DNA of 64,000 bases from NCBI RefSeq assembly GCF_900176365.1, contig NZ_FWXY01000002.1:186001-250000 (forward strand), in the 5' to 3' direction. Under the pieces are notes generated by a model, which was not told the DNA's origin, searched no databases, and saw nothing but the letters and a program-made list of their open reading frames with translations. The DNA comes from Desulfocicer vacuolatum DSM 3385. Lineage in GTDB: Bacteria > Desulfobacterota > Desulfobacteria > Desulfobacterales > Desulfobacteraceae. Positions 1 through 64,000 of this stretch are shown piece after piece (position 1 is the stretch's first letter; every line of letters starts with the position of its first letter). Made by a program: the position numbers and the translations under genes.

Positions 1-62
1 CTCAATTGTCCGGTTCCTATTGCCCGTCGGGGGGCGGCTCTGCCTTAGCTTGCCTTGGAGGC
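1..62 (-). repeat. Family C hairpin repeat, copy C1 (cut by window edge)
   Basis: This is one arm of the family C hairpin described at 10737-10893, in reverse orientation. It carries the arm GACGGGCAAT (as its complement at about 20-29) and the conserved loop-side sequence, but the second arm lies before base 1. Bases 63-115, up to the nikO stop, hold only a short GGGGCAGACC stretch that resembles the end of family A. Confidence 0.7.
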
Positions 63-115
63 TGCATTGTATAATGGGGCAGACCTTATTTGACACCCGG
101 TCTCTTAATAGAATT

Positions 116-847
116 TCACACATGTTTATGGGGGAATTTACCCAATTTATGCATGTGTTCATGCTGATGGATATGCACCTCATCATCCGTCAGGATTCGA
201 CCCTTTTCCATGGAAAAGATCCGATTAGTCACGGCGGAGATGAAATCAAACTCATGGGAAATAACAATGTAGGGAATTGATAAGGAAACCAGGGTGTCGG
301 CAAGGGTGTTTTTCACACCGGCATCAAGGCCGGCGGTGGGTTCATCCAGAAGCAGCAGCTCCGGCTCCATGGCCATCACCGCTGCCAGGGCCACCAGACG
401 TTTTTGCCCCCCGGACAATTTATGGGTGATACAGTCTTCCAGATTTGCAATGCCAAGCCTGTCCAGAATGGCCCTTGACTGCTCCAGGGCCTCTGCCGGA
501 GAAAAGCCCAGATTTAAGGGACCAAAACAGACATCATCAATCACCGTGGGGCTGAAAAGCTGATCGTCGGCATCCTGGAAAAGAAGTCCCACCCGGGATC
601 GAATCTGTTCAAAATCCTTTTCCGTTTTCATGGGTTGCCCCAGCACTTCAATGGTACCGGCATCGGGGATACAAAGCCCCATGATGGTGTGAAACAAAGT
701 GGTTTTACCACTGCCGTTGGGGGCCATGATACCAATGCGATCTTTGGTTTCAATGGTCAGATTTACGCCATCAAGGGTGGGCGCCCCGGCACCGGGCCAG
801 GTAAAGGATATATCTTTCAGTTGAATTACGGGAACGTCATGGGCCAC
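116..847 (-). CDS. nikO: Nickel/cobalt ECF transporter ATP-binding protein
   Basis: This ATPase powers nickel (or cobalt) import through the membrane partners encoded just upstream. The 243 residues hold a Walker A motif (PNGSGKTT, about residues 43-50), the ABC signature LSGGQ, and a Walker B LLLLDEPTAGLD followed by the switch His in ISHEF. The length fits the CbiO/NikO family. The C-terminal 20 residues are rich in histidine (HIHQHEHMHK), which could bind metal; this is inference. The start is GTG at 847 with a weak ribosome site. It is the last gene of the nikKMLQO set, 157 bases after nikQ. The nickel-versus-cobalt call rests on the NikK and NikL partners, because the ATPase alone cannot decide it. 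Confidence 0.9.
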   Translation of the reverse strand: MAHDVPVIQLKDISFTWPGAGAPTLDGVNLTIETKDRIGIMAPNGSGKTTLFHTIMGLCIPDAGTIEVLGQPMKTEKDFEQIRSRVGLLFQDADDQLFSPTVIDDVCFGPLNLGFSPAEALEQSRAILDRLGIANLEDCITHKLSGGQKRLVALAAVMAMEPELLLLDEPTAGLDAGVKNTLADTLVSLSIPYIVISHEFDFISAVTNRIFSMEKGRILTDDEVHIHQHEHMHKLGKFPHKHV

Positions 848-1004
848 AGTCTATTCGCTTTCATTCAATGATCATATTTTGCATACCGACAGAAACGATC
901 AAAGGCCAGGTTTCAGGCATGTACCTGGATTGAACGCACCAGAACATTACCTGCCTCTGCCCCCTGTTTTTTCCCACCAGCCCCCAAAATAAGCCCACCG
1001 AATT

Positions 1005-1757
1005 TTACATCAACAGGGTTTCGGTTACAACCAGCCCCAGGGCGGTCATGGATACCAGGGTAAGGAACAGATGATTTACCACGCCCGGAGAGAAGGTGTC
1101 AAGGGTGTGAAACTTCCCGTTAAATCCCCGGCATCGCATGGCATCATACACCCTGGCGGCCCGGCGGGAGGCCCTGACAAAGAGCATGCCTGCAAGGTAG
1201 GCATAGGTGCGGTAGGAATGGATATTGGTGCCGGGCACAAATCCCCGGAACTTTGCGGCCCGGAGCAACCGATGGTACTCGGACTGGATCACACTGATAT
1301 AGCGATAGGTCATGAGCAAAAGAAATATCATTTTATCGGGCACATGGAGACAATGCAGGGCCTGTCCCAGGGTGGCCACGGTCATGGTGGCCACAAGGGC
1401 CATGAAGTATAAAAGGATGGTCACAGACTTCAGGGAGATATTCACGCAAAGCATCACACCCGGCCGGGTGAGGGCCACCGGCCCCATTAAAACCAAGGGT
1501 TCTCCCTCATGGGTAAAGGGCATCACCACCCAGATCATCACCAAAAACCAGAACAACGGCTTTAACCGTTTAAAAACAGCCACCGGGGGAAGCTTTGCCA
1601 TGCCCACAAGCACCAGGGACATCAATACATGCCCCACCAGAATGTTCACATCATGGCACAGGGCAGCACAGAAAGAGACAATCACCGCAGTTATAACCCT
1701 TACACAGGGGTCCATGCGGTGCATCCATGATTCTTGACGGGCAAGGGATTCATCCAT
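1005..1757 (-). CDS. nikQ: Nickel ECF transporter transmembrane protein NikQ/CbiQ
   Basis: This is the integral membrane T-component that couples the ATPase NikO to the substrate-binding unit NikM. The 250 residues have the CbiQ pattern: an N-terminal cytoplasmic stretch, several hydrophobic helices, and a late cytoplasmic region with SRRAARVYDAMRCRGF, which fits the conserved Ala-Arg-Gly coupling helix that docks on the ATPase. It overlaps nikL by 8 bases, so the two are probably translated together. Family CbiQ/EcfT is clear from sequence. Metal specificity is inferred from the neighbouring nikK and nikL. Confidence 0.9.
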   Translation of the reverse strand: MDESLARQESWMHRMDPCVRVITAVIVSFCAALCHDVNILVGHVLMSLVLVGMAKLPPVAVFKRLKPLFWFLVMIWVVMPFTHEGEPLVLMGPVALTRPGVMLCVNISLKSVTILLYFMALVATMTVATLGQALHCLHVPDKMIFLLLMTYRYISVIQSEYHRLLRAAKFRGFVPGTNIHSYRTYAYLAGMLFVRASRRAARVYDAMRCRGFNGKFHTLDTFSPGVVNHLFLTLVSMTALGLVVTETLLM

Positions 1758-2283
1758 TGTGTTTTTTCCTTTTTTTATGAATCAAAGATGCCAGGCCGCA
1801 GATGAGAAAAATAACAGCAATGCCCGTGGCCACGGCTGCCATGGAAGGTTTGGCTTCCAGGGTTTCTTTTTTTGTCATGGCCTCATCCAGCTGCTGTCTG
1901 GCCTCGTCTCCCTCTGCCATGAGCTCTGACAGGGTAACGGTCCACCGGGCCTGGTGTCCCATGGTGGCATCAAGCTTGATCAAAAGATCCGAATTCACTG
2001 CCACAGGAACGGGGAAATTAAATTTTCCCCGGTCATCGGTTTTGCCCTGGAGCACCACCTGATTGTCCCGGTCCACAACTTCAATGGCCCCCCCATGCAC
2101 CGGCTGGTCCCCAAAGCTGCTTTCGGTGTAAACCGTACCCTTTTCCACCCAGGCAAACACATACACCTTGTGGGCCCATGCCGGGGAACTGCCCAAGAGA
2201 ATCAAAATAAGCGCAAGCAGGGTCCCCCCCGGCAAGAGGTCTTTCTTCTGCCCTTTTTTTTGTGTCATTAAATATTTTCTCAT
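1750..2283 (-). CDS. nikL: NikL-like small membrane subunit of nickel transporter
   Basis: A 177-residue protein with a signal sequence ending near PAWA, a periplasmic beta-rich part (about residues 38-125), a short charged coiled segment, and one C-terminal membrane helix (about 148-168) followed by a basic KKRKKHN tail. This topology matches NikL, the accessory subunit that takes the place of CbiN in nickel systems. The mature chain would begin with His (HKVYVFAW), and the partner NikK shows the same feature. It overlaps nikM by 4 bases (ATGA) and nikQ by 8. Alternative start ATG at residue 6 is possible. The call depends partly on context because the family is poorly conserved. Confidence 0.8.
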   Translation of the reverse strand: MRKYLMTQKKGQKKDLLPGGTLLALILILLGSSPAWAHKVYVFAWVEKGTVYTESSFGDQPVHGGAIEVVDRDNQVVLQGKTDDRGKFNFPVPVAVNSDLLIKLDATMGHQARWTVTLSELMAEGDEARQQLDEAMTKKETLEAKPSMAAVATGIAVIFLICGLASLIHKKRKKHNG

Positions 2284-2891
2284 TTTTCAGGTCCCCTCCG
2301 GGGAAAAATTTCAGGATACACTTTTAACAGAAAGGTGACGCAAAATCCTGTGACAATGCCTTCAATGATCATCACCGGCAGATTGGCCGTCATCACCAGC
2401 ATGGACACTTCCAGAAAATTTTTCTCCGTGAAATAAAGGGCTGAGCCCAGGCCCAGGGCTGCCAGCCCCACACTGCCGGCACCGGCCAGAAAAGCTGCCA
2501 CAAATGTATATCGCGGCCCTCTGCCCGGAAGTGGCCCCACCAGGTAGTAGCAGATCACCGCCGGCAGGGCCATGATCACGGTGTTTACCCCCAGGGCCGT
2601 TATCCCACCGTACTGAAACAAAATCGCCTGGAGCAGCAGGGCCGTCAAAATGGCGGGAAAGGCGGCCCATCCCAGCAATAATCCCACAATACCGTTGAGT
2701 ATGAGATGCACACTGGAGGGACCAAGGTTGACATGGATCAGGGAGGCCACAAAAAAAGCAGATGAAAGTATGGCCACATGGACCATGCGCTCATAATCAA
2801 TTTTTTTCAACCCCACAGCCGTTCCTGCAAAGGCCAGGGCCGCCCCTGCCATCATCACCGGTCCTGACACCACACCTTCGGAAATATGCAT
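2280..2891 (-). CDS. nikM: Nickel ECF transporter substrate-binding membrane protein NikM/CbiM
   Basis: This is the S-component that binds the metal ion. The 203 residues begin MHISEG, and the N-terminal Met-His of CbiM/NikM proteins is inserted in the protein and ligates the metal, so the start at 2891 is well fixed; GGAG sits just before it inside the end of nikK. The rest is a chain of membrane helices, with HVNLGPSSVHLILNG (about residues 54-68) as the second family hallmark. It is in the NikKMLQO operon with a one-base gap to nikK. Confidence 0.92.
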   Translation of the reverse strand: MHISEGVVSGPVMMAGAALAFAGTAVGLKKIDYERMVHVAILSSAFFVASLIHVNLGPSSVHLILNGIVGLLLGWAAFPAILTALLLQAILFQYGGITALGVNTVIMALPAVICYYLVGPLPGRGPRYTFVAAFLAGAGSVGLAALGLGSALYFTEKNFLEVSMLVMTANLPVMIIEGIVTGFCVTFLLKVYPEIFPRRGPEK

Positions 2892-2892
2892 C

Positions 2893-3678
2893 CTATTCTC
2901 CTGCCTGCCAGGGCATGAATTGAACCCAGATCACGGCCCCCAGCTCAATGTCCTTTTCCACACCGTTGTGCATCTTTTTTTCATCTGCTGTGGTTAAAGC
3001 GGCAAATCCCCACCACCCGGAAACCGGGGGAGCATAGCTGAAAACACCGTTACCATCGGCCTTAAGGGTTTGTGTCACCATATAATCCGTGGGGGCCGTG
3101 GCCTTTTTATTTTCATTGTAGAACTCCACCTCCACCTCGGCAAAGGGAACTGCCTTGCCATCTTTTTTAATAATTCCCTGGAAAATATTGCCGGCATAAA
3201 GGCCATAGGGTTTTGACAGAGGAACAATTTCTGTTTTTAATCCAAGCTCATCATCCCATCCCTCTTCACCGCCATAGGCTGCCACAACGGTTTTGGTGTA
3301 ATGAACAATAAAACAGTCTTCGGCAGGTTCCCAATAGGGAACAGGTTCCATGCAAAAGGCGTAGGCACCGGGCCGTTTCACAGGAAAATCAAAGGTCCAC
3401 GCCCCGTGCTCCATGACACTGCTTTTTTTAAGCAAGGGCAAAAGATCGGTCTTTTTTCCCTCTCTTATTACATTAAAAACATGGGGTTTAACAAGTTCCA
3501 TGCCATGGCCTTCAAAGGGGTGGAAAAATGAAAGATCAAGGGTCAATGTCCGGTCATCTTCCTGCATCACCATGCTGTCCGAAGGAATGATCATGCCAAA
3601 ATGGGCTGAAGCAAAGGGAACCAGAATCAAACTGAAAAAAACAGTTAAACAGATGGATTTTGTCAAACGCAATGTCAT
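2893..3678 (-). CDS. nikK: DUF4198 periplasmic protein NikK of nickel transporter
   Basis: A secreted protein of 261 residues with a signal peptide (about 1-25, ending ASA), then a beta-sandwich DUF4198 region that includes FFHPFEGHGM and a C-terminal beta domain with GNGVFSYAPPVSGWWGFA. NikK-type proteins accompany NikMLQO transporters in delta- and epsilonproteobacteria, and are thought to help deliver nickel in the periplasm. The mature N-terminus is predicted to be His (HFGMII). The start is ATG with AAGGAG 8 bases upstream. It is the first gene of the operon and lies behind a 264-base leader with a terminator-like hairpin (3722-3795). Confidence 0.85.
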   Translation of the reverse strand: MTLRLTKSICLTVFFSLILVPFASAHFGMIIPSDSMVMQEDDRTLTLDLSFFHPFEGHGMELVKPHVFNVIREGKKTDLLPLLKKSSVMEHGAWTFDFPVKRPGAYAFCMEPVPYWEPAEDCFIVHYTKTVVAAYGGEEGWDDELGLKTEIVPLSKPYGLYAGNIFQGIIKKDGKAVPFAEVEVEFYNENKKATAPTDYMVTQTLKADGNGVFSYAPPVSGWWGFAALTTADEKKMHNGVEKDIELGAVIWVQFMPWQAGE

Positions 3679-3721
3679 TTTTATTCTCCTTAAACCTTGA
3701 TGATTGGAACAACGTCATATC

Positions 3722-3795
3722 AAAAACAAAAAAACCACGAAGGTACACCACTGACCCTCCGCAATGGATGGGCAGCCATGGTAACCTTCGTGGTT
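3722..3795 (-). promoter_or_regulatory. Terminator-like hairpin in nikKMLQO leader (possible attenuator)
   Basis: The arms AACCACGAAGGT (3733-3744) and ACCTTCGTGGTT (3784-3795) pair perfectly over 12 bases. Read on the minus strand, the hairpin is followed by a run of seven T and then further T (3722-3734), as in an intrinsic terminator, and it ends 43 bases before the nikK start. The 39-base internal region holds more short self-complementary pieces. Upstream, GGAAGG/CCTTCC (about 3816-3835) and AAGGAC/GTCCTT (3885-3901) could form two further hairpins. It could be the terminator of ydbL, or a metal-responsive attenuator for nik. I could not match it to a riboswitch class I know. Confidence 0.6.
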
Positions 3796-3942
3796 AAATT
3801 TAATTATTCCTGTGTGGGAAGGGCTCAGACCTTCCTGTTTTTTTAAGACCTGATGTTTTAAACCGTTCTTTGTAAAGCAGTTCAAAGGACTTCTGTCCTT
3901 AATGTTAGCTTTTAGATATACAGAGAATCAAAAGCATGTCAA

Positions 3943-4314
3943 TCATTTTCTATACCAACTGCCGTCGGGTTTTTGGAGAAAGTCCCCGGGCTTGGCTTTT
4001 TTCACGATTTGAAGTGCCCGCAGGGTTTCCACTTTTTCAAGGGTCACTCCCTGCTGTCCGGCAATGAGGCGATATACGGCTTTGCGATCTTTGTTTTCGG
4101 CAGCTATGATATTGTACCCTGTTTTTTTTGCAGTGACATGGGCAAGGTATCCCCTTGCGTTCTCCCCCACAAGCCCCTGGGATTTTAATTTAACAATGTC
4201 TGGAAGTCGACGCTTCATGCGCGTTTTCACATCATCTGCCACAGCCCCTCCCACAAGAAATACCAGGGAAAAGAGCAATATAAGCCCCACAGAAATCAAC
4301 TGTTTTTTCTTCAT
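3943..4314 (-). CDS. ydbL: YdbL family periplasmic protein (DUF1318)
   Basis: A 123-residue secreted protein: signal peptide to about residue 26 (VGGAVADD), then a small helical domain with LKSQGLVGENARGYL and NKDRKAVYRLIAGQQG, the hallmark of DUF1318. In E. coli YdbL is a periplasmic partner and regulator of the YdbH-YnbE bridge that carries phospholipid between the two membranes. The same trio is present here, with ynbE 35 bases upstream. Start is ATG with AAGGAG 7 bases upstream. The family call is firm; the role is carried over from E. coli. Confidence 0.85.
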   Translation of the reverse strand: MKKKQLISVGLILLFSLVFLVGGAVADDVKTRMKRRLPDIVKLKSQGLVGENARGYLAHVTAKKTGYNIIAAENKDRKAVYRLIAGQQGVTLEKVETLRALQIVKKAKPGDFLQKPDGSWYRK

Positions 4315-4349
4315 ATTAATCTCCTTTTGATGATACTGAATGATCTTTT

Positions 4350-4559
4350 TTATTCTTTGATTTCCTCTTCTGCGGCATCAATGTCATCAAAGAAACTATC
4401 CAGGGCCCGGTCCACTTTAACATTCACATCAATGGTGATGTGAATGGGCTTTACCTCCACCGGAGCCATGGCCACATCATGTCGGGTACTGCATCCCAGG
4501 GCCAGGCAAAGTGCAGCCCCGGGAATCAGCAGCGCCCATGCATTTTTTTTTTGTCCCAT
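4350..4559 (-). CDS. ynbE: YnbE-like outer-membrane lipoprotein
   Basis: A 69-residue lipoprotein with a lipobox ending LALGC at about residue 23, then a short mature part with HITIDVNVKVDRALDSFFDD, which matches the conserved core of YnbE proteins. In E. coli YnbE multimerises by beta-strand stacking onto YdbH to complete the intermembrane bridge. The start chosen is ATG at 4559 with AGGAG 9 bases upstream; the GTG six bases earlier is too close to that site. It lies between the MscS gene and ydbL. No Asp follows the lipid-bearing Cys, which fits the outer membrane. Confidence 0.85.
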   Translation of the reverse strand: MGQKKNAWALLIPGAALCLALGCSTRHDVAMAPVEVKPIHITIDVNVKVDRALDSFFDDIDAAEEEIKE

Positions 4560-4617
4560 AAACACATCTCCTGTAACTTATTTTTTACACCTGCCACGGG
4601 CAGACCATAAATTGAGC

Positions 4618-6294
4618 TTAAGGTTTGTGCACGGTGAGCTGGGGAAAAGGAATGCCCCAGTGGTTAAGGGTGCACACATCAACGCACCATCGCTGGATGG
4701 CCCGGTTCAAACGATTGTAAAGAGGCGCCACCTCACCGTCAAAATCGGCAATAACAACAAAATCCAATGAAGACGCCCCGGCCTGACAAAATTCCACATT
4801 TAAATTAACAAGATGCTCATTATATCCCTCTTTTTCAAGGGCCTGGCCCAGGTATTCCCGGATCACCGTTAAAATGCCGGAGGTGGCCTCTTTCTGGTGC
4901 TCATACCCAATACCAAAAACCACCTTAAGTCTGAAATTAACGGAGATATTAAGGGGGGTCTGCCCCAGAAAATCCCCGGTTTGATATAGTTTACGGGATC
5001 CGCCCCGCTGGACCAGCTCCACCATTTCATGTGAAAGACTCACCACCTTTCCCCGGGTACCGTCGGCCAAAATCACCCAATCGTTCTTGCGACAGGGAAA
5101 CCACGATTCCTCAGGAGCAAAGGGACGGGAGGTCTTGCCCACAAGGGATTCAATGGGAATTCTAAGCTTCATGCCCAGGTCGGGATTTTCAAGCTGACTG
5201 AACATGTTGATGCGCTTCACCATCCAGGGCACCCCGTCCATCACCAGGCGCTCACCCTCCCTCACCGCACCGATATTGAGCATGAGACGACTTTGCTGCC
5301 ACATACCGGGCAAGGTACTTTTAATCCCCCAGCCAAGGCCCAGTAAAATAATAATGGTGAGACTGAGCAGGACCCAGTCCTCTGCCAGATAAAAGACCAG
5401 AATCAGGGCAACCAGGGAAAACACAATGGCCATCACCTTAAAAAGAAGGTCCATGAGACGGGCATAAAAGGGCCGATAACCGGATTTAAAGCCTGGAACC
5501 GTACGGATGGTAAGTCCATAGATAAACCGCAGTAAAAGCAGCACCATGACACATGCCCCCACGGCCATGAGCAGATAAAGCCCCCGGGTTCGGAAAAAAT
5601 CCCTCATGGAAGTACGGGAAAGCTCCATCAAAGATTTCTCTTCCTGCTCCATGGTATCCAGCTGGAGATGGGCCACTTTCAGGCGGTTGTCCAATTGTTC
5701 CACAACCCCCTGCCATTCGGGCAAAAGCATTTTTAATTGCCTTTTAACGCCCTTGTCCGTTGTTTTTTCCATCTGGGAGTTGACATTTTCAAAGGCTTCC
5801 CGGGCAACGGGCAAGAGGCGTTGATAGTGCTGAATATCCTCTTTTAGTTTTGCCTTCTGCCTGGCCTTTAAGGTAAAGCGTTTTAATTCTTTAATACCCG
5901 GCTCCACCAAAGAAATCAGTTCATCCTGCCAGTTGAAAATCTCCTCTTTTTTATCAGAAAACAGATCAATATCAATGCCCGTGGCAATGCGTTCAAAATC
6001 GGCCTTGGCACCGTCCAGTTGCTGATCCAATGTGGCCAGTTCCTGCTTGAGATTTTCCTTTTCCATTTCAGAACTGCTGGCCTTCAACTGCTTATTTTTA
6101 TCCTCAATGCGGCTGATCAGGCTTTTTTTTAATTCAATGATGGAGGTCAGCATTTCCTTGGAACGCCCCGACCGTTCCTCCTCCACAGAGACGGCTGTGG
6201 ATTCTTTATCAGCGATTTCATCGGCACCATACACCGGAAAGATCAAACAAGCGTATATCATCAACCCTGTTAAAACAAATCGAAACACGTTCAC
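4618..6294 (-). CDS. Mechanosensitive channel MscS-family protein with long periplasmic coiled coil
   Basis: A 558-residue inner membrane protein. It has a signal peptide (about 1-23, PVYGADE), a periplasmic region rich in Lys/Glu that is probably coiled coil (about 35-225), four hydrophobic helices (about 235-335), and a MscS-type beta domain and C-terminal alpha/beta domain with IPIESLVG, WVILADGTRGKVVSLSHEMVELV and VVFGIGYEHQ. The pore helix is not the classic Gly/Ala-rich one, so gating is uncertain. The GTG start has AGAGAGGT upstream. It sits between ydbH and ynbE, which is unlike E. coli, so a role linked to envelope stress or lipid transport is possible; that is inference. Confidence 0.8.
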   Translation of the reverse strand: MNVFRFVLTGLMIYACLIFPVYGADEIADKESTAVSVEEERSGRSKEMLTSIIELKKSLISRIEDKNKQLKASSSEMEKENLKQELATLDQQLDGAKADFERIATGIDIDLFSDKKEEIFNWQDELISLVEPGIKELKRFTLKARQKAKLKEDIQHYQRLLPVAREAFENVNSQMEKTTDKGVKRQLKMLLPEWQGVVEQLDNRLKVAHLQLDTMEQEEKSLMELSRTSMRDFFRTRGLYLLMAVGACVMVLLLLRFIYGLTIRTVPGFKSGYRPFYARLMDLLFKVMAIVFSLVALILVFYLAEDWVLLSLTIIILLGLGWGIKSTLPGMWQQSRLMLNIGAVREGERLVMDGVPWMVKRINMFSQLENPDLGMKLRIPIESLVGKTSRPFAPEESWFPCRKNDWVILADGTRGKVVSLSHEMVELVQRGGSRKLYQTGDFLGQTPLNISVNFRLKVVFGIGYEHQKEATSGILTVIREYLGQALEKEGYNEHLVNLNVEFCQAGASSLDFVVIADFDGEVAPLYNRLNRAIQRWCVDVCTLNHWGIPFPQLTVHKP

Positions 6295-6340
6295 CTCTCT
6301 TTTTCAGTATCAAATAACTGCCATGGGCAGACCAAAGTGT

Positions 6341-6459
6341 GATGGCCTCGTAAAAAGTCCAAAGCCTATTTGTTAGCTACCGCATATTGTGACAAACACA
6401 TTTCATGACCACATATGAGGCATCAAAAAAATATTGGGCCGACTTTTTACAGGACCATC
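6341..6459 (+). repeat. Family D element, 119 bp with imperfect terminal inverted repeats
   Basis: The ends GATGGCCTCGTAAAAAGTC (6341-6359) and GACTTTTTACAGGACCATC (6441-6459) are inverted repeats matching at 15 of 19 positions. The interior of about 80 bases has no open frame. This is the shape of a small non-autonomous element (MITE or REP-like). Ends of the form TAAAAAGTC next to GATGG are, from memory, frequent in intergenic DNA of Desulfobacterales genomes. It sits between ydbH and the MscS gene. Only one copy is in this window. Confidence 0.65.
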
Positions 6460-6561
6460 AAGTGTAAACCGGAAAATAAAACATGCCCCGGTTTTGTTAT
6501 TTAAGAATTGCAAGCGTCATTTGGCTGGATATGCAAGGTGCCGGACATGCAGCCTTAGGCG

Positions 6562-9264
6562 TCAAAATTTTTCCATAAAATCATTTAATTCATTACCAAG
6601 CTTCAGCACCCGATGAAATGGCAAGGTAAGATTCACATCCAACTTGATTCCCTGGAAGCGCGATCCAGGAGCGGCAGCATCCACCCGGATAAATCGGCCC
6701 AGGTCTTTCCGGTACACAAAGGGCAGATTCTCTCCCGGACTACCGTCAAATTGCAACTTCACCATGAGATCTTCCCCCTGGGAATTAAACCCCACCCGGG
6801 CCCACTTATAGGTATAATTTTTCAATGCCTCCCGGGCCAGATCCATTTGCACGAACCGGGGCGTATCCATGGGAATACCGGCGGTGAAAACTTCGGTGTT
6901 GGACACCTGGATGGTCCCCCCCACTCCCGGTGTGGAATAAAGAAACCCATTGTCAAAGGAAAGCATCCCATCTACCCAGGAAATGGGAATTGTGCCATTG
7001 AGACTGCCCTCCCCCCGGGCCTTGAATGATCCCATCTGCTGCAACATATCGGCAAACCGCAGTCGATCACAAAACAGGGTAAGACGGTAGGCATCAACAT
7101 CACTGGAAAAACGGGTGGCACCTGCGCTGACCCCACCGTTACACCATTTAAAAGAGGCATTTTCCAGCAAAAAGGAGGTGGCGGACTCCAAAGTATACCT
7201 CAATTTTGCATCGGTGAGTATTATCCCATTGAAGTCCAGGGAATCCATGGTTAAAACCATACCCGGTGCACTGCGCACAAGCGGCAGTTCATTCAATATC
7301 AGGCCAGCATTGATCCCCTTGATGGCAAGCTTTTTGTCCGGCATATCAACCTGACCCCGGGTGAGATCCAGCACTAATCGGTTTTTTGTTTTTTCACCTC
7401 CAAAATCCATGTGTCCCCGGGCTGCCAGGGTGGTGTTAAACCGGGGCAGCACCACATCTGGAGAAAGTAAACCGCTTTTTTTAACCATGTCATGGGTCAG
7501 AAAAAACGGTGGCATATCCCATGTGAGTGCCATGGCAGGTGCCAATGGGGGTAAAAAAACGGTTTTCAAATCAAATTTAACATGGGGAAACATGGCTTTT
7601 GATGACACAGCACTGCCTGCCATGGGTGGAACAGTCCCCCAAAAGGGAAAATGCACGGCACCGGAAATATCCATACCCTTTTCAGTGTGTATCATTTTTC
7701 CTTCCAGGGAGCAAACGGGCGCTCCATTAAAGGATATTGTTTCCCCGGAAAAAGTTCCCCGGCGGCCGGAGATTCCCCGGGGCCAGAAAAAGGGCATGTG
7801 CAGATTAAGACCTGAAATCACCAGGGAATCACGGCCAAGTTGGGACACGTTGCCATTTCTAATCTTTATGGCACCGGAAACCGAAGGCTTACCCCGGTGG
7901 GTCACCCGGACGGCAAAGGGTATACTTGCCCCGGGAAAACGGATCTGAAACTGCCGGTTCTCTCCTTGAATACGTCCCAGAGTGGTGGTTAAATCCATGG
8001 CAAACCCCTTACCCCGGGATGAAAAATCAAAGGTACCGGTGCCATTAAGCCCCACCCTGGAAACCCTCACCGGCAGGGGAATGTTTTGAACCATTAGCTC
8101 ATTGGCCACCATGTGGAGCCGAAGCGTTCCCTTTGTTTTCTGCCCTGTGACATCCAGTTGAAACCGGGAGCCGGGGCCCATGCTCAACTCCGTCTTTCCC
8201 AGTCTGAAAAAGTATTCACTGTTTTTTTTGTGCTGATCCATCAGCGTCAATTTCCAGGCCCCCTCCCGGGTACAATCAACTCTGCCGGACATAAAAAGGG
8301 TCGGCAGCCCCCCCCGATCCCATTGAAAATGAAAAAGAGCATGCAGGGGAAACCGCAATGGAAGTCCCGGAATGGCGGGGCCTTTGCCGGGAACCAGGGT
8401 GACCGCAAGGTTGTCCAGACAGATGGGTCGGGGTTCAGCCAGTGCCAGCCTGGAAATACGAAGGCTTGCCCTGCCCTCCCCATCCCCTGTGAGGGTCAGA
8501 TCCCCTTTACCCTGGAGACTGATTTCAGGAAACCACAATTTAAGAATATCATTGAACCGGCCATACTCAATCCCCCGGGCCGTCAGTTCAAAATGTTCAA
8601 TATCACCGGCGTTGTTCATCACCACAGCGCCATGGACAGGCTGTCCCAGGGGAAATAGATGAAACCCCATAGAAACAGACTGTTTATCCCGGGGAACAAG
8701 GGCGGAAAGATCAAAGGGAATGATGATTTCCCTGCCATTAAAAAAGAGGGAAAAACGCGAATGGGAGATGTTCATCCGGGAAGGCAGACGGGCAAACACA
8801 GCGTCCATGGAAGGCCGGGACAAATCATCCGCCGGGGGGGTGGAGGAATTTTCCTTGTTAAAAAACAAAGGGGCAAAATCAGTCAAAACAATCCCCCCCC
8901 TGCTCAAGGATGCCCGTATGTCCAGACCTGAAACAGTTATTTGCCGGGGGCGTTGTCTGATCAGAGAACCCGGGGAATAAGTCGCTGTCACCCCATCTGC
9001 CACCAGGTGACTGCCCATGTAAATGGGGCCGATACCAGCACCGGTGAGCCCCACATGGCGCACAGAAATCTTAAGATCATCCAGACCCGGCCGGGTGGAC
9101 AAGACTGTATTGATTCCCCATTGAAACACATGGGGTATAAGTACCAGGCCCAGGAGAATCAATCCTGCGCCGGTCATGAAACCATACTTTATAATAGACT
9201 TAAAGGTCATGGATGAACTCAAGTTTGAAAAACAGGTCCCAGGGCCAACCGGCATGACAGACAA
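6562..9264 (-). CDS. ydbH: YdbH-like AsmA/TamB-type intermembrane lipid-transport protein
   Basis: A 900-residue protein anchored by one N-terminal membrane helix (about 27-47) and otherwise made of repeated beta strands, as in the AsmA/YhdP/TamB group whose members form a hydrophobic groove between the two membranes. The C-terminal third (for example IQVSNTEVFTAGIPMDTPRF) resembles the dicarboxylate-repeat region of YdbH, where YnbE docks. Membership is supported by ynbE and ydbL downstream on the same strand. The first codon is a TTG without a good ribosome site; ATG at 9210 (MTFKSIIKYG) would start right before the anchor and is equally likely. It begins 4 bases after the SLOG gene ends. 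Confidence 0.82.
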   Translation of the reverse strand: MSVMPVGPGTCFSNLSSSMTFKSIIKYGFMTGAGLILLGLVLIPHVFQWGINTVLSTRPGLDDLKISVRHVGLTGAGIGPIYMGSHLVADGVTATYSPGSLIRQRPRQITVSGLDIRASLSRGGIVLTDFAPLFFNKENSSTPPADDLSRPSMDAVFARLPSRMNISHSRFSLFFNGREIIIPFDLSALVPRDKQSVSMGFHLFPLGQPVHGAVVMNNAGDIEHFELTARGIEYGRFNDILKLWFPEISLQGKGDLTLTGDGEGRASLRISRLALAEPRPICLDNLAVTLVPGKGPAIPGLPLRFPLHALFHFQWDRGGLPTLFMSGRVDCTREGAWKLTLMDQHKKNSEYFFRLGKTELSMGPGSRFQLDVTGQKTKGTLRLHMVANELMVQNIPLPVRVSRVGLNGTGTFDFSSRGKGFAMDLTTTLGRIQGENRQFQIRFPGASIPFAVRVTHRGKPSVSGAIKIRNGNVSQLGRDSLVISGLNLHMPFFWPRGISGRRGTFSGETISFNGAPVCSLEGKMIHTEKGMDISGAVHFPFWGTVPPMAGSAVSSKAMFPHVKFDLKTVFLPPLAPAMALTWDMPPFFLTHDMVKKSGLLSPDVVLPRFNTTLAARGHMDFGGEKTKNRLVLDLTRGQVDMPDKKLAIKGINAGLILNELPLVRSAPGMVLTMDSLDFNGIILTDAKLRYTLESATSFLLENASFKWCNGGVSAGATRFSSDVDAYRLTLFCDRLRFADMLQQMGSFKARGEGSLNGTIPISWVDGMLSFDNGFLYSTPGVGGTIQVSNTEVFTAGIPMDTPRFVQMDLAREALKNYTYKWARVGFNSQGEDLMVKLQFDGSPGENLPFVYRKDLGRFIRVDAAAPGSRFQGIKLDVNLTLPFHRVLKLGNELNDFMEKF

Positions 9265-9268
9265 AAAA

Positions 9269-10090
9269 TCATCTTAACACCCTCAGCACATGATTTTTTT
9301 CCAGGGACGCTTTTAAAAATTTTAAAATCACCATGGCCGCATCTTCGGGGGTAATACGTTTTACACCGGCCATATCAGCGCAATGGGCCAGCAAGGTTTC
9401 ATTGCCATGGTCCAGGCCCATTTTCACCTTAATGGTGTCGGCCAGGGCAAAATAAACCGTGCCAATGTCACGCCGATTAAGATTGGCAATCATGCACCGG
9501 GTGCGCAGATTCAAATCCTTTCCAATGAATTGGGCAGCCTCTTGTACTGTGGTGCACAGGGCCTGGGCCCGGCGCTCCATTAAAAGGGTATCCCGGCCCG
9601 ACAGTGCCTCCGGGGTCTTTGCCATCATTTCCATGAAAAAAAGGGTTTCAAGTATCCCCTTCACGGCCCAGTAAATCCCGGCATCCTGACTGGCCCGGGG
9701 ACCTGCCACGTTCAACACCTGAATGTACCGGGTGTTTACAAAATTCTGTAGCATCACAGCCGCTTCAAACTCATCCATATCATTGAGATCAACATGGCAG
9801 CATGGTTTTCCAAGGGTATGGGCAAGATCCCAGGTGAGAAGAGATCCCCCCTTTAAATGTCCCCTGGAAATAATCACCGTACCCTGGGAATCCCGGATAT
9901 TTTGCTCCGTGCGCCGGGGGTAATCCTCCGTGTCCATCTCATCCAGGAGATACTGGGAAGGGATCACCCCATCCTCGGCTTTTCTACCTGCCGGCACCCA
10001 TCCGCCGTGATCAATATTAAATTTTATGGCTGTGTCCAGGGCCGCGCGGTCCGCTCCGGTCTGCCCTCCGGAAATAATTTTCTGTATCAT
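9269..10090 (-). CDS. SLOG-fold (YpsA-like, putative molybdenum-carrier type) protein with C-terminal extension
   Basis: Residues 1-150 are a SLOG/Rossmann-type domain with the glycine-rich start ISGGQTGADRAALD, a GWVPAGRKAEDG loop and GTVIISRGHLKGGSLLTWDLA. This fits the family annotated as putative molybdenum carrier proteins, which bind a nucleotide-type ligand. The remaining 120 residues are helical (LLMERRAQALCTTVQEAAQFIG, LKASLEKNHVLRV) and I do not recognise them. It overlaps the universal stress gene by 4 bases (ATGA) and is followed closely by ydbH. Function is unknown; the name molybdenum carrier is a family label that this sequence does not prove. Confidence 0.7.
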   Translation of the reverse strand: MIQKIISGGQTGADRAALDTAIKFNIDHGGWVPAGRKAEDGVIPSQYLLDEMDTEDYPRRTEQNIRDSQGTVIISRGHLKGGSLLTWDLAHTLGKPCCHVDLNDMDEFEAAVMLQNFVNTRYIQVLNVAGPRASQDAGIYWAVKGILETLFFMEMMAKTPEALSGRDTLLMERRAQALCTTVQEAAQFIGKDLNLRTRCMIANLNRRDIGTVYFALADTIKVKMGLDHGNETLLAHCADMAGVKRITPEDAAMVILKFLKASLEKNHVLRVLR

Positions 10091-10536
10091 GGTTCCGGGG
10101 GGTTCCGGACGATCATCACAGAACAGGTGGCTTTGTGGGCAATGCGCTTGGCCACGCTGCCAAAGAGCACCAGCTCCACCCCGGAAAGCCCATAGGCCCC
10201 CACAATGACCAGATCAATATTTTCAGATTCAATGTAATGCAGTATTTCCGATGACACATGCCCCTCCAGGACCCGGACCACATGGTCTGTCCGGGGGGGA
10301 ACACGCAGGCCATAGGTTTGAATCATCTGATCGGCCAATTTGTCCACAAGGGCAGTGGAAGATTCCGGCGGCACCACCAGATCAATGTCAGTGATCAAAG
10401 GGCTGATCACCGGTGGCAGCACATGAACCAGATGAAGGGCTGCCCCATACTTTTGGGCAAGATCCAATGCACTTTCAAAGGCATGGTCGGCATTGGAGGA
10501 AAAATCCACACAACAGAGAATTCGATTAACGTCCAT
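10087..10536 (-). CDS. Universal stress protein, UspA family
   Basis: A 149-residue single-domain UspA protein. It shows the family's N-terminal strand (ILCCVDFSSNADHAFESALDLAQKYGAALHLVHVL), DLVIVGAYGLSG, and the ATP-binding pattern G-x2-G-x9-G(S/T) as GAYGLSGVELVLFGSVAKRI, so it is likely of the nucleotide-binding type. The start at 10536 has AGGAGG 6 bases upstream; an in-frame codon 36 bases earlier lacks one. It overlaps the SLOG gene, so the two are probably co-expressed. The specific stress it serves cannot be read from the sequence. Confidence 0.88.
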   Translation of the reverse strand: MDVNRILCCVDFSSNADHAFESALDLAQKYGAALHLVHVLPPVISPLITDIDLVVPPESSTALVDKLADQMIQTYGLRVPPRTDHVVRVLEGHVSSEILHYIESENIDLVIVGAYGLSGVELVLFGSVAKRIAHKATCSVMIVRNPPEP

Positions 10537-10589
10537 TTGTGCCTCCTTTTTTTCATATGAAACTCCAGCCAAAGGCCTGTAATAATTAG

Positions 10590-10737
10590 AGTTTCATTTT
10601 TCGTTGTGGGCAGGTCAAACCCCAATACGATCTGCCCGTGGCAGTTATATGAAATACTCCGCAAATCAGAGGTGTATTTCAAGCTTCGTTGTGGGCAGAA
10701 CCAGATCAGTACAAGGTCCGCCCGTGGCGGTTATATA
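10590..10737 (+). repeat. Family A repeats, copies A1 (right half) and A2 (full), in tandem
   Basis: Family A is about 90 bp, bounded by TATA-rich ends. Its left part GAAATACTCCGC...GGTGTATTTC is a hairpin, and its right part is a second hairpin, TGGGCAGA...TCTGCCC or variants, ending GTGGCAGTTATAT or GTGGCGGTTATAT. A1 (10590-10650) is only the right hairpin. A2 (10647-10737) is complete and shares the TATAT junction with A1. The pair lies upstream of the uspA-type gene and is followed at once by family C. Other copies: 15365-15454, 19140-19196, 29693-29780, 47551-47731, 61128-61218. Confidence 0.85.
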
Positions 10738-10893
10738 CAGGCAACCTAAGGCAGAGCCACCCCCCCCGACGGGCAATAGGAACCGGACAATTGAGCTGTC
10801 TACAGTTCCGGTCCGGGACCATTGCCCGTCGGGGGAGCGGCGGTATAATACCATTTGGCTCCGCGTCTACGACCCTATATTTATTGTGGGCAG
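10737..10893 (+). repeat. Family C hairpin repeat, copy C2 (complete)
   Basis: The core is a long hairpin. The outer stem is GACGGGCAAT (10768-10777) with ATTGCCCGTC (10821-10830), the middle stem CCGGAC/GTCCGG, and the inner stem CTGT/ACAG, flanked by runs of C on one side and G on the other. After it comes a conserved tail with GGTATAATACC and GGCTCCGCGTCTACGACCC. The same fold is present at 17130, 47733 and 61219 with paired base changes. No open frame is conserved. Together with A1 and A2 it fills the 400-base gap between the uspA-type gene and the dynamin-like gene. Confidence 0.85.
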
Positions 10894-10936
10894 ACCCCAA
10901 CAGGGAAACATGGCGTGCCACTGAATATCTATCCCG

Positions 10937-13288
10937 TCAATGGGGATAATCAATGTGAAGGGCGTCCATCTCTTTGGCCATCTGCCCATGGGTGTGAATC
11001 ATGGCCTCAAGGTTGTGGCGGCGCTGGATCTTTTCTGTGTGCTCTGTGGCCACCAATGCCTCAATTTTGGACATTTCAAGGTCACACCCCTCAAATTCCA
11101 CCACCATTTTTTCCTGGAAATCCCGGGACACAGCATGGATTAATTTTAAAAAATAGTCGGTTTCCAATAATTCCCGATAATTTTTAAAATGAAGTTCCAT
11201 GCATCGAAGGGCCTCTTTTCGCATGCGTCTCTCCCCATTGGCAAAGGCCATGTCAAAGGGGGAGGCAAAGTTCTTTTTTAAAATCCTGGACAAAATGGCC
11301 ACCAGGGAATGCACCCCAAGACCGGCCATGGCATCCACACGAATCCTTGCACTGTATGCAGTGGCCATCCTCGCCCGGGGAATTTCAAGGCCCAGAATGC
11401 CTTTGACCGCAGAGATATCCACCGGACACACCGGTTTTTGCTCCTCCATATCAGCCCCATGGTTCCAGAGTCCGTGATCATCCACTGTCAGGCGGGCCAT
11501 GAGGGTACGGGTGTCCATGTGACAGGTGTCATAAAGAACCATGAAGTCCGTCTCCATGCGCTGTTCCTGTTCCTTGATAAAGGCTGCCACCCGGGGGGTG
11601 AACTGCCGGGCCATGAAATAATCCACAGCCGTGCGAAACTCCTGGAACATGGTGTAAATGGCCTGGTTAAATCCCGACTCAGCCAACTGTTGTTCCTGGC
11701 GGGGATATGACACGGGATGATCATTTATAAAGGCTTTGACTTCCCTGGCAAGGGCTCCTTTCCGGGGATGGAAAAAACGGTGTATCCGGGCACGAATATC
11801 GGTCTCCAGTGCCTCCACAGCAGACAGGGTGTTTTTTTTTATCATGCCCTTAAGATTTGCCCCCTGGGCTTTCATGCGTTTAAGTTCCCCCACCGCATGA
11901 TCGGCACGGTCCTGATCCCGGGATAAAAGATCATAAAACAGCTCTATCCGTCTGCCGGTAAAATCACAGGCAACCCCCAGGCGCTGGATATGATTTTCAA
12001 CCACCAGGGAAAAACGATCCCTTTGAATTTTTTCTTCCAGCCGGCCCATGAAAGTCTTTTCTCCCTCCAGGGTATGGCGCATCAATTCCCGGTTTTCCTC
12101 CCAGAGACTGATCCGTTTTTTTTCCCCGGGTAAAAGCTCATTTCCCAGGGCGCAATAAAGGCCATGGAGACAGGAAAGGCTGTGAATAAAGGGTTGAGCA
12201 TGGACACAGGCCAGCTCATCCTTGACCTTTGCTTCCAGGGATTTAAGCTCGTCAAGACTGTGGTGTTCTCCAAGATCCACGTTGAAAAGGAACAAAAGAT
12301 TATCCATCAGTCCCATTTCCTGAATCATTTGAAGAAAAACAATATCTGCCCGGCGCACCCCCATGCGACTGCTGATGACATAGATAATCATATTGGCAGA
12401 CACCAGATAATCCTGGATCTGGGCCAGATGGGCAGGGTCCGTGGAATCACTGCCCTGGCAGTCGGCCATCTCCACCCCGGGGGCCAGGGCATTTCCCGGC
12501 AGTTCCAAAAGAACATCATTGGCAAAAAAAGCAGCGGAGCCGTCACCGGTGAACATCTGGTGACCATAAAATTCATCATCTTTAAAGGTAAGCACCACAG
12601 CATCTGCCTGTACCAGATGCCGGACCCGATCATAGGCGTCCAGGGCCTGTCGGATGCGAACAAATTCCGGTTGCAGTCCCCGGGGGACAACGGTGGCATG
12701 TCCCCCCCCCAGGCGGCCGGCAACGGCCTGGAGAAATCCACGGTCTTTTTTTCGCCTCAAATCAAAGGTGTCGGCACAGATGCCTTCAACGGCCACCAGA
12801 TTTTCCGGAAACAACACCAGGGCCCGGCGCAACTCCTCATTGACCTCATCCCAGGATTTAAGAAAAACCCGGGCTTTCTGACTTTTTCCCGGGCGTATCC
12901 GGGTCACCATGGCAGTGATCACCCCGGCCCCCCGTTTTAAAATTTCAGCCCCGGTCATGGCATTAATGCAGGTACTTTTCCCCGACTTAATGGCCCCCAC
13001 AACGGCAATACGGATGAGCCCCGATGTGATCTGACCGGGAACCTGGGAGCAGATGTGGTGCTGAAGTTCTGCCTGATCGTCGTACATGCCGGGGATGGCC
13101 TTCATCCCTTGAAAAGCAGTTGATAGTTTTTCTGCCATGTGTATGATGGCATCCACAATTCCATGGCTCATGGGATTCTCTGATCTGCCCATGGAAACGT
13201 GTGAGATGTTTTTAAAGGCTTCACCGGTGTCATATTCCTTTTTCACGTGCCCCATTCCATATCCATGTGCATCATGGCCTGTTCCCAT
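10937..13288 (-). CDS. Dynamin-like large GTPase
   Basis: A 783-residue protein of the bacterial dynamin family. G1 is GAIKSGKST (about residues 97-105), followed by a switch I threonine in GVITAMVTRI, G3 as DCQGSD (about 277), and G4 as FNVDLGE (about 339). The second half is long amphipathic helices (about 400-560 and 690-780), as expected for the stalk and trunk. Such proteins bind and remodel membranes. The start is uncertain: the first codon used here lies inside yqgE, and a GTG that overlaps the yqgE stop (GTGA, near 13243) would give a protein about 15 residues shorter. It is probably co-transcribed with yqgE and manC. Confidence 0.82.
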   Translation of the reverse strand: MGTGHDAHGYGMGHVKKEYDTGEAFKNISHVSMGRSENPMSHGIVDAIIHMAEKLSTAFQGMKAIPGMYDDQAELQHHICSQVPGQITSGLIRIAVVGAIKSGKSTCINAMTGAEILKRGAGVITAMVTRIRPGKSQKARVFLKSWDEVNEELRRALVLFPENLVAVEGICADTFDLRRKKDRGFLQAVAGRLGGGHATVVPRGLQPEFVRIRQALDAYDRVRHLVQADAVVLTFKDDEFYGHQMFTGDGSAAFFANDVLLELPGNALAPGVEMADCQGSDSTDPAHLAQIQDYLVSANMIIYVISSRMGVRRADIVFLQMIQEMGLMDNLLFLFNVDLGEHHSLDELKSLEAKVKDELACVHAQPFIHSLSCLHGLYCALGNELLPGEKKRISLWEENRELMRHTLEGEKTFMGRLEEKIQRDRFSLVVENHIQRLGVACDFTGRRIELFYDLLSRDQDRADHAVGELKRMKAQGANLKGMIKKNTLSAVEALETDIRARIHRFFHPRKGALAREVKAFINDHPVSYPRQEQQLAESGFNQAIYTMFQEFRTAVDYFMARQFTPRVAAFIKEQEQRMETDFMVLYDTCHMDTRTLMARLTVDDHGLWNHGADMEEQKPVCPVDISAVKGILGLEIPRARMATAYSARIRVDAMAGLGVHSLVAILSRILKKNFASPFDMAFANGERRMRKEALRCMELHFKNYRELLETDYFLKLIHAVSRDFQEKMVVEFEGCDLEMSKIEALVATEHTEKIQRRHNLEAMIHTHGQMAKEMDALHIDYPH

Positions 13289-13785
13289 CGGGCTTCCACC
13301 CGGGTTTTAAATAAAATATCCATGGTAAGGGTTCCCACAAGCCAGGAATTTTCTGCCATTTCCGCATCCAACTGCATGGGGGCCCAGCCGGCACACCCCA
13401 GAATGACCATGGCATTGTCAGGCCCCTTGCCCTGGCCCATGGCCATCAGAATATCCCGGGTATTACTCAAACCGATGTCAGGTGTCACCTGTATGCATCC
13501 CTCCCAGTGAAAGGGGGCCCCATGGAGAACAAAAACAGCCCCCGGCTGCACTGGCCCCCCAAGGTAAACTGGCATTTTATCCATGGTATCCACCATGGAC
13601 ATTTTTAGATCGGAAAACAGTTCCCGGATGGTCAAAAGGGGGTGCTCCCGATTGATGACAAAACCAAGTGCACCGGAATCATTGTGCTCACAAATGCAGG
13701 TAACGGTCTGGGCGAAGTTGGGGTCAGGCAACCCCGGCATGGCCATGAGCAACCGCCCCTTTAACGAAACTGGATTCTGGGACAT
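13243..13785 (-). CDS. yqgE: YqgE/AlgH family protein (UPF0301)
   Basis: A 180-residue protein with the family's N-terminal LKGRLLMAMPGLPDPNFAQTVTCICEHN and the conserved GALGFVINR, VYLGGPVQPG and FLGCAGWAP-like (VILGCAGWAPMQLDAE) segments. The length is typical. The biochemical role of this family is not settled; in Pseudomonas it was first described as a regulator of alginate genes. Here it lies 3 bases after manC, which makes GDP-mannose (also an alginate precursor), and overlaps the dynamin-like gene. The start ATG has GGGGGTAAG upstream. Confidence 0.9.
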   Translation of the reverse strand: MSQNPVSLKGRLLMAMPGLPDPNFAQTVTCICEHNDSGALGFVINREHPLLTIRELFSDLKMSMVDTMDKMPVYLGGPVQPGAVFVLHGAPFHWEGCIQVTPDIGLSNTRDILMAMGQGKGPDNAMVILGCAGWAPMQLDAEMAENSWLVGTLTMDILFKTRVEARWEQAMMHMDMEWGT

Positions 13786-13788
13786 CTC

Positions 13789-15225
13789 TTACCCCCTTTT
13801 CTTTTCCCGGCCATAGATATCGTCAAACCGCACAATATCATCCTCCCCCAGATAACTGCCGGATTGAACTTCAATGAGTTCCAGGGGAATCCTGCCGGGA
13901 TTTTCCATGCGATGCACATATCCAAGGGGAATGTACACAGACTCATTTTCCCGGAGAAGAATTTCCTCTTCTCCCTTGGTGATGATGGCAGTGCCGGAGA
14001 CCACTGTCCAGTGCTCTGCCCTGTGAAAATGTTTTTGCAAAGACAACTTGGCACCGGGTTTCACAGTGATGCGCTTCACCTGGAACCGGGGACCAAGATC
14101 AATGGTTTCATAGGACCCCCAGGGCCGAAACACCTCCCGGTGGGTGGTGACCTCGGGTCGATCTTTCTTTTTCAGAGCCTCCACCAGTCTTTTCACTTCC
14201 TGGACCCTGTTCCGGGGGGCCACCAGCACAGCATCTTTGGTCTCCACCACCACATGGTTTTCAAGTCCCACCGCTGCGATGAGACGACTTTCTGCATTGA
14301 GATAACAATTTTTAACATCACTGACCAAAACGTCTCCCTTGAGCACATTATGGTCTTTGTCCTTTTCACCGGTGTGCCACAGGGCATCCCAGGAGCCCAC
14401 ATCGTTCCAGCCGGCATCCAGGGGAATCACAACCCCGTCTTCTGTTTTTTCCATCACCGCATAATCAATGGAATCCGATGGGGAACGGGCAAAGGATTTG
14501 CTGTCCAGACGGAAAAAATCAAGGTCTTCTTCCCCTTTTTCCAGGGCATCCCGGCAGGCAGTGACCATATCAGGAACATGCAGGGTCAACGCTTCCAGAA
14601 CCTTGTCGGCCCGGAACATGAACATACCCGAATTCCAGAGATACTCATCCGATGCCACATATTCTTTGGCTGTTTCAAGATCCGGTTTTTCCACAAACCG
14701 CTCAATGGCGCATCCCGTGGCATCTTCTCCTGGATTTAACGTCACAGAATCGCCTTTTTTAATATATCCATATCCGGTTTCAGGGCCGGTGGGGACAATA
14801 CCAAAAGTAACAAGATATCCGGCAGCCGCATGGGCTTCTCCGGCGGCAACAGCCCCGTTAAAAGCAGCCAGATCCTTTATATCGTGATCCGCAGGCAGAA
14901 TCAACAAGGTTGCCCGGGGATTTTCAAGGACCACCTGAAGGGCTGCCGCTGCAATGGCCGGAGCTGTGTTACGGCCCACCGGTTCCAGAAGAATGGTACC
15001 GGTGCAATTTATCCGTCGCATCTGTTCTGCTGCCATGAAGCGATGATCTTCGTTGCAGATCACCACCGGCGGGGCGATATCCGGAATACCAAGGGGCCGT
15101 AACAGGGTATTTTGAAGCATTGACTTCGCATCAATGAGGTTAATGAGCTGTTTGGGGAAAAGCCCCCGGGACAAGGGCCAGAGTCTGGTTCCGGAACCAC
15201 CGGCAAGGATGACAGGTACGATCAT
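13789..15225 (-). CDS. manC: Mannose-1-phosphate guanylyltransferase / mannose-6-phosphate isomerase
   Basis: A bifunctional enzyme of 478 residues for GDP-mannose synthesis. The N-terminal nucleotidyltransferase has the signature LAGGSGTRLWPLSRGLFPKQ (residues 7-26), and a later FVEKPDLETA contact motif. The C-terminal cupin of the type II phosphomannose isomerase (about 370-470) has RPWGSYETID, KPGAKLSLQKHFHRAEHW and the metal-binding His residues. GDP-mannose feeds lipopolysaccharide and exopolysaccharide. The start ATG has AAAAGGAGC upstream and follows a 414-base gap holding nested repeats. yqgE follows after 3 bases. Confidence 0.95.
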   Translation of the reverse strand: MIVPVILAGGSGTRLWPLSRGLFPKQLINLIDAKSMLQNTLLRPLGIPDIAPPVVICNEDHRFMAAEQMRRINCTGTILLEPVGRNTAPAIAAAALQVVLENPRATLLILPADHDIKDLAAFNGAVAAGEAHAAAGYLVTFGIVPTGPETGYGYIKKGDSVTLNPGEDATGCAIERFVEKPDLETAKEYVASDEYLWNSGMFMFRADKVLEALTLHVPDMVTACRDALEKGEEDLDFFRLDSKSFARSPSDSIDYAVMEKTEDGVVIPLDAGWNDVGSWDALWHTGEKDKDHNVLKGDVLVSDVKNCYLNAESRLIAAVGLENHVVVETKDAVLVAPRNRVQEVKRLVEALKKKDRPEVTTHREVFRPWGSYETIDLGPRFQVKRITVKPGAKLSLQKHFHRAEHWTVVSGTAIITKGEEEILLRENESVYIPLGYVHRMENPGRIPLELIEVQSGSYLGEDDIVRFDDIYGREKKRG

Positions 15226-15289
15226 AAAACGCTCCTTTTAAGCTCAACTTACAGATTGGCAGATATCCACAATTAAAATTAAGGCGTTT

Positions 15290-15483
15290 GGCATTTTTCA
15301 TACAACGTCAAAAGTAGTTTACACCTTTCGATCAAATTTTTCCCGGAAAACGGGTATATTTTTCTATAACCGCCACGGGCGGACCGTATTCTGCTCCGGC
15401 TCTGCCCACAACGAAGTTTGAAATACTCCCCTGATTGGCGGAGTATTTCATATAAACGTGCAAACTGGAAAATGAATCATGTC
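15290..15483 (+). repeat. Family B element, copy B1, split by a family A element
   Basis: Family B has ends of the form GGCAT...TTCAT and ATGAA...CATGCC or similar. The left part of B1 (15290-15364) contains AAAGTAGTTTACACCTTTCG and CCCGGAAAACGGG. The right part (15455-15483) contains CAAACTGGAAAATGAATCA. In copy B2 (46406-46607) the same two parts join directly. Between them here is a complete family A element (15365-15454) with TATA at both junctions. The remaining stretch up to the dacB start at 15700 shows no further gene. Confidence 0.75.
15365..15454 (-). repeat. Family A repeat, copy A3, nested in family B
   Basis: A full-length family A element in reverse orientation: TATAACCGCCACGGGCGGACC at one end (15365-15385), and GGCGGAGTATTTCATATA at the other. 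It interrupts copy B1, with TATA on each side, so it entered B1 after B1 was in place. Confidence 0.82.
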
Positions 15484-15699
15484 AGACGTTTGATTTTAAA
15501 TCTGATTCATGTTTAATATACATTATGCTTTTATTCAAGATCCCCGGACATAAGTTTTCAAGGTGCCCTGCCGGGCCCCATGAAGATGTAATACAAAGTC
15601 CAATGAAATCATCTCTCCCGGGCATGAACCACATTCCGTGTGGAGCATAATATTTTCAAGACCTTACAAACAACCCATAACACCGGCCTCCAGGACAAC

Positions 15700-16965
15700 A
15701 TGACACCCCATTGCACGCTTTTCCCCCAAAAACAAAGACAGATCTGTCACATATTTTTTTTTATCTGCTGTTTCTTTTTTCCCGGATATCATTCCATGGC
15801 CCGGGAACTCACCCCCGGTGCGGGGATCATCCTGGCAGCCCCCGAAGGAGAGATTCTGTTTGAAAAAAATGCAACCCGTCAATTTATTCCCGCATCAACC
15901 ATCAAGGTGTTCACAGCCCTCACAGCCCTGAAATATCTGGGAGAAAACTTTCATTTCACAACGGATTTTCTCCTGGATAAACACCTCAACCTCAAAATCA
16001 GAGGACAGGGAGACCCCCTGTTGACTTCCCGGGAAATTCGCACCGTTTCAACACATATAAAAAAAATACTTCAAAAAAACCATATATCACACATCCAGCA
16101 AATTATGGTTGATGGATCTGCTTTTAAAAAGGGTATTGTCATCCCGGGAACCGGTGGCAGTAAAAACCCCTATGATGCCCCGGTGGGTGCACTCTCGGCA
16201 AATTTTAACACCATATCTTTTAAAACCACGGGCCCCAAGAGCGGTGGGGATGCCCCCCCGGCTGCCGGAAGTGCCACACCATGGATCAGCGCAGAAAAAG
16301 AAACCCCCCTTGTGCCCTTTGCCCGGGAAATAATTGCCGGAGCCGGCATGAAATCAGGAAGAATTCCATTGGCCCATGGAACCCAAGCACTATATGCCGG
16401 ACATCTTTTTACATGGTTTCTTGAAAAGGAAGGAATAAAAACAGAAAAAACAATAACAATGGCAGAAGTGAATGCCGGGGATCGTCTCATGTTCGCCTGG
16501 CGCTCGCCATACGATTTAAGGCAGGTGGTGGCAAAACTACTTTACTATTCCAATAATTTCATGGCCAACCAGCTTTTCCTGACCCTGGCTCTCAAGCAAG
16601 AAGGGGCGCCTGCCACCCTTGAAAAAGGCATCAAGGTGGCAATGGCCCATGCCGCCTCCCTTGGAATAAAAGACCTTTTTATTGAAGAAGGATCTGGACT
16701 TTCCCGGCAAAACCGCATCTCCCCCCGGTCCATGTTAAGAATTTTACAGGCCTTTAAGCCCCACCATGGGTTAATGAGATATGAAAAAAATGAATATTAT
16801 AAAACAGGAACCCTTCAGGGAGTTCGCACCCGATGCGGTTATTTCCAAAACAGGCAGGGAGAACTTTATCCCTTTGTTATCATGGTGAATCAAGAAAATA
16901 AGGGATATGAGAAAATCAAAAAAAAGCTGCAAAAAATAGTGCGTGAATGGAAAATTAAAGGCTGA
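15700..16965 (+). CDS. dacB: D-alanyl-D-alanine carboxypeptidase/endopeptidase, PBP4 (S13) type
   Basis: A secreted or periplasmic penicillin-binding protein that trims peptidoglycan peptides. The active-site motifs are in order: STIK (SxxK, just after IPASTIKVFTALTAL), SNN (SxN, in LLYYSNNFMANQ) and KTGT (KTG, in YYKTGTLQGV). The 421 residues are somewhat shorter than E. coli PBP4 (477), so part of the inserted domain II is probably reduced. The chosen ATG at 15700 has AGGA 8 bases upstream and leads into a hydrophobic signal (HIFFFICCFFF); a GTG 60 bases earlier lacks such a site. It stands alone between minus-strand genes. Confidence 0.9.
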   Translation: MTPHCTLFPQKQRQICHIFFFICCFFFPGYHSMARELTPGAGIILAAPEGEILFEKNATRQFIPASTIKVFTALTALKYLGENFHFTTDFLLDKHLNLKIRGQGDPLLTSREIRTVSTHIKKILQKNHISHIQQIMVDGSAFKKGIVIPGTGGSKNPYDAPVGALSANFNTISFKTTGPKSGGDAPPAAGSATPWISAEKETPLVPFAREIIAGAGMKSGRIPLAHGTQALYAGHLFTWFLEKEGIKTEKTITMAEVNAGDRLMFAWRSPYDLRQVVAKLLYYSNNFMANQLFLTLALKQEGAPATLEKGIKVAMAHAASLGIKDLFIEEGSGLSRQNRISPRSMLRILQAFKPHHGLMRYEKNEYYKTGTLQGVRTRCGYFQNRQGELYPFVIMVNQENKGYEKIKKKLQKIVREWKIKG

Positions 16966-17077
16966 CAGGATGTTTCAGGTGCCCCAGACAGAATGCGATC
17001 TGTCCTGAAAAAGCAGGTACTGGGTATTAGGTGCTGGATACTGGGTCTTAACAGCAACTACTTTTTCATTATTTGTT
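16966..17077 (+). repeat. Degenerate copies of the CAGTACC heptamer satellite
   Basis: About 17013-17038 reads, on the minus strand, as worn copies of the CAGTACC unit (CCCAGTATCC, CCTAATACCC, CAGTACC). The clean array is at 61547-61630, in the same place relative to a family C element. Just after the dacB stop a self-complementary stretch (TTTCAGG...CCTGAAA enclosing GACAGA/TCTGTC, 16976-17010) could form a hairpin, but it has no T run and is not a clear terminator. Confidence 0.5.
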
Positions 17078-17292
17078 GTGGCTGGAGGTTACAGCCATGT
17101 GGATTTTATTAGAAAATAAAACTTCCGGGTAACCTCAGCAGAGCCCCCCCGAGGGGCAATGGGAACCGGCCAATTGAGCTGTCTACAGTTCCGGCCGGGC
17201 CATTGCCCCTCGGGGGGGCGGCATAATACTATTTGGCTCCGCGTCTACGACCCTATATTCGTTGTGTCCGATAGAACATGTGGGTTATATAA
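17078..17292 (+). repeat. Family C hairpin repeat, copy C3 with extended left flank
   Basis: The left flank (17078-17130) contains GGTTACAGCCATGTGG and TAGAAAATAAAACTTCCGGG and is almost identical to the flank of copy C5 (61384-61440, other strand). The hairpin uses GAGGGGCAATGG (17151-17162) with CCATTGCCCCTC (17200-17211), and CCGGCC/GGCCGG in the middle stem. These differ from copy C2 in both arms at once, so pairing is kept. The tail with GGCTCCGCGTCTACGACCC (17236-17254) matches C2 exactly. It fills the gap between dacB and the 3' end of folE2. Confidence 0.85.
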
Positions 17293-17323
17293 AAAAGTAA
17301 TCAATCGTTGGAGGGGGGCAGTA

Positions 17324-18130
17324 TCAATGGGAGGTACCGCCACCATGTATCCCGGGATCCCCATGCTCAATAAAGGCGTAAGCGCTGTGGTTATGGATGG
17401 ATTCAAAATTTTCAGCACTCACCGAAAACCAGGTGATGTTATCATCTTCCAGCAACACCTTACCCACATCCCGCACCACATCCTCAACAAATTTTGGATT
17501 ATTATAGGCAAATTCGGTGACGTGCTTTTCATCCTCTCTTTTCAAAACAGAATAGACCTCACAGGAGGCAGCATGCTCCACCAGTTCAATGATATCTTCA
17601 ATCCACACAAATTTTTTAAATCGGGTGCTGACACACACTTCCCCCCGTTGATTATGGGCACCAAAATCACTGATTTCTTTGGAACAGGGACACACAGAGG
17701 TGATGGGAACAGCCACCCTTAGCACCATATCCCTGTCTTCGTCGGGATGGGAAGAACCGATGATGGTGCAGGTGTAGTCCATGAGGCCTTTGGAACCGGT
17801 GACAGGGGATTTTTTTTCAATGAAATAGGGAAAGATAATTTCAATGTGTGAAGAAGTGGCCTCCAGAGTGGTCTTCATATTCTCCAGAATGGTCATGATG
17901 GATTCCAGGGATACCTGGGACCGGAAGGTGTGAAGCATCTGCACAAACCGGCTCATGTGGGTTCCCTTACATTGATGGGGAAGATCCACATACATGCTTA
18001 TTTCGGCAATGGTGGACTGTAACCCACTGCTTTTTTTATCCCTGACCTTAATGGGATAACGAAGTCCTTTGATTCCGACTTTGTCGATGGGGATATTGCG
18101 GTAATCCCGCATTTTTTGCATATCAATCAT
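17324..18130 (-). CDS. folE2: GTP cyclohydrolase FolE2 (type IB)
   Basis: This enzyme converts GTP to 7,8-dihydroneopterin triphosphate, the first step to folate (and to queuosine-type bases). The 268 residues contain the family's metal-site motifs: LPHQCKGTHMSRF (about 50-62), PITSVCPCSKEISDFGAHNQRG (about 140-161) and the C-terminal ENFESIHNHSAYAF. The cysteine in SVCPCSKE is the expected active-site region. FolE2 works with metals other than zinc and often takes over when zinc is short. It overlaps the TtcA-like gene by 4 bases (ATGA), which links a tRNA-thiolation gene with pterin synthesis in one operon. Confidence 0.95.
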   Translation of the reverse strand: MIDMQKMRDYRNIPIDKVGIKGLRYPIKVRDKKSSGLQSTIAEISMYVDLPHQCKGTHMSRFVQMLHTFRSQVSLESIMTILENMKTTLEATSSHIEIIFPYFIEKKSPVTGSKGLMDYTCTIIGSSHPDEDRDMVLRVAVPITSVCPCSKEISDFGAHNQRGEVCVSTRFKKFVWIEDIIELVEHAASCEVYSVLKREDEKHVTEFAYNNPKFVEDVVRDVGKVLLEDDNITWFSVSAENFESIHNHSAYAFIEHGDPGIHGGGTSH

Positions 18131-18849
18131 AAGCTCTTCTTTAACAGATAATCTGCTTCAATATTTCCCATGGCCCTGAAAATATTGCCTTTAATATGAT
18201 GATTGTCCCGATAGATCTCCCGGAGCATATCTCTTATCACACTGCGCTTGGAGTGACCATCACTGGGACAGGGGTTAATAAAATCAGGAAATTTCAGTCG
18301 TTTAGCCAGTTTAACAATATCTTTTTTTTCAACATAGGCCAGGGGACGAATAATGGTGATATTTCCCTTAAAAAAGGATTGACTGGGTACCATGGTTCCC
18401 ATGCGACCGGAATAAAACATGTTAATAAAAAGGGTTTCAATGATGTCATCCTTGTTATGTCCCAATGCAATCCGGGTGCACCCCTTTTCCTTTGCCATTT
18501 CAAAAAGCGAGGTACGCCTCAGCCGGGAACATAAAAAACAGGGGTTTTCCCTGTTATCTTCGCCATGGGCTCGCACCCCATGGTCGGTGTACCTCACCGT
18601 CATGCTGCCGGAAAATCGAGAAACCAGCGATTTAAGTGCCGGAGCAAATCCATTGTCAAACCCCGGATCCACATACACCGGCACCAGATCAAATGCAATG
18701 GGCGCCTTTTTCTTAAAGCTTTCCAGGGCATTGAGCATGAACAGGCTGTCTTTGCCCCCGGAAACAGCCACCATCAGGCGGTCTCCATGGCGAATCATCC
18801 CGTAGTCACTCAAGGCCTTGCCCATGAGATGGTTCACTTTTCTGCTCAT
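18127..18849 (-). CDS. TtcA-like tRNA 2-thiocytidine synthetase family protein
   Basis: A 240-residue N-type ATP pyrophosphatase. The PP-loop is SGGKDS (about residues 30-35). A CxxC pair occurs in NPCFLCSRLRR, and a third Cys lies in NPCPSDGHSKRSVIRDML, an arrangement that matches the three cysteines holding the [4Fe-4S] cluster in TtcA. In E. coli TtcA makes s2C at position 32 of several tRNAs. GHNKDDIIETLFINMFYSG is the second conserved block. At 240 residues it is shorter than E. coli TtcA (311), so the family is clear and the exact tRNA substrate is not. It follows rpoZ by 26 bases. Confidence 0.82.
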   Translation of the reverse strand: MSRKVNHLMGKALSDYGMIRHGDRLMVAVSGGKDSLFMLNALESFKKKAPIAFDLVPVYVDPGFDNGFAPALKSLVSRFSGSMTVRYTDHGVRAHGEDNRENPCFLCSRLRRTSLFEMAKEKGCTRIALGHNKDDIIETLFINMFYSGRMGTMVPSQSFFKGNITIIRPLAYVEKKDIVKLAKRLKFPDFINPCPSDGHSKRSVIRDMLREIYRDNHHIKGNIFRAMGNIEADYLLKKSL

Positions 18850-18875
18850 CTGGGGTCTGAACGGTTGAATGGGGG

Positions 18876-19079
18876 TTACCTTTTTTTTGTGAAACCTTTA
18901 AGGGTCACTCGCCCGGCTGCGATTTCGCGCAAGGCCATGACGGCATCTCCATTTCTGGCCGGTCTAATAAGAAATTCAGCACCTTCGCTCACCTGCCTCA
19001 CACGCTTTGCTGCCATGTGAACCAAAGCAAAACGGGTGGGAACATTTTTCAGGCAGTCTTCAATGGTTACTCTTGCCAT
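18876..19079 (-). CDS. rpoZ: DNA-directed RNA polymerase omega subunit
   Basis: A 67-residue protein with MARVTIEDCLKNVPTRFALV at the start and KRVRQVSEGAE following, the conserved N-terminus of omega. Omega aids RNA polymerase assembly and holds part of a (p)ppGpp site in many proteobacteria. The start at 19079 has AGAGGAAA upstream; an in-frame codon 54 bases earlier would add residues not seen in the family. It follows greA, separated by a hairpin terminator and a family A fragment, and leads into the ttcA-like gene and folE2. Confidence 0.93.
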   Translation of the reverse strand: MARVTIEDCLKNVPTRFALVHMAAKRVRQVSEGAEFLIRPARNGDAVMALREIAAGRVTLKGFTKKR

Positions 19080-19110
19080 GAATTTTCCTCTCTGTTTAAC
19101 ATTTTTTATG

Positions 19111-19129
19111 AAAAACCCGGTAAACCGGG
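19111..19129 (-). terminator. Intrinsic terminator after greA
   Basis: On the minus strand, CCCGGT and ACCGGG pair around two bases (19116-19129), followed by five T. It lies between the greA stop and rpoZ, so it probably ends the greA transcript. Confidence 0.7.
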
Positions 19130-19139
19130 ACAATCTTCA

Positions 19140-19196
19140 TGCTTTGTTGTGGGCAGAGCGAGATCAACATCAAAATCTGCCCGTGGCAGCTATAAA
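19140..19196 (+). repeat. Family A repeat, copy A4 (right half), overlapping the greA stop codon
   Basis: The right hairpin of family A: TTGTTGTGGGCAGAGC, then ATCTGCCCGTGGCAGCTATA. Its TATA end overlaps the last codons of greA on the other strand, so the TAG that ends greA is part of the repeat sequence. Confidence 0.75.
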
Positions 19197-19657
19197 ATTT
19201 CAATGACCTCATAACTTCTTTTACCGCCGGGGGCCTGGAGAACCACTTCATCACCGGGCTTTTTACCAATTAAGGCTCGGCCCAGGGGAGAGGTGATGGA
19301 AATACGGCCTTTATCGATGTCCGACTCTTCCTGTCCCACCAGCATATATTCCACTTCTTCTTCAGAATCAAGATTTTCAAGCAATACCCGGGATGCAAAC
19401 CGGGCACAATCTTTGGCCACTGTATCAGGATCAATTACCTTGGCACTGGCAAGCTTATATCCCAGTTCACCGATTCTGCCTTCAATAAAGGACTGGCGAT
19501 CCTTGGCCGCATCAAACTCCGCATTTTCAGAAAGATCACCATGGGCCCGGGCCGTTTCAATGGCCTTGATATTCTCCGGTCGATCAATGGTTTTTAATCT
19601 CTCAAGTTCCGCTTTCAGGGTTTTATATCCCTCAACGGTGATTGGTATTTGCTCCAA
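19190..19657 (-). CDS. greA: Transcription elongation factor GreA
   Basis: This factor rescues backtracked RNA polymerase by stimulating transcript cleavage. The 155 residues comprise the N-terminal coiled coil with the family's GDLSENAEFDAAKDRQSFIEGRI (about residues 40-62), carrying the acidic tip residues, and the C-terminal FKBP-like domain with ISITSPLGRALIGKKPGDEV. The length is normal. The stop codon lies within a family A repeat (19140-19196). A hairpin with a T run (19682-19726) lies 25 bases before the start. The minus-strand order is psd, greA, rpoZ. Confidence 0.95.
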   Translation of the reverse strand: MEQIPITVEGYKTLKAELERLKTIDRPENIKAIETARAHGDLSENAEFDAAKDRQSFIEGRIGELGYKLASAKVIDPDTVAKDCARFASRVLLENLDSEEEVEYMLVGQEESDIDKGRISITSPLGRALIGKKPGDEVVLQAPGGKRSYEVIEIL

Positions 19658-19681
19658 CGTTAATTATCTCCATTTGTTCAT

Positions 19682-19726
19682 AAAAAAACAACGCCTTACC
19701 GCACAATATTTGTGCAACGATAAGGC
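19682..19726 (-). terminator. Hairpin terminator between psd and greA
   Basis: GCCTTA and TAAGGC (19693-19698, 19721-19726) enclose GCACAA/TTGTGC, and the minus-strand reading runs on to seven T. It probably ends the psd transcript. It lies only 25 bases from the greA start, so it could instead be a leader attenuator, as known for E. coli greA. Confidence 0.65.
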
Positions 19727-19765
19727 AGAAAAAAACTAAAAGTATATTTTTATCCGGCAATGGCC

Positions 19766-20485
19766 TTATTTTTCATGTTCCCGGCCAAGATAGCCCACAA
19801 TGGATGACCCTGCACTGACTTTTTGACCCAGGGTCACAGCAATATTCGTATTCAGGGGCAGATGAAGGTCCAGACGGGAACCAAATCGTATCATTCCATA
19901 TCTTTTACCCCGTTCCAGACGATCCCCGGGCTTTATGTGGCACACAATTCGCCTGGCAATAAGACCTGCAATCTGTACCACCCCGTAAACCGCCCCCTGG
20001 GGGGTTTTAATGACCAGTGCATTGCGTTCATTGTGCTCTGAGGCTTTATCCAGGGATGCATTGAAAAATTTTCCGGGAAAATAGGTGACCTTTTCCACCT
20101 TCCCCCCCATGGGCACCCGATTGACATGTACATTAAACACATTCATGAAGATACACACCCGGATGCATGATCCGCTGACAACGGTTGAATTTTCAATGGT
20201 CTCAATGCTGATAACCTTACCGTCGGCCGGGGAGACAAGGGCATTGGATTGTGGGGGAATTGTTCGTTCAGGATCACGAAAAAACCAGCAGACAAAAGCA
20301 AACAGACCAAGGCCAATCCCTCCGGAAACAGCACCGCCCAACCCCATGGCAAGTGCGGCAATAACACCGGCGATGCCAATATATTTAAAGCCGGGGGCAG
20401 CAATGATAAAGCCTGCTTTTTCCGGCCATTTAATATCTTTCATCTCTATTTTAACATCCCTTTTCATGGGGTTATCTACCCACAT
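19766..20485 (-). CDS. psd: Phosphatidylserine decarboxylase proenzyme
   Basis: This enzyme makes phosphatidylethanolamine from phosphatidylserine at the inner membrane. The 239 residues have two N-terminal hydrophobic helices (about 28-66), the conserved RDPER, SPADGKV, FMNVFNVHVNR and YFPGKFFNASLDKASEHNER blocks, and the C-terminal GSS (in SAGSSIVGYLG), where the chain cleaves itself to form the pyruvoyl group. It is the short, proteobacterial-archaeal type. Start is uncertain: residue 7 or 15 may be used instead, since no strong ribosome site precedes 20485. A good sigma-70 type promoter lies just upstream (20503-20531). No pssA is nearby. Confidence 0.92.
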   Translation of the reverse strand: MWVDNPMKRDVKIEMKDIKWPEKAGFIIAAPGFKYIGIAGVIAALAMGLGGAVSGGIGLGLFAFVCWFFRDPERTIPPQSNALVSPADGKVISIETIENSTVVSGSCIRVCIFMNVFNVHVNRVPMGGKVEKVTYFPGKFFNASLDKASEHNERNALVIKTPQGAVYGVVQIAGLIARRIVCHIKPGDRLERGKRYGMIRFGSRLDLHLPLNTNIAVTLGQKVSAGSSIVGYLGREHEK

Positions 20486-20502
20486 TAATGTAAAAAAATA
20501 TA

Positions 20503-20531
20503 ATAATACCAGAGCGCATGTGGGTTGTCAA
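20503..20531 (-). promoter_or_regulatory. Sigma-70 type promoter for psd
   Basis: On the minus strand, TTGACA (20526-20531) and TATTAT (20503-20508) are 17 bases apart. The transcript would begin about 10 bases before the first possible psd start, which favours one of the later ATG codons (20467 or 20443). Confidence 0.65.
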
Positions 20532-20614
20532 CAATCCCCGAAGTGAAACATGCCAGGGCTTTTTTCACCCCGGGCATGGCACACTGTCTTGAAAAACAAA
20601 GCGCTGAAAAAATG

Positions 20615-21304
20615 TTACCTGGCTTTGGAATAATTTATTTCAGCATCAGAACGTCGAAGATAAACCGGCACCAGGGCCGCAGGATCTTTCAGGTATCCAT
20701 GGGGGTCCTGGAAAAAAACATGGGCCAGGGCCGGGGCACTGACATGATTCTGAAATGCCGGGGCAAAAACAGCATCCGGCCCCAACTCCCGGATGATGTA
20801 CCGGGCATGGGCCGCGGCCCCGGACCCCACAAACAGCGCCCTCTTGCCCACCATGGCCAGGGCGGTTTCCGGCGACACAACCATCTCTTCCCCTTTGGAC
20901 ATCAGCACGCCGTTTTCAAATTGATACAAGGCGCAATATACCTCCCCCCGCCGGGCATCAAGCATGGCACACACCGGCAGCGCTGCATGACTCATGCGCC
21001 AGGCAATGCCGTCCAGGCTGGAAATACCTGCCACGGGTTTTCCCGTGGCAAGGGCAAGCCCCTTGACCATGCTGAGCCCAATGCGAAGACCGGTGAAACT
21101 GCCCGGCCCCCGGGACACCACAAACCCGTCAAGCCCGTCAAGGCAAACACCGGCATCCTCCACCAGCATTTTTTCCACCAGGGGTAAAAGGGTGACAGCA
21201 TGATTTTTCAAGCCTGAACCATAGCGTTCACACACGGGAACACCGTCGTTTACAAGGGCAATGCTGCACCCTTGCTCCGCCGTATCCACGGCAAGAATTT
21301 TCAT
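20615..21304 (-). CDS. tsaB: tRNA threonylcarbamoyladenosine biosynthesis protein TsaB
   Basis: The TsaB partner of TsaD in making t6A37 on tRNAs that read ANN codons. The 229 residues open with MKILAVDTAEQGCSIALV and contain FVVSRGPGSFTGLRIGLSMVKGLA (about 64-87), the most diagnostic block, then PVCAMLDARRGEVYCALY. TsaB has lost the catalytic residues and acts as a scaffold, as in other bacteria. It lies 139 bases after lon on the same strand. The gap contains a short GGCCCGTGGCGGTT piece of family A. Confidence 0.94.
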   Translation of the reverse strand: MKILAVDTAEQGCSIALVNDGVPVCERYGSGLKNHAVTLLPLVEKMLVEDAGVCLDGLDGFVVSRGPGSFTGLRIGLSMVKGLALATGKPVAGISSLDGIAWRMSHAALPVCAMLDARRGEVYCALYQFENGVLMSKGEEMVVSPETALAMVGKRALFVGSGAAAHARYIIRELGPDAVFAPAFQNHVSAPALAHVFFQDPHGYLKDPAALVPVYLRRSDAEINYSKAR

Positions 21305-21443
21305 TTACTCCCCTCCTCTGTGCTCAATGATAATGCCTTTCAAAACCGGGAGACCGGCCCGTGGCGGTTTCAACGGCATGGATATGCAGCATGTGACAGC
21401 CGGCAGGTCATTCCTTGTAAAATTGATTATGGTGAAACCGTCA

Positions 21444-23828
21444 TCAGTCCTGATCCCGGTCAACAAAGGCAACCTCAAGCACCTGGGCCAGATCCCGCAC
21501 CGGAATAAACTTGATCTTTCGTTTCACCCCGGCGGGAAGATCGTGGAGATCTTTTTTGTTTTTTTCCGGAATGACAATGGTCTTGATGCCTGCCCGGAGG
21601 GCGCCCAGAGCCTTTTCCTTAAGCCCGCCAATGGGCAGCACCCGCCCCCTGAGGGTAATTTCCCCGGTCATGGCAACTTTATTGTTCACAACCTTTCCGG
21701 TGAAGGCGGAAATAAGGGCTGTGGCCATGGCAATACCGGCAGAAGGTCCGTCCTTGGGAATGGCTCCGGCCGGCACATGGATGTGAATATCTTTGGTTTC
21801 AAAGGCGTCTTTGTCAATGCCGAGAATATCCATATCCGCCTTGATACAGGTAAAAGCAGCCCGGGCCGACTCCTGCATGACATCACCGATCTGTCCGGTG
21901 ACTGTGAGCTCCCCCTTGCCGTGGCACAGGGACACTTCAATGTAAAGGGGTTCCCCACCCACTTCAGTCCAGGCAAGGCCGGTGACCAGCCCCACCTGAC
22001 TTTCTTCCTGGTCCAGTTCCGGCTGGAACACAGGAGGTCCCAGATATTTTTGCAATGTGGCCTTGGTTACCTGGAATTTTCCCTTTTGACCTTCTGCAAT
22101 CTTTCTTGCAATTTTTCGACAGATGGCCCCCAGTTTTCGCTCAAGATTCCGGAGGCCCGCCTCCATGGTGTACTGGGAAATAAGGGTGTCCATGGCACCG
22201 GAGGTGACGGTGATGGAACGACGGATTAAACCGTTTTCCCGCAGCTGTCGGGGAAAAAGATGCCGTTCTGCAATCACAGCCTTTTCCTCCCGGGTGTATC
22301 CGGAAATTTCAATGACTTCCATGCGATCCAGCAGGGCCGACGGAATGGTGTCCGTAACATTGGCGGTGAGGACAAAGAGCACCTTGGAAAGATCAAAGGG
22401 CATGTTAAGATAATGGTCACTGAACTCGGTGTTCTGTTCCGGATCCAGGGCTTCCAGAAGGGCCGAAGAGGGATCTCCCCTGAAATCACTGCCCAGTTTA
22501 TCAATCTCATCGAGCATGAACACAGGATTATTGGTGCCGCATTGTCTGAGCCCCTGGAGAATTCTTCCGGGCATGGCACCGATATAGGTTCTTCTGTGCC
22601 CCCGGATTTCCGCCTCATCCCGTATGCCCCCCAGGGAAATTCTCACAAATTTTCGTTTCATGGCCTTGGCAATGGCCTGACCAAGGGAGGTTTTTCCCAC
22701 CCCGGGAGGGCCGGAAAAACAGATAATCTGCCCCTTCATGGAAGGGTTAAGCTTCCGAACGCTCAAATACTCCAGAATCCGCTCTTTTACTTTTTCCAGG
22801 CCATGGTGATCCCTTTCCAGCACCTGGGCTGCCTTTTGAATATCAAGGAAATCCTTGGTGGATTTACTCCAGGGCATCTCCACAATGCAGTCAAGGTAGG
22901 TCCGTATAATGGAAGCCTCGGAGGAGTCTGAGTGCATCTGATCAAGTCGCTTGAGTTGCTTTAATGCCTCTTTATGACATTTTTCGGGCATCTTGGCTTT
23001 TTTTATTTTCTGACTGTAATCATTGACCTCGGCTATTTTTTCATCATTGTCACCCAGCTCCCGATGGATGGCCTTGACCTGTTCCCTGAGATAATAATCC
23101 CGCTGGGTTTTGGAAATTTCATCTTTCACATTGGTCTGAATCTTGGCCTGAACCGCAGACAATTCCACCTCCCGGGCCAGAAGATCATTCACCCTTAAAA
23201 GACGCTGGGCAGGATCAACGGTTTCCAGAAGATTCTGGGCATCTTCAACTTTAAGCCTCAAATTTGACGCCACCAGATCGGCAAGTTTTCCGGGAGACTC
23301 AATCTGCTCAAGAATCATCCCCACATCCCCGGACACCTCTCCGCGTAATGCCAGAATTTTTTCACTGCTATCCCGGACGTTGCGCATAAGGGCTTCAATT
23401 TCAATATCAACGGTGTCGATTTCTTTATCTTCCACCATCTCCACTTCTACCTGGAACCAGGGTTTCTGTTTTTTAAACTTAACCACCCGGGCCTTGGTAA
23501 TACCCTGTATCAATGCCTTGATCCGTCCGTCGGGAAGCTTTAACATTTTTTGTATCCGTCCCACGGTCCCCAGCTGATAGACATCATCCTTACCGGGGTT
23601 CTCATCATCTGCCACCTTCTGGGCGCACATGAAAAGATAACGATCCGTATCCGCTGCCGCCTCCACCGCCTTGATGGATTTATCCCTTCCCACAAACAAA
23701 GGAATCAGCATATCGGTGAACACCACCACATCCCTCACCGGCATCATGGGAAGAGAGGTTGGGATTTCACTGATATCTGTCTCTTTTTCTATTATTTCAA
23801 TAAGATCGTCCATATCGGTTTCCGCCAT
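21444..23828 (-). CDS. lon: ATP-dependent protease Lon
   Basis: A 794-residue LonA protease. Domains in order: N-terminal substrate-binding domain (about 20-215), a coiled stretch, the AAA+ module with Walker A GPPGVGKTS (about 366-374) and Walker B VFMLDEIDKL, sensor residues in LTANVTDTIP, and the C-terminal protease with the Ser in PKDGPSAGIA (about 691) and the Lys in LPIGGLKEKAL. Lon degrades damaged and some regulatory proteins in the cytoplasm. Start is ATG with AAAGGAG upstream. It is divergent from the prepilin peptidase gene across about 200 bases. No clear heat-shock box was recognised. Confidence 0.96.
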   Translation of the reverse strand: MAETDMDDLIEIIEKETDISEIPTSLPMMPVRDVVVFTDMLIPLFVGRDKSIKAVEAAADTDRYLFMCAQKVADDENPGKDDVYQLGTVGRIQKMLKLPDGRIKALIQGITKARVVKFKKQKPWFQVEVEMVEDKEIDTVDIEIEALMRNVRDSSEKILALRGEVSGDVGMILEQIESPGKLADLVASNLRLKVEDAQNLLETVDPAQRLLRVNDLLAREVELSAVQAKIQTNVKDEISKTQRDYYLREQVKAIHRELGDNDEKIAEVNDYSQKIKKAKMPEKCHKEALKQLKRLDQMHSDSSEASIIRTYLDCIVEMPWSKSTKDFLDIQKAAQVLERDHHGLEKVKERILEYLSVRKLNPSMKGQIICFSGPPGVGKTSLGQAIAKAMKRKFVRISLGGIRDEAEIRGHRRTYIGAMPGRILQGLRQCGTNNPVFMLDEIDKLGSDFRGDPSSALLEALDPEQNTEFSDHYLNMPFDLSKVLFVLTANVTDTIPSALLDRMEVIEISGYTREEKAVIAERHLFPRQLRENGLIRRSITVTSGAMDTLISQYTMEAGLRNLERKLGAICRKIARKIAEGQKGKFQVTKATLQKYLGPPVFQPELDQEESQVGLVTGLAWTEVGGEPLYIEVSLCHGKGELTVTGQIGDVMQESARAAFTCIKADMDILGIDKDAFETKDIHIHVPAGAIPKDGPSAGIAMATALISAFTGKVVNNKVAMTGEITLRGRVLPIGGLKEKALGALRAGIKTIVIPEKNKKDLHDLPAGVKRKIKFIPVRDLAQVLEVAFVDRDQD

Positions 23829-24031
23829 TTGAACTCCTTTTTATTACATATATAATATCAATCAGATCCTAACAATAAGGCATTTTTTGCCCTTTACAAC
23901 GGTGAAAGTACACTTTTTTAATGTCATGGACCTATTGACACCGGCTATTTTTTTTTCTAAGGATAAAGAAGGTGCTGGTCATTTTGGCCGGACCGGCCCA
24001 CTGATCTGTCACCCATACAAGGATTGTTGCC

Positions 24032-24823
24032 ATGATTCCAAAAGCTGTACCACCTTTTACCATTCCTTTCATGGCTTTTATTTTCGGTGCATGTGTGGGA
24101 AGTTTTCTCAATGTATGTATTTACAGAGTTCCCCGGGGAAAATCCATCCTCTTTCCCGGATCATCCTGCCCCACCTGCGGGCATGCCATCCCTTTTTATT
24201 TTAACATTCCCATTTTAAGTTACATCATCCTCCGGGGCCAATGCCACCAATGCCATACCCCTTTTTCCATGCGGTATCCCGCCGTGGAAATTTTAACGGC
24301 CCTGGCGGCCCTGGCCACGGTGGCCCGGTTTGGCATATCTGTCCAGAGCGGTGTCTGGTTCACTTTCTTATGCACCCTCATTGTGGTGGCCTTCATTGAC
24401 TATGATTTCCAAATCATTCCGGACATCATCTCACTTCCCGGCATTCCTGTTTTTGCCCTGGCATCTGTCCTGTCAGGGCACCATCCATGGCAGACATCCC
24501 TGGCAGGTATCCTCATGGGAGGAGGCTCCCTTTACGCGGTGGCCATGATTTACTATTTCATTCGAAAAGAAGAGGGAATGGGCGGGGGGGACATTAAGCT
24601 TCTGGCCATGATCGGTGCCGCCACCGGCTGGCAGGGAGTATTATTCACCCTGTTTGCCGGATCGCTCCTGGGCACCCTTGCCGGCTGTGTTATCATGATG
24701 GCAAAAAGAACCATGGCTCCCCGTTTAAGAATCCCCTTTGGACCCTATCTGTCCATGGGGGCAATTACCTATATTTTCAAGGGAAAAGCACTCATCCAGT
24801 GGTACTTTGCCCTGATTTACTGA
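24032..24823 (+). CDS. pilD: Prepilin peptidase (A24 family, PilD/GspO type)
   Basis: An inner membrane aspartic protease that cuts and N-methylates type IV prepilins and type II pseudopilins. The 263 residues have the N-terminal FGACVGSFLNVCIYRVPRG, two CxxC pairs (CPTCGH and CHQCHT) of the cytoplasmic zinc-bound domain, and the catalytic aspartates in DYDFQIIPD and GGGDIKLLAM (G-x-G-D). Eight or so membrane helices are expected. A possible promoter TTGACA (23935-23940) and TAAGGA (23958-23963) stands upstream. No pilin gene is within the window, so the pathway it serves cannot be told. Confidence 0.93.
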   Translation: MIPKAVPPFTIPFMAFIFGACVGSFLNVCIYRVPRGKSILFPGSSCPTCGHAIPFYFNIPILSYIILRGQCHQCHTPFSMRYPAVEILTALAALATVARFGISVQSGVWFTFLCTLIVVAFIDYDFQIIPDIISLPGIPVFALASVLSGHHPWQTSLAGILMGGGSLYAVAMIYYFIRKEEGMGGGDIKLLAMIGAATGWQGVLFTLFAGSLLGTLAGCVIMMAKRTMAPRLRIPFGPYLSMGAITYIFKGKALIQWYFALIY

Positions 24824-25137
24824 AAAAGCATTGGACACTTTTTTTTGTCCCCCATGGGTTTGCCGTTCTTTAAACCAATATTTCCCCGGGGGCTTCTGTG
24901 CAATATTTTATCGGGACAGGCTAATAAGTTCTTGACACAAAGACCGCAACCACGGTACTTACAAGGCACTTAGGACAATTCATGGCCAGTCATCCCACTA
25001 TCAGAAGCCACAAAAAGATCATGCTTTAATGTATTTTTTTCATATAGGACAGACTGCACAACCCATCACCATTGACCGCAAATTGATATCCCCCCATGTT
25101 CCATGGTGTCATTTTGCAAATTAAGGAGTAAAGAGAT
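24824..25137 (+). other. Non-coding gap between prepilin peptidase and HU genes
   Basis: No gene is seen in these 314 bases. A short GGACA/TGTCC hairpin enclosing T follows the pilD stop. A possible promoter pair TTGACA (24932-24937) and TACTTA (24956-24961), 18 bases apart, and a weaker one near 25075 could drive the HU gene. Confidence 0.4.
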
Positions 25138-25407
25138 ATGAACAAAGGCGACCTCATTAACAAAGTAGCAGAAGTACTTAGCAGCAAGAAAGAAGCCCAG
25201 GCAGCCGTGGACTGTGCACTTTCCACCATCACCGATGCCCTTGCAGAAAAGGAAACCGTCACCCTTGTGGGCTTTGGCACATTTAAGACCACCGAACGAA
25301 AAGCCAGAAAGGGAAGAAATCCCCAGACCGGAGACGAAATTGATATTCCGGCCAGAAATGTGCCCAAATTCGTCCCGGGAAAAGCTTTGAAAGACGCTGT
25401 AAAATAA
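25138..25407 (+). CDS. hup: HU family DNA-binding protein
   Basis: An 89-residue HU/IHF-type nucleoid protein that bends and compacts DNA as a dimer. The family's beta-arm signature [21 protein letters not shown] is present (in pieces at about residues 46-66), followed by [21 protein letters not shown]. The length is that of HU. Start ATG follows AAGGAG by 9 bases. It is a single-gene unit closed by the strong terminator at 25431-25470. HU is better supported than IHF because the sequence lacks IHF-specific residues that I know, but that is a soft distinction. Confidence 0.93.
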
Positions 25408-25430
25408 AGTCTGGATTTTATAATCCTGTT

Positions 25431-25470
25431 GCTGTATTCGGATTCCTGCCATCCGAATACAGCTTTTTTA
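25431..25470 (+). terminator. Intrinsic terminator of the HU gene
   Basis: GCTGTATTCGGAT (25431-25443) and ATCCGAATACAGC (25451-25463) are perfect 13-base arms around a 7-base loop, followed by six T. It sits 24 bases after the hup stop and just before the 3' end of sbcB on the other strand. Confidence 0.93.
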
Positions 25471-25477
25471 TCCATCC

Positions 25478-26914
25478 TTACATGGCCTGGATATGCTGGT
25501 GGATCTCCTCCAGCAGGGCAATCTGCTCTGCATCAAATTGTTTCCTGTCAGCCAATAAATCTGCAATCTCCTTCAATGCCTGATCTGCCCCGTAACGAAT
25601 ATCATTTCTGAATCCTTTTATGGGATTAAGCCCTCCCCGGCGAACGCGCTCCATGTAACTTTCCCGATCAAATCCACCATTTTCATCCAGAGCCTCCGGG
25701 GGCATTTCACTGGAAAAATTTCTAAACAATACCCGGGCAGCAAGATTCTTGACCCGGGGGCAGCTCATTTTCTTTATAGAATCCAGCCGTCCGGCCGGTG
25801 CTGCACGGTGAAACCCCGCCATCTCATTTTTTTCCATGGATGAAAAAAAGCCTTCCTGGTATAACCCGGCATCTGCATCCAAATCCGGCACAACAGGATA
25901 GGTATAGTTCTTGTGATATTCAATGAGCTCCGTAAACCATGAAAAGTGATTGGCAAGGATTTCCATATTTTCATGGGCCATGGTTTGCTGCTCCGGGGAT
26001 AATCGGCCCCAGAAACGCTCCAGGGGCGGTAAAACAATAGGGGGCTCTCCCTTTTTTTTTCGAATGATGAAAATTTTATCAGGGTCAACCGGCTCAGCCT
26101 CTCCGCCGGGAAAGCCTTTGGCATCCAGGCGCAGCCACAGCGTCTGATTACCATACACCCTGGAAGGCCCAATGCACAGCACCGGAGCCATGTAATTGTA
26201 TTTGGCCCCAAAGGACAGCGACACCATTATTCCCAGATAAAAGGAGCCGGCCAGCCCTATCTTCCGACGCTCAAGGCGGCCCATGTGCGTGGGTTCATGG
26301 GCCTTATTGAAAAAGGTTCGGCAATAGTCCCACATTTCACCCCGGGTAAAAAGCCTTTGGGCCAGGGCCAGGGTGGCTTCCACATCAACCATGGCATCAT
26401 GGGCACGCCCGGATGTAACCAGGGCATTTTCTTTGCTGATGAGCTCCAGTTTCATGCTGGGCTTGCCATCATTTTCAGGCCAATGGATGTCAAGGGGGAC
26501 AAACAGCCGATAAAGAACAGCCAGGGGAAGAATATCCATGCGGAAACAGCCGTTGGCGTATTGGTGGGTGTAGGGATCAAGAAGATTACGATAAAAGGTA
26601 AAACGCAAGAACTCATCGTCAAACCCAAGGGTATTATACCCCAGACTGATGGTACCCGGGGCATTGATAATTCTGTGAATGGCAAGGGCTGCATCATATT
26701 CACACACCCCTTTCATCAACGATGCCGGGGAAAGACGATGGGTGATAAAAGCACCGGGGGACGGTACCACATCCGGACGCAGTTGAACCACCACAGAGGT
26801 TCTGTCAATTTCCTTTAATCCAAGGTCTGTACGGATGGCCGCAAAGGTGAGAATCTGATCAAATGCCGTATTCAGACCACTGGTTTCAATGTCATAAAAT
26901 AGAAATGTTTTCAT
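25478..26914 (-). CDS. sbcB: Exodeoxyribonuclease I
   Basis: A 3'-to-5' single-strand DNA exonuclease used in repair and recombination. The 478 residues begin with the DEDDh exonuclease core: FYDIETSG (D and E), HRLSP, LGYNTLGFDDEFLRFTFYRN (D) and the final HDAMVDVEATLALAQ (H and D). The middle SH3-like and C-terminal helical parts fit the length of E. coli ExoI (475). It stands alone between the rpsI and hup terminators. The start ATG is at 26914. Confidence 0.93.
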   Translation of the reverse strand: MKTFLFYDIETSGLNTAFDQILTFAAIRTDLGLKEIDRTSVVVQLRPDVVPSPGAFITHRLSPASLMKGVCEYDAALAIHRIINAPGTISLGYNTLGFDDEFLRFTFYRNLLDPYTHQYANGCFRMDILPLAVLYRLFVPLDIHWPENDGKPSMKLELISKENALVTSGRAHDAMVDVEATLALAQRLFTRGEMWDYCRTFFNKAHEPTHMGRLERRKIGLAGSFYLGIMVSLSFGAKYNYMAPVLCIGPSRVYGNQTLWLRLDAKGFPGGEAEPVDPDKIFIIRKKKGEPPIVLPPLERFWGRLSPEQQTMAHENMEILANHFSWFTELIEYHKNYTYPVVPDLDADAGLYQEGFFSSMEKNEMAGFHRAAPAGRLDSIKKMSCPRVKNLAARVLFRNFSSEMPPEALDENGGFDRESYMERVRRGGLNPIKGFRNDIRYGADQALKEIADLLADRKQFDAEQIALLEEIHQHIQAM

Positions 26915-26982
26915 GGATTTAAAAGGAGGGAGACGATCCTGTGGGGTCTGTGTGGTTAATTCTTAAAAAACGGAAGCCCGGA

Positions 26983-27021
26983 TAAAAAAAAGGAGCCGAC
27001 AGTAAATACCTGCCTGCTCCT
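26983..27021 (-). terminator. Intrinsic terminator after rpsI
   Basis: On the minus strand AGGAGC and GCTCCT (27016-27021, 26991-26996) form the base of a hairpin followed by eight T. It ends the rplM-rpsI transcript. Confidence 0.8.
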
Positions 27022-27043
27022 GAAAATCCATATGAACCACTGC

Positions 27044-27439
27044 CTATCTTTTGGAAAATTGATAGTTGGCCCTGGCACCCTTCTGACCATATTTTTTACG
27101 CTCTTTGATCCGGGAATCCCGGGTGAGGTATCCGGCTTTTTTCAGCATGCCTCTCAGATCCGGGTCTGCCATGACAAGAGCCTTGGTGATGCCGTGTCGC
27201 ACCGCACCGGCCTGCCCCATGATGCCACCGCCCAGCACCTTGATATTAATATCAAAAGCGTCAGTATTTTCCGTCATGACCAGGGGAGATTCCAGAATCT
27301 TCCGTGCATCAAGGTGAACAAAATAATCTTCAAGACTTCTATTGTTCACAGTTATTTTACCATTACCCGGCGTTAACCATGTTTTGGCAATGGAACTCTT
27401 ACGCTTGCCGGTTGCGTAATATATATTTTCATTCTCCAT
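27044..27439 (-). CDS. rpsI: 30S ribosomal protein S9
   Basis: A 131-residue S9 protein of the small ribosomal subunit. It has the N-terminal [19 protein letters not shown] and [20 protein letters not shown], and ends [17 protein letters not shown], whose C-terminal KR reaches the P-site tRNA. It follows rplM by 31 bases, the normal pairing in bacteria. Confidence 0.97.
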
Positions 27440-27470
27440 AAATGACTACCGTCCTTTATTTTTTCTTAAA

Positions 27471-27905
27471 TTATAATTCAACGACCTCGGGTTTCTGTGC
27501 AGCATGGGGATGCTCTTCTCCGGCATAGACATAAAGCTTGCCATTGAGTTTTCGCCCCAATCTGTTTTTCGGAAGCATGCCCCGCACCGCTTTTCGAAGG
27601 ATATCTTCAGGTTTTTTTTCCAGAAGTTCCTTGACGCTGGTGGACTTGATCCCACCGGTGTAGCCGGTGTGACGATAGTAAACTTTCTGATCCCACTTAT
27701 TACCGGTGAGGCGTATTTTGTCGGCATTAATAACAATTACCCAGTCACCCATATCCACATGGGGGGTATAAAGGGGATTGCGTTTTCCCTTGATCCGGGC
27801 CGCAACCTCAGAGGCGATGCGACCCAGCACCTTGTCGCTGGCATCAATAACGCACCAGTTTTCCGGATTATCCGATCGTTTTGCACTATATGTATATTTT
27901 TTCAA
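27471..27905 (-). CDS. rplM: 50S ribosomal protein L13
   Basis: A 144-residue L13 protein of the large subunit. It carries WCVIDASDKVLGRIASEVA, GDWVIVINADKIRLTGNKW, KVYYRHTGYTGGIKS and the VRGMLPKNRLGR block. It begins the rplM-rpsI operon. A strong promoter (27939-27967) overlaps the end of ruvB. Confidence 0.97.
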   Translation of the reverse strand: MKKYTYSAKRSDNPENWCVIDASDKVLGRIASEVAARIKGKRNPLYTPHVDMGDWVIVINADKIRLTGNKWDQKVYYRHTGYTGGIKSTSVKELLEKKPEDILRKAVRGMLPKNRLGRKLNGKLYVYAGEEHPHAAQKPEVVEL

Positions 27906-27938
27906 TTTTCTACACTCCTGTTATAAAATAATTTGAAC

Positions 27939-27967
27939 TAATTAACCCATCCCCCTAAAAATGTCAA
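27939..27967 (-). promoter_or_regulatory. Sigma-70 type promoter for rplM-rpsI
   Basis: On the minus strand, TTGACA (27962-27967) and TAATTA (27939-27944) are 17 bases apart. The -35 box is 13 bases from the ruvB stop, so rplM has its own promoter apart from ruvCAB. Confidence 0.65.
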
Positions 27968-27979
27968 GGGCTATTTTGG

Positions 27980-29026
27980 TCAAAACAACTCCCGCTGGAA
28001 GGGCATGCCCAGATGCTCATGGGCCTTTGCAGATGCCTTTCGTCCGGCAGAGGTGCGCAGCAGCAAACCGGTTTTTAAAAGATAGGGTTCCACAACATCC
28101 ACCAAGGTGTCAGTCTCTTCCTGGAGTGTGGCAGCCACGGCCTCAATGCCCACAGGCCCCCCCCGGTAAAACTTAATAATGGTGTTCAGATAATTTCGAT
28201 CCAAAGGGGTCAATCCCATGCCATCCACCCCTTCGAGCTGCAATGCGGCCCCCACTGTTTCCGGGGTCACCTTCCCCCGGGCCTTGACCTGGGCATAATC
28301 CCTCACCCGCTTAAGCAGTCGATTGGCAATGCGGGGGGTCCCCCGGGAACGGGTGGCAAGCTCCAATGCCCCATCATGGGTCATGCGCACATTGAGAAGG
28401 GTTGCCGATCGCTTCACAATGGTGACCAGGTCTTCCAGATCATAAAAGTCAAAATTTCGAAACAGCCCGAACCGATCCCGCAGTGGAGAAGAGAGCAGGC
28501 CCACCCTGGTGGTGGCCCCCACCAGGGTAAACTGCTTGAGCCGGTATCGATGACTTCTGGCATGCACCCCTTTGTCAAAGACAAAGTCAACGGCAAAATC
28601 CTCCATGGCCGGATACAAAAACTCCTCAACAGTCTTGGGGATTCGATGGATTTCATCAATGAAAAGAAAGTCTCCGTCCCCAAGGTTGGTGAGCATTCCC
28701 AGAAGATCTCCCCCTTTTTCCAGGGCCGGGCCCGAGGTAATGGTCACCCCGGCCCCCATTTCCGTGGCAATGATATGGGCCATGGAGGTTTTGCCAAGCC
28801 CCGGTGGCCCATGGAGCAGAATATGCTCCAGGGATTCCCCCCTGATTCTGGCGGCGGCAATGGCAATTTTAAGGGTTTCAACGGTTTCCGCCTGCCCCAC
28901 ATAGTCAATAAAGCGCCGGGGTCGCAGCACATTGACATCGATTTCTCTGTCCACGGGATGGGCATCCGGTGAAACAAGGGATGTTTCTGTGGAACTAAAG
29001 GCTATGATATCATCATCTGATGTCAT
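27980..29026 (-). CDS. ruvB: Holliday junction branch-migration ATPase RuvB
   Basis: The motor that drives branch migration with RuvA during recombination and fork repair. The 348 residues have [12 protein letters not shown], Walker [16 protein letters not shown] (about 71-85), Walker B FIDEIHRI, the RuvB-specific hairpin and sensor [19 protein letters not shown], and a C-terminal winged-helix with [19 protein letters not shown]. It overlaps ruvA by 4 bases (ATGA). Confidence 0.97.
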
Positions 29027-29667
29027 GATCCTGCCCTCCTTATCACCGCATCAAACAACTCTTCTGCGGTTGAAATCCCAGGAATTTCAGCAATGACAAG
29101 GGCCACCATCTTCCGGGCAATGGGGGCGGCATAGCCTAATTGCCGGACCAGCACATCCACCACCTGGGCTGCCACCTCATGGGAAAGTTCCTCCCCTTCC
29201 CCTGGGGATACCCGAGCGGCATCCCCGCTCCCCGGTCCCTGGGGATGGGCAATAAACATGGACACCTTGCCATGGAGGGCCGCAATGATTTTCTGGGCCG
29301 TGCGTTTCCCAATGCCCTTCAGGGTGGCAAGCATCTTTTCATCCCGATTTTCAATGGCAAAGGCAATGTCAGACACCGGCCGATCCATGGCTTTCACCGC
29401 CTTCAGGGGCCCAATGGCATCCACTGAAATAAAAAGTTGAAAAAAAGCCTTTTCCGTTTCAGATTCAAACCCGATGAGCACCGGCCGGGGCTGTCTTTCT
29501 GTTTGATTATGGTAAATAAACAAAGAAATTGTCTCTTCCGGGGGGTGTTTTTTAATGTTTTCAAGCACAAAAAGGGGCAGGACAATCTCATATCCCACCC
29601 CCCCCACCAGCAGTAGAATGCCCTCTTCGGCGGTTCGTAAAATCCGACCTTCCATGTATCCAATCAT
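29023..29667 (-). CDS. ruvA: Holliday junction DNA-binding protein RuvA
   Basis: The tetrameric junction-binding partner of RuvB. The 214 residues have the N-terminal OB fold (MIGYMEGRI...VGGVGYEI), two helix-hairpin-helix regions ([35 protein letters not shown]), a flexible acidic linker (about 143-162) and the C-terminal RuvB-binding domain ([17 protein letters not shown]). A family A repeat and a piece of family C lie between it and ruvC (29668-29826), in the middle of this operon. Confidence 0.94.
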
Positions 29668-29692
29668 CTTTAAACTTTTTTCTTCTTTTTTT

Positions 29693-29826
29693 TATATGAA
29701 ATACTCCGTGAATCAGGGGTGTATTTCAAACTTTGTTGTGGGCAGAGCCGGGTCAAAATACGGTCCGCCCGTGGCGTATTTTCCAGGCTTACCTCAGCAG
29801 AGCTCCCCCCCCGGGGGACGATGCTG
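29693..29826 (+). repeat. Family A repeat (A5) with a truncated family C piece, inside the ruvC-ruvA gap
   Basis: A5 (29693-29780) has both hairpins: GAAATACTCCGTG...GTGTATTTC, then TTGTGGGCAGAGCC...GGTCCGCCCGTGGCG. It is followed by 29783-29826, which starts like family C (TTACCTCAGCAGAGC then C runs) but breaks off before the hairpin loop and joins the end of ruvC. The insert sits between two genes of one operon. Confidence 0.8.
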
Positions 29827-30309
29827 TCACTTCCACCTTTTTCGAAAAAATCCGGCCAGGGCCAGGGCCAGGGCGTCCGAGGCATGAAAAGGCCTGATGG
29901 CCCCTTCATGGCACAAAAGATTTCGCACCGATCGCTCCACCTGGTGTTTATCTGCAGCCCCGCTTCCAGTGACCACTTTTTTGGCTTCGCGCACCTGGAT
30001 CTCCTGCACCCGTGATCCGGCCCGTCCTGCGGCCAGCAACAAAACACCGGTGACCTTTCCCAGCGTAATCCCGGATGCCGGATACTTTCCCAGGGAAAAG
30101 ATATCTTCAATCACAACAAGATCGGGCTTCTGGCGGCACAGATAGGCAAGGGTTCTGGCATAGATAAGTTCCAGTCGATCCACAAGGGATTGTTCCGGGG
30201 TGGTTTTAATGCTGCCAAACTCATAACCGGACACACGGTTTTCCCGGCCCTGCACCATGCCAATACCGGTACCGGCAAGCCCGGGGTCTATGCCCACCAC
30301 TTTAATCAT
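29827..30309 (-). CDS. ruvC: Holliday junction resolvase RuvC
   Basis: The endonuclease that cuts Holliday junctions symmetrically. The 160 residues have the RNase H-like catalytic acids: VVGIDPGLAGTGIG (D), VVIEDIF (E), and the C-terminal HASDALALALA (two D). Length is typical. It lies 29 bases after cpoB and heads ruvC-ruvA-ruvB, an order common in proteobacteria. The 3' end abuts a truncated family C repeat. Confidence 0.95.
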   Translation of the reverse strand: MIKVVGIDPGLAGTGIGMVQGRENRVSGYEFGSIKTTPEQSLVDRLELIYARTLAYLCRQKPDLVVIEDIFSLGKYPASGITLGKVTGVLLLAAGRAGSRVQEIQVREAKKVVTGSGAADKHQVERSVRNLLCHEGAIRPFHASDALALALAGFFRKRWK

Positions 30310-30338
30310 TTTATGATCACCATGAAAGAAGGCAGTCC

Positions 30339-31187
30339 TTAGTCAAGGGTCTCCAGTTTTTCCCTGGCAATCTTTGCCTCACTGGTTCCGGGATATTTAC
30401 GTATCAACTCCTTTAATATCAAGCGGGCATTGCCCTTTTCCCCCAGATTTGCAAAGGCATACCCCTGCTTTAACAACGCAGCCGGTACCTTATTTCCCGA
30501 GGCATATTTTTCAATGACTTTTTGGTATTCCAAAATTGCCTTTTCATACCAGTTTTCCCGGTAATAGCTGTCAGCAATCCAGAATTGAGCATTGTCCGCA
30601 TTGGTAGAATCGGGAAAGGTTTTAATAAAGGTTTCAAAATTTTTTCTGGCCCCTTTGTTATCACCGTTATCAAGAAGGGTTTTGGCAGCCGTATACATGC
30701 CGGATTCACTGCCGTCCGGCTTATCTGATGGCAAAGTGTCAGATGGCGTGTCAGTGGGTTCCAGTCCCAGATGGGCCTCCAGGGCCATCAGGCGTTGATA
30801 ATTCCGGGAAATGGCACCATCCAGACGTTTGAGCTCCTTGGATGCAGCAGCCGTATCCCCTGCCCCGTCCCGGTCAATGAGAAACTCAAGGGTTTCCACA
30901 CGGCCGGTTAACACCCGGATCTCATCCCGAAACCCATCCAGCAAAGCGTTTATTTCAGCATATTTTTCCCGGGTCATGCGATCATTGCTGCCCACACGAC
31001 CCGTTATCTCAGCAAACTCTTTATTCAGCTTCCGATCGTAGGTTTTCTGTTTTTCCAAATGCCGGGCATTGTCCATTTCAAGGGAATGCACTCTATTTTT
31101 AAGGATAAGCATATCTTGATCAGACACACACCCCGACAGCACTGCCAGACAAGCTACGAAAAAAATTTGAAAAATAAACCTGGGCAT
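30339..31187 (-). CDS. cpoB: Tol-Pal system coordinator CpoB (YbgF family)
   Basis: A periplasmic protein of 282 residues with a lipobox (LAVLSGC, about residue 20), a coiled coil (about 30-115) and four TPR-like repeats at the C-terminus (YTAAKTLLDNGDNKGARKNF, NADNAQFWIADSYYRENW, LKQGYAFANLGEKGNARL). CpoB ties peptidoglycan synthesis to Tol-Pal constriction in E. coli. The start ATG at 31187 has AAAGGATGG 3 to 11 bases upstream. E. coli CpoB has no lipobox, so the lipid anchor is a difference. It follows pal by 12 bases and precedes ruvC. Confidence 0.88.
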   Translation of the reverse strand: MPRFIFQIFFVACLAVLSGCVSDQDMLILKNRVHSLEMDNARHLEKQKTYDRKLNKEFAEITGRVGSNDRMTREKYAEINALLDGFRDEIRVLTGRVETLEFLIDRDGAGDTAAASKELKRLDGAISRNYQRLMALEAHLGLEPTDTPSDTLPSDKPDGSESGMYTAAKTLLDNGDNKGARKNFETFIKTFPDSTNADNAQFWIADSYYRENWYEKAILEYQKVIEKYASGNKVPAALLKQGYAFANLGEKGNARLILKELIRKYPGTSEAKIAREKLETLD

Positions 31188-31199
31188 CACATCCATCCT

Positions 31200-31793
31200 T
31201 TACAAAATCACAAAATGAGCGCGTCTATTTTTACGCCAGGCGTCCTCTCCACGCCCCATGTCAAGGGGTTTTTCCTCGCCATAACTGATGGTGACAATTT
31301 GACTTCCCGGTATTCCCATATTTGTGAGAAAATTCTTCACAGCAGTGGCTCGATGATCCCCCAGTGCCAGGTTATATTCTGTGGTTCCCCGCTCATCACA
31401 ATGTCCCTGGACCACCACATTACGGTCGGGGTTGGCTTCAAGCCAGCGGGCCTTTTCCTTTAACAGCTGGCGGGCCTCAGCAGAGAGGACCGCGCTGTCA
31501 TAACCGAACAAAATATCACGATTTTCAAACGCTTCCCTGGCTTCTTTGGCAGCCATGGCAGCCACCCTGACAGCGTTCTCCTGCATGGTCTGCTCCTGGA
31601 GACGCTGTTGGGCAAGGGCCTTCTCTTTTTCCTGGGCCGCCATGCGTGCGGCCTCTTCTGCTGAAATTTCACCTGAATTCTGTGCCAGATCTGCCGGATC
31701 CCCCATCACATTTTTTTTGGCACAGGACACTGTAAGGGCAAGGGCTGCAACCATCAGCCCCATGATCAGATTACGCACCAGTTGTTTTTTCAT
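31200..31793 (-). CDS. pal: Peptidoglycan-associated lipoprotein Pal
   Basis: An outer membrane lipoprotein of 197 residues that binds peptidoglycan. The lipobox is LALTVSC (about residue 24). A charged helical stretch (about 43-90) comes next, then the OmpA-like domain with NVVVQGHCDERGTTEYNLALG, the diaminopimelate-binding pattern, and RAHFVIL at the end. Start ATG has AAAGGAGAT upstream. It is separated from tolB by 425 non-coding bases, so it may have its own promoter. Confidence 0.95.
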   Translation of the reverse strand: MKKQLVRNLIMGLMVAALALTVSCAKKNVMGDPADLAQNSGEISAEEAARMAAQEKEKALAQQRLQEQTMQENAVRVAAMAAKEAREAFENRDILFGYDSAVLSAEARQLLKEKARWLEANPDRNVVVQGHCDERGTTEYNLALGDHRATAVKNFLTNMGIPGSQIVTISYGEEKPLDMGRGEDAWRKNRRAHFVIL

Positions 31794-32218
31794 ACCATCT
31801 CCTTTATAAATTATTAATGATCTGTACTTACCTCAAGATTCCTAACTTCTCATAACTCATTGAAATCATTAAGGCCTATAAATTCAAGCTTTAAGGCACA
31901 GGTTCTATGATTTCAAGGGTTTAGCAAATCTCCATATACAACATGCAGAGAACTTAGGACTGACGAGTACTTACAATACCTTCGCCAAACTCAGAACCAA
32001 TTTAAAATTTGGCAATAAAAATACCATATATTGCATTGATGCTCGTATTTGAATAACAATATATATCTTAAAATTCCAGCCACATAAAATTGGCGGAGCT
32101 GTTAAAATTTAAAATCGATTTAAATTCAATCTGGCCAGATAGCATATATTGTGATTGCAAGAGTCGAGGGTATCAAAAAACAAACCACAATATGGGCTTA
32201 ACAAAATCAACAAAGATA
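31794..32218 (-). other. AT-rich non-coding gap between tolB and pal
   Basis: These 425 bases show no convincing gene, tRNA or repeat of families A to D. The stretch GGC-GAAGGTATTGT with a nearby TTTAAATT (31973-32010, minus strand) is echoed downstream of groEL at 35980-36031. The gap interrupts the tol operon order. Confidence 0.4.
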
Positions 32219-33568
32219 TTAATTTGAATAACCAGGGGCCCACTGGGGATCGGTCTGGGCTCCGGGCAAATTGACAAGACGTCTTGGTTCACTTCCCCGG
32301 GCCGTCATCACATAAATTTTTGATACGCCTTCCCGTGTGGAGGAAAAAACAATAAAACCGCCGTCGGGGGACCAGGAGGGATCTTCATTATCCCCCTGGT
32401 CCCGGGTGAGCTGCATGGGGGCAGAACCGTCAAAACCAGTGACATAAATATCAATTTTATTCTTTACAATACCCACATAGGCAAGCTTATCCCCAGAGGG
32501 GGACCATGCCGGAGATGTGTTGTATTTCCCCTGAAAACTCACCCGCATCACTCCGTCGGTGTCAAGGTTTTTAACATAAATCTGGGGGGACCCTCCCCGT
32601 CGGGAAACAAAGGCAACCTTTCTGCCATCCGGGGAGACCTGGGGAGAAACGTCAATCCCCCAGCTGCGGGTGAGGCGCTTGAGAATATTTCCCTTTCCGG
32701 AAAGCAGGTATATCTCCTGATCTCCGTCAAGACTCAAAGTGGCCATGAGTTCAAATTTTCCCGGCACCCAGGCCGGTGTGATATTCATTCCTTTAAAGGC
32801 AATGGTGGTTTTGGCCCGATTTTTTAAATTCAAGACAAAGATATCAGGCTTTCCGTTCACATAGGAGGTGTATGCCAACCACCGGCCGTCCCGGGAAAGG
32901 GCCGGAGACAAAGTAATACTCTTATGATGGGTCTCCTGCCGGGGAGCATATCCGTCAAAATCACTGATAAAAATTTCCTTATTCCCCCCCACCCGGGACA
33001 CAAAGGCAATGCGACTGCCAAAAACCCCCCGTTTTCCGGTGAGGTATAGACTGATTTCTCCACAAAACCGATGGATCATGGTGCGAAGCTCCGAGGCCCT
33101 TCCTGTATAAACTTTTCCCACCACCAGTTTTTCTTTAAAAGGGTCAAAAAGCCGCATCTCAAGACGAATATTTCCCTGTTGTTCAATAATACCGCCGGTG
33201 ACAAGGAGCTCTGCACCCATGCGGGTCCATTTTTTAAAATGCAGGTGGGCCCCGGTGATGCCGGACACGGCAGGCCTTTCCGGAAAAGAGGCCGAATCCA
33301 TCACATCAATATAGCCGGTGAATGCCATCCCCTCCACCAGAATTGTTCTGGCCATTTCACCATGGAGGGATTCAGCCCCGGTGCCGGACAAGGGTTTGAA
33401 TGCCGATACCGCCAGGGGAACCTTTCGTATGAATGGGTCTTTGATATTAATGTAGGTATGCTGTTGCGCATAAAGCGCCATGGGCACTGACAACAATACA
33501 GCAATGATCCCGAATATCAAAAAACGCTTGCAATATTTCAAAACACTCCCTCCACCACTGTGTGTCAT
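32219..33568 (-). CDS. tolB: Tol-Pal translocation protein TolB
   Basis: A periplasmic protein of 449 residues with a signal peptide (about 11-35, ALYAQQ), an N-terminal TolB domain (about 50-170) and a C-terminal beta propeller with repeated YVSRVGGNKEIFISDFDG, PALSRDGRWLAYTS, PQVSPDGRKVAFVSRRG and PSWSPDGGFIVFSSTREG units. It cycles between Pal and the TolA/TolQR motor. Start ATG follows GAGGAG by 7 bases; a TTG 27 bases later after GGAGGGAG is an alternative. It is 48 bases after the TolA-like gene. Confidence 0.95.
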   Translation of the reverse strand: MTHSGGGSVLKYCKRFLIFGIIAVLLSVPMALYAQQHTYINIKDPFIRKVPLAVSAFKPLSGTGAESLHGEMARTILVEGMAFTGYIDVMDSASFPERPAVSGITGAHLHFKKWTRMGAELLVTGGIIEQQGNIRLEMRLFDPFKEKLVVGKVYTGRASELRTMIHRFCGEISLYLTGKRGVFGSRIAFVSRVGGNKEIFISDFDGYAPRQETHHKSITLSPALSRDGRWLAYTSYVNGKPDIFVLNLKNRAKTTIAFKGMNITPAWVPGKFELMATLSLDGDQEIYLLSGKGNILKRLTRSWGIDVSPQVSPDGRKVAFVSRRGGSPQIYVKNLDTDGVMRVSFQGKYNTSPAWSPSGDKLAYVGIVKNKIDIYVTGFDGSAPMQLTRDQGDNEDPSWSPDGGFIVFSSTREGVSKIYVMTARGSEPRRLVNLPGAQTDPQWAPGYSN

Positions 33569-33616
33569 CTACTTTCTCCTCTTTTCAAGCCATGGACCAC
33601 TGATGAAAACAAGGCG

Positions 33617-34618
33617 CTACATCAATCCGGACGGTGTAAAAATCAACCCCACATCATAGGACTGATACCCCTTTGGCAGGGGGGACAGAGGGTTGGATTT
33701 TTTCACCGCCTTTAAGGCAGATTCATCCAGCAAACGATTGCCGGAACGGGTTTCAAACCAGATATCCCGAATTTGTCCTGATTTCAAAATTTTAATGAGA
33801 ATCCGCACCTCAGTTGAATCATTGCCACCGGCAAGCTGGGGGTTAAAGGCCCAGTTTTGCTGAATACGGTACATCAATTCAAGATTATAAAGATCAATGG
33901 CCCGGGTTTTATTGCCATTTCCCGAGATCCTGGCGCCATCTGCCCCAAACATTGCCCCTTGTTTACTGCCCTGGGCCGCTACTTTTTTCTGTAGCCGTTT
34001 CAATGCCGTATCAATGGAATTTTTTTCCTGTTTTTTAACCGTCTTGGCCATCTGTTTTTTACGGCTGGCAAGCACTTTTTCCGGCTGGTAGGTCTTTTTT
34101 TTCAAAGAGATCTTTTTTCGGGGAACCGCAGGCTTTAAAGGGGTAGGCTCAGGAGAGGATTGGATTTTTTTTTCCAGAACACTCTTTTTTTTTACTCCGG
34201 GGGTTTTGACAGGAATCTTTGCCACGGGCACCGGAGAGGACACCGGGGGCAGCTCAATTATTTTTTTCGATGTAACCTTGACCGGGGGGGCCGGGGGTTC
34301 CGGTTCCACCAACGTCTCATGGGAGGATGGGGTGGTGATTTTTTCACCCGATGTGTCCAGAGGCACCGGCGGAGAAGGTTCGTCCACCGGATTAATTTCC
34401 CCAAGGGAAACCAGGTTTACCTTTACCATGGGCAGCTGCACAGGCGGGGAGGGAACAAGATTCTGGATGAAAAAAAAGGCAGCAAACACAACAAAGTGAC
34501 AAATCACGGAAACCCCAAAGAGCAGTGGATTAAACTGGCTGTGTGCTTCTTTGTTATTTCGAACTCTCCTCCGATTTGAGCCTGTTGTGGAGTGGAATAA
34601 TGTCATGGCATAAATCAA
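33617..34618 (-). CDS. tolA: TolA/TonB-type energy-transducing protein
   Basis: A 333-residue inner-membrane protein with one N-terminal helix (about 35-55), a proline- and lysine-rich periplasmic stalk (about 70-205), and a C-terminal TonB-type domain (about 240-333, YNLELMYRIQQNWAFNPQLAGG then IRDIWFETRSGNRLLDESALKAV). Place and topology fit TolA, but the C-terminal domain is the TonB_C type more than the E. coli TolA III type, as is usual in Desulfobacterota. It overlaps tolR by 4 bases (TTGA). Start is TTG at 34618 or ATG at 34606. Confidence 0.88.
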   Translation of the reverse strand: MIYAMTLFHSTTGSNRRRVRNNKEAHSQFNPLLFGVSVICHFVVFAAFFFIQNLVPSPPVQLPMVKVNLVSLGEINPVDEPSPPVPLDTSGEKITTPSSHETLVEPEPPAPPVKVTSKKIIELPPVSSPVPVAKIPVKTPGVKKKSVLEKKIQSSPEPTPLKPAVPRKKISLKKKTYQPEKVLASRKKQMAKTVKKQEKNSIDTALKRLQKKVAAQGSKQGAMFGADGARISGNGNKTRAIDLYNLELMYRIQQNWAFNPQLAGGNDSTEVRILIKILKSGQIRDIWFETRSGNRLLDESALKAVKKSNPLSPLPKGYQSYDVGLIFTPSGLM

Positions 34619-35034
34619 GAGGGATCATCGGTTTCGGGCAGCGTAACCATGCCAAGATTGGTGACACCGGCCTTTTTAATCCGGGCCATGATATCCACCA
34701 CCCTGCCATAGGGAACCGATTTGTCTGCTTTGAGGTAAACATCCCTGCTTCCCATATCAGTCAAAACCAACTCAAGCTTACGGGTGAGATAATCCACTCC
34801 CACCGCCTGCTCATTGAGGTATACCTGCCCATCCTGCCTAACGGAAACGACCAGATGATCGATTTTCTCCTCCAGGGGAACGGCAGCGGTCCTGGGAAGA
34901 TTCACATCCACACCCTGGACCATCATGGGAGCTGCCACCATGAAAATAATCAACAGCACCAGCATCACATCCACAAAAGGGGTCACATTAATTTCGGAAA
35001 CCAGTTCATCCCGATTGAAACCTGACTGCATCAC
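34615..35034 (-). CDS. tolR: TolR/ExbD family protein
   Basis: A 139-residue proton-channel partner of TolQ. One N-terminal membrane helix (about 20-38) has the conserved Asp in VTPFVDVMLVLLIIFMV, which carries the proton. The periplasmic part has LPRTAAVPLEEKIDHLVVSV and VYLKADKSVPYGRVVDIMARIKKAGV. It overlaps tolQ and tolA by 4 bases each, so these three are translationally coupled. Confidence 0.93.
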   Translation of the reverse strand: MMQSGFNRDELVSEINVTPFVDVMLVLLIIFMVAAPMMVQGVDVNLPRTAAVPLEEKIDHLVVSVRQDGQVYLNEQAVGVDYLTRKLELVLTDMGSRDVYLKADKSVPYGRVVDIMARIKKAGVTNLGMVTLPETDDPS

Positions 35035-35747
35035 ACCCCCTTATTGCGTTGAATATCACGTTCAATCAAATTTAAAAAATCTGCGGCAAACCCCTGGAGT
35101 TCAGAATCCAGCACACGAATCCGGGAAATAAAATAATTATAGGCAATCACTGCGGGAATGGCAACCGCCAGACCTGCTGCCGTGGCAATAAGGGCCTCTG
35201 AAATCCCGGGTGCCACCACCGCAAGGCTTGCCGACTGACTCTGCCCAATCCCCCGAAAGGTGTTCATGATTCCCCACACAGTACCAAACAATCCGATAAA
35301 AGGAGCGGTGTTTCCCGCCGTGGCCAAAAAGGGAACCAGTTGTCCCAGTCGACGAAGTTCCACATCAATGGAACGCCGTAGGGCCCGTTTCACACTCCCC
35401 ATTAATTGGAATCCGGTCATGGCATCGTCTTGTGATTTACTCCCCCCGGGGTCAGCCTCTGCCTCTCCGTTTTTTTTAATTTCCATATAGCCTGCCATGA
35501 ACAAACGCGCCACAGGGCTGGTTTTAAGGGATCGTGCCCGGGCAAAGGCATCCCCCAGATTTCGACATTGCCAAAACAGATCTATGAAGGCCACCGAAGA
35601 GCGATGGGCGTTACGAATATATCGATATTTAATAAATACAATGGCCCAGGACGTAATGGAAAAAAAGAGCAGCAGCAGCAGCACCAACTTAACCACCGGA
35701 CCTGCGCTGGTCAACATGTGGAATATACCAGCGGATTCAGGACTCAT
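35031..35747 (-). CDS. tolQ: TolQ/ExbB family proton channel
   Basis: A 238-residue inner-membrane protein with three helices: about 17-37, the TM2 with FLATAGNTAPFIGLFGTVWGIMNTF, and TM3 with ALIATAAGLAVAIPAVIAYNYF, which carries the conserved Thr/Ala-rich motif. The start ATG at 35747 has GGAG 9 bases upstream; reading further upstream would add residues without family similarity. It opens tolQRA-tolB-pal-cpoB. The groEL terminator (35924-35959) separates it from groEL. Confidence 0.93.
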   Translation of the reverse strand: MSPESAGIFHMLTSAGPVVKLVLLLLLFFSITSWAIVFIKYRYIRNAHRSSVAFIDLFWQCRNLGDAFARARSLKTSPVARLFMAGYMEIKKNGEAEADPGGSKSQDDAMTGFQLMGSVKRALRRSIDVELRRLGQLVPFLATAGNTAPFIGLFGTVWGIMNTFRGIGQSQSASLAVVAPGISEALIATAAGLAVAIPAVIAYNYFISRIRVLDSELQGFAADFLNLIERDIQRNKGV

Positions 35748-35923
35748 ATCATACTCCATATTAAAAATTACATAAAGGAGGCATCCAGCACCGGAAATCA
35801 CAGCAAGGATATGGATGTGCCATCCGTTTCCCAGCCAATCATATGGCATAGATGAAGTTTAAACCATTGCCAATGCTATATTAGATACATTACCATGTCA
35901 AGCAGAGCTTGAATTTGTGAAAC

Positions 35924-35959
35924 AAAAAAACCCCTGTGCAGGTCCGCACAGGGGTTTTT
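35924..35959 (-). terminator. Intrinsic terminator after groEL
   Basis: AACCCCTGTGC (35929-35939) and GCACAGGGGTT (35946-35956) are perfect 11-base arms around 6 bases, with seven T on the minus strand and five T on the plus strand, so it can work both ways. It separates groESL from the tol operon. Confidence 0.92.
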
Positions 35960-36110
35960 AATATTACCAAAAGGCTGACACAATACCTTTGCCGAATTCA
36001 TGTCAAACTGATTCCCAAGAGCGAATTTAAAAAACGCACCATGGAATTGATTAAATCAAACAATATTTTTCAATGTGGCAAAGATTATGGTCACAAGCTA
36101 AGCCTTTAGA

Positions 36111-37769
<1,659 letters not shown>

Positions 37770-37848
37770 TCAAGGCCTCCATATATATTTAATTTTCAGT
37801 TTTAAATTTTTAATATCAAATTTTATTGAACAGGTGTTTTGCAAAAAA

Positions 37849-38136
37849 TTACTCAATTACACCCAGAACATCATCCTGGCGCATGATCAGATAGTCCTGA
37901 CCGTCAATTTTAACGTCGGTTCCACCGTATTTACTGAAAAGAATGGTGTCTCCCACTTTAAGATCCATGGGAATCAGCTTTCCGTCTTCACCCACACGAC
38001 CATTTCCAGTGGCAACAACCTTACCCTCTGCGGGTTTTTCCTTGGCAGTATCCGGAATAATGATTCCGCCCTTGGTTTTTTCGATCTCTTCCATACGCTC
38101 AACCAGAATTCTGTCCTGCAATGGTCTTAAACTCAT
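37849..38136 (-). CDS. groS: Co-chaperonin GroES (10 kDa)
   Basis: A 95-residue lid for GroEL, with [20 protein letters not shown], the mobile loop ([11 protein letters not shown]), [19 protein letters not shown] and [14 protein letters not shown]. The start at 38136 follows GGAG by 10 bases; an earlier in-frame ATG is only one base from that site and is unlikely. A candidate promoter lies at 38255-38283. No CIRCE inverted repeat (TTAGCACTC type) was found upstream. Confidence 0.96.
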
Positions 38137-38252
38137 GATGTTCATTCTCCTTTTAATAAAATTAAGTATACATTCATCAAATATAGGTTATTTTAAGGTT
38201 TAATGAATTCCAGGTCACACCACACACTTCTCCTGCGTGGTAAAAAAGGTTC

Positions 38253-38283
38253 ATTATATAATATTATGACCACTGGGGATCAA
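38253..38283 (-). promoter_or_regulatory. Possible promoter of groES-groEL
   Basis: On the minus strand, TTGATC (38278-38283) is followed by TATATA 17 bases later, or TATAAT 19 bases later. The match to sigma-70 is moderate and spacing is ambiguous. No sigma-32 consensus was recognised. Confidence 0.35.
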
Positions 38284-38355
38284 AACACCATAAACAATGA
38301 GATATTCCCGTGAAATTCATTAAATTTTCAGGCGTAGTGATTTGACTCAGAATTG

Positions 38356-38655
38356 CTATTTTGATGTTCCGGTACCCGCACCGGCGCAATCTGTTTTGGC
38401 TGGTTTCCCGGCACAGGATGTGGCAGATTCCTTTTTGGAAGATTTGCCCGCAGATGCCGCATCTGCTTTGGATGTACTCCCACCATAATCGGTGACATAC
38501 CACCCTGAACCCTTTAGATGAAATGAACTCCTGGAAAGAATTTTATGAAGGCTTCCCTGGCAATGTTTACATTTAGAAAGCGGAGGGTCTGACATCTTCT
38601 GAAATGCCTCTTCTATCTGTCCACACTCACTGCATTCATATTCATAAATCGGCAT
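38356..38655 (-). CDS. FmdB family zinc ribbon protein
   Basis: A 99-residue protein with the FmdB-type zinc ribbon at the N-terminus: MPIYEYECSECGQIEEAFQK, then CKHCQGSLHKILSRSSFHLKGSGWYVTDYG. Two CxxC pairs would bind zinc. The rest is a low-complexity tail rich in Ser, Ala and Lys with two further Cys. FmdB proteins are widespread, with a poorly defined, perhaps regulatory, role. The start at 38655 has TGGAG upstream. It lies 219 bases before groES on the same strand, and may be a separate unit. Confidence 0.85.
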   Translation of the reverse strand: MPIYEYECSECGQIEEAFQKMSDPPLSKCKHCQGSLHKILSRSSFHLKGSGWYVTDYGGSTSKADAASAGKSSKKESATSCAGKPAKTDCAGAGTGTSK

Positions 38656-38768
38656 TGTATTGCGTCTCCATCTGTGATGTTTTTTTATCCATTCCAAATT
38701 CAAGGATAAAATAGTCAGTCTTTACCCCTTGTCAAGGATATCACGGAAAAATTTGAAACAAAGCAAAA

Positions 38769-39302
38769 TCACTTTTTATCGGCCCACCATTTTCTATAAT
38801 ATACAAACACTTGCTCCAGGCCGGGTACGGAGATCTTCTTTAGAATGCGCCGGGTGAGAGCGTGAACGACCAACTCTTCTTCCATGGCGCAGTCTGCTTC
38901 ACGGGCACAGCTGTAAATTTGCTGGAAACGGGCAAACCGGACAATGTGCACCAGCTCATGGACAATGACATACAACAAAAAGGGAAACAGCTTTAAATCA
39001 CCGGAGGCTGTGGAAACAACACGTAAAATGGTGGAATCCTGGATGCAGATACGATACAAATCATAGCTGGCAGACCCCAGGCTGGCATCTTTGGGGCACG
39101 CCCGGTATCCCAGAACCTGGGCAAAGGGGCCGTCCACCACCTCATGGGATTCCAGATCTCCGGCCGTACGAACTTCATATCGACTGCGAAGCCATTGGGC
39201 CGAGGACATTTTATAATAATCGCTCACCAGATCCTCTGCGGCAGACACAGCCTCCCGGACCTGATGCAATTGTTTTTTATTAAAAAAACCGACATTGGGC
39301 AT
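38769..39302 (-). CDS. Zincin-like protein with HELVH motif, function unknown
   Basis: A 177-residue protein without a signal peptide. Residues about 115-125 hold VIVHELVHIVRFARF, a HExxH zinc-metallopeptidase motif, followed some 20 residues later by CAMEEELVVHALTRRI, where an acidic residue could be the third zinc ligand. The N-terminal half (VREAVSAAEDLVSDYYKMSSAQWLRSRYEVRT) is helical and not recognised. The start at 39302 follows GGGAGG by 7 bases. It is probably a cytoplasmic protease or a zinc protein of unknown target, and is divergent from the COX24-like gene. Confidence 0.6.
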   Translation of the reverse strand: MPNVGFFNKKQLHQVREAVSAAEDLVSDYYKMSSAQWLRSRYEVRTAGDLESHEVVDGPFAQVLGYRACPKDASLGSASYDLYRICIQDSTILRVVSTASGDLKLFPFLLYVIVHELVHIVRFARFQQIYSCAREADCAMEEELVVHALTRRILKKISVPGLEQVFVYYRKWWADKK

Positions 39303-39415
39303 GATACGCCTCCCATGCAAAAAAAGGAATGGACATCCCATGAATCCATATGCTATAAAGGCAAGATTGACATTTAAATATGGATTTTTACAATTCCTGT
39401 AAAGGAGGTGATTTT

Positions 39416-39514
39416 TTGGGCAGCGTTATTAAGAAGAGACGAAAGAAAATGAGAAAACATAAGCATCGAAAACTCCTTGCCAGAACACGGCATCAGAGAC
39501 GTAAGGGCAAATAA
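39416..39514 (+). CDS. AURKAIP1/COX24-domain small basic protein (32 residues)
   Basis: A very small, strongly basic protein with KKRRKKMRKHKHRKLLARTR (residues 6-25), the pattern of the AURKAIP1/COX24 domain (DUF1713). In mitochondria the domain is part of a small ribosomal subunit protein (mS38), and short bacterial homologues may be ribosome-associated. The start is TTG at 39416 with a perfect AAAGGAGGTGA 5 to 15 bases upstream. Translation was worked out by hand and ends at TAA 39512-39514. The gene is followed by a terminator (39529-39596) and lies between two minus-strand genes. Confidence 0.85.
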   Translation: MGSVIKKRRKKMRKHKHRKLLARTRHQRRKGK

Positions 39515-39528
39515 TTCCCAGCATTATG

Positions 39529-39596
39529 GAGTGGGTATGGACCCGGGGAGTCAAATCATCACCCCCCGTTTTCCCATCCCACTCTTTTTTTATTTA
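39529..39596 (+). terminator. Terminator after the COX24-like gene
   Basis: GAGTGGG-ATGG (39529-39540) pairs with CCATCCCACTC (39576-39586), with an inner CGGGG/CCCCG pairing, and is followed by seven T. The T run overlaps the hflC stop codon on the opposite strand. Confidence 0.75.
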
Positions 39597-40540
39597 TTCC
39601 CCTCAACTCCTTTAAAATACTTCATGAACTCGGCGTCCGTTGAAAGCACAAGGGTTCCGGATTCATCCAGTACAGTTCGATACACATCCATTGTTTTCAA
39701 AAATGAGTAAAATTCAGGATCAGCCCCATAGGCTGCAGCATAGATCTCTGTGGCTTTGGCATCTGCCTTACCCTTAATCTCCTCTGCCTTGCGATAGGCT
39801 TCGGATCGAATCATCTGAAGATCCTTTTCCTTATCACCCATGATATTACTGGCTTCACCCTTTCCTTCTGCACGATATTTTTCCGCAATCTGCCTTCTTT
39901 CTGCAATCATGCGACCATACACCGCATCCCTGACTTTTTCCACATAATTGATGCGTTTAATTTTGACATCCACAAGCTCAATACCAAAGGGAGCAAGCTT
40001 GGGCTGGGCCTGGGCCATGATCCGGCGGGTGATTTCACTGCGGCCCACCTTAATTTTATACTGGGAGCCCTGATTCCCCTCGGATTCATCACTGAATTCC
40101 TCAAAGGTATCCATGGGTCGATCACTGTTACGAACGCTTTCCACCAGACGAAAGGAGGTAAGAAAGTTTCGCACCGCAGGATCAATAATATCATCCAGAC
40201 GCCCCAGGGCCGTGACCATATTATTAACGGTCTGAAAATACTTCACCGGATCCACAATTTTCCACCGGGCAAAGGTATCCACCCAGATAAAGGTTTTATC
40301 CCGGGTGGGAACCTGACCGGGATCCCCGTCCCACTCCTGGAGATTCTTGGGAAAATAGGTGGCCTTTTGTATAAAGGGCATTTTAAAGTTTAACCCCGGA
40401 GAATCCACAGGCTCCCCCACCACCCGGCCGAACTGGGTGATCACCACCTGCTCGGTCTCATCCACAATATATGCCGACGTCAACAGCACAAACAGTACGC
40501 CGGCCAGCACAACGGCTGCCATTCCTTTTATTTTATTCAT
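39590..40540 (-). CDS. hflC: Protease modulator HflC
   Basis: A 316-residue membrane-anchored SPFH/band 7 protein that pairs with HflK around the FtsH protease. It has one N-terminal helix (about 5-24), the band 7 domain with VITQFGRVVGEPVDSPGLNFKMPFIQ and VDTFARWKIVDP, and the late helical part with GEASNIMGDKEKDLQMIRSEAYRKAEEIKGKADAKATEIYAAAY, typical of HflC (pieces at about residues 230-275). It starts in the last base of hflK. Confidence 0.95.
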   Translation of the reverse strand: MNKIKGMAAVVLAGVLFVLLTSAYIVDETEQVVITQFGRVVGEPVDSPGLNFKMPFIQKATYFPKNLQEWDGDPGQVPTRDKTFIWVDTFARWKIVDPVKYFQTVNNMVTALGRLDDIIDPAVRNFLTSFRLVESVRNSDRPMDTFEEFSDESEGNQGSQYKIKVGRSEITRRIMAQAQPKLAPFGIELVDVKIKRINYVEKVRDAVYGRMIAERRQIAEKYRAEGKGEASNIMGDKEKDLQMIRSEAYRKAEEIKGKADAKATEIYAAAYGADPEFYSFLKTMDVYRTVLDESGTLVLSTDAEFMKYFKGVEGNK

Positions 40541-41634
40541 TATTTTACCCCACCTTCCCTTAATGCTTTTATGGCCGGCACCGCAGATGTTGCCCCATCA
40601 AGATTCAACAGCGGAAGCACATTTTTTTGATCGGAATCAATGATAAATTTCCCCCCCAGTCTGGGCAGTACTTCTGACATGGCCTCAAGATAAAGACGTT
40701 TTTTTGTAACATCTTTTGCTTTAACATACTCCTCAAAAACCGAGGTAAAACGCGCTGCATCACCCAGGGCACGGTTCACACGGTCCAGGGCAAACCCTTC
40801 AGCATCCTTTACCATGCGCATGGCCTCACCCCGTGCCGCAGGAATGGCTTTATTATAGCCTTCCCTGGCCTTATAAATCAGCTGCTCCTTTTCCTGAACC
40901 GCCTCATTGACCTCATTAAAGGAGGGCTGCACCGGCTCTGGCACATTGGTTTTCTTCATTTCAATGGTGACAATGTGAATGCCGGTTTCCGCCTGGTTCA
41001 TCTCATCCTGGAGCATTTTTCTGGCAGCCACGGCAATCTCTTCACGCTTACTGATCACCTCATTAATACTGCGATCCCCCACCACCGTTCGCATGGTGGC
41101 CTCGGCCATGTCCCGTAAAATAGAGCGAACATCTTTGACCTTAAACAGATAATTGTAAGGATCAGAAATTCGGTACTGAACAATCCACGGCACCACTGCC
41201 ACATTCAGATCTCCAGTGAGCATCAAGGCTGCACCGGCATCGGCGTTGTCGTTGGAAAAACGGGCATTGTTATAGCCTTTTACCGTTTCAAACCCGAACT
41301 CTTCCTTATATACACGCTTTATTTTAACCTTGGTAACCTTTTCAACCCCGGCCGGCAGCTTAAAATTCAACCCCGGCTGGGAAATGCGGCTGTATTTACC
41401 AAACCGCTGGATAATCCCCACCTCGTCAATGTCCACTGTGAAAAAAATTGAACTGCCGAAAAAAAGAAAAAACAGCACCACGATGAGCAGAATGCCCCCG
41501 GGGAATCTGAAATTCTTAAATCGATTCAGCACCTCATCCATCTGGGGCGGCCTTGGCACGCCTGCGCCGCCACCCGAACGTTTCTGCTCGTATTGCTCCT
41601 GTTTTTCTCTGAGCTTATCCCAGTCCCAGTTCAT
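40540..41634 (-). CDS. hflK: FtsH protease activity modulator HflK
   Basis: The larger SPFH partner of HflC, 364 residues. The N-terminus is cytoplasmic and rich in Gly, Arg and Pro (about 1-40), then one helix (about 50-68), then band 7 with VGIIQRFGKYSRISQPGLNFKLP and IVQYRISDPYNYLFK, and a helical part with EKEQLIYKAREGYNKAIPAARGEA. The C-terminal end carries EVLPRLGGKFIIDSDQKNVLPLLNLD, as in HflK. Start ATG at 41634. It overlaps hflC by one base. Confidence 0.94.
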   Translation of the reverse strand: MNWDWDKLREKQEQYEQKRSGGGAGVPRPPQMDEVLNRFKNFRFPGGILLIVVLFFLFFGSSIFFTVDIDEVGIIQRFGKYSRISQPGLNFKLPAGVEKVTKVKIKRVYKEEFGFETVKGYNNARFSNDNADAGAALMLTGDLNVAVVPWIVQYRISDPYNYLFKVKDVRSILRDMAEATMRTVVGDRSINEVISKREEIAVAARKMLQDEMNQAETGIHIVTIEMKKTNVPEPVQPSFNEVNEAVQEKEQLIYKAREGYNKAIPAARGEAMRMVKDAEGFALDRVNRALGDAARFTSVFEEYVKAKDVTKKRLYLEAMSEVLPRLGGKFIIDSDQKNVLPLLNLDGATSAVPAIKALREGGVK

Positions 41635-42019
41635 AATCAGCTTCCTGTTTTCACTTAAAATCAGATCACATTAAAGATCATCCCGAACAAACGCATCCCT
41701 GTTCAATTTAAAAGCCATCGAAAATGGAGGTATTTATTCATGATAGTCTACAAACCTTCAAAAACCCAACCACAACGGACATGTTTGTGCAGAGATCACC
41801 CCGCCACCATCTGTCCCATTTGTTAAATCTATTATTTTACATGCTTTGCCCATATTTTCAAGAAAAAAACAGAGACTGACCCCACACCCCACCCCGATTT
41901 TCCATGCCCGGCGGTGACCCGGCTTGACCTTTGAGTGGTAAAAATGTTAAAAAATATAAATTAACACCATCCCTTAATCCGCCTGAAATCCATGACGTAT
42001 CAACAGGAGAACCGGCTTA
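41635..42019 (+). other. Non-coding gap between hflK and the DUF721 gene
   Basis: This 385-base divergent gap holds no gene. A possible plus-strand promoter is TTGACC (41925-41930) with TTAAAA 17 bases later, just ahead of the DUF721 gene. AGGAG at 42005-42009 is its ribosome site. No known repeat family was recognised. Confidence 0.4.
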
Positions 42020-42325
42020 ATGAAAACAGATCTGACACATATCAGCACCATATTAACCCAGGCCCTGGATGAATTCCGTCCCAGTGCAGACACGGGCATG
42101 ACCGCCATCTGGGAACTATGGAACAGCGTGGCAGGGGAGGGCCTGGCTCAAAATGCCAAACCCGGCGCATTTAACAATGGCACCCTCATTGTCCATGTTT
42201 CCAGCTCCGTATGGATGCACCAATTGAAATTTTTAAAAACAAATCTCATGGCAAACCTGAACCATGCCCTGGGCACCCCCCTTGTCAAGGAGATGAGGTT
42301 TAAAATTGCCGCCCTTCACAATTGA
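42020..42325 (+). CDS. DUF721 (DciA-like) protein
   Basis: A 101-residue protein with the DUF721 pattern: LTQALDEFRPSADTGMTAIWELWNSVAG, KPGAFNNGTLIVHVSSSVWMHQLKFLK, and LVKEMRFKIAAL. The family includes DciA, the helicase loader or operator of many bacteria that lack DnaC, so a role at replication forks is plausible but not proven here. The start has AGGAGAACC upstream. It overlaps the TrmN6-like gene by 20 bases, and dnaX lies further down in the same direction. Confidence 0.8.
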   Translation: MKTDLTHISTILTQALDEFRPSADTGMTAIWELWNSVAGEGLAQNAKPGAFNNGTLIVHVSSSVWMHQLKFLKTNLMANLNHALGTPLVKEMRFKIAALHN

Positions 42326-43010
42326 ATATTTTTTTAATGAAAAACTAAGCATCTGCCAGCCCAAAGAGGGATATCGATTTTCCGTGGACCCCTTTGCGCT
42401 CTGTGGAGAGGTTCATCCCCGCCCCGGGGACAAAATCATGGACATTGGCTGCGGATGCGGCATCATTCCCCTGATTCTGTGTCTGAAAACCCCCGCGCTT
42501 TGCATCACCGCCGTTGAAATACAAAAGGAGCTTGCCGACATTGCCGGGGAAAATATCATAAAAAACCATCGACAAAACCAAATCACCGTGCACCATAAAG
42601 ACATCACACAGATGACACCTTCGGATATACCCGGTCCCCAGGACATCATCATATCCAACCCGCCCTACATAAAAAAAAACCATGGCCGCATCAATCCCCA
42701 CCCCCAGAAGGCCACGGCCCGCCACGAACTGACCCTGACCCTTGACACATTAATAAAAATTGCCTCAAAATGGTTAAAACCCCATGGCACCTTTCACACC
42801 ATCTATCCGGTCTCTCGGTTGCCCGAACTTCTGGGTGCCCTTTCAAGGGAAAAAATGACCCTGGAAACTCTGAGATTCATCCATCCCCAAAAAAAGGAAA
42901 AGGCAAAATTATTCATGGTCAAAGCCGGAAAACACCAAAACAATGCAATCACAATCCCTCCGCCGTTGTATCTTGACACCCCGGGGGAACAAGCCGGCAG
43001 TGCACTGTAA
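42306..43010 (+). CDS. trmN6: tRNA1(Val) adenine-N6 methyltransferase-like protein (TrmN6/YfiC)
   Basis: A 234-residue SAM-dependent N6-adenine methyltransferase. It starts EKLSICQPKEGYRFSVDPFALCGEV, has the SAM motif I MDIGCGCGIIPLIL (about residues 45-58), the NPPY catalytic motif (in IISNPPYIKKNHGRIN, about 119-122), and TTIYPVSRLPEL-type C-terminal block. E. coli TrmN6 modifies A37 of tRNA1Val. The start is TTG inside the DUF721 gene, and no ATG is available before the conserved region. The family call is firm, and the precise tRNA is by similarity. Confidence 0.82.
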   Translation: MPPFTIEYFFNEKLSICQPKEGYRFSVDPFALCGEVHPRPGDKIMDIGCGCGIIPLILCLKTPALCITAVEIQKELADIAGENIIKNHRQNQITVHHKDITQMTPSDIPGPQDIIISNPPYIKKNHGRINPHPQKATARHELTLTLDTLIKIASKWLKPHGTFHTIYPVSRLPELLGALSREKMTLETLRFIHPQKKEKAKLFMVKAGKHQNNAITIPPPLYLDTPGEQAGSAL

Positions 43011-43098
43011 CACCCCCGGCAACCATGACATTCAAGCCCGGTCACGCCTTTTTATAAAACCGCAGAACAATCAAATTCAAAATTCATGGCTTTAATGC

Positions 43099-43127
43099 TT
43101 GACACAACATCGAAAAAAGGATATCTA
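43099..43127 (+). promoter_or_regulatory. Sigma-70 type promoter of tRNA-Ser
   Basis: TTGACA (43099-43104) and TATCTA (43122-43127) are 17 bases apart, and the tRNA starts 21 bases after the -10 box. Confidence 0.7.
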
Positions 43128-43148
43128 CCCTTTCATCATTATCAATGC

Positions 43149-43236
43149 GGAGAGATGACCGAGTGGCTGAAGGTGCACGCCTGGAAAGCGTGTGTATCGC
43201 AAGGTACCGAGAGTTCGAATCTCTCTCTCTCCGCCA
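43149..43236 (+). tRNA. tRNA-Ser (GGA anticodon)
   Basis: An 88-base tRNA with a long variable arm, as in the serine class. The acceptor stem pairs GGAGAGA (43149-43155) with TCTCTCC (43226-43232), and the CCA tail is encoded (43234-43236). The anticodon loop CTGGAAA carries GGA, which reads UCC/UCU. The T loop is GTTCGAAT. dnaX follows after 24 bases. Confidence 0.97.
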
Positions 43237-43260
43237 CTCTTATCCCACACCCCGGAAAAC

Positions 43261-45072
43261 ATGTCTTATCGCGTATTAGCTCTTAAATACAGACCCCAGA
43301 CCTTTCAAGATGTTATTGGCCAGACCCATGTTACCCAGACCCTGTCCAATGCGATTTTATCAGGTCGGGTGGCCCATGCTATTTTATTCTCAGGTCCCCG
43401 GGGCACCGGCAAAACCAGCATTGCCAGAATCCTTGCCAAGGCAGTAAATTGCAAAGAGGGCCCCACCCCCTCCCCGTGCAACAGATGCAAATCGTGCATT
43501 GAAATCACCGCAGGAAATGCCGCAGATGTATTTGAGGTGGACGGGGCATCCAACAACAGTGTGGACCAGATCCGTGAACTGCGGGAAAATGTCACCTATC
43601 TTCCCATCTCTTCCCCCCGTAAAATTTATATCATTGATGAAGTGCACATGCTCAGCACTGCAGCCTTTAATGCCCTTCTCAAAACCCTGGAAGAGCCCCC
43701 GGAGCACGTACTTTTTATATTTGCCACCACCGAACCCCATAAAATACCCATCACCATTTTATCCCGGTGCCAGCGACACAATCTTGGCCGTATCAGCCTC
43801 ACCGACATCGCCCGCCACCTGGAATGGCTGGCCTCCCAGGAGGGATTTAAGATTTCCCGGGAAAGTGCAAGCCTCATTGCCTCGGAGGCTGACGGTTCCA
43901 TGCGGGATTCATTGAGCCTTCTGGATCGGGTGATATCCAGCAGCAGTGAGGAGACCATCTCCCACGATCATATCCTCAACAACCTTGGCATCATTGATAA
44001 AAAAATTCTTCAGGACATGGCCTCGGCTGTTTTCAGGGCAGACGGAGCAAAAATACTTCAAACGGTTTCCCAGGTCCGGGATCTGGGATTTGATCTAAAA
44101 AAAATATATGCAGGTCTGGTGGAGTTATTTAGAAATATATTGGTTGTCAGGCTATGTCCGGACAGCCATGCTTTTTCTGATATCAGCGACCATGACAGGG
44201 AGCAGCTTGCTGCCATGGAAGTACCGGGTACCCATGCCTATCTTTCCCGGATACTGACCACCCTGCTGAAGGAAGAACAGCTGCTTCGCTTTTCCACCCA
44301 CACCAGGACCTCCCTGGAAACCATTTTACTACAGCTCATTGACATACGCCCCGGAACGGACATGGACAGCATCATCACCCGGCTGGACGCCCTGGCCCGG
44401 AATGTGGCCCCTCCAGAATCCCTGCCCCGGCATGCCGGAGCCACAGCCCGGACAAAGGCAACACAAACAGCGTCTTTGGCCTGTCCCCCCCGGTGCAATG
44501 AACACCCGGCCCCCTATGATCCCCCCCCGGAACAACAGATGGCACCCCCTCCGGCCCACTGGGATGTACCATCGGCTCCGGAAAAATATTCACCGGATGC
44601 CTCCCCCCGGAACAATGCCGGATCTGCTGCCGCACCAGAATCCCATGGAGACACCCCCCCGACAGCTTCCTTGCCCAATGCCGGAAAAGGGGCACAGATC
44701 ACCGAAGAAAAAACATGGGAAGGATTTTTAAAAATCATAACGGCCAAATTTCCCTTTATCGGGGCCATTCTTTCCAAAGGCACATTTAAGGGAATGGACA
44801 ACGGACAAATTTGCGTTTCCCTCTCCGGCAACAGCAGCTTTGATCTCAAACGAATTCAAGCAAAGCAGCAGGACCTGGAAGAACTATGCAAAACGTATTT
44901 TGGGAAAAAGCTCTCATTATCAACGAACACACCCCCAAAAAACATCCCCACCGAAAAAAACAAGGGGCAGACAAGTCCGGCAAAACGTAAGCAGGAGGCC
45001 ATGAACCACCCCCTGGTTACAGAAGCTGTCAATCTTTTTAACGGACAAATCGTGGATATCAAGTTAAACTAA
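43261..45072 (+). CDS. dnaX: DNA polymerase III subunit gamma/tau
   Basis: The clamp-loader ATPase, 603 residues. Residues about 1-350 hold the AAA+ core: [11 protein letters not shown], Walker [10 protein letters not shown], the four-Cys zinc module (C...CNRCKSC), Walker B YIIDEVHM and the SRC sensor in [11 protein letters not shown]. After that comes a long proline-rich linker (about 410-510) and a C-terminal alpha/beta part ([19 protein letters not shown]...). The start at 43261 is set by the tRNA upstream. The slippery heptamer that makes gamma in E. coli was not identified. ybaB and recR follow, the common order. Confidence 0.94.
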
Positions 45073-45091
45073 AATAAAAGGAGTTATTACC

Positions 45092-45403
45092 ATGAAAAAT
45101 ATGGGTGGCATGATGAAACAGGCCCAGAAGTTACAGAAAAAAATGCTCAAAATGCAGGAAGAGCTGGCATTGAAAACCGTGGACGTGTCCGCCGGGGGCG
45201 GCATGGTCAAGGTGGTGGCCACGGGCAACCAGAAAATCCAATCCATTTCCCTGGAAAAAGAGGTGGTGGACCCCGATGATGTGGAAATGCTGGAAGATCT
45301 CATACTGGCAGCGGTGAACGATGCATTGAACAAATCCCAGGAAATGGTTTCAGGGGAGATGGGAAAGCTCACCGGGGGCATGAACATTCCGGGTCTGATG
45401 TAA
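45092..45403 (+). CDS. ybaB: YbaB/EbfC family nucleoid-associated protein
   Basis: A 103-residue DNA-binding protein with an N-terminal Met/Lys/Gln helix ([19 protein letters not shown]), the [20 protein letters not shown] beta part and a C-terminal helix ending GGMNIPGLM. EbfC-type proteins bind DNA as a dimer. Start ATG has AAAGGAG upstream. It lies between dnaX and recR, as is typical. Confidence 0.95.
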
Positions 45404-45406
45404 ATT

Positions 45407-46006
45407 TTGAACTATTATCCTGAATCAATCCTGAAGCTCATGGACTGCCTGGCAACCCTGCCGGGCATCGGTAGAAAAACCGCCGAACGCCTGGCACTCC
45501 ATATCCTCCACGCCCCGGACACCGAGGCCCGCTCCCTTGCTGAAAACATCCTGGCGCTGAAAAAGAATGTCACCCTGTGTGCCACCTGCTTTGGGCTCAG
45601 TGACCGGCCCACCTGCCGCATATGCAGTAACCCGGCGCGGGATGCCGGAACCATCTGTGTTGTGGAAAACCCCACAGACATGGCAGCCATTGAGAAAAGC
45701 GGTGCATTCTCAGGCCTTTATCACATTCTGGGGGGCGCATTATCCCCCATGGACGGCATTGGACCGGATGAGATTCGCATTAAGGAACTGTTTGTCAGGG
45801 CCCGGCACCGCTCCACCCGGGAGATCATTCTGGCCACGGGCACAGATGTGGAAGGCGAAGCAACAGCAGCATACATTGCAGAACAATTGAAAAACACCCG
45901 GATATGCATCACCCGCATTGCCTCGGGGGTTCCCATGGGGGGGGATCTGCATTTTGTGGATCAGGTAACATTACAGCGGGCCATGGAGGGTCGAAGTGGA
46001 TTGTAA
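45407..46006 (+). CDS. recR: Recombination protein RecR
   Basis: A 199-residue partner of RecF and RecO in gap repair. It has the helix-hairpin-helix LATLPGIGRKTAERLALHIL, the four-Cys zinc finger (CATCFGLSDRPTCRIC), and the Toprim domain with IEKSGAFSGLYHILGGALSPMDGIGP and EIILATGTDVEGEATAAYI. The start is TTG at 45407, 3 bases after the ybaB stop. It overlaps the YkgJ-type gene by 11 bases. Confidence 0.95.
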   Translation: MNYYPESILKLMDCLATLPGIGRKTAERLALHILHAPDTEARSLAENILALKKNVTLCATCFGLSDRPTCRICSNPARDAGTICVVENPTDMAAIEKSGAFSGLYHILGGALSPMDGIGPDEIRIKELFVRARHRSTREIILATGTDVEGEATAAYIAEQLKNTRICITRIASGVPMGGDLHFVDQVTLQRAMEGRSGL

Positions 46007-46406
46007 ATTTCAAACAGGCGATGATATTTTTGAATGTACCCAGTGCGGGGAGTGTTGCCGGGGATTTGGCGGTACCTATGTCACCCCGGAAGACATTAAA
46101 CGGATTTCCAGGTTCATCAAGTGTGATCCTGACACCTTTGTCCCCCGGTTCTGTGACATGTCCGGCTCCCGGCCGGTGCTCACCCTTAACAAAAAAGGAA
46201 AGTGCGTTTTTTTTGATGAGCTGTGCACCATCCATGAAGTAAAGCCGTACATGTGCCGGGCCTGGCCCTTTATTCAAACCCTTGTGGATCATCCAGAAAA
46301 CTGGGAAGCCATGGCAGGCTCCTGTCCCGGAATGAAAAAAGGGATCCCGGCGGAGGCTATCCAGCGCATTGCAGCCCTGGAAATCAAAAAGCTGCAATCA
46401 TCTTAG
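45996..46406 (+). CDS. YkgJ family cysteine cluster protein
   Basis: A 136-residue protein of the YkgJ/putative zinc- or iron-binding family. Cysteines occur as CTQCGECCRGFGG (residues about 14-26), C...MSG, KGKCVFFDELC, and PYMCRAWPF, a layout suited to binding metal (zinc or Fe-S). Function is not known for the family, though many members are near redox or modification genes. The GTG start overlaps recR. Its stop codon lies at the left end of a family B repeat (46406-46607). Confidence 0.82.
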   Translation: MDCKFQTGDDIFECTQCGECCRGFGGTYVTPEDIKRISRFIKCDPDTFVPRFCDMSGSRPVLTLNKKGKCVFFDELCTIHEVKPYMCRAWPFIQTLVDHPENWEAMAGSCPGMKKGIPAEAIQRIAALEIKKLQSS

Positions 46407-46607
46407 GCATATTCATACAACTTCAAAAGTAGCTTAGAGACTCAGATCTTATTGTTTTACCATACCCAAATTGATATGTTTTATGGGTAAAATTTCGGGT
46501 AAACGGTAAATTGAAAACGGCTGACTCCCTTACACTTTTCGATCAAATTTTCCCGGAAAGTGGATATAGTTTTTTAAAAAAACGTAAACTGAAAAATGAA
46601 GCATGCC
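46406..46607 (+). repeat. Family B element, copy B2, with an internal insertion
   Basis: Ends are GGCATATTCAT (46406-46416) and ATGAAGCATGCC (46596-46607). The right part, TTACACTTTTCGATCAAATT with AAACTGAAAAATGAAGC, matches B1. Between about 46433 and 46530 lies foreign sequence not seen in B1 or B3, with TACC...GGTAAA pieces and no open frame. The element begins at the stop codon of the YkgJ-type gene. Confidence 0.7.
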
Positions 46608-46645
46608 GCATTTTAATCCTTCAACCGTTAAATAACCCCTAATTT

Positions 46646-47509
46646 TCAGGACGGCATCACATAGTTGGGTCCGGCAATGAGCATGGTGTTGGGCAAATGG
46701 GTCTGAATCATCTCCATGGTGCTGCCAAAGAGAACATCCCGCACCACACCATGACCATAGGCCCCCATCACAGTTAAGGCATTGTGGGGAACCGCATAAA
46801 GATTGTGTTCAAATTTACCGGTTTCAAAAAAATGCCACTCCCGCACCTGTTGCGCCACCTCCCGGGCCATGTCCCGTTCTGCAAGAATCTTTTCAAAGGT
46901 TTCTTTTGATTTACCGTCGGCCTGGGTGAACAGATCCACAGGCTTGCCGGTGTCCCGGCCAAGGCGAAGCCCCAGCTTAAGGGCCTTCACCGCATTCACT
47001 GATCCCCCAAAAAAAACCAGAATACTCTGCCACTCCTTGAACAGACAGCTGGGCATGAGCACGGGAAAACGGGCCGCATTGATAATTCGGCGAACTTTTG
47101 GCCCAATGTGTCCAAGGCTGATCTTGGAAGACAGGTCACTGATACTCCGGGGACAACACATGAAATCAAAATTCACCGGAAGATCAGGTAAGGTGGAGGC
47201 AGTGAAATTCTTGGGCTGTACAAACCGGGGATCAATGTGTGCCCCCCGGGCCAGCTCCAGGGCATGGGCACTTGCCGTTTCAGGGGCTGTTAAATATGAT
47301 TCATCCAGATCAACCTGTACCACATCATTGTCAAAATACATGAGAAATTTGGTATACCCGGGAATATAGATTACAATGGATGCGTTGATCTCGTTGCAGA
47401 AATAAAGTGACTGCATGAGAATTTCTCTTCCCAGCGGGGTATTTCTAAAAACATGAAAAAGCGTTGTCTCCACATATCCTCCTGAACCGTCAATAAACCG
47501 GCGGGACAT
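46646..47509 (-). CDS. Universal stress-like two-domain protein
   Basis: A 287-residue protein. The C-terminal half (about 165-287) is a USP-like domain with ILVFFGGSVNAVKALKLGLRLG, then ALTVMGAYGHGVVRDVLFGSTMEMIQTHLPNTMLIAGPNYV, which matches the nucleotide-binding USP end. The N-terminal half (YFCNEINASIVIYIPGYTKFL ...) has USP-like strands but weak conservation. It is longer than a single USP domain, so it may be a degenerate tandem. It stands alone on the minus strand, separated from the CLC gene by repeats. Confidence 0.65.
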   Translation of the reverse strand: MSRRFIDGSGGYVETTLFHVFRNTPLGREILMQSLYFCNEINASIVIYIPGYTKFLMYFDNDVVQVDLDESYLTAPETASAHALELARGAHIDPRFVQPKNFTASTLPDLPVNFDFMCCPRSISDLSSKISLGHIGPKVRRIINAARFPVLMPSCLFKEWQSILVFFGGSVNAVKALKLGLRLGRDTGKPVDLFTQADGKSKETFEKILAERDMAREVAQQVREWHFFETGKFEHNLYAVPHNALTVMGAYGHGVVRDVLFGSTMEMIQTHLPNTMLIAGPNYVMPS

Positions 47510-47550
47510 AAAAATTAATAATGCCGGAATTTTATTATCCGGATATCTTT

Positions 47551-47731
47551 TTATAAGAAATACTCCGCAAGCCCGGGGAATATTTCTGCCTTTGTTGTGG
47601 GCGGAACCGAATCAGAATACGGTCCGCCCGTGGCGGTTTATAAGAAATACTCCGCAAATATAGGGTGTATTTCAAACTTCGTTGTGGGCAAAGCCGGATC
47701 AGAATACGGTCTGCCCGTGGCAGTTTATATA
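47551..47731 (+). repeat. Family A repeats, copies A6 and A7 in tandem
   Basis: Two full-length copies share one junction (TTTATAAG at 47637-47644). Each has GAAATACTCCGCAA, then GTGGGC and CCGCCCGTGGCGG or CTGCCCGTGGCAG. They lie upstream of family C at 47732 in the gap between the CLC gene and the USP-like gene. This array has the same order as that at 10590-10893. Confidence 0.85.
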
Positions 47732-47938
47732 CAAGGCAACCTCAGCAGAGCCGCCCCTCCGATGGGCAATAGGAACCGGACAATTGAGCTGTCTACAGTT
47801 CCGGTCCGGGACCGTTACCCATCGAGGGGGGGCGGCATAATATCATTTTCAATATTGGTTGTGTCCGTGGGGACATGCCCGTTTAATGGCGAACCAATCA
47901 CAGCGGTTCACATGGGTAAGCCGGACAGACACAATTAG
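47732..47938 (+). repeat. Family C hairpin repeat, copy C4 (tail replaced)
   Basis: The hairpin is GATGGGCAAT (47761-47770) against GTTACCCATC (47813-47822), with CCGGAC/GTCCGG inside. The conserved tail GGCTCCGCGTCTACGACCC seen in the other copies is absent and replaced from about 47840 by unrelated sequence. The rest of the gap to the CLC stop (47939) shows no gene. Confidence 0.8.
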
Positions 47939-49672
47939 CTACGCGCGCTGGGTGGTCTGAACTTTAAGCTCATCCCGATATTTATCCAACAAAGTGGCCT
48001 TGGATATCATGCCCACAAACCGATGATTACTCACCACCGGCAGACTGTAGCAGCGGGTAACATCCATTTTATGAAGCACATCTGCCAGATCATCATCATA
48101 GTGAACGGTTTCCACATCCACATCCATGATCTGCTCCACCAGCACGGCATCATACATCACCGTGTTAAAAATATAGGGCCGCACATGATCAAAGCGTACC
48201 ATGCCCATGAAATGACCGTTGTCAGGATTTTCCACGGGAAAATAGTTACGGGTGGATCGTTTAACCACGTATAAAAATTCCCGCAACAGCATCCCCGGAG
48301 CCACAGGAATGCAATCCCTTTCAATGACTTCCCTGATGGTGATGTCCGCAAGGACCCTGGCATCGGTGCCGGGTCTTAATAACTGCCCCCTTTCCGTTAA
48401 ATCCTTGAGATAAAAGGAGGCCGGTTCAAAATAGTGGGTAATGGTGGTGGAAAGGGCTGATACAATGATCAGGGCCAGCATCACCTCATAACTTCCCGTG
48501 ATCTCAAGAATCAGAAAAATCCCCGTCAACGGCGCCTGGAGAATACCGCTGATCATACCGGCCATGCCAAGCAGGGCAAAACACCCTTCGTTTACCCAGG
48601 TCACCGAGGGCATCAAAAAAACCAGGAGCCGATGGTAGGCAAGTCCGGCAAAACTGCCAATGACCAGGCAGGGAGCAAAAATCCCACCGGAGCCCCCCCA
48701 TCCCAGGGTAAGGGCCGTGGCCACAATTTTTGCCAGGCAGGCAATGGCAGCAATGCCAAGGCCCGTGGTAAAGACCCCCTGAATCATGGCATGGATGGCA
48801 TGATATCCTTCCCCCAGAACATCGGGAACAGCAAACCCCAGAAGCCCCACAGCAGCACCTCCCATGGCAGCCCTGGCCCACAGAGGCACCTTTACCTTTG
48901 CTGACACATGGTGCATGCGACGCAGCATGCGGGTGAGGATCAAGGAAGCCATGGAAGCTGCCAGGGCAAGCCCCAGACAGGCCAGCAGATCCAAACTTCC
49001 GATATTAAAGCTGCCAAAACTGTCAAAGGCAATGCTGTTTCCCCGGAGAAGACGACTGATCTCAGCCCCAGACACCGCCGCCACGGCAATGGGAATGATG
49101 TTCACCATGGACCACTCCCCCAGGATAATCTCCATGGTAAAGATGATACCGGTGAGGGGTGCATTGAAAATGGCGGCAATGGCACCGGCAGAGCCGCACC
49201 CCACCAGGGTGACCCGCTGCCGATCATTTAAATAGAAAAATTTGGCAATATTGGAACCGATGGCAGCACCGCTCATGACCACAGGGGCTTCGGGGCCTGC
49301 AGATCCGCCGCTGCCGATGGTGAGACAACTTGCCACCAGTCTTGATATGCTGGATCGAAACCGCATCAGTCCCCCGTACCGGGAGACACTGTAAATCACT
49401 TCGGGCACTCCGTGACCGGCCCCTTCATTCATGGCTTTTTCCAGAAACAAGGAAGAGAGCATGGCACCTGCGGCCGGCAAAAGAAAGGCCCACCAGTGAT
49501 GACGCCAGTGGTGAAGGGTCTCCAGCATGAAAACCAGAGAAGTATTTAACCCCAGGGCGGCAAGTCCGCTGCAAAGCCCCACAATCACCCCCATGAGAAT
49601 CAACAGCATGCGGTCATCCAGTCTAAAAAAGGGGAGGCGTGCCGGGTGACGCCAGGATATGAAACGCTTCAT
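47939..49672 (-). CDS. CLC-type chloride channel/antiporter with C-terminal CBS pair
   Basis: A 577-residue membrane protein. The first 430 residues have about ten to twelve helices with CLC motifs: GHGVPEV, GSGGSAGPEAPVVMSG (with the gate Glu) and GWGGSGGIFAPCLVIG (about residue 330). Residues about 445-577 are two CBS domains (VIERDCIPVAPGMLL..., VEQIMDVDVETVHYDDDL), which may sense nucleotides. Whether it is a channel or a H+/Cl- antiporter is not decided by the sequence. It is only 9 bases after the HTH-EIIA gene, so the two are likely co-expressed. Confidence 0.9.
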   Translation of the reverse strand: MKRFISWRHPARLPFFRLDDRMLLILMGVIVGLCSGLAALGLNTSLVFMLETLHHWRHHWWAFLLPAAGAMLSSLFLEKAMNEGAGHGVPEVIYSVSRYGGLMRFRSSISRLVASCLTIGSGGSAGPEAPVVMSGAAIGSNIAKFFYLNDRQRVTLVGCGSAGAIAAIFNAPLTGIIFTMEIILGEWSMVNIIPIAVAAVSGAEISRLLRGNSIAFDSFGSFNIGSLDLLACLGLALAASMASLILTRMLRRMHHVSAKVKVPLWARAAMGGAAVGLLGFAVPDVLGEGYHAIHAMIQGVFTTGLGIAAIACLAKIVATALTLGWGGSGGIFAPCLVIGSFAGLAYHRLLVFLMPSVTWVNEGCFALLGMAGMISGILQAPLTGIFLILEITGSYEVMLALIIVSALSTTITHYFEPASFYLKDLTERGQLLRPGTDARVLADITIREVIERDCIPVAPGMLLREFLYVVKRSTRNYFPVENPDNGHFMGMVRFDHVRPYIFNTVMYDAVLVEQIMDVDVETVHYDDDLADVLHKMDVTRCYSLPVVSNHRFVGMISKATLLDKYRDELKVQTTQRA

Positions 49673-49681
49673 TTATTTTAC

Positions 49682-50368
49682 TTAAACCCCTTTTTTCTCG
49701 ATCTGTGCCTCTTTTGTACGAATACACGCCAAGAGCGCATCAGCCAAGGGCCTTGTTTTCACAAAAGAGATAAATTCACTGTCCCGGAGGCAAAAGGAGA
49801 GGCGGGACAGCAGGCTGAGATGACAGGCCACTGCTGGACTTAAAATCAAAAAAAGCGTGGACACCGGCAAATCATCAATGGCATTAAAGGGAACACTGTT
49901 GTCCAGATAACAGGTAACCACCATGGGGGTTTTAAGCCCCTTATCCAGGGGATTTCTGGGATGGGGAATGGCCATGCCGTGACCAATACCGGTGGAGGTC
50001 AGCTGTTCCCTTGCAAGGAGCTGTTGAAACAGCTCATCCTGCTGCACCGCCGAAAGCCCGGGAACCCTGCAAACCGCAGCCTGGAGCACCGAATCTCTGT
50101 CCGTTCCGGTGATACCGTGATGAACACCGCCGTTTTCCATGGCCGACACCAGAATAAATTCCGGAGAGTGGCACACACCGCCTGACGGATCTTCACAGGC
50201 TGGTATGATTTTTTTCTGCCGGGCGGCCCATTTATTGAGCTCTGCCTCATGAAACACGCCCATGTCCCCCGTCTTACTCACTGGAATTCTTCCCTGACGA
50301 ATCCAACGCTCCAGGGTATCAATGCTCAAATTCAACCGTTGTGCAATTTTTTCCAAAGTTTGTATCAT
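49682..50368 (-). CDS. Helix-turn-helix protein fused to PTS EIIA domain
   Basis: A 228-residue protein. Residues 1-45 are an excisionase/MerR-like DNA-binding helix-turn-helix (MIQTLEKIAQRLNLSIDTLERWIRQGRIPV). Residues about 75-225 resemble a PtsN-type EIIA domain, with the phosphorylatable His in GIGHGMAIPHPRNPL. ATG at 50368 is used as start because upstream residues do not fit the family. The combination suggests a phosphorylation-tuned regulator. No PTS sugar gene is close, and the partner 9 bases downstream is a CLC channel. Confidence 0.78.
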   Translation of the reverse strand: MIQTLEKIAQRLNLSIDTLERWIRQGRIPVSKTGDMGVFHEAELNKWAARQKKIIPACEDPSGGVCHSPEFILVSAMENGGVHHGITGTDRDSVLQAAVCRVPGLSAVQQDELFQQLLAREQLTSTGIGHGMAIPHPRNPLDKGLKTPMVVTCYLDNSVPFNAIDDLPVSTLFLILSPAVACHLSLLSRLSFCLRDSEFISFVKTRPLADALLACIRTKEAQIEKKGV

Positions 50369-50598
50369 TTTTATAATCCACCGGCACAGAAAGGTTAATG
50401 ATAATCCTCCTGTCCATCCATGAAGTTTTATGCAGGAAAAGGATATGCGCCCTGAACAAATGGCCAAAATTTTGATTTGACAATTAAATTTTTCATGGAA
50501 AAAATCATAAAAGTCCATGAACCTAAGTAATTATACCACCCATGCTTTTTTTTCAAGACCCATATGGGTAAAACCCGGGTAAACCGGGGCAGACAGTA

Positions 50599-51177
50599 CT
50601 ATTCACTGTAATTTTTCAGCCACCAGTCATCCCAGTTCGAAGATAGAAGGGCATGGGCCAGGGTACGCCCTGTATCTGTTTTTAATCGCTCCAGAACATG
50701 GGGCAGCCATTTGTCAGGGGTTTTAGCTCCGATGTCCTGTAGTTTTTTTAACTCAAGAATAAACGAGAGCTGGTCCGCATCCCGGGCCAGCATGGCTTCC
50801 CTTGTCTCTCCTTGATTAAACTCATTGACCAGGGCAACAATGGATTCACCCAAAGGAAATCCCTCAGCCATGCGGGACAAGGCCAGATCTTCCCGGGCCG
50901 TGACATATTGCTTCTGCACATAGTTTAAATCCCCGGTTCTTGCCTCGGCAAAATCATGAACCAGAGCCATGGACACAATTTTCCCACCATCCACTTTAGG
51001 CTCCATCTTTGCCATGGTAAAGCAGATAAAAGCTGTCATAAAACTGTGTTCTGCCACACTTTCCTGCCCCGCTCCCAAAAATTGATATCCCGATCTTGGC
51101 AGCCGGGTCAGCATATTTGCCTCAAAAAAAAGATCTGCAAATTTTTGATTCATATTATATTTTTCCTTGTCAGCCAT
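50599..51177 (-). CDS. HD-domain phosphohydrolase (YfbR/5'-nucleotidase-like)
   Basis: A 192-residue HD-domain protein of the HD_3 type. Metal-binding His/Asp are in ESVAEHSFMTAFI and MALVHDFAEARTGDLNYVQK, followed by a late aspartate in ARDADQLSFILELKKLQ. E. coli YfbR with this layout removes phosphate from dNMPs. Activity on dNMPs here is by similarity only. Start is ATG at 51177 or 24 bases later (after AAGGAA). It is a single-gene unit next to the plus-strand LysM gene. Confidence 0.78.
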   Translation of the reverse strand: MADKEKYNMNQKFADLFFEANMLTRLPRSGYQFLGAGQESVAEHSFMTAFICFTMAKMEPKVDGGKIVSMALVHDFAEARTGDLNYVQKQYVTAREDLALSRMAEGFPLGESIVALVNEFNQGETREAMLARDADQLSFILELKKLQDIGAKTPDKWLPHVLERLKTDTGRTLAHALLSSNWDDWWLKNYSE

Positions 51178-51516
51178 AAGTTCCCCGTCCGTTTTGTATT
51201 AATCTTGGGTAACGCATTGATCCCATCAACCCTGAATCTTTAAAAATTTTCAAATCAGGCACATTTTTTTCAATGGGTTATGGAGATTTATGATTCCGCA
51301 GGATTTCTCCTGTGCTCGTTGAAATCTCTTACCGGATTTTTATTTTCAAGCATGGCGCCAAATGGCGGCCATCCCAGATCATGGCTTGACATTTAGCCGT
51401 CTGCCAGTTTAAATAGAGAAGCAGGGATACTCCAAAGAACACTGCAAAAAAGAGTTCTTCCCCGGCAAAACCCAAAACCTCACACCGTCTTTTTGCACAC
51501 CCATGGGGGAAATCGC
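51178..51516 (+). other. Non-coding gap before the LysM gene
   Basis: About 340 bases between divergent genes, no open frame with support. It holds the LysM promoter (51386-51414). I see no repeat of families A to D in it. Confidence 0.4.
51386..51414 (+). promoter_or_regulatory. Sigma-70 type promoter of the LysM gene
   Basis: TTGACA (51386-51391) and TTAAAT (51409-51414) are 17 bases apart. It gives a leader of about 95 bases before the LysM start at 51517. Confidence 0.7.
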
Positions 51517-52563
51517 ATGAAAAAAACAACAGGGATCCTGGTATTTATATTCTTAATGCTATTGCCCATGGCAGGAAGTGCCACCTCTGCAATACCAGAA
51601 ACCGAGATGGTGGAAACCGACCGGGGTCCGGTATTTTATTACACCGTTAAAAAAGGGGATACTCTCTGGGATCTCTCCCAAAAATTCTATAATTCCCAGT
51701 GGGTATGGCCAGGATTATGGGAGATGAATGATCAGATCAAAAATCCCCACCAAATCTATCCGGGAGATAAAATCAGAATCTATCTGGCTGAGGAACCGGC
51801 ATCACCGGCTCCCCCCCCGGTGCCTCGGACAGCCCATCTAAAAACCGCATCAATCCCCATGGCACCCCCTGAAAAAATTCCAGAACCCGCCCCCTTGACC
51901 CATGGAGAAAGCATTCAAAACCTATCTTTTATCAAGGAGGATGCCACTGCGCCCCTGGGACATATTCTCATGGCGGAAAACAATGGGGACCTTCTGTCCA
52001 ACGGCGACACCGTATTTATCACCCCTGTGAACAAAAACACTTTTATCCCGGGAAACCGATATCATATTTTTTCAACGAGAAAGGTAACAGCCCAATATGA
52101 TAAAATAAAATTCAATGGTGTAAAGCACCAGGTAAAGGGCACACTCACCATCCTGGAAAGTAAAAACACCTTCACCCGGGGCGTTATCGACAAAGTGTTT
52201 AGACCGGCTGAACCCGGGGACCCCATCATGGCTTATTTCCCACTGGAAAAACAGATCATCCCCAACCACACTCCCCATGCTGTTGATGCCAGAATCATCT
52301 GCGCCCAGGACGACAATGAACTCCTTGGGGAGGGCAGTATTGCCTTCATGGATGCGGGCATCCGGAACAATGTCAAACCGGGGGACATCTATACCCTTTA
52401 CAGCACCCAGACCCGGCCGTCATCCTCTTTATTTAAAAAACCGCCCCCCCTGCCCCCGTTGAAAAACGGCACATTAATGGTGTTACACACAGAAGCCACG
52501 GCCGCCACAGTGAAGATCCTATCCACCAATACCGAAGTCCTCATCAATGATCTTGTAAAATAA
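51517..52563 (+). CDS. Secreted LysM-domain protein
   Basis: A 348-residue secreted protein with a signal sequence (about 1-22), one LysM domain at about 40-87 (YTVKKGDTLWDLSQKFYNSQ ... IYPGDKIRIYL), a Pro-rich linker and a large C-terminal part (about 125-348) with no domain I recognise. It binds peptidoglycan through LysM and probably acts in the periplasm. The start ATG at 51517 follows GGGGGAAA. Members of this type are common in Desulfobacterota, usually without known function. Confidence 0.8.
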   Translation: MKKTTGILVFIFLMLLPMAGSATSAIPETEMVETDRGPVFYYTVKKGDTLWDLSQKFYNSQWVWPGLWEMNDQIKNPHQIYPGDKIRIYLAEEPASPAPPPVPRTAHLKTASIPMAPPEKIPEPAPLTHGESIQNLSFIKEDATAPLGHILMAENNGDLLSNGDTVFITPVNKNTFIPGNRYHIFSTRKVTAQYDKIKFNGVKHQVKGTLTILESKNTFTRGVIDKVFRPAEPGDPIMAYFPLEKQIIPNHTPHAVDARIICAQDDNELLGEGSIAFMDAGIRNNVKPGDIYTLYSTQTRPSSSLFKKPPPLPPLKNGTLMVLHTEATAATVKILSTNTEVLINDLVK

Positions 52564-52712
52564 TTGCCATGGGCAAATCTTATTTTAATCCGATCCTGTC
52601 CACAGCGTTTTTTTTAAATATTCCATTTTCCGGAAAAAACTGATCCCAAAGTAGTGGGCAGACCAAAACAGATAAAGACGGGGTGCTGGCCGAATATTTA
52701 CTTTCAGACAAA

Positions 52713-52749
52713 CAAAAAAAGGTCTTGCAGGATTCACCTGTAAGACCTT
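52713..52749 (-). terminator. Terminator after tRNA-Leu (UAG)
   Basis: On the minus strand AAGGTCTTACAGG and CCTGCAAGACCTT pair with one mismatch around 5 bases and are followed by seven T. It is 12 bases after the tRNA 3' end. Confidence 0.85.
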
Positions 52750-52761
52750 ATTATTTATATA

Positions 52762-52846
52762 TGGTACCGAAGAGAGGGCTTGAACCTCCACGCCTTGCGG
52801 CACTAGATCCTAAGTCTAGCGTGTCTACCAATTCCACCACTTCGGC
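52762..52846 (-). tRNA. tRNA-Leu (UAG anticodon)
   Basis: An 85-base tRNA with the long variable arm of the leucine class. The acceptor stem pairs GCCGAAG with CTTCGGT, and CCA is encoded. The anticodon loop CTTAGGA holds TAG, which reads CUN codons. A promoter with TTGACT and TAGAAA (52886-52914) lies upstream, and a terminator follows. Confidence 0.96.
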
Positions 52847-52885
52847 TCGCAACAAAAGCATGATGCCGTCATCACAATGGAGGCC

Positions 52886-52914
52886 TTTCTACAACAAAAC
52901 CACCCCCAAGTCAA
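52886..52914 (-). promoter_or_regulatory. Promoter of tRNA-Leu (UAG)
   Basis: On the minus strand, TTGACT (52909-52914) and TAGAAA (52886-52891) are 17 bases apart. Confidence 0.6.
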
Positions 52915-53038
52915 CCTTTAACTCGACAATCTGTTTTTTTTCGGTATCATGAAGATATGAAAAGTGTTTTCACCTTCACAAAAGCAGCATCAATGGAAGT
53001 AAATATTGCCTTTTAAAACTTAAGGAGACAAGCGCTCA

Positions 53039-53917
53039 ATGATCACAAACAACAACAGTGTGGTGGGATTTATTGGCATCGGAGTCATGGGTAATCACAT
53101 GGCCCGGCATATTTTAAAGGCAGGATATACCCTGTACATCCACTCCCGAACCCGATCAAAAACCCGTCCCCTTTGCCGGGAAGGGGCCGTGTGGCAGGAG
53201 AGCGTTGCCCAACTGGCAAAACAATGCCCGGTCATCATCACCATGGTGGGTTACCCCACGGATGTGGAATCCATTTACATGGGACCGGAAGGCATTCTGG
53301 AAAATGCACAATCTGGAACCGTCACCATGGATATGACCACTTCCCGCCCGGACCTTGCCGCCGACCTGTATGAAAAAGGACAAAAAAAAGGCATACACTG
53401 CCTGGATGCCCCGGTGACCGGAGGGGATATCGGAGCAGAAAATGCCACCCTTTCCATCATGGTGGGAGGGAAAAGGGATCACTTTAAAAAGGTATTGCCC
53501 ATTTTGAAACTCATGGGAAAAAACATTCACCACCAGGGTCCGGCCAGCAGCGGACAGCACACAAAAATGGCCAACCAGATTGCCATTGCTGCCGGGATGG
53601 TGGCCATGTGCGAGGCACTGTCCTACGCAAAAAAAACTGGACTATCCCCTGAAAAGGTCATTGAAAACATTGGCCAGGGTGCGGCCGGCAGCTGGTCGTT
53701 AAACAATTTGGCCCCCCGGATCATTAAACACGATTTTTCTCCGGGATTTTATGTGAAACATTTTATCAAGGACATGGGAATTGCCCTGGAATCGGCCAGG
53801 GCACTGGGACTTAAAACACCGGGTCTGGAACTGGCAGCCGATCTTTATGCACAACTGGCGGCCCAGGGGTGTGAAAATGAAGGGACCCAGGCACTTTACA
53901 AATTGTTTCAAAAATAA
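53039..53917 (+). CDS. NAD(P)-dependent beta-hydroxyacid dehydrogenase (3-hydroxyisobutyrate/tartronate-semialdehyde reductase type)
   Basis: A 292-residue dehydrogenase of the 6-phosphogluconate-like family. It has the N-terminal GxGxxG (IGFIGIGVMGNHMARHI), DAPVTGGDIGAENATLSIMVGG, the catalytic Lys in GQHTKMANQ (about 171) and DMGIALESARALGL near the end. Members reduce tartronate semialdehyde or oxidise 3-hydroxyisobutyrate, glyoxylate or succinic semialdehyde, so the substrate is not fixed here. The Arg at R34 after strand 2 (HSRTRSK) favours NADPH. It stands alone, flanked by two tRNA-Leu genes on the other strand. Confidence 0.85.
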   Translation: MITNNNSVVGFIGIGVMGNHMARHILKAGYTLYIHSRTRSKTRPLCREGAVWQESVAQLAKQCPVIITMVGYPTDVESIYMGPEGILENAQSGTVTMDMTTSRPDLAADLYEKGQKKGIHCLDAPVTGGDIGAENATLSIMVGGKRDHFKKVLPILKLMGKNIHHQGPASSGQHTKMANQIAIAAGMVAMCEALSYAKKTGLSPEKVIENIGQGAAGSWSLNNLAPRIIKHDFSPGFYVKHFIKDMGIALESARALGLKTPGLELAADLYAQLAAQGCENEGTQALYKLFQK

Positions 53918-53940
53918 AAAAAGGAAAGCCGAAGCTTTCC
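53915..53940 (-). terminator. Terminator after tRNA-Leu (CAG)
   Basis: On the minus strand GGAAAGC and GCTTTCC pair around TTCG and are followed by seven T. Its T run overlaps the stop codon of the dehydrogenase gene on the other strand. Confidence 0.85.
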
Positions 53941-54039
53941 CCCTAAACTATAAATGGCCCACTGACAAGAAAAAACAACTTCTTGTTAATGGACCACACC
54001 TTGATTCTTTTAAAGCCAGACTTATCTTCTTTACTCAAA

Positions 54040-54126
54040 TGGTGCCGAAGGGGAGATTCGAACTCCCACGAACATACGTCCACTAGTCCCTGAAACTAGC
54101 GCGTCTACCAATTCCGCCACTTCGGC
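54040..54126 (-). tRNA. tRNA-Leu (CAG anticodon)
   Basis: An 87-base leucine-type tRNA. The acceptor stem pairs GCCGAAG with CTTCGGC, and CCA is encoded. The anticodon loop TTCAGGG holds CAG, which reads CUG. It shares an acceptor arm with the UAG isoacceptor 1.2 kb away. It is driven by the promoter at 54188-54216. Confidence 0.96.
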
Positions 54127-54187
54127 CCTTTGACCAATCCTTAAAAAAAGCAATCCAGAAAAAGGATTGATTTGAAAAGATAGGTGG

Positions 54188-54216
54188 TTTATATATGTGT
54201 TTTTTGGCTTTGTCAA
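54188..54216 (-). promoter_or_regulatory. Promoter of tRNA-Leu (CAG)
   Basis: On the minus strand, TTGACA (54211-54216) and TATAAA (54188-54193) are 17 bases apart. Because this region is a promoter, the ribF start at 54248 is preferred over upstream in-frame codons. Confidence 0.72.
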
Positions 54217-54247
54217 GCCTATTATTTCAAAAAATGCAAAGGGAATT

Positions 54248-55177
54248 ATGGAACTGATTGAAGACATTGACTCACTGAAAACACCCCCGGATGCCGGGGT
54301 GATCACCATAGGAAATTTTGACGGGGTACACAAGGGACACCAGGCCCTTTTTCACCGGGTAATTGAACTTGCAGAACAGCACAATGCCACGGCCATGGCC
54401 ATCACCTTTGACCCCCATCCGTTAAAGGCGCTTGGCAACAACGGCCCCCCTTTGATCACCCGAAAAGATCAAAAAACAGAACTCATTGCCGCAGCCGGTA
54501 TGGATACCTTGATCTACATTCCCTTTACCAGGGCTTTTGCCGCCATATCGGCCCATGATTTTGTAAAAAATATTCTTCTGGATCGCTTGGGAATGAAAAT
54601 CATTGTTGTGGGGCCGGACTACACCTTTGGTAAAAACCGGGAAGGGGATGTTGCTTTCCTAAAAAAAATGGGAGAACAATACCGTTTTGAAGTGGTTATC
54701 CCAGACTGGATCAAGGGAAGTGATTCCGATACCAATAGAATCAGCAGCACCCGAATACGAGAACTGGTCATGGAAGGCCGGGTGGATGAAACCCACCCCT
54801 TTCTGGGCCGCCACTATCAAATCCGGGGAAAGGTGGTAAAGGGCCGGGAACGGGGAGGCAGTCAACTGGGATTTCCCACGGCAAACATCAAGCTTCATGA
54901 TGAGCTGTGCCCTAAAATGGGGGTTTATGCCGTCACTGTGGAGACCACCACCGGCACATTCAACGGTGTTGCCAACATTGGATACAGCCCCACCTTTGAT
55001 GATCATATTTTCACCATTGAAGTCCATATCCTTGATTTCTGCCACGATCTTTACGGCACCCGCATCCGGGTAAACATGGTAAAAAGGCTCCGGGATGAAA
55101 TTAAATTCCCCGATATTGAAGCCCTGTCTGCCCAAATTCGTACAGACATTGAAAATGCAAGAAAAATCCTGGCATAA
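54248..55177 (+). CDS. ribF: Bifunctional riboflavin kinase / FMN adenylyltransferase
   Basis: A 309-residue enzyme that makes FMN and then FAD. The N-terminal nucleotidyltransferase has ITIGNFDGVHKGHQALFHRV (about residues 17-36) and ISSTRIRELVMEGRVDE. The C-terminal kinase has RGGSQLGFPTANI, and MGVYAVTVE. The start at 54248 is supported by GGGAATT upstream and by the tRNA promoter before it. It is monocistronic; a GC-rich hairpin without T run lies downstream (about 55227-55250). Confidence 0.95.
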   Translation: MELIEDIDSLKTPPDAGVITIGNFDGVHKGHQALFHRVIELAEQHNATAMAITFDPHPLKALGNNGPPLITRKDQKTELIAAAGMDTLIYIPFTRAFAAISAHDFVKNILLDRLGMKIIVVGPDYTFGKNREGDVAFLKKMGEQYRFEVVIPDWIKGSDSDTNRISSTRIRELVMEGRVDETHPFLGRHYQIRGKVVKGRERGGSQLGFPTANIKLHDELCPKMGVYAVTVETTTGTFNGVANIGYSPTFDDHIFTIEVHILDFCHDLYGTRIRVNMVKRLRDEIKFPDIEALSAQIRTDIENARKILA

Positions 55178-55401
55178 CAGGCTGCAATGTGGCATCCTTT
55201 CTGCCGGTTTTAATGAACCGCTTGCTTGATCCCACCCTGGTCCGGGGTGGGTCAACCTTAAATTATTGACGCTTTTGTTTATTTTACCCCTTTGTGTCCG
55301 GGCTCTTATCAAAAGCATTTTCTGACCCCGTTGGCGCACCGGTTAACCCATGGACGGCATCGAGATCAAGTTCTTCAAATTTATAGTTACAGGTAAGAAC
55401 A

Positions 55402-55935
55402 ATGGCAATTTTAAAAATACTGGAATACCCAGACCCCTTTCTGGCCCAAAAGGCCAAACCCGTGGAAGAGATTGATAAAAAAATTCTTAAACTCATTAAA
55501 GATATGGCTGAAACCATGTTTGATGCCCCGGGTGTGGGCCTTGCCGCCCCCCAGGTGGGCAGTGATCTAAGAGTCATTGTGTACAACCCCGATGCCGGTA
55601 TGGAAACCGAAGAGGAAGAAGAAGCAAACCAGAAAAACAGTGTCACCGCATTGATTAATCCTGAAATCATTTCAGCATCAGGGCAGATCGTCTCGGAAAA
55701 TGAAGCCTGTCTCAGCGTTCCTGATTACAGTGCCGACGTAAAAAGATCGGAAAAGGTAACAGTGAGGGCTTTAAATAAAGAGGGTAAAAAACTTGAATTC
55801 AGTGCAGACGGCATCCAGGCTGTGATCCTGCAACACGAAATTGATCACCTGGACGGCACCTTGTACATTGATCGCATCAGCAAATTAAAACGAAACATGT
55901 ACCGAAAAAAAATAACAAAAAGGCAACGCAGGTGA
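55402..55935 (+). CDS. def: Peptide deformylase
   Basis: A 177-residue metalloprotease that removes the formyl group from new proteins. Motifs are [17 protein letters not shown] (usually EGCLSVP; here Ala at the second position) and QHEIDHLDG with the two metal-binding His. The length is normal. It overlaps fmt by 4 bases (GTGA), coupling it with the enzyme that adds the formyl group. Confidence 0.95.
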
Positions 55936-56882
55936 GTAAAAAATTTAATATTATCTTCATGGGAACCCCGGAGTTTTCGGTTCCGCCCCTAAAGGCGCTG
56001 GTCCATGCGGGCCACCAGATATCCCTGGTGATCACCCAGCCGGACCGCCCCAAGGGTCGGGGTAAAAAACGCATGCCTCCCCCGGTGAAAACAGCAGCAG
56101 AAACCCTGGGACTTGATATTATTCAACCCCAAAGCATGAAAGCCCCGGATATTAAAGAAAAACTCATGGCACTCAAGCCCGATTTTTTCGTGGTGGTGGC
56201 CTTTGGTCATAAGCTGTCCCGGGATATTCTGGATATCCCCCGCATCCACCCCGTTAATATCCATGCATCCCTGCTTCCGGCCTGGCGGGGGTCCTCCCCC
56301 ATACAGGCCGCCATCCTGAACCGGGATAAAGAGGCCGGTGTAACCACCATGATCATGGACACAGACCTTGACACCGGGGACATGCTGCTCAAGGCCAGAA
56401 TACCCATTGCCGGGGATGAAACGGCCCAAACCCTCCATGATCGCCTGGCCCCCCTGGGGGCAGAGCTCATTGTTGAAACCCTTGAAGGATTTGCCCGGGG
56501 CACCGTCACCCCCCGGCCCCAGGACCATTCCCGGGCCACCCATGCCCCCATGCTCAAAAAATCAGACGGATGTGTTGACTGGGGCATGGATTCAAAAAAA
56601 ATCCATGCCCATGTCCGGGCCATGACCCCCTGGCCCGGGGCCTATGGTTTTCTGGGTGACAAAAGGATTAAAATTTTGGAAGTGGCGCCCCTTGACATCC
56701 ACACCGATCACAAACCCGGCACTGTGTTTTCCTGTGATTGTGACGAGATTCATGTGGCCACCGGGTCTGGTGCTGTTGCCATATTAAGGCTCCAGGGTGC
56801 CTCGGGCAAATGCCTCTGTTCCGAAGATTTTCTCAGGGGAAACAAGCTCCAGACCGGAGAATGTTTTGCCGATTTTGACTGA
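55932..56882 (+). CDS. fmt: Methionyl-tRNA formyltransferase
   Basis: A 316-residue enzyme that formylates initiator Met-tRNA. It has [35 protein letters not shown], the [18 protein letters not shown] catalytic block (with the His and the RGSSPIQ signature) and [15 protein letters not shown]. It starts with GTG overlapping def, and its stop lies 5 bases before rsmB. Confidence 0.96.
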
Positions 56883-56887
56883 CCCCC

Positions 56888-58273
56888 ATGGAGAACAATA
56901 TTACAGTGGAACATGAGCCCCGCCAACTGGCATGGATGGTGTTAAAAGAAAGTACGCTGTCACAAAAAACCCTGGATCAAACCCTGGAGGCGTTCAGCCT
57001 CCCCCTGGAAAGTCTGAAAAAACGGGACCGGGCCCTGGCCAATGCCCTCATCCACGGCACATTGAGATGGAAAGGGCATCTGGATTGGATCATTGCCGCC
57101 TTTTCCCGAACAAAACCGGAACAGGTGGACCCTGAAGTGATGTGGCTGCTGCGCATGGCCCTTTTCCAGATCATCCACATGGACAAAATCCCCACTTCTG
57201 CGGCGGTGAACACTGCGGTGAACGTGGCAAAATTTCATATTCATAAAGGGGCGGCAGGATTTACCAATGCTGTATTACGAAAAGCCGCCACCCATTGGCA
57301 AAGCGTTGCCCCGCCAGATCCCGATCTCACCCCGGAACTGTTTGTGGCAGTGGAAAAATCCATTCCCCTGTGGCTTGCCAGGCGATGGATCACGCGGTTC
57401 GGCATGGAAAAAACCATGGCCCTGGGGGATGCCGTCAATGAAATTCCCCCCATTACCCTGCGGGTGAACACCCTTAAAACCTGCCGGGATGATCTGATCA
57501 ATGCACTGTCATCCCATGCACACCGCGTGTGGCAGACCCCATACAGTTCTTTGGGGATCAGCCTTAAGAAACCTTCCATGCCCATCCATGAATTACCGGC
57601 CTTCAAGGCAGGAGAATTCCAGGTGCAGGATGAGGCGGCCCAGCTTGTCACGGCCCGTTTTTTAGACCCCCAACCCGGAGAACGGATTCTGGACGCCTGT
57701 GCAGGACTTGGGGGGAAAACCGGCCACATTGCCCAGCTCATGGAAAACCGGGGTACGATTGTGGCCGGAGACACTGATCCCGGCAAATTAAACCAGTTGG
57801 ACCAGGAAATGAAACGCCTTGGCATTGACATGGTTTCCACCCGGAAAATCAATCTTTTAAAAACAGAAACCCTGGATTTCAACACCCACTTTCACCGGGT
57901 GCTTGTGGATGCGCCCTGCTCCGGTCTTGGGGTTTTGCGAAGAAATCCGGACACCCGATGGAAACGCACCAAAAAAGATGTGGCCCGGCTTGCCGTACGA
58001 CAGGAAAAAATGCTTTTTAATGCAGCAGATCTGGTGGCCCCCGGCGGTACACTGGTCTATGCCGTGTGCTCCTGTGAACCCCGGGAAAACCAGACAGTGA
58101 TCCAGAATTTTCTGGACCGAAAAAAAGAATTTACCATCAAAGTAAAAGCAGCATCCCCCCATGATTCCGGCACCCCCTTACCGTTGTCCCCCCAGGGAAT
58201 GTTCTGTACCTGGCCCGATGCCCTGGAAATGGACGGCTTTTTTGCTGTGGCCCTGCAACGGAAAAAATCATAA
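56888..58273 (+). CDS. rsmB: 16S rRNA m5C967 methyltransferase RsmB
   Basis: A 461-residue RNA methyltransferase. The N-terminal NusB-like domain (about 10-145) is followed by the methylase with EFQVQDEAAQLV, SAM-binding LDACAGLGGKTGHIAQLM, catalytic motif IV DAPCSGLGVLRRNPDTRW and motif VI TLVYAVCSCEPREN (the second Cys). It is the third gene of def-fmt-rsmB. Confidence 0.95.
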   Translation: MENNITVEHEPRQLAWMVLKESTLSQKTLDQTLEAFSLPLESLKKRDRALANALIHGTLRWKGHLDWIIAAFSRTKPEQVDPEVMWLLRMALFQIIHMDKIPTSAAVNTAVNVAKFHIHKGAAGFTNAVLRKAATHWQSVAPPDPDLTPELFVAVEKSIPLWLARRWITRFGMEKTMALGDAVNEIPPITLRVNTLKTCRDDLINALSSHAHRVWQTPYSSLGISLKKPSMPIHELPAFKAGEFQVQDEAAQLVTARFLDPQPGERILDACAGLGGKTGHIAQLMENRGTIVAGDTDPGKLNQLDQEMKRLGIDMVSTRKINLLKTETLDFNTHFHRVLVDAPCSGLGVLRRNPDTRWKRTKKDVARLAVRQEKMLFNAADLVAPGGTLVYAVCSCEPRENQTVIQNFLDRKKEFTIKVKAASPHDSGTPLPLSPQGMFCTWPDALEMDGFFAVALQRKKS

Positions 58274-58283
58274 TTAAAAACCC

Positions 58284-58386
58284 GGCATCCTTCATATTGC
58301 CTAAAAAGTAGTTTACACTTTTGGGAAATTTATCCCCAAAATGGAGATATTGCTCTGAAAAGTGTGAAGCAAAGATGAAGGATGCC
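58284..58386 (+). repeat. Family B element, copy B3, with perfect 12-bp terminal inverted repeats
   Basis: GGCATCCTTCAT (58284-58295) and ATGAAGGATGCC (58375-58386) are perfect inverted repeats. Inside, ACACTTTT and AAAAGTGT pair as well, and TTTGGG/CCCCAAA form a hairpin, so most of the 103 bp is palindromic. It shares AAAGTAGTTTACACTTT with copies B1 and B2. It follows rsmB by 10 bases. Confidence 0.8.
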
Positions 58387-58534
58387 AAAAATCTGACAAT
58401 AAAAAGAACTAAACGTTTAATCCACGTTTCTGTCAAAACCGCATTTAGGAATTAATTCCCATCCCGGTTCCATAAACGATGAAAAAACAAGACACAACTC
58501 CCTTTAAATTGTCAAAATAAGGAAAAAACTCAAA

Positions 58535-59227
58535 ATGGCCATTATTGCACCATCAATTTTATCAGCAGATTTCACAAAACTGGGAAAAGAACTCAAAGAC
58601 ATCGACGACGCCGGGGCCAAGTGGGTCCACATTGATGTCATGGACGGACAATTTGTGCCCAACATCTCCTATGGTCCCATCATTGTGGAAGCCTGTAGCC
58701 GGGCCACGGACCTTTTGCTGGATGTCCATCTCATGATTGAACGCCCGGATCAGATGATTCCGGCATTTGCCAAGGCAGGGGCAGATCTCATCTGTGTCCA
58801 TGCCGAAGCATGCACCCATCTGCACAGAACCGTACAATTAATAAAACAATCCAAAAACGATAAAAAAAATCCCATCAAGGCAGGGGTGGCACTGAATCCC
58901 GGCACCCCCCTTTCTGCCATTGAATGGGTCCTGGACTCCCTGGATTTTGTCCTGATCATGAGCGTTAACCCAGGATTTGGCGGACAGTCCTTTATCCCCT
59001 CAACCCTTGAAAAAATCCGCACCCTTGACCAAATGATCAAGGAAAGAAACAGCCGGGCCATCATCCAGGTGGACGGCGGGGTGGCCCCGGATACCATTTT
59101 TGACGTGGCCAAGGTCGGCACAGAAAGTTTTGTGGCCGGTTCCGCTATTTTTAATACACCGGATTACACCGCCACCATCCAGGGAATGCTTGAAAAAATA
59201 AACCAGGCAAAATCCCATGGAGATTGA
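58535..59227 (+). CDS. rpe: Ribulose-phosphate 3-epimerase
   Basis: A 230-residue TIM-barrel enzyme that interconverts ribulose 5-phosphate and xylulose 5-phosphate. It has IAPSILSADFTKLGKELKDI, WVHIDVMDGQFVPNISYGP (metal His and Asp), LDVHLMIERPD, VNPGFGGQSFIPSTLEKI and QVDGGVAPDTI. Start ATG has AAGGA upstream. It overlaps mqnB by 11 bases. Confidence 0.96.
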   Translation: MAIIAPSILSADFTKLGKELKDIDDAGAKWVHIDVMDGQFVPNISYGPIIVEACSRATDLLLDVHLMIERPDQMIPAFAKAGADLICVHAEACTHLHRTVQLIKQSKNDKKNPIKAGVALNPGTPLSAIEWVLDSLDFVLIMSVNPGFGGQSFIPSTLEKIRTLDQMIKERNSRAIIQVDGGVAPDTIFDVAKVGTESFVAGSAIFNTPDYTATIQGMLEKINQAKSHGD

Positions 59228-60038
59228 TCTTCTCATTGCCGTGGCAACGCCCATGGAAATTGACCCTTTTCTGGCATTGTCAAAGGTAGTTCATCGCCGG
59301 ACAATGCCCGGAAACATTCCATTGATCACAGCCTGCATTAACGACATCAAGTTCCAGGTGATCATCACAGGGCCCGGCATGGTGAACACGGCCCTGGCCC
59401 TGGGCTGCTACCTTGGACACCACCATCCCCCACTGATCATCCAAACGGGCATTGCCGGATTTTTCCATGGAAAAGGCCTTTCCATGGGAGGAGTGGGCAT
59501 TGCCACGGCAGAAATCAATATCCACTGTGGAGTGGAAAACCCGGAACAATGCTTTCCCCTGCTTCCCCTGCCCTTTTCCCTCACCGGCACCCCCATGGAG
59601 GGCAGTGACGGACAACTTGCCATGCATCCGGGCCTTGTCAACACGGCCCGGATGCACATCACCCAACAATTTTTATCAGGCCGGGTTCTGCCGGGCATAA
59701 ACCCGCTGAAGGCCTCTTATCCCCGGAAATGCCCCGTAATAAGCGGTCCCTTTATAACCGTTTCCACCATCACCGCCAGCAAGCCCACTGCCACCCGGCT
59801 GTCCCGGGCTTATACCCCTGTCATGGAATCCATGGAAGGCATGGCAGCAGCCCACACCGCTTGCCGGTACGATGTTCCTTTTCTGGAAATCCGCTGCGCA
59901 TCCAACCCCGTTGGAGTCCGCGACAAAAAGGCCTGGGACATCCCACTGGCAGTGGAAGGCATTGCCATGGCCCTGGCTGCACTTTTTGACTCAGGAGAAC
60001 CATTTTGGACACAGATAACACCCCCAGACCCCATCTGA
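59217..60038 (+). CDS. mqnB: Futalosine hydrolase
   Basis: A 273-residue nucleosidase of the MTA/SAH nucleosidase superfamily that cleaves futalosine to dehypoxanthine futalosine in the menaquinone route. It has the N-terminal DLLIAVATPMEIDPFL, IITGPGMVNTALALGCYL, IIQTGIAGFF and the C-terminal ESMEGMAAAHTACRYDVPFLEIR (with the catalytic Glu of the ME(G/S)M pattern). The usual partners mqnACD are not in the window. It overlaps rpe and the PerM gene, so it is in an operon with them. Confidence 0.88.
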   Translation: MEIDLLIAVATPMEIDPFLALSKVVHRRTMPGNIPLITACINDIKFQVIITGPGMVNTALALGCYLGHHHPPLIIQTGIAGFFHGKGLSMGGVGIATAEINIHCGVENPEQCFPLLPLPFSLTGTPMEGSDGQLAMHPGLVNTARMHITQQFLSGRVLPGINPLKASYPRKCPVISGPFITVSTITASKPTATRLSRAYTPVMESMEGMAAAHTACRYDVPFLEIRCASNPVGVRDKKAWDIPLAVEGIAMALAALFDSGEPFWTQITPPDPI

Positions 60039-61102
60039 CCATTGCCCATTATTTTCTTTTTTTATTGTTGTTCATGGCGCTTTTTTTAAGTTATCAAATG
60101 ATAAAGCCCTACCTTGATCCGGTGATCATTGCCGTCATCCTTGCGGTGCTGTCCAACCCTGTGTATCAGTGGTTTAAAATCAAATGCAAGGGACGGAAAA
60201 AAACCGCAGCCTTTCTCTCCTGTATTGTGCTGATCCTGTTGATCATCATTCCGCTGACCCTGGTATTTCTGGCCGTGATCAAACAGGGCATTCTATCATT
60301 TAATGCCATCAATCAATGGGTGGCCCAGGGAAACATTGAAAAACTCACCCACACGCCCTTTGTCTCCAAAATGCTGCTCTTGTCCCAGAAGTACCTAAGG
60401 GGGAGCCTGCTAAAAGGAATTGATTTAAACGCCATAATGATCACCGTTTCCTCCCATGCCGGAGAATTATTGATGAACCAGGGCAAGGATATCATCACCA
60501 ACATTTCGTCTGTGGTGGGGAAATTTTTTCTCATGAGTTTTGTGTTTTTCTTTGCCATCCAGGACCAGAAAAAAAATTTTGAATACGTCTCCCACCTCAT
60601 TCCCCTTTCCACGGCCCATGAAAAAATTGTGGTGAACAAGATCAAAGCTGTGGCAAAATCGGCCCTTTTGGGCACCTTGGTGACATCGGCATCCCAGGGT
60701 TTTGCCGGCGGCATTGCCTTTACCATCTGTGGGCTTCCCGGGGTGTTCTGGGGAGCCATGATGGCCTTTGCCTCCCTGATTCCCGTTGTGGGCACAGCCT
60801 TGATATGGGTGCCTGGGGCCATCTGGCTTTTTATTTCCGGCGCCTGGTACCACGGCATCTTCATGGTGATCTGGTCGGTGGTGGTGGTGGGAATGATAGA
60901 CAACCTGGTGCGTCCCCTTTTCATGAAAGGCTCAGCCGACATGAGCACCTTGCTGATCTTTTTTTCCATCCTGGGGGGCATCAACTACTTTGGGCTCACC
61001 GGTCTGTTGTACGGCCCCATGATATTTGGCCTGACCCTGGTGCTTCTCTATATTTACGATCTGGAATTTCACCATTTCCTGGATCACCAGGATCAAAATT
61101 AA
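60005..61102 (+). CDS. AI-2E family (PerM-like) membrane protein
   Basis: A 365-residue protein of the UPF0118/AI-2E family with about eight membrane helices: two or three at the N-terminus, a periplasmic loop (about 90-160) and several helices from about 180 to the end, including GFAGGIAFTICGLPGVFWGAMMAFASLIPVVGTALIWVP, the family block (pieces at about 230-268). Members may be transporters or antiporters. It begins with TTG inside the end of mqnB. A family A repeat follows 25 bases after its stop. Confidence 0.82.
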   Translation: MDTDNTPRPHLTIAHYFLFLLLFMALFLSYQMIKPYLDPVIIAVILAVLSNPVYQWFKIKCKGRKKTAAFLSCIVLILLIIIPLTLVFLAVIKQGILSFNAINQWVAQGNIEKLTHTPFVSKMLLLSQKYLRGSLLKGIDLNAIMITVSSHAGELLMNQGKDIITNISSVVGKFFLMSFVFFFAIQDQKKNFEYVSHLIPLSTAHEKIVVNKIKAVAKSALLGTLVTSASQGFAGGIAFTICGLPGVFWGAMMAFASLIPVVGTALIWVPGAIWLFISGAWYHGIFMVIWSVVVVGMIDNLVRPLFMKGSADMSTLLIFFSILGGINYFGLTGLLYGPMIFGLTLVLLYIYDLEFHHFLDHQDQN

Positions 61103-61127
61103 AACTCATCAGGGTTGCCAGCCTTTC

Positions 61128-61218
61128 ATATAACCGCCATGGGCGGACCGTACTCTAATCCGGTTTTGCCCACAACAAAACTTGAAATACGCCCCAGCTC
61201 TGCGAGGCATTTGATATA
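61128..61218 (-). repeat. Family A repeat, copy A8
   Basis: A full-length copy in reverse orientation, from TATAACCGCCATGGGCGGACC (61128-61149, given here in part) to a TTTGATATA end, lying 25 bases after the PerM-type gene. Copy C5 adjoins it. Confidence 0.8.
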
Positions 61219-61440
61219 ACGGGCATCTCCTGTGGGACACAACAAATATAGGGTCGTAGACGCGGAGCCAAATGGTATTATACCGCCGCCCCCCCCGATG
61301 GGTAATGGTCCCGGACCGGAACTGTAGACAGCTCAATTGTCCGGTTCCTATTACCCATCGGAGGGGCGGCTCTGCCTTAGCTTGCCCGGAAGTTTTATTT
61401 TCTAATAAAACCCACATGGCTGTAACCACCAGCCACAACA
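61219..61440 (-). repeat. Family C hairpin repeat, copy C5 with extended flank
   Basis: On the minus strand the hairpin uses GATGGGTAAT and ATTACCCATC (61350-61359, 61297-61306), a full 10-bp pairing although two pairs differ from copy C2. The middle stem CCGGAC/GTCCGG, the tail GGCTCCGCGTCTACGACCC and the 50-base flank seen at 17078-17130 are all present. It lies between copy A8 and the heptamer array. Confidence 0.87.
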
Positions 61441-61546
61441 AACCAAGTCATGCCCCTTTAACAGCAAACATCTCTTATTTGCGATTTTCCAGATAAGGGT
61501 ATATACTTCTGTTGTGAATCGTAAATCTTTTATGTAAATATTCGCC

Positions 61547-61630
61547 CAGTACCCAGTACCCAGTACCCAGTACCCAGTACCCAGTACCCAGTACCCAGTA
61601 CCCAGTACCCAGTACCCAGTACCCAGTATC
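61547..61630 (+). repeat. CAGTACC heptamer tandem array
   Basis: About twelve head-to-tail copies of the 7-base unit CAGTACC. Eleven are perfect and the last ends CAGTATC. The array lies 30 bases before the start of the CBS gene, so it could affect its promoter. It shows a repeated tripeptide-like pattern in translation on the minus strand (WVLGTGY), but is not read as protein. A degenerate relative is at about 17013-17038. Confidence 0.95.
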
Positions 61631-61660
61631 AACTATTATTTCTCACCAAAGGGGTCAACA

Positions 61661-62113
61661 ATGAAAACAGCCAAAGAGATCATGGAAAAAAAAATAATAT
61701 CAGTCACCCCGGACACAGACATCAGCCAGGCCGTGGAAATTCTTTTGAACAATCACATCAACGGCATGCCTGTGGTGGATGAAAACGGTGCGCTTAAGGG
61801 CATTTTATGCCAAAGTGACCTGATCTTCCAGCAGAAGAACATATCATTGCCCCCCATCCTCACCTTTCTGGATGGCATCATTCCCCTGTCCTCCTCTAAA
61901 AAAATGGAGCAGGAGATGAAAAAAATGGCTGCAAGCACCGTGGCCCAGGCCATGGTAACAGATCCTGTCACCGTGACACCGGACACTCCCATCAGTGACA
62001 TTGCAATGCTCATGGTTGAAAAACATTTTCACACCATACCGGTGGTTGAGGAGGGCAAAGTGGTGGGAATTGTGGGAAAGGAAGATGTGTTAAAAACCTT
62101 GATGAAACCATAA
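61661..62113 (+). CDS. Two-CBS-domain protein
   Basis: A 150-residue soluble protein made of two CBS domains: TAKEIMEKKIISVTPDTDISQAVEILLNNHINGMPVVDENGALKG (given in pieces at residues 2-46) and VAQAMVTDPVTVTPDTPISDIAMLMVEKHFHTIPVVEEGKVVGIVG. CBS pairs bind adenosine nucleotides and act as energy sensors. The partner is not known. The start is ATG at 61661 with AAAGGGG 10 bases upstream. The promoter must lie in or before the heptamer array. Confidence 0.85.
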   Translation: MKTAKEIMEKKIISVTPDTDISQAVEILLNNHINGMPVVDENGALKGILCQSDLIFQQKNISLPPILTFLDGIIPLSSSKKMEQEMKKMAASTVAQAMVTDPVTVTPDTPISDIAMLMVEKHFHTIPVVEEGKVVGIVGKEDVLKTLMKP

Positions 62114-62386
62114 GGCACTCAGGATGGTGGACACCAACGCCACAGCAACCGCTTTCCTGTTTAAGCGGAAATCGGATACAGAAGTGCATGATCATAGATG
62201 TTTAGAAATCGGTCTTAAATAAACTCCGTGGCAGTTATTTCGGACTCTTTCCTTAACATCCATAACCTGGACAAGCCAGAACCAAAAAGGTTTTCTGATT
62301 CTTTTGCCCAAATAACACGAAAATAAGAGATAAGAATCTAAAAATCACATAAAAACAGGGTTGATTACCAAAGTATCGCTTTCGTG
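62114..62386 (+). other. Non-coding gap after the CBS gene
   Basis: About 270 bases between convergent genes, with no gene or family A to D repeat seen. Confidence 0.4.
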
Positions 62387-63001
62387 CTAACAGTGTCCCC
62401 CGGAATCCTCAAAGGAATGCACTGTATACGTCTCAATAACAATATCCTTGTCCTTCCAGGCCCGGGAGGACAATCCTGCCTTTTGGCACAGGTGTTCCAA
62501 AAACAAGTCCGGCTCTGGAAGCTGCTCCCACACCTGGGGTAAAAAAGTTGCCTTGGCTCCGTGCTTTTCAAGAATCACCCCATGGATACCGGGTTTGAGT
62601 TTTTTCTTAAGCGCCTCCGGTCCGGCATAATCCATGACCCGGGGAGGCGTTAAAATGCTGATCTCCACGGTAATCTCCAGAAACTCTTTTTGGGTAAGGG
62701 CAGGAAACCTCGGATCATGGAAGGCTGCATGCCGGGCATTTTCAGCAACTTCCTTTGCAAGGGGTAACACCGGCTCCAGGGTACCGATACATCCCCTGAG
62801 TTCTCCATGGTGTTGAAGGGTCACAAACACCCCCATTTTTTTCTCCAGCAGACGGGCCTGGACATCCGATACCGCAGACGGCTCCTCGTCCATGGCATCT
62901 GCCACCCCCAGTTTTTGGGCAATGGCGTTCCGGGCAATGGCCAGCAACAGTGTACCCAGCTGCTCTGTAAATTCATCTGATATTGATTTTTTCCAATGCA
63001 T
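62387..63001 (-). CDS. amrA: AMMECR1-domain protein (AmmeMemoRadiSam system protein A)
   Basis: A 204-residue protein with the AMMECR1 domain: GVFVTLQHHGELRGCIGTLEPVLPLA (about 60-85), NARHAAFHDPRFPALTQKEFLEITVEISILTPP and GIHGVILEKHGAKATFLPQVW. In bacteria this domain often sits beside a Memo-like protein and a radical SAM enzyme. Those partners are not seen here, although the gene neighbourhood beyond 64 kb is unseen. The start is ATG at 63001, after AGGGAT. It is 4 bases downstream of the phosphatase gene stop, so the two are likely in one operon. Confidence 0.85.
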   Translation of the reverse strand: MHWKKSISDEFTEQLGTLLLAIARNAIAQKLGVADAMDEEPSAVSDVQARLLEKKMGVFVTLQHHGELRGCIGTLEPVLPLAKEVAENARHAAFHDPRFPALTQKEFLEITVEISILTPPRVMDYAGPEALKKKLKPGIHGVILEKHGAKATFLPQVWEQLPEPDLFLEHLCQKAGLSSRAWKDKDIVIETYTVHSFEDSGGHC

Positions 63002-63005
63002 TTTT

Positions 63006-64000
63006 CTATCCCTTAAACTCAATGCCCAGAAGGGATATGTCATCATTGGGGGCAAGGCCGTTCCCAAAGGTATTGACCCCCTTTAAGATATCGTCCAGGG
63101 TTTGGGATAACGGATTTTTCATGCCGGCAACCAATTGGCTGAAAAACCGTTTTTCACCAAAAAAATTACCCTGGTCATCCTGATACTCGGGCACCCCGTC
63201 CGTGTACAGAAAAAGTCGATCCCCGGGATTTAGAATGGCCCGCCCCTCATCAAAGGGCATCACGCCCCCCATGCCGATGATGGTACCGCCCTGGTCCAGA
63301 AATTTTGTGGAACCGTCGGTTCTGACAATGACGGGATGGGGATGGGCTGCATTGCTGTAAACAATGGCCCCGGTCTTAATATTTAAAACCATATAGCTCA
63401 TGGTAAAATATTTATCAAACCGCTCCATGGGGTAGAGGGTGTCCAGTTCCTCAAGCACTGTTGCCGGAGAAGAGATTTCATAATAAGGAGGGGGTGCAAT
63501 GCTCTGCTTTAAAATAAACCCCACATGGGGAAAAAGCATCTGGGACACGGAAACCGCCACCATGGCCGCTGGCACACCATGGCCGCTTACATCCAGCATA
63601 TACACAGCAAGGTGGGATTCATCCAGGCGGAAAATATTAAAAATATCGCCACCGATATCCTGACAGGGAAGAAATTTCCAGGCAATATCCAGGGAGTCCA
63701 CATCCGGTACGGCATGGGGTAAAAGGGTTTGCTGAATGGCCCCTGCTGCCTTTAAATCAGCATCTATGAGATTTTGTTTTTCCACCAGTGCAGCATTGGC
63801 ATCCAGCAGATTCTGGTTCAACCGACGGATCTCCAGCTGGGAATTTACCCTTGCAAGCACCTCCCCCTGGTCAAAGGGTTTGGTCATATAGTCACTGCCC
63901 CCCAGATTCAACCCCTTGATCTTATCCTGGGTTTCGGTTTTGGCGGACAAGAAAATGATGGGGGTTGCCGCAAATTTTTCATCCTCTTTTAACTGACGGC
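63006..64000 (-). CDS. Response regulator fused to PP2C-type phosphatase (partial, enters from beyond the window)
   Basis: The gene runs past base 64000, so its start is missing. The visible reading frame opens within a receiver domain (TPIIFLSAKTETQDK, then GGSDYMTKPFDQGEVLARV), followed by a coiled linker (about RLNQNLLDANAALVEKQ), then a PP2C/SpoIIE (RsbU-like) domain with DIGGDIFNIFRLDESHLAVYMLDVSGHGVPAAMVA, containing the DxSGHG metal motif, and LFLYTDGVPEYQD. Such proteins control anti-sigma or anti-anti-sigma factors by dephosphorylation in response to a kinase. The AMMECR1 gene follows after 4 bases. Confidence 0.9.
   Translation of the reverse strand, partial: RQLKEDEKFAATPIIFLSAKTETQDKIKGLNLGGSDYMTKPFDQGEVLARVNSQLEIRRLNQNLLDANAALVEKQNLIDADLKAAGAIQQTLLPHAVPDVDSLDIAWKFLPCQDIGGDIFNIFRLDESHLAVYMLDVSGHGVPAAMVAVSVSQMLFPHVGFILKQSIAPPPYYEISSPATVLEELDTLYPMERFDKYFTMSYMVLNIKTGAIVYSNAAHPHPVIVRTDGSTKFLDQGGTIIGMGGVMPFDEGRAILNPGDRLFLYTDGVPEYQDDQGNFFGEKRFFSQLVAGMKNPLSQTLDDILKGVNTFGNGLAPNDDISLLGIEFKG

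Follow-up and report, generated by a model that had tools for sequence, protein, structure and literature searches.

ERIC, BOX and Correia elements are roughly 100-200 nt long, intergenic and structured, and some of them are modular. IS200/IS605-derived miniature elements are hairpin units that follow Ts at the left end, lie in tandem at their own ends and leave no clear target duplication. REPINs, REP sequences and BIMEs (RAYT, TnpA-REP) are present as hundreds of extragenic palindromes per genome, folding as hairpins in a composite arrangement. Compensatory changes on both sides of the hairpin are described as common in REPINs (PMC3116915).

The current work concerns family C, a hairpin repeat recognised in a stretch of 64,000 nucleotides of the Desulfocicer vacuolatum DSM 3385 genome (the window), together with the simpler A-type unit that occurs beside it. 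C shares with REPINs the compensatory changes across the two hairpin sides and the composite arrangement, and is likewise high-copy, extragenic and palindromic (267 matches; gene overlap in 1 of 137 placed copies). It differs from them in length (C about 100 nt, its relatives about 180 nt), in joining a near-fixed apex to a variable lower stem, and in a modular order with TTGTTGTG junctions. Since no flanking Y1 gene was found and no GTAG stands at the foot of the hairpin, membership among the REPINs is not claimed; C is read instead as a mobile repeat that is non-autonomous, depends on its hairpin and works in the manner of REPINs, a reading to which we give a probability of about 0.55. The observed base of this reading is the copy number, the intergenic placement, the architecture, the drift with retained pairing and an A-type unit that interrupts a gene in a relative.

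The traits of IS200/IS605-derived miniatures named above are also seen in C and A, but the ends of six IS200 loci from one relative (G029) are unrelated, no parent was seen among the examined Y1 genes, and C has no strand bias by GC skew. C is likened to ERIC, BOX and Correia by their general descriptions and not by sequence, and no Rfam family matched it. No paper in the open-access literature was recognised as dealing with this repeat. It looks like a new hairpin family of a kind, the small, hairpin-built and probably mobile repeats, that is already known in other bacteria.

Copies, modules and gene context

Within the window there are four complete C hairpins, a fifth that the left edge cuts and a remnant without its apex (Table 1). 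All arms quoted in the preliminary description were found in the sequence, and its observation that the two arms change together is confirmed and holds beyond the window. The count of four base pairs has to be amended, because the four changes fall on three pair positions, one of which changes twice. That comparison had also omitted C4, whose right arm, GTTACCCATC against GATGGGCAAT, has one mismatch and one wobble. The tail GGCTCCGCGTCTACGACCC, described as kept without variation in three copies, gave 3 matches in the window, all exact although up to 3 mismatches were allowed, versus 0 in 100 shuffles; genome-wide this constancy fails, the tail being present in 109 of 164 copies.

Table 1. 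Positions of C hairpins, A-type units and related long hairpins
Feature	Position in window (or locus)	Strand	Basis or remark
C1 hairpin, cut by window edge	1..40	-	Covariance model; whole copy G000:C63:185944-186040
Two A-type units or parts (TTGTGGGCAG...TCTGCCCGTGGCAGTTATA and neighbour)	10597..10735	+	Left of C2 module
C2 full-length C hairpin	10754..10853	+	Covariance model R1, 115.8 bits
C2 hairpin arms	10761-10835	+	Quoted arms located
C2 optional tail GGCTCCGCGTCTACGACCC	10857..10875	+	Exact tail match
A-type unit	15365..15455	-	Repeat families I2, D6
C3 C hairpin, arms GAGGGGCAAT/ATTGCCCCTC	17136..17231	+	Covariance model R1, 101 bits
C3 hairpin arms	17144-17218	+
C3 tail	17235..17253	+	Tail match
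A-type unit	29692..29779	+	Repeat family D1
C remnant: left flank ACCTCAGCAGAGC and bare stem base, apex lost	29791..29822	+	Repeat family D10
Two A-type units in tandem, left of C4	47551..47725	+	Repeat family D1
C4 C hairpin, without tail; right arm with one mismatch, one wobble	47748..47845	+	Covariance model, 103.9 bits
C4 hairpin arms	47754-47828	+
A-type unit downstream of C5	61124..61219	-	Repeat families D6, I6
C5 tail	61251..61269	-	Tail match
C5 C hairpin, arms GATGGGTAAT/ATTACCCATC	61273..61372	-	Covariance model, 113.3 bits
C5 hairpin arms	61292-61366	-
Hairpins of about 180 nt	L276, L284, L287, L288, L290, L293, L296, L300, L304		In G053 and G057

Other repeats share the window. 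A second intergenic family (CATACAACGTCAAAAGTAGTTTACACCTTT...GATCAAATTTTTCCCGGAAAA), by eye unlike A or C, lies at 15290-15369, 46405-46579 and 58284-58360. A tandem 7-mer array, (CCCAGTA)n, occupies 61545-61628, with related text near 17020, and words resembling TACTGGG adjoin other repeat units in the window.

Across the 5.04-Mb genome, a 22-nt pattern of the C apex matched 267 times when up to 3 mismatches were allowed (137 on the + strand, 130 on the - strand); the reversed pattern has 0. The 164 distinct copies collected (61%) are not a random sample but consist of the first 100 listed places (exact apex, in contig order), further search hits and the window; diverged apices are thus under-represented among them. 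Nine shortened or divergent copies were dropped, leaving 155 full-length copies for the analyses of linkage, mismatch type and substitution rate. A reading of the apex as invariant was softened, the copies having been fetched with the apex as anchor: among 10 of the 94 places matching the 3' flank in this genome, 4 had the exact apex by eye, 5 a variant or deleted apex, and 1 no C hairpin.

C serves as a module, the one with the large hairpin, in a longer, dispersed composite repeat. The first reading of the window had overlooked this setting, which shifts the likeliest interpretation towards a mobile repeat. Read by eye, the order is Ts, TATAT, hairpin X or C, TTTGTTGTG, hairpin Y and CATGGCNGTTAT; judged by eye, the unit ends (TTTATAT... 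and ...GTTAT) do not form the terminal inverted repeats that a MITE would have.

By gene calls from a purpose-built hexamer model, 137 of the 164 copies could be placed, the other 27 being incomplete. Apart from the single overlap with a gene call, 31 copies lie between convergent and 17 between divergent genes, and between tandem genes the neighbours are on the opposite strand in 64 cases versus 24 on the same strand. In other genomes some units adjoin a ribosome-binding site directly upstream of it, a position that may explain the orientation bias against neighbouring genes. At convergent and divergent sites the GC skew was negative in 26 of 48 (p=0.67); the lagging-strand preference expected of IS200/605-type insertion is therefore not seen. 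For 37 left ends from other genomes, a set that includes at least one tandem unit missed by the filter, the three bases leading up to the unit were T in 76%, 97% and 100%, counted with no background control. In the own genome, the right flank of L001 and the left flank of L072 have similar gene ends, with C elements at nearly the same place in opposite orientation.

Fold and covariation of the two arms

A 171-nt consensus, typed by hand from the copies, folds as RNA at -91.2 kcal/mol (z = -7.7; 0 of 200 shuffles as good), with a predicted long stem, an apical GAGCUG/CAGUUC helix and a UCUA loop. The DNA strand of the window also folds better than its own shuffles (z -4.0). Selection on a folded RNA in transcripts, acting through stability, termination or protein binding, would account for so stable a fold, for a lean of the + strand to G.U, and for the near-fixed apex GAGCTGTCTACAGTTC, in which a G.U pair is present in 164 of 164 loop-anchored copies. 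Such an RNA role is nevertheless rather improbable, as tandem neighbour genes more often read the other strand (64 versus 24), Rfam gave no match, and a dispersed copy number in the hundreds suits a repeat better than a regulator.

At the main variable pair of the lower stem, 157 copies have T-A (73), C-G (56), G-C (8), T.G (11), G.T (1) or other combinations (8). Copies with arms changing independently would have spoken against the preliminary description, and here 149 of 157 remain Watson-Crick or G.T. The second variable pair (159 copies) has C-G 108, T.G 35, T-A 7, G.G 5, C.A 3 and G.T 1. Among 48 diverse copies, standard pairs fill 96.5% of the pair cells and the covariation score was matched by 0 of 500 shuffles; sliding the 3' partner by 1-3 columns lowers the score from 0.083 to 0.005-0.027, in a test that favours the tested structure over the slid versions because it came from the consensus.

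Matched arms could also arise if a few matched-arm master copies had simply multiplied, and subfamily descent does hold for the C3 type. All 10 copies with the outer G, among 164, also have the middle-stem C, and columns 33 and 56 are linked (V 0.65); the pair changes noted in C3 are real, but not independent of each other. The left flank and tail also occur in discrete versions. For the two main alleles the evidence points the other way. In the 155 full-length copies, the T/C and A/G alleles of the main pair are coupled with r2 0.675, while column 94, the tail and the version of the left flank are close to linkage equilibrium: neither with one another nor with either variable pair does their r2 exceed 0.014. 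Column 94 lies between the arms, at a distance of ten bases from one of them, and gives r2 of 0.000 and 0.001 with the arms of the main pair. Some weak linkage occurs at other pairs of sites (r2 up to 0.12), and an association of column 94 with column 104 (V 0.43) is seen once every allele and all 164 rows are included. T.G makes up most of the variants at the second pair, which is therefore coupled only weakly (r2 0.049). When the 2850 column pairs are ordered by corrected mutual information, the main pair comes second, in the company of neighbouring left-flank and 3'-flank columns, and the remaining varying stem pairs rank 31, 36 and 172; only one pair stands out strongly genome-wide. Any shuffling of copies by the draft assembly of 80 contigs should have weakened the coupling of the arms as well. 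Since the arms of the main pair are coupled while sites beside and between them are unlinked, its covariation is mostly not a product of descent, and descent as the only cause is very improbable.

The main rival to a mobile, hairpin-dependent repeat is correction during replication, in which one arm of a quasi-palindrome templates the other without selection and the repeat is junk DNA. It predicts coupling of the arms independent of other sites, as observed, and would produce the flips with no wobble intermediate seen in the long hairpins described below (G-C/C-G, A-U/U-A), as well as the occurrence of T-A, C-G and G-C at one C pair. Arm copying should remove G.T and A.C mismatches alike, yet among transitions leaving mismatches, with the fixed apex G.T excluded, 69 G.T, 36 of them at one pair, and 16 A.C persist; these counts are not independent events, as copies share alleles, and with the two multi-allele pairs excluded they become 22 versus 11 (p=0.08). 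Nor does arm copying alone explain why the stem evolves more slowly than the tail, the transition rates per site being 2.4-6.3% in the tail but 0.4-0.9% in the stem once its two most variable pairs are set aside. We consider this alternative unlikely, though the strongest of those weighed here.

The excess of G.T over A.C is a weak hint that the + strand is the one that folds. Six unpaired-looking 5' columns lean the opposite way (G>A 9/465, C>T 1/155). In the tail, C>T (0.0386) and G>A (0.0387) are about equal; T>C (0.0629) drives the low Fisher p (9e-5), which was given no weight.

Relatives in other genera and A-type units

The apex pattern at 3 mismatches is absent from 85 other genomes of the bacterial family (the control gave 1 match, in G014), but a view of C as unique to its own genome was overturned. 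A covariance model gave 5 weak matches in 3 other genomes (G053, G057 and G066), and the matches in G053 and G057 share the C flanks. The G066 match (L267) has no C flanks and proved on inspection to be an unrelated palindrome. The pattern of the C 3' flank occurs in 4 of 86 genomes including the own, with 19 matches in G053, 8 in G057 and 1 in G006; no C hairpin stands at the G006 match.

Inspection of 19 loci in G053 and G057 found nine single hairpins of about 180 nt, four short perfect or near-perfect palindromes and six reduced, shortened or other forms. The 267-nt stretches with the long hairpins fold at -137.5 to -167.4 kcal/mol and share the apex GCGCAGGCTGTTTGAGGA...AGTTCCTGCGC, with ACGCAGG in one copy. 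In the nine long copies (8 distinct), paired according to the structure of a single copy among them, standard pairs fill 96.4% of the pair cells, 20 cells are changed on both sides, and none of 500 shuffles equalled the covariation score; the pairs changed on both sides (63 of 500) and the further pair types (275 of 500) are not above shuffles. Two other genera also have C types, whose stems are different but paired, and this argues further against descent alone. Together with the r2 of 0.675 at the main pair, they bear out the earlier claim that pairing is kept while the sequence drifts. The wider interpretation offered with that claim stands in part: pairing through drift holds, and it may reflect selection on RNA, selection on a single-stranded DNA substrate or copying between arms.

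By its motif, the simpler A-type unit is widespread in the bacterial family. The A-type 3' motif (up to 2 mismatches) was found in 22 of 86 family genomes including the own, with 349 matches in the own genome, 78 in G056 and 31 in G018; a control pattern gave 2 matches over the 86 genomes, so lone matches may be chance, and L165 looks coding. A stricter pattern was found in 7 of 291 genomes of the order including the own, two of them in other families. The variable pair of the A-type units is Watson-Crick in 178 of 197, with all four types seen, in a set fetched by motif-like patterns, by one BLAST query or as neighbours of C. A glycosyltransferase gene of G026 is split by an A unit, while the homologous genes of G017, G030 and G013 run without a break, so such a unit can enter a site by insertion. 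Here 0 or 2 duplicated bases would fit, and no clear target-site duplication is seen.

Transposases, databases and the spread of the repeat

None of the four Y1_Tnp genes of the own genome is directly flanked by C or A. Near one of them a C composite lies about 0.6-0.8 kb off with an ORF between, and the stretches examined around the other three hold no C composite. In six relatives, 30 Y1 loci were scanned (of 49 matches); an A-type 3' motif was seen in 9 of them, two of which are one place, and at no constant position. Among the loci examined, in a search limited to Y1 transposases, no parent transposon with the same ends was found. The ends of the six IS200 loci of G029 were compared by eye and differ. 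GTAG is absent from the hairpin foot in the 164-copy consensus read by eye; on the - strand it is present inside the apex and inside the optional tail. One locus of the own genome (L065, G000:C63:42500-62400) has three Y1_Tnp genes of two types, and two near-identical ORFs about 6 kb apart that we take to be nucleotide-sugar dehydrogenase-like.

At the gathering score of Rfam, the window gives 3 tRNA matches only and six loci with A or C-type elements give none; no match was seen for the three hairpins of about 180 nt that were covered. Phages have no match for the C region, viral contigs none for the C apex or the long-form apex, and plasmids and phages none for one relative of about 180 nt.

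According to the preferred reading of C as a mobile repeat, a transposase acting in trans on one folded strand would spread it, with insertion after Ts and beside the repeat's own ends; neither excision nor transposition was seen to occur. Copies with unpaired arms would not be propagated, and their loss would keep the arms matched while the sequence drifts; the apex, if it is what is recognised, would stay nearly fixed. A broader proposal, which is unlikely, is that the C and A modules are one cassette-like hairpin family, present in this bacterial family and beyond and reaching hairpins of about 180 nt. Its modules would be reshuffled to linkage equilibrium tens of bases apart, its arms would be matched by the requirement for a folded strand, and some enzyme outside the known Y1 REP transposases would mobilise its copies.

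Several hundred copies in one genome make an unusually clean natural experiment, in which the unlinked sites show that coupling at the main pair reflects base pairing and not descent. With the relatives in other genera, selection on a folded strand could be told apart from copying between arms, and the repeat may point to a mobilising enzyme in these bacteria.

The 3' flank of C (window 10843-10856), GGTATAATACC / GGCATAATACCATTTTC, is well conserved across three genera, and many copies have a -10-like TATAAT word there.
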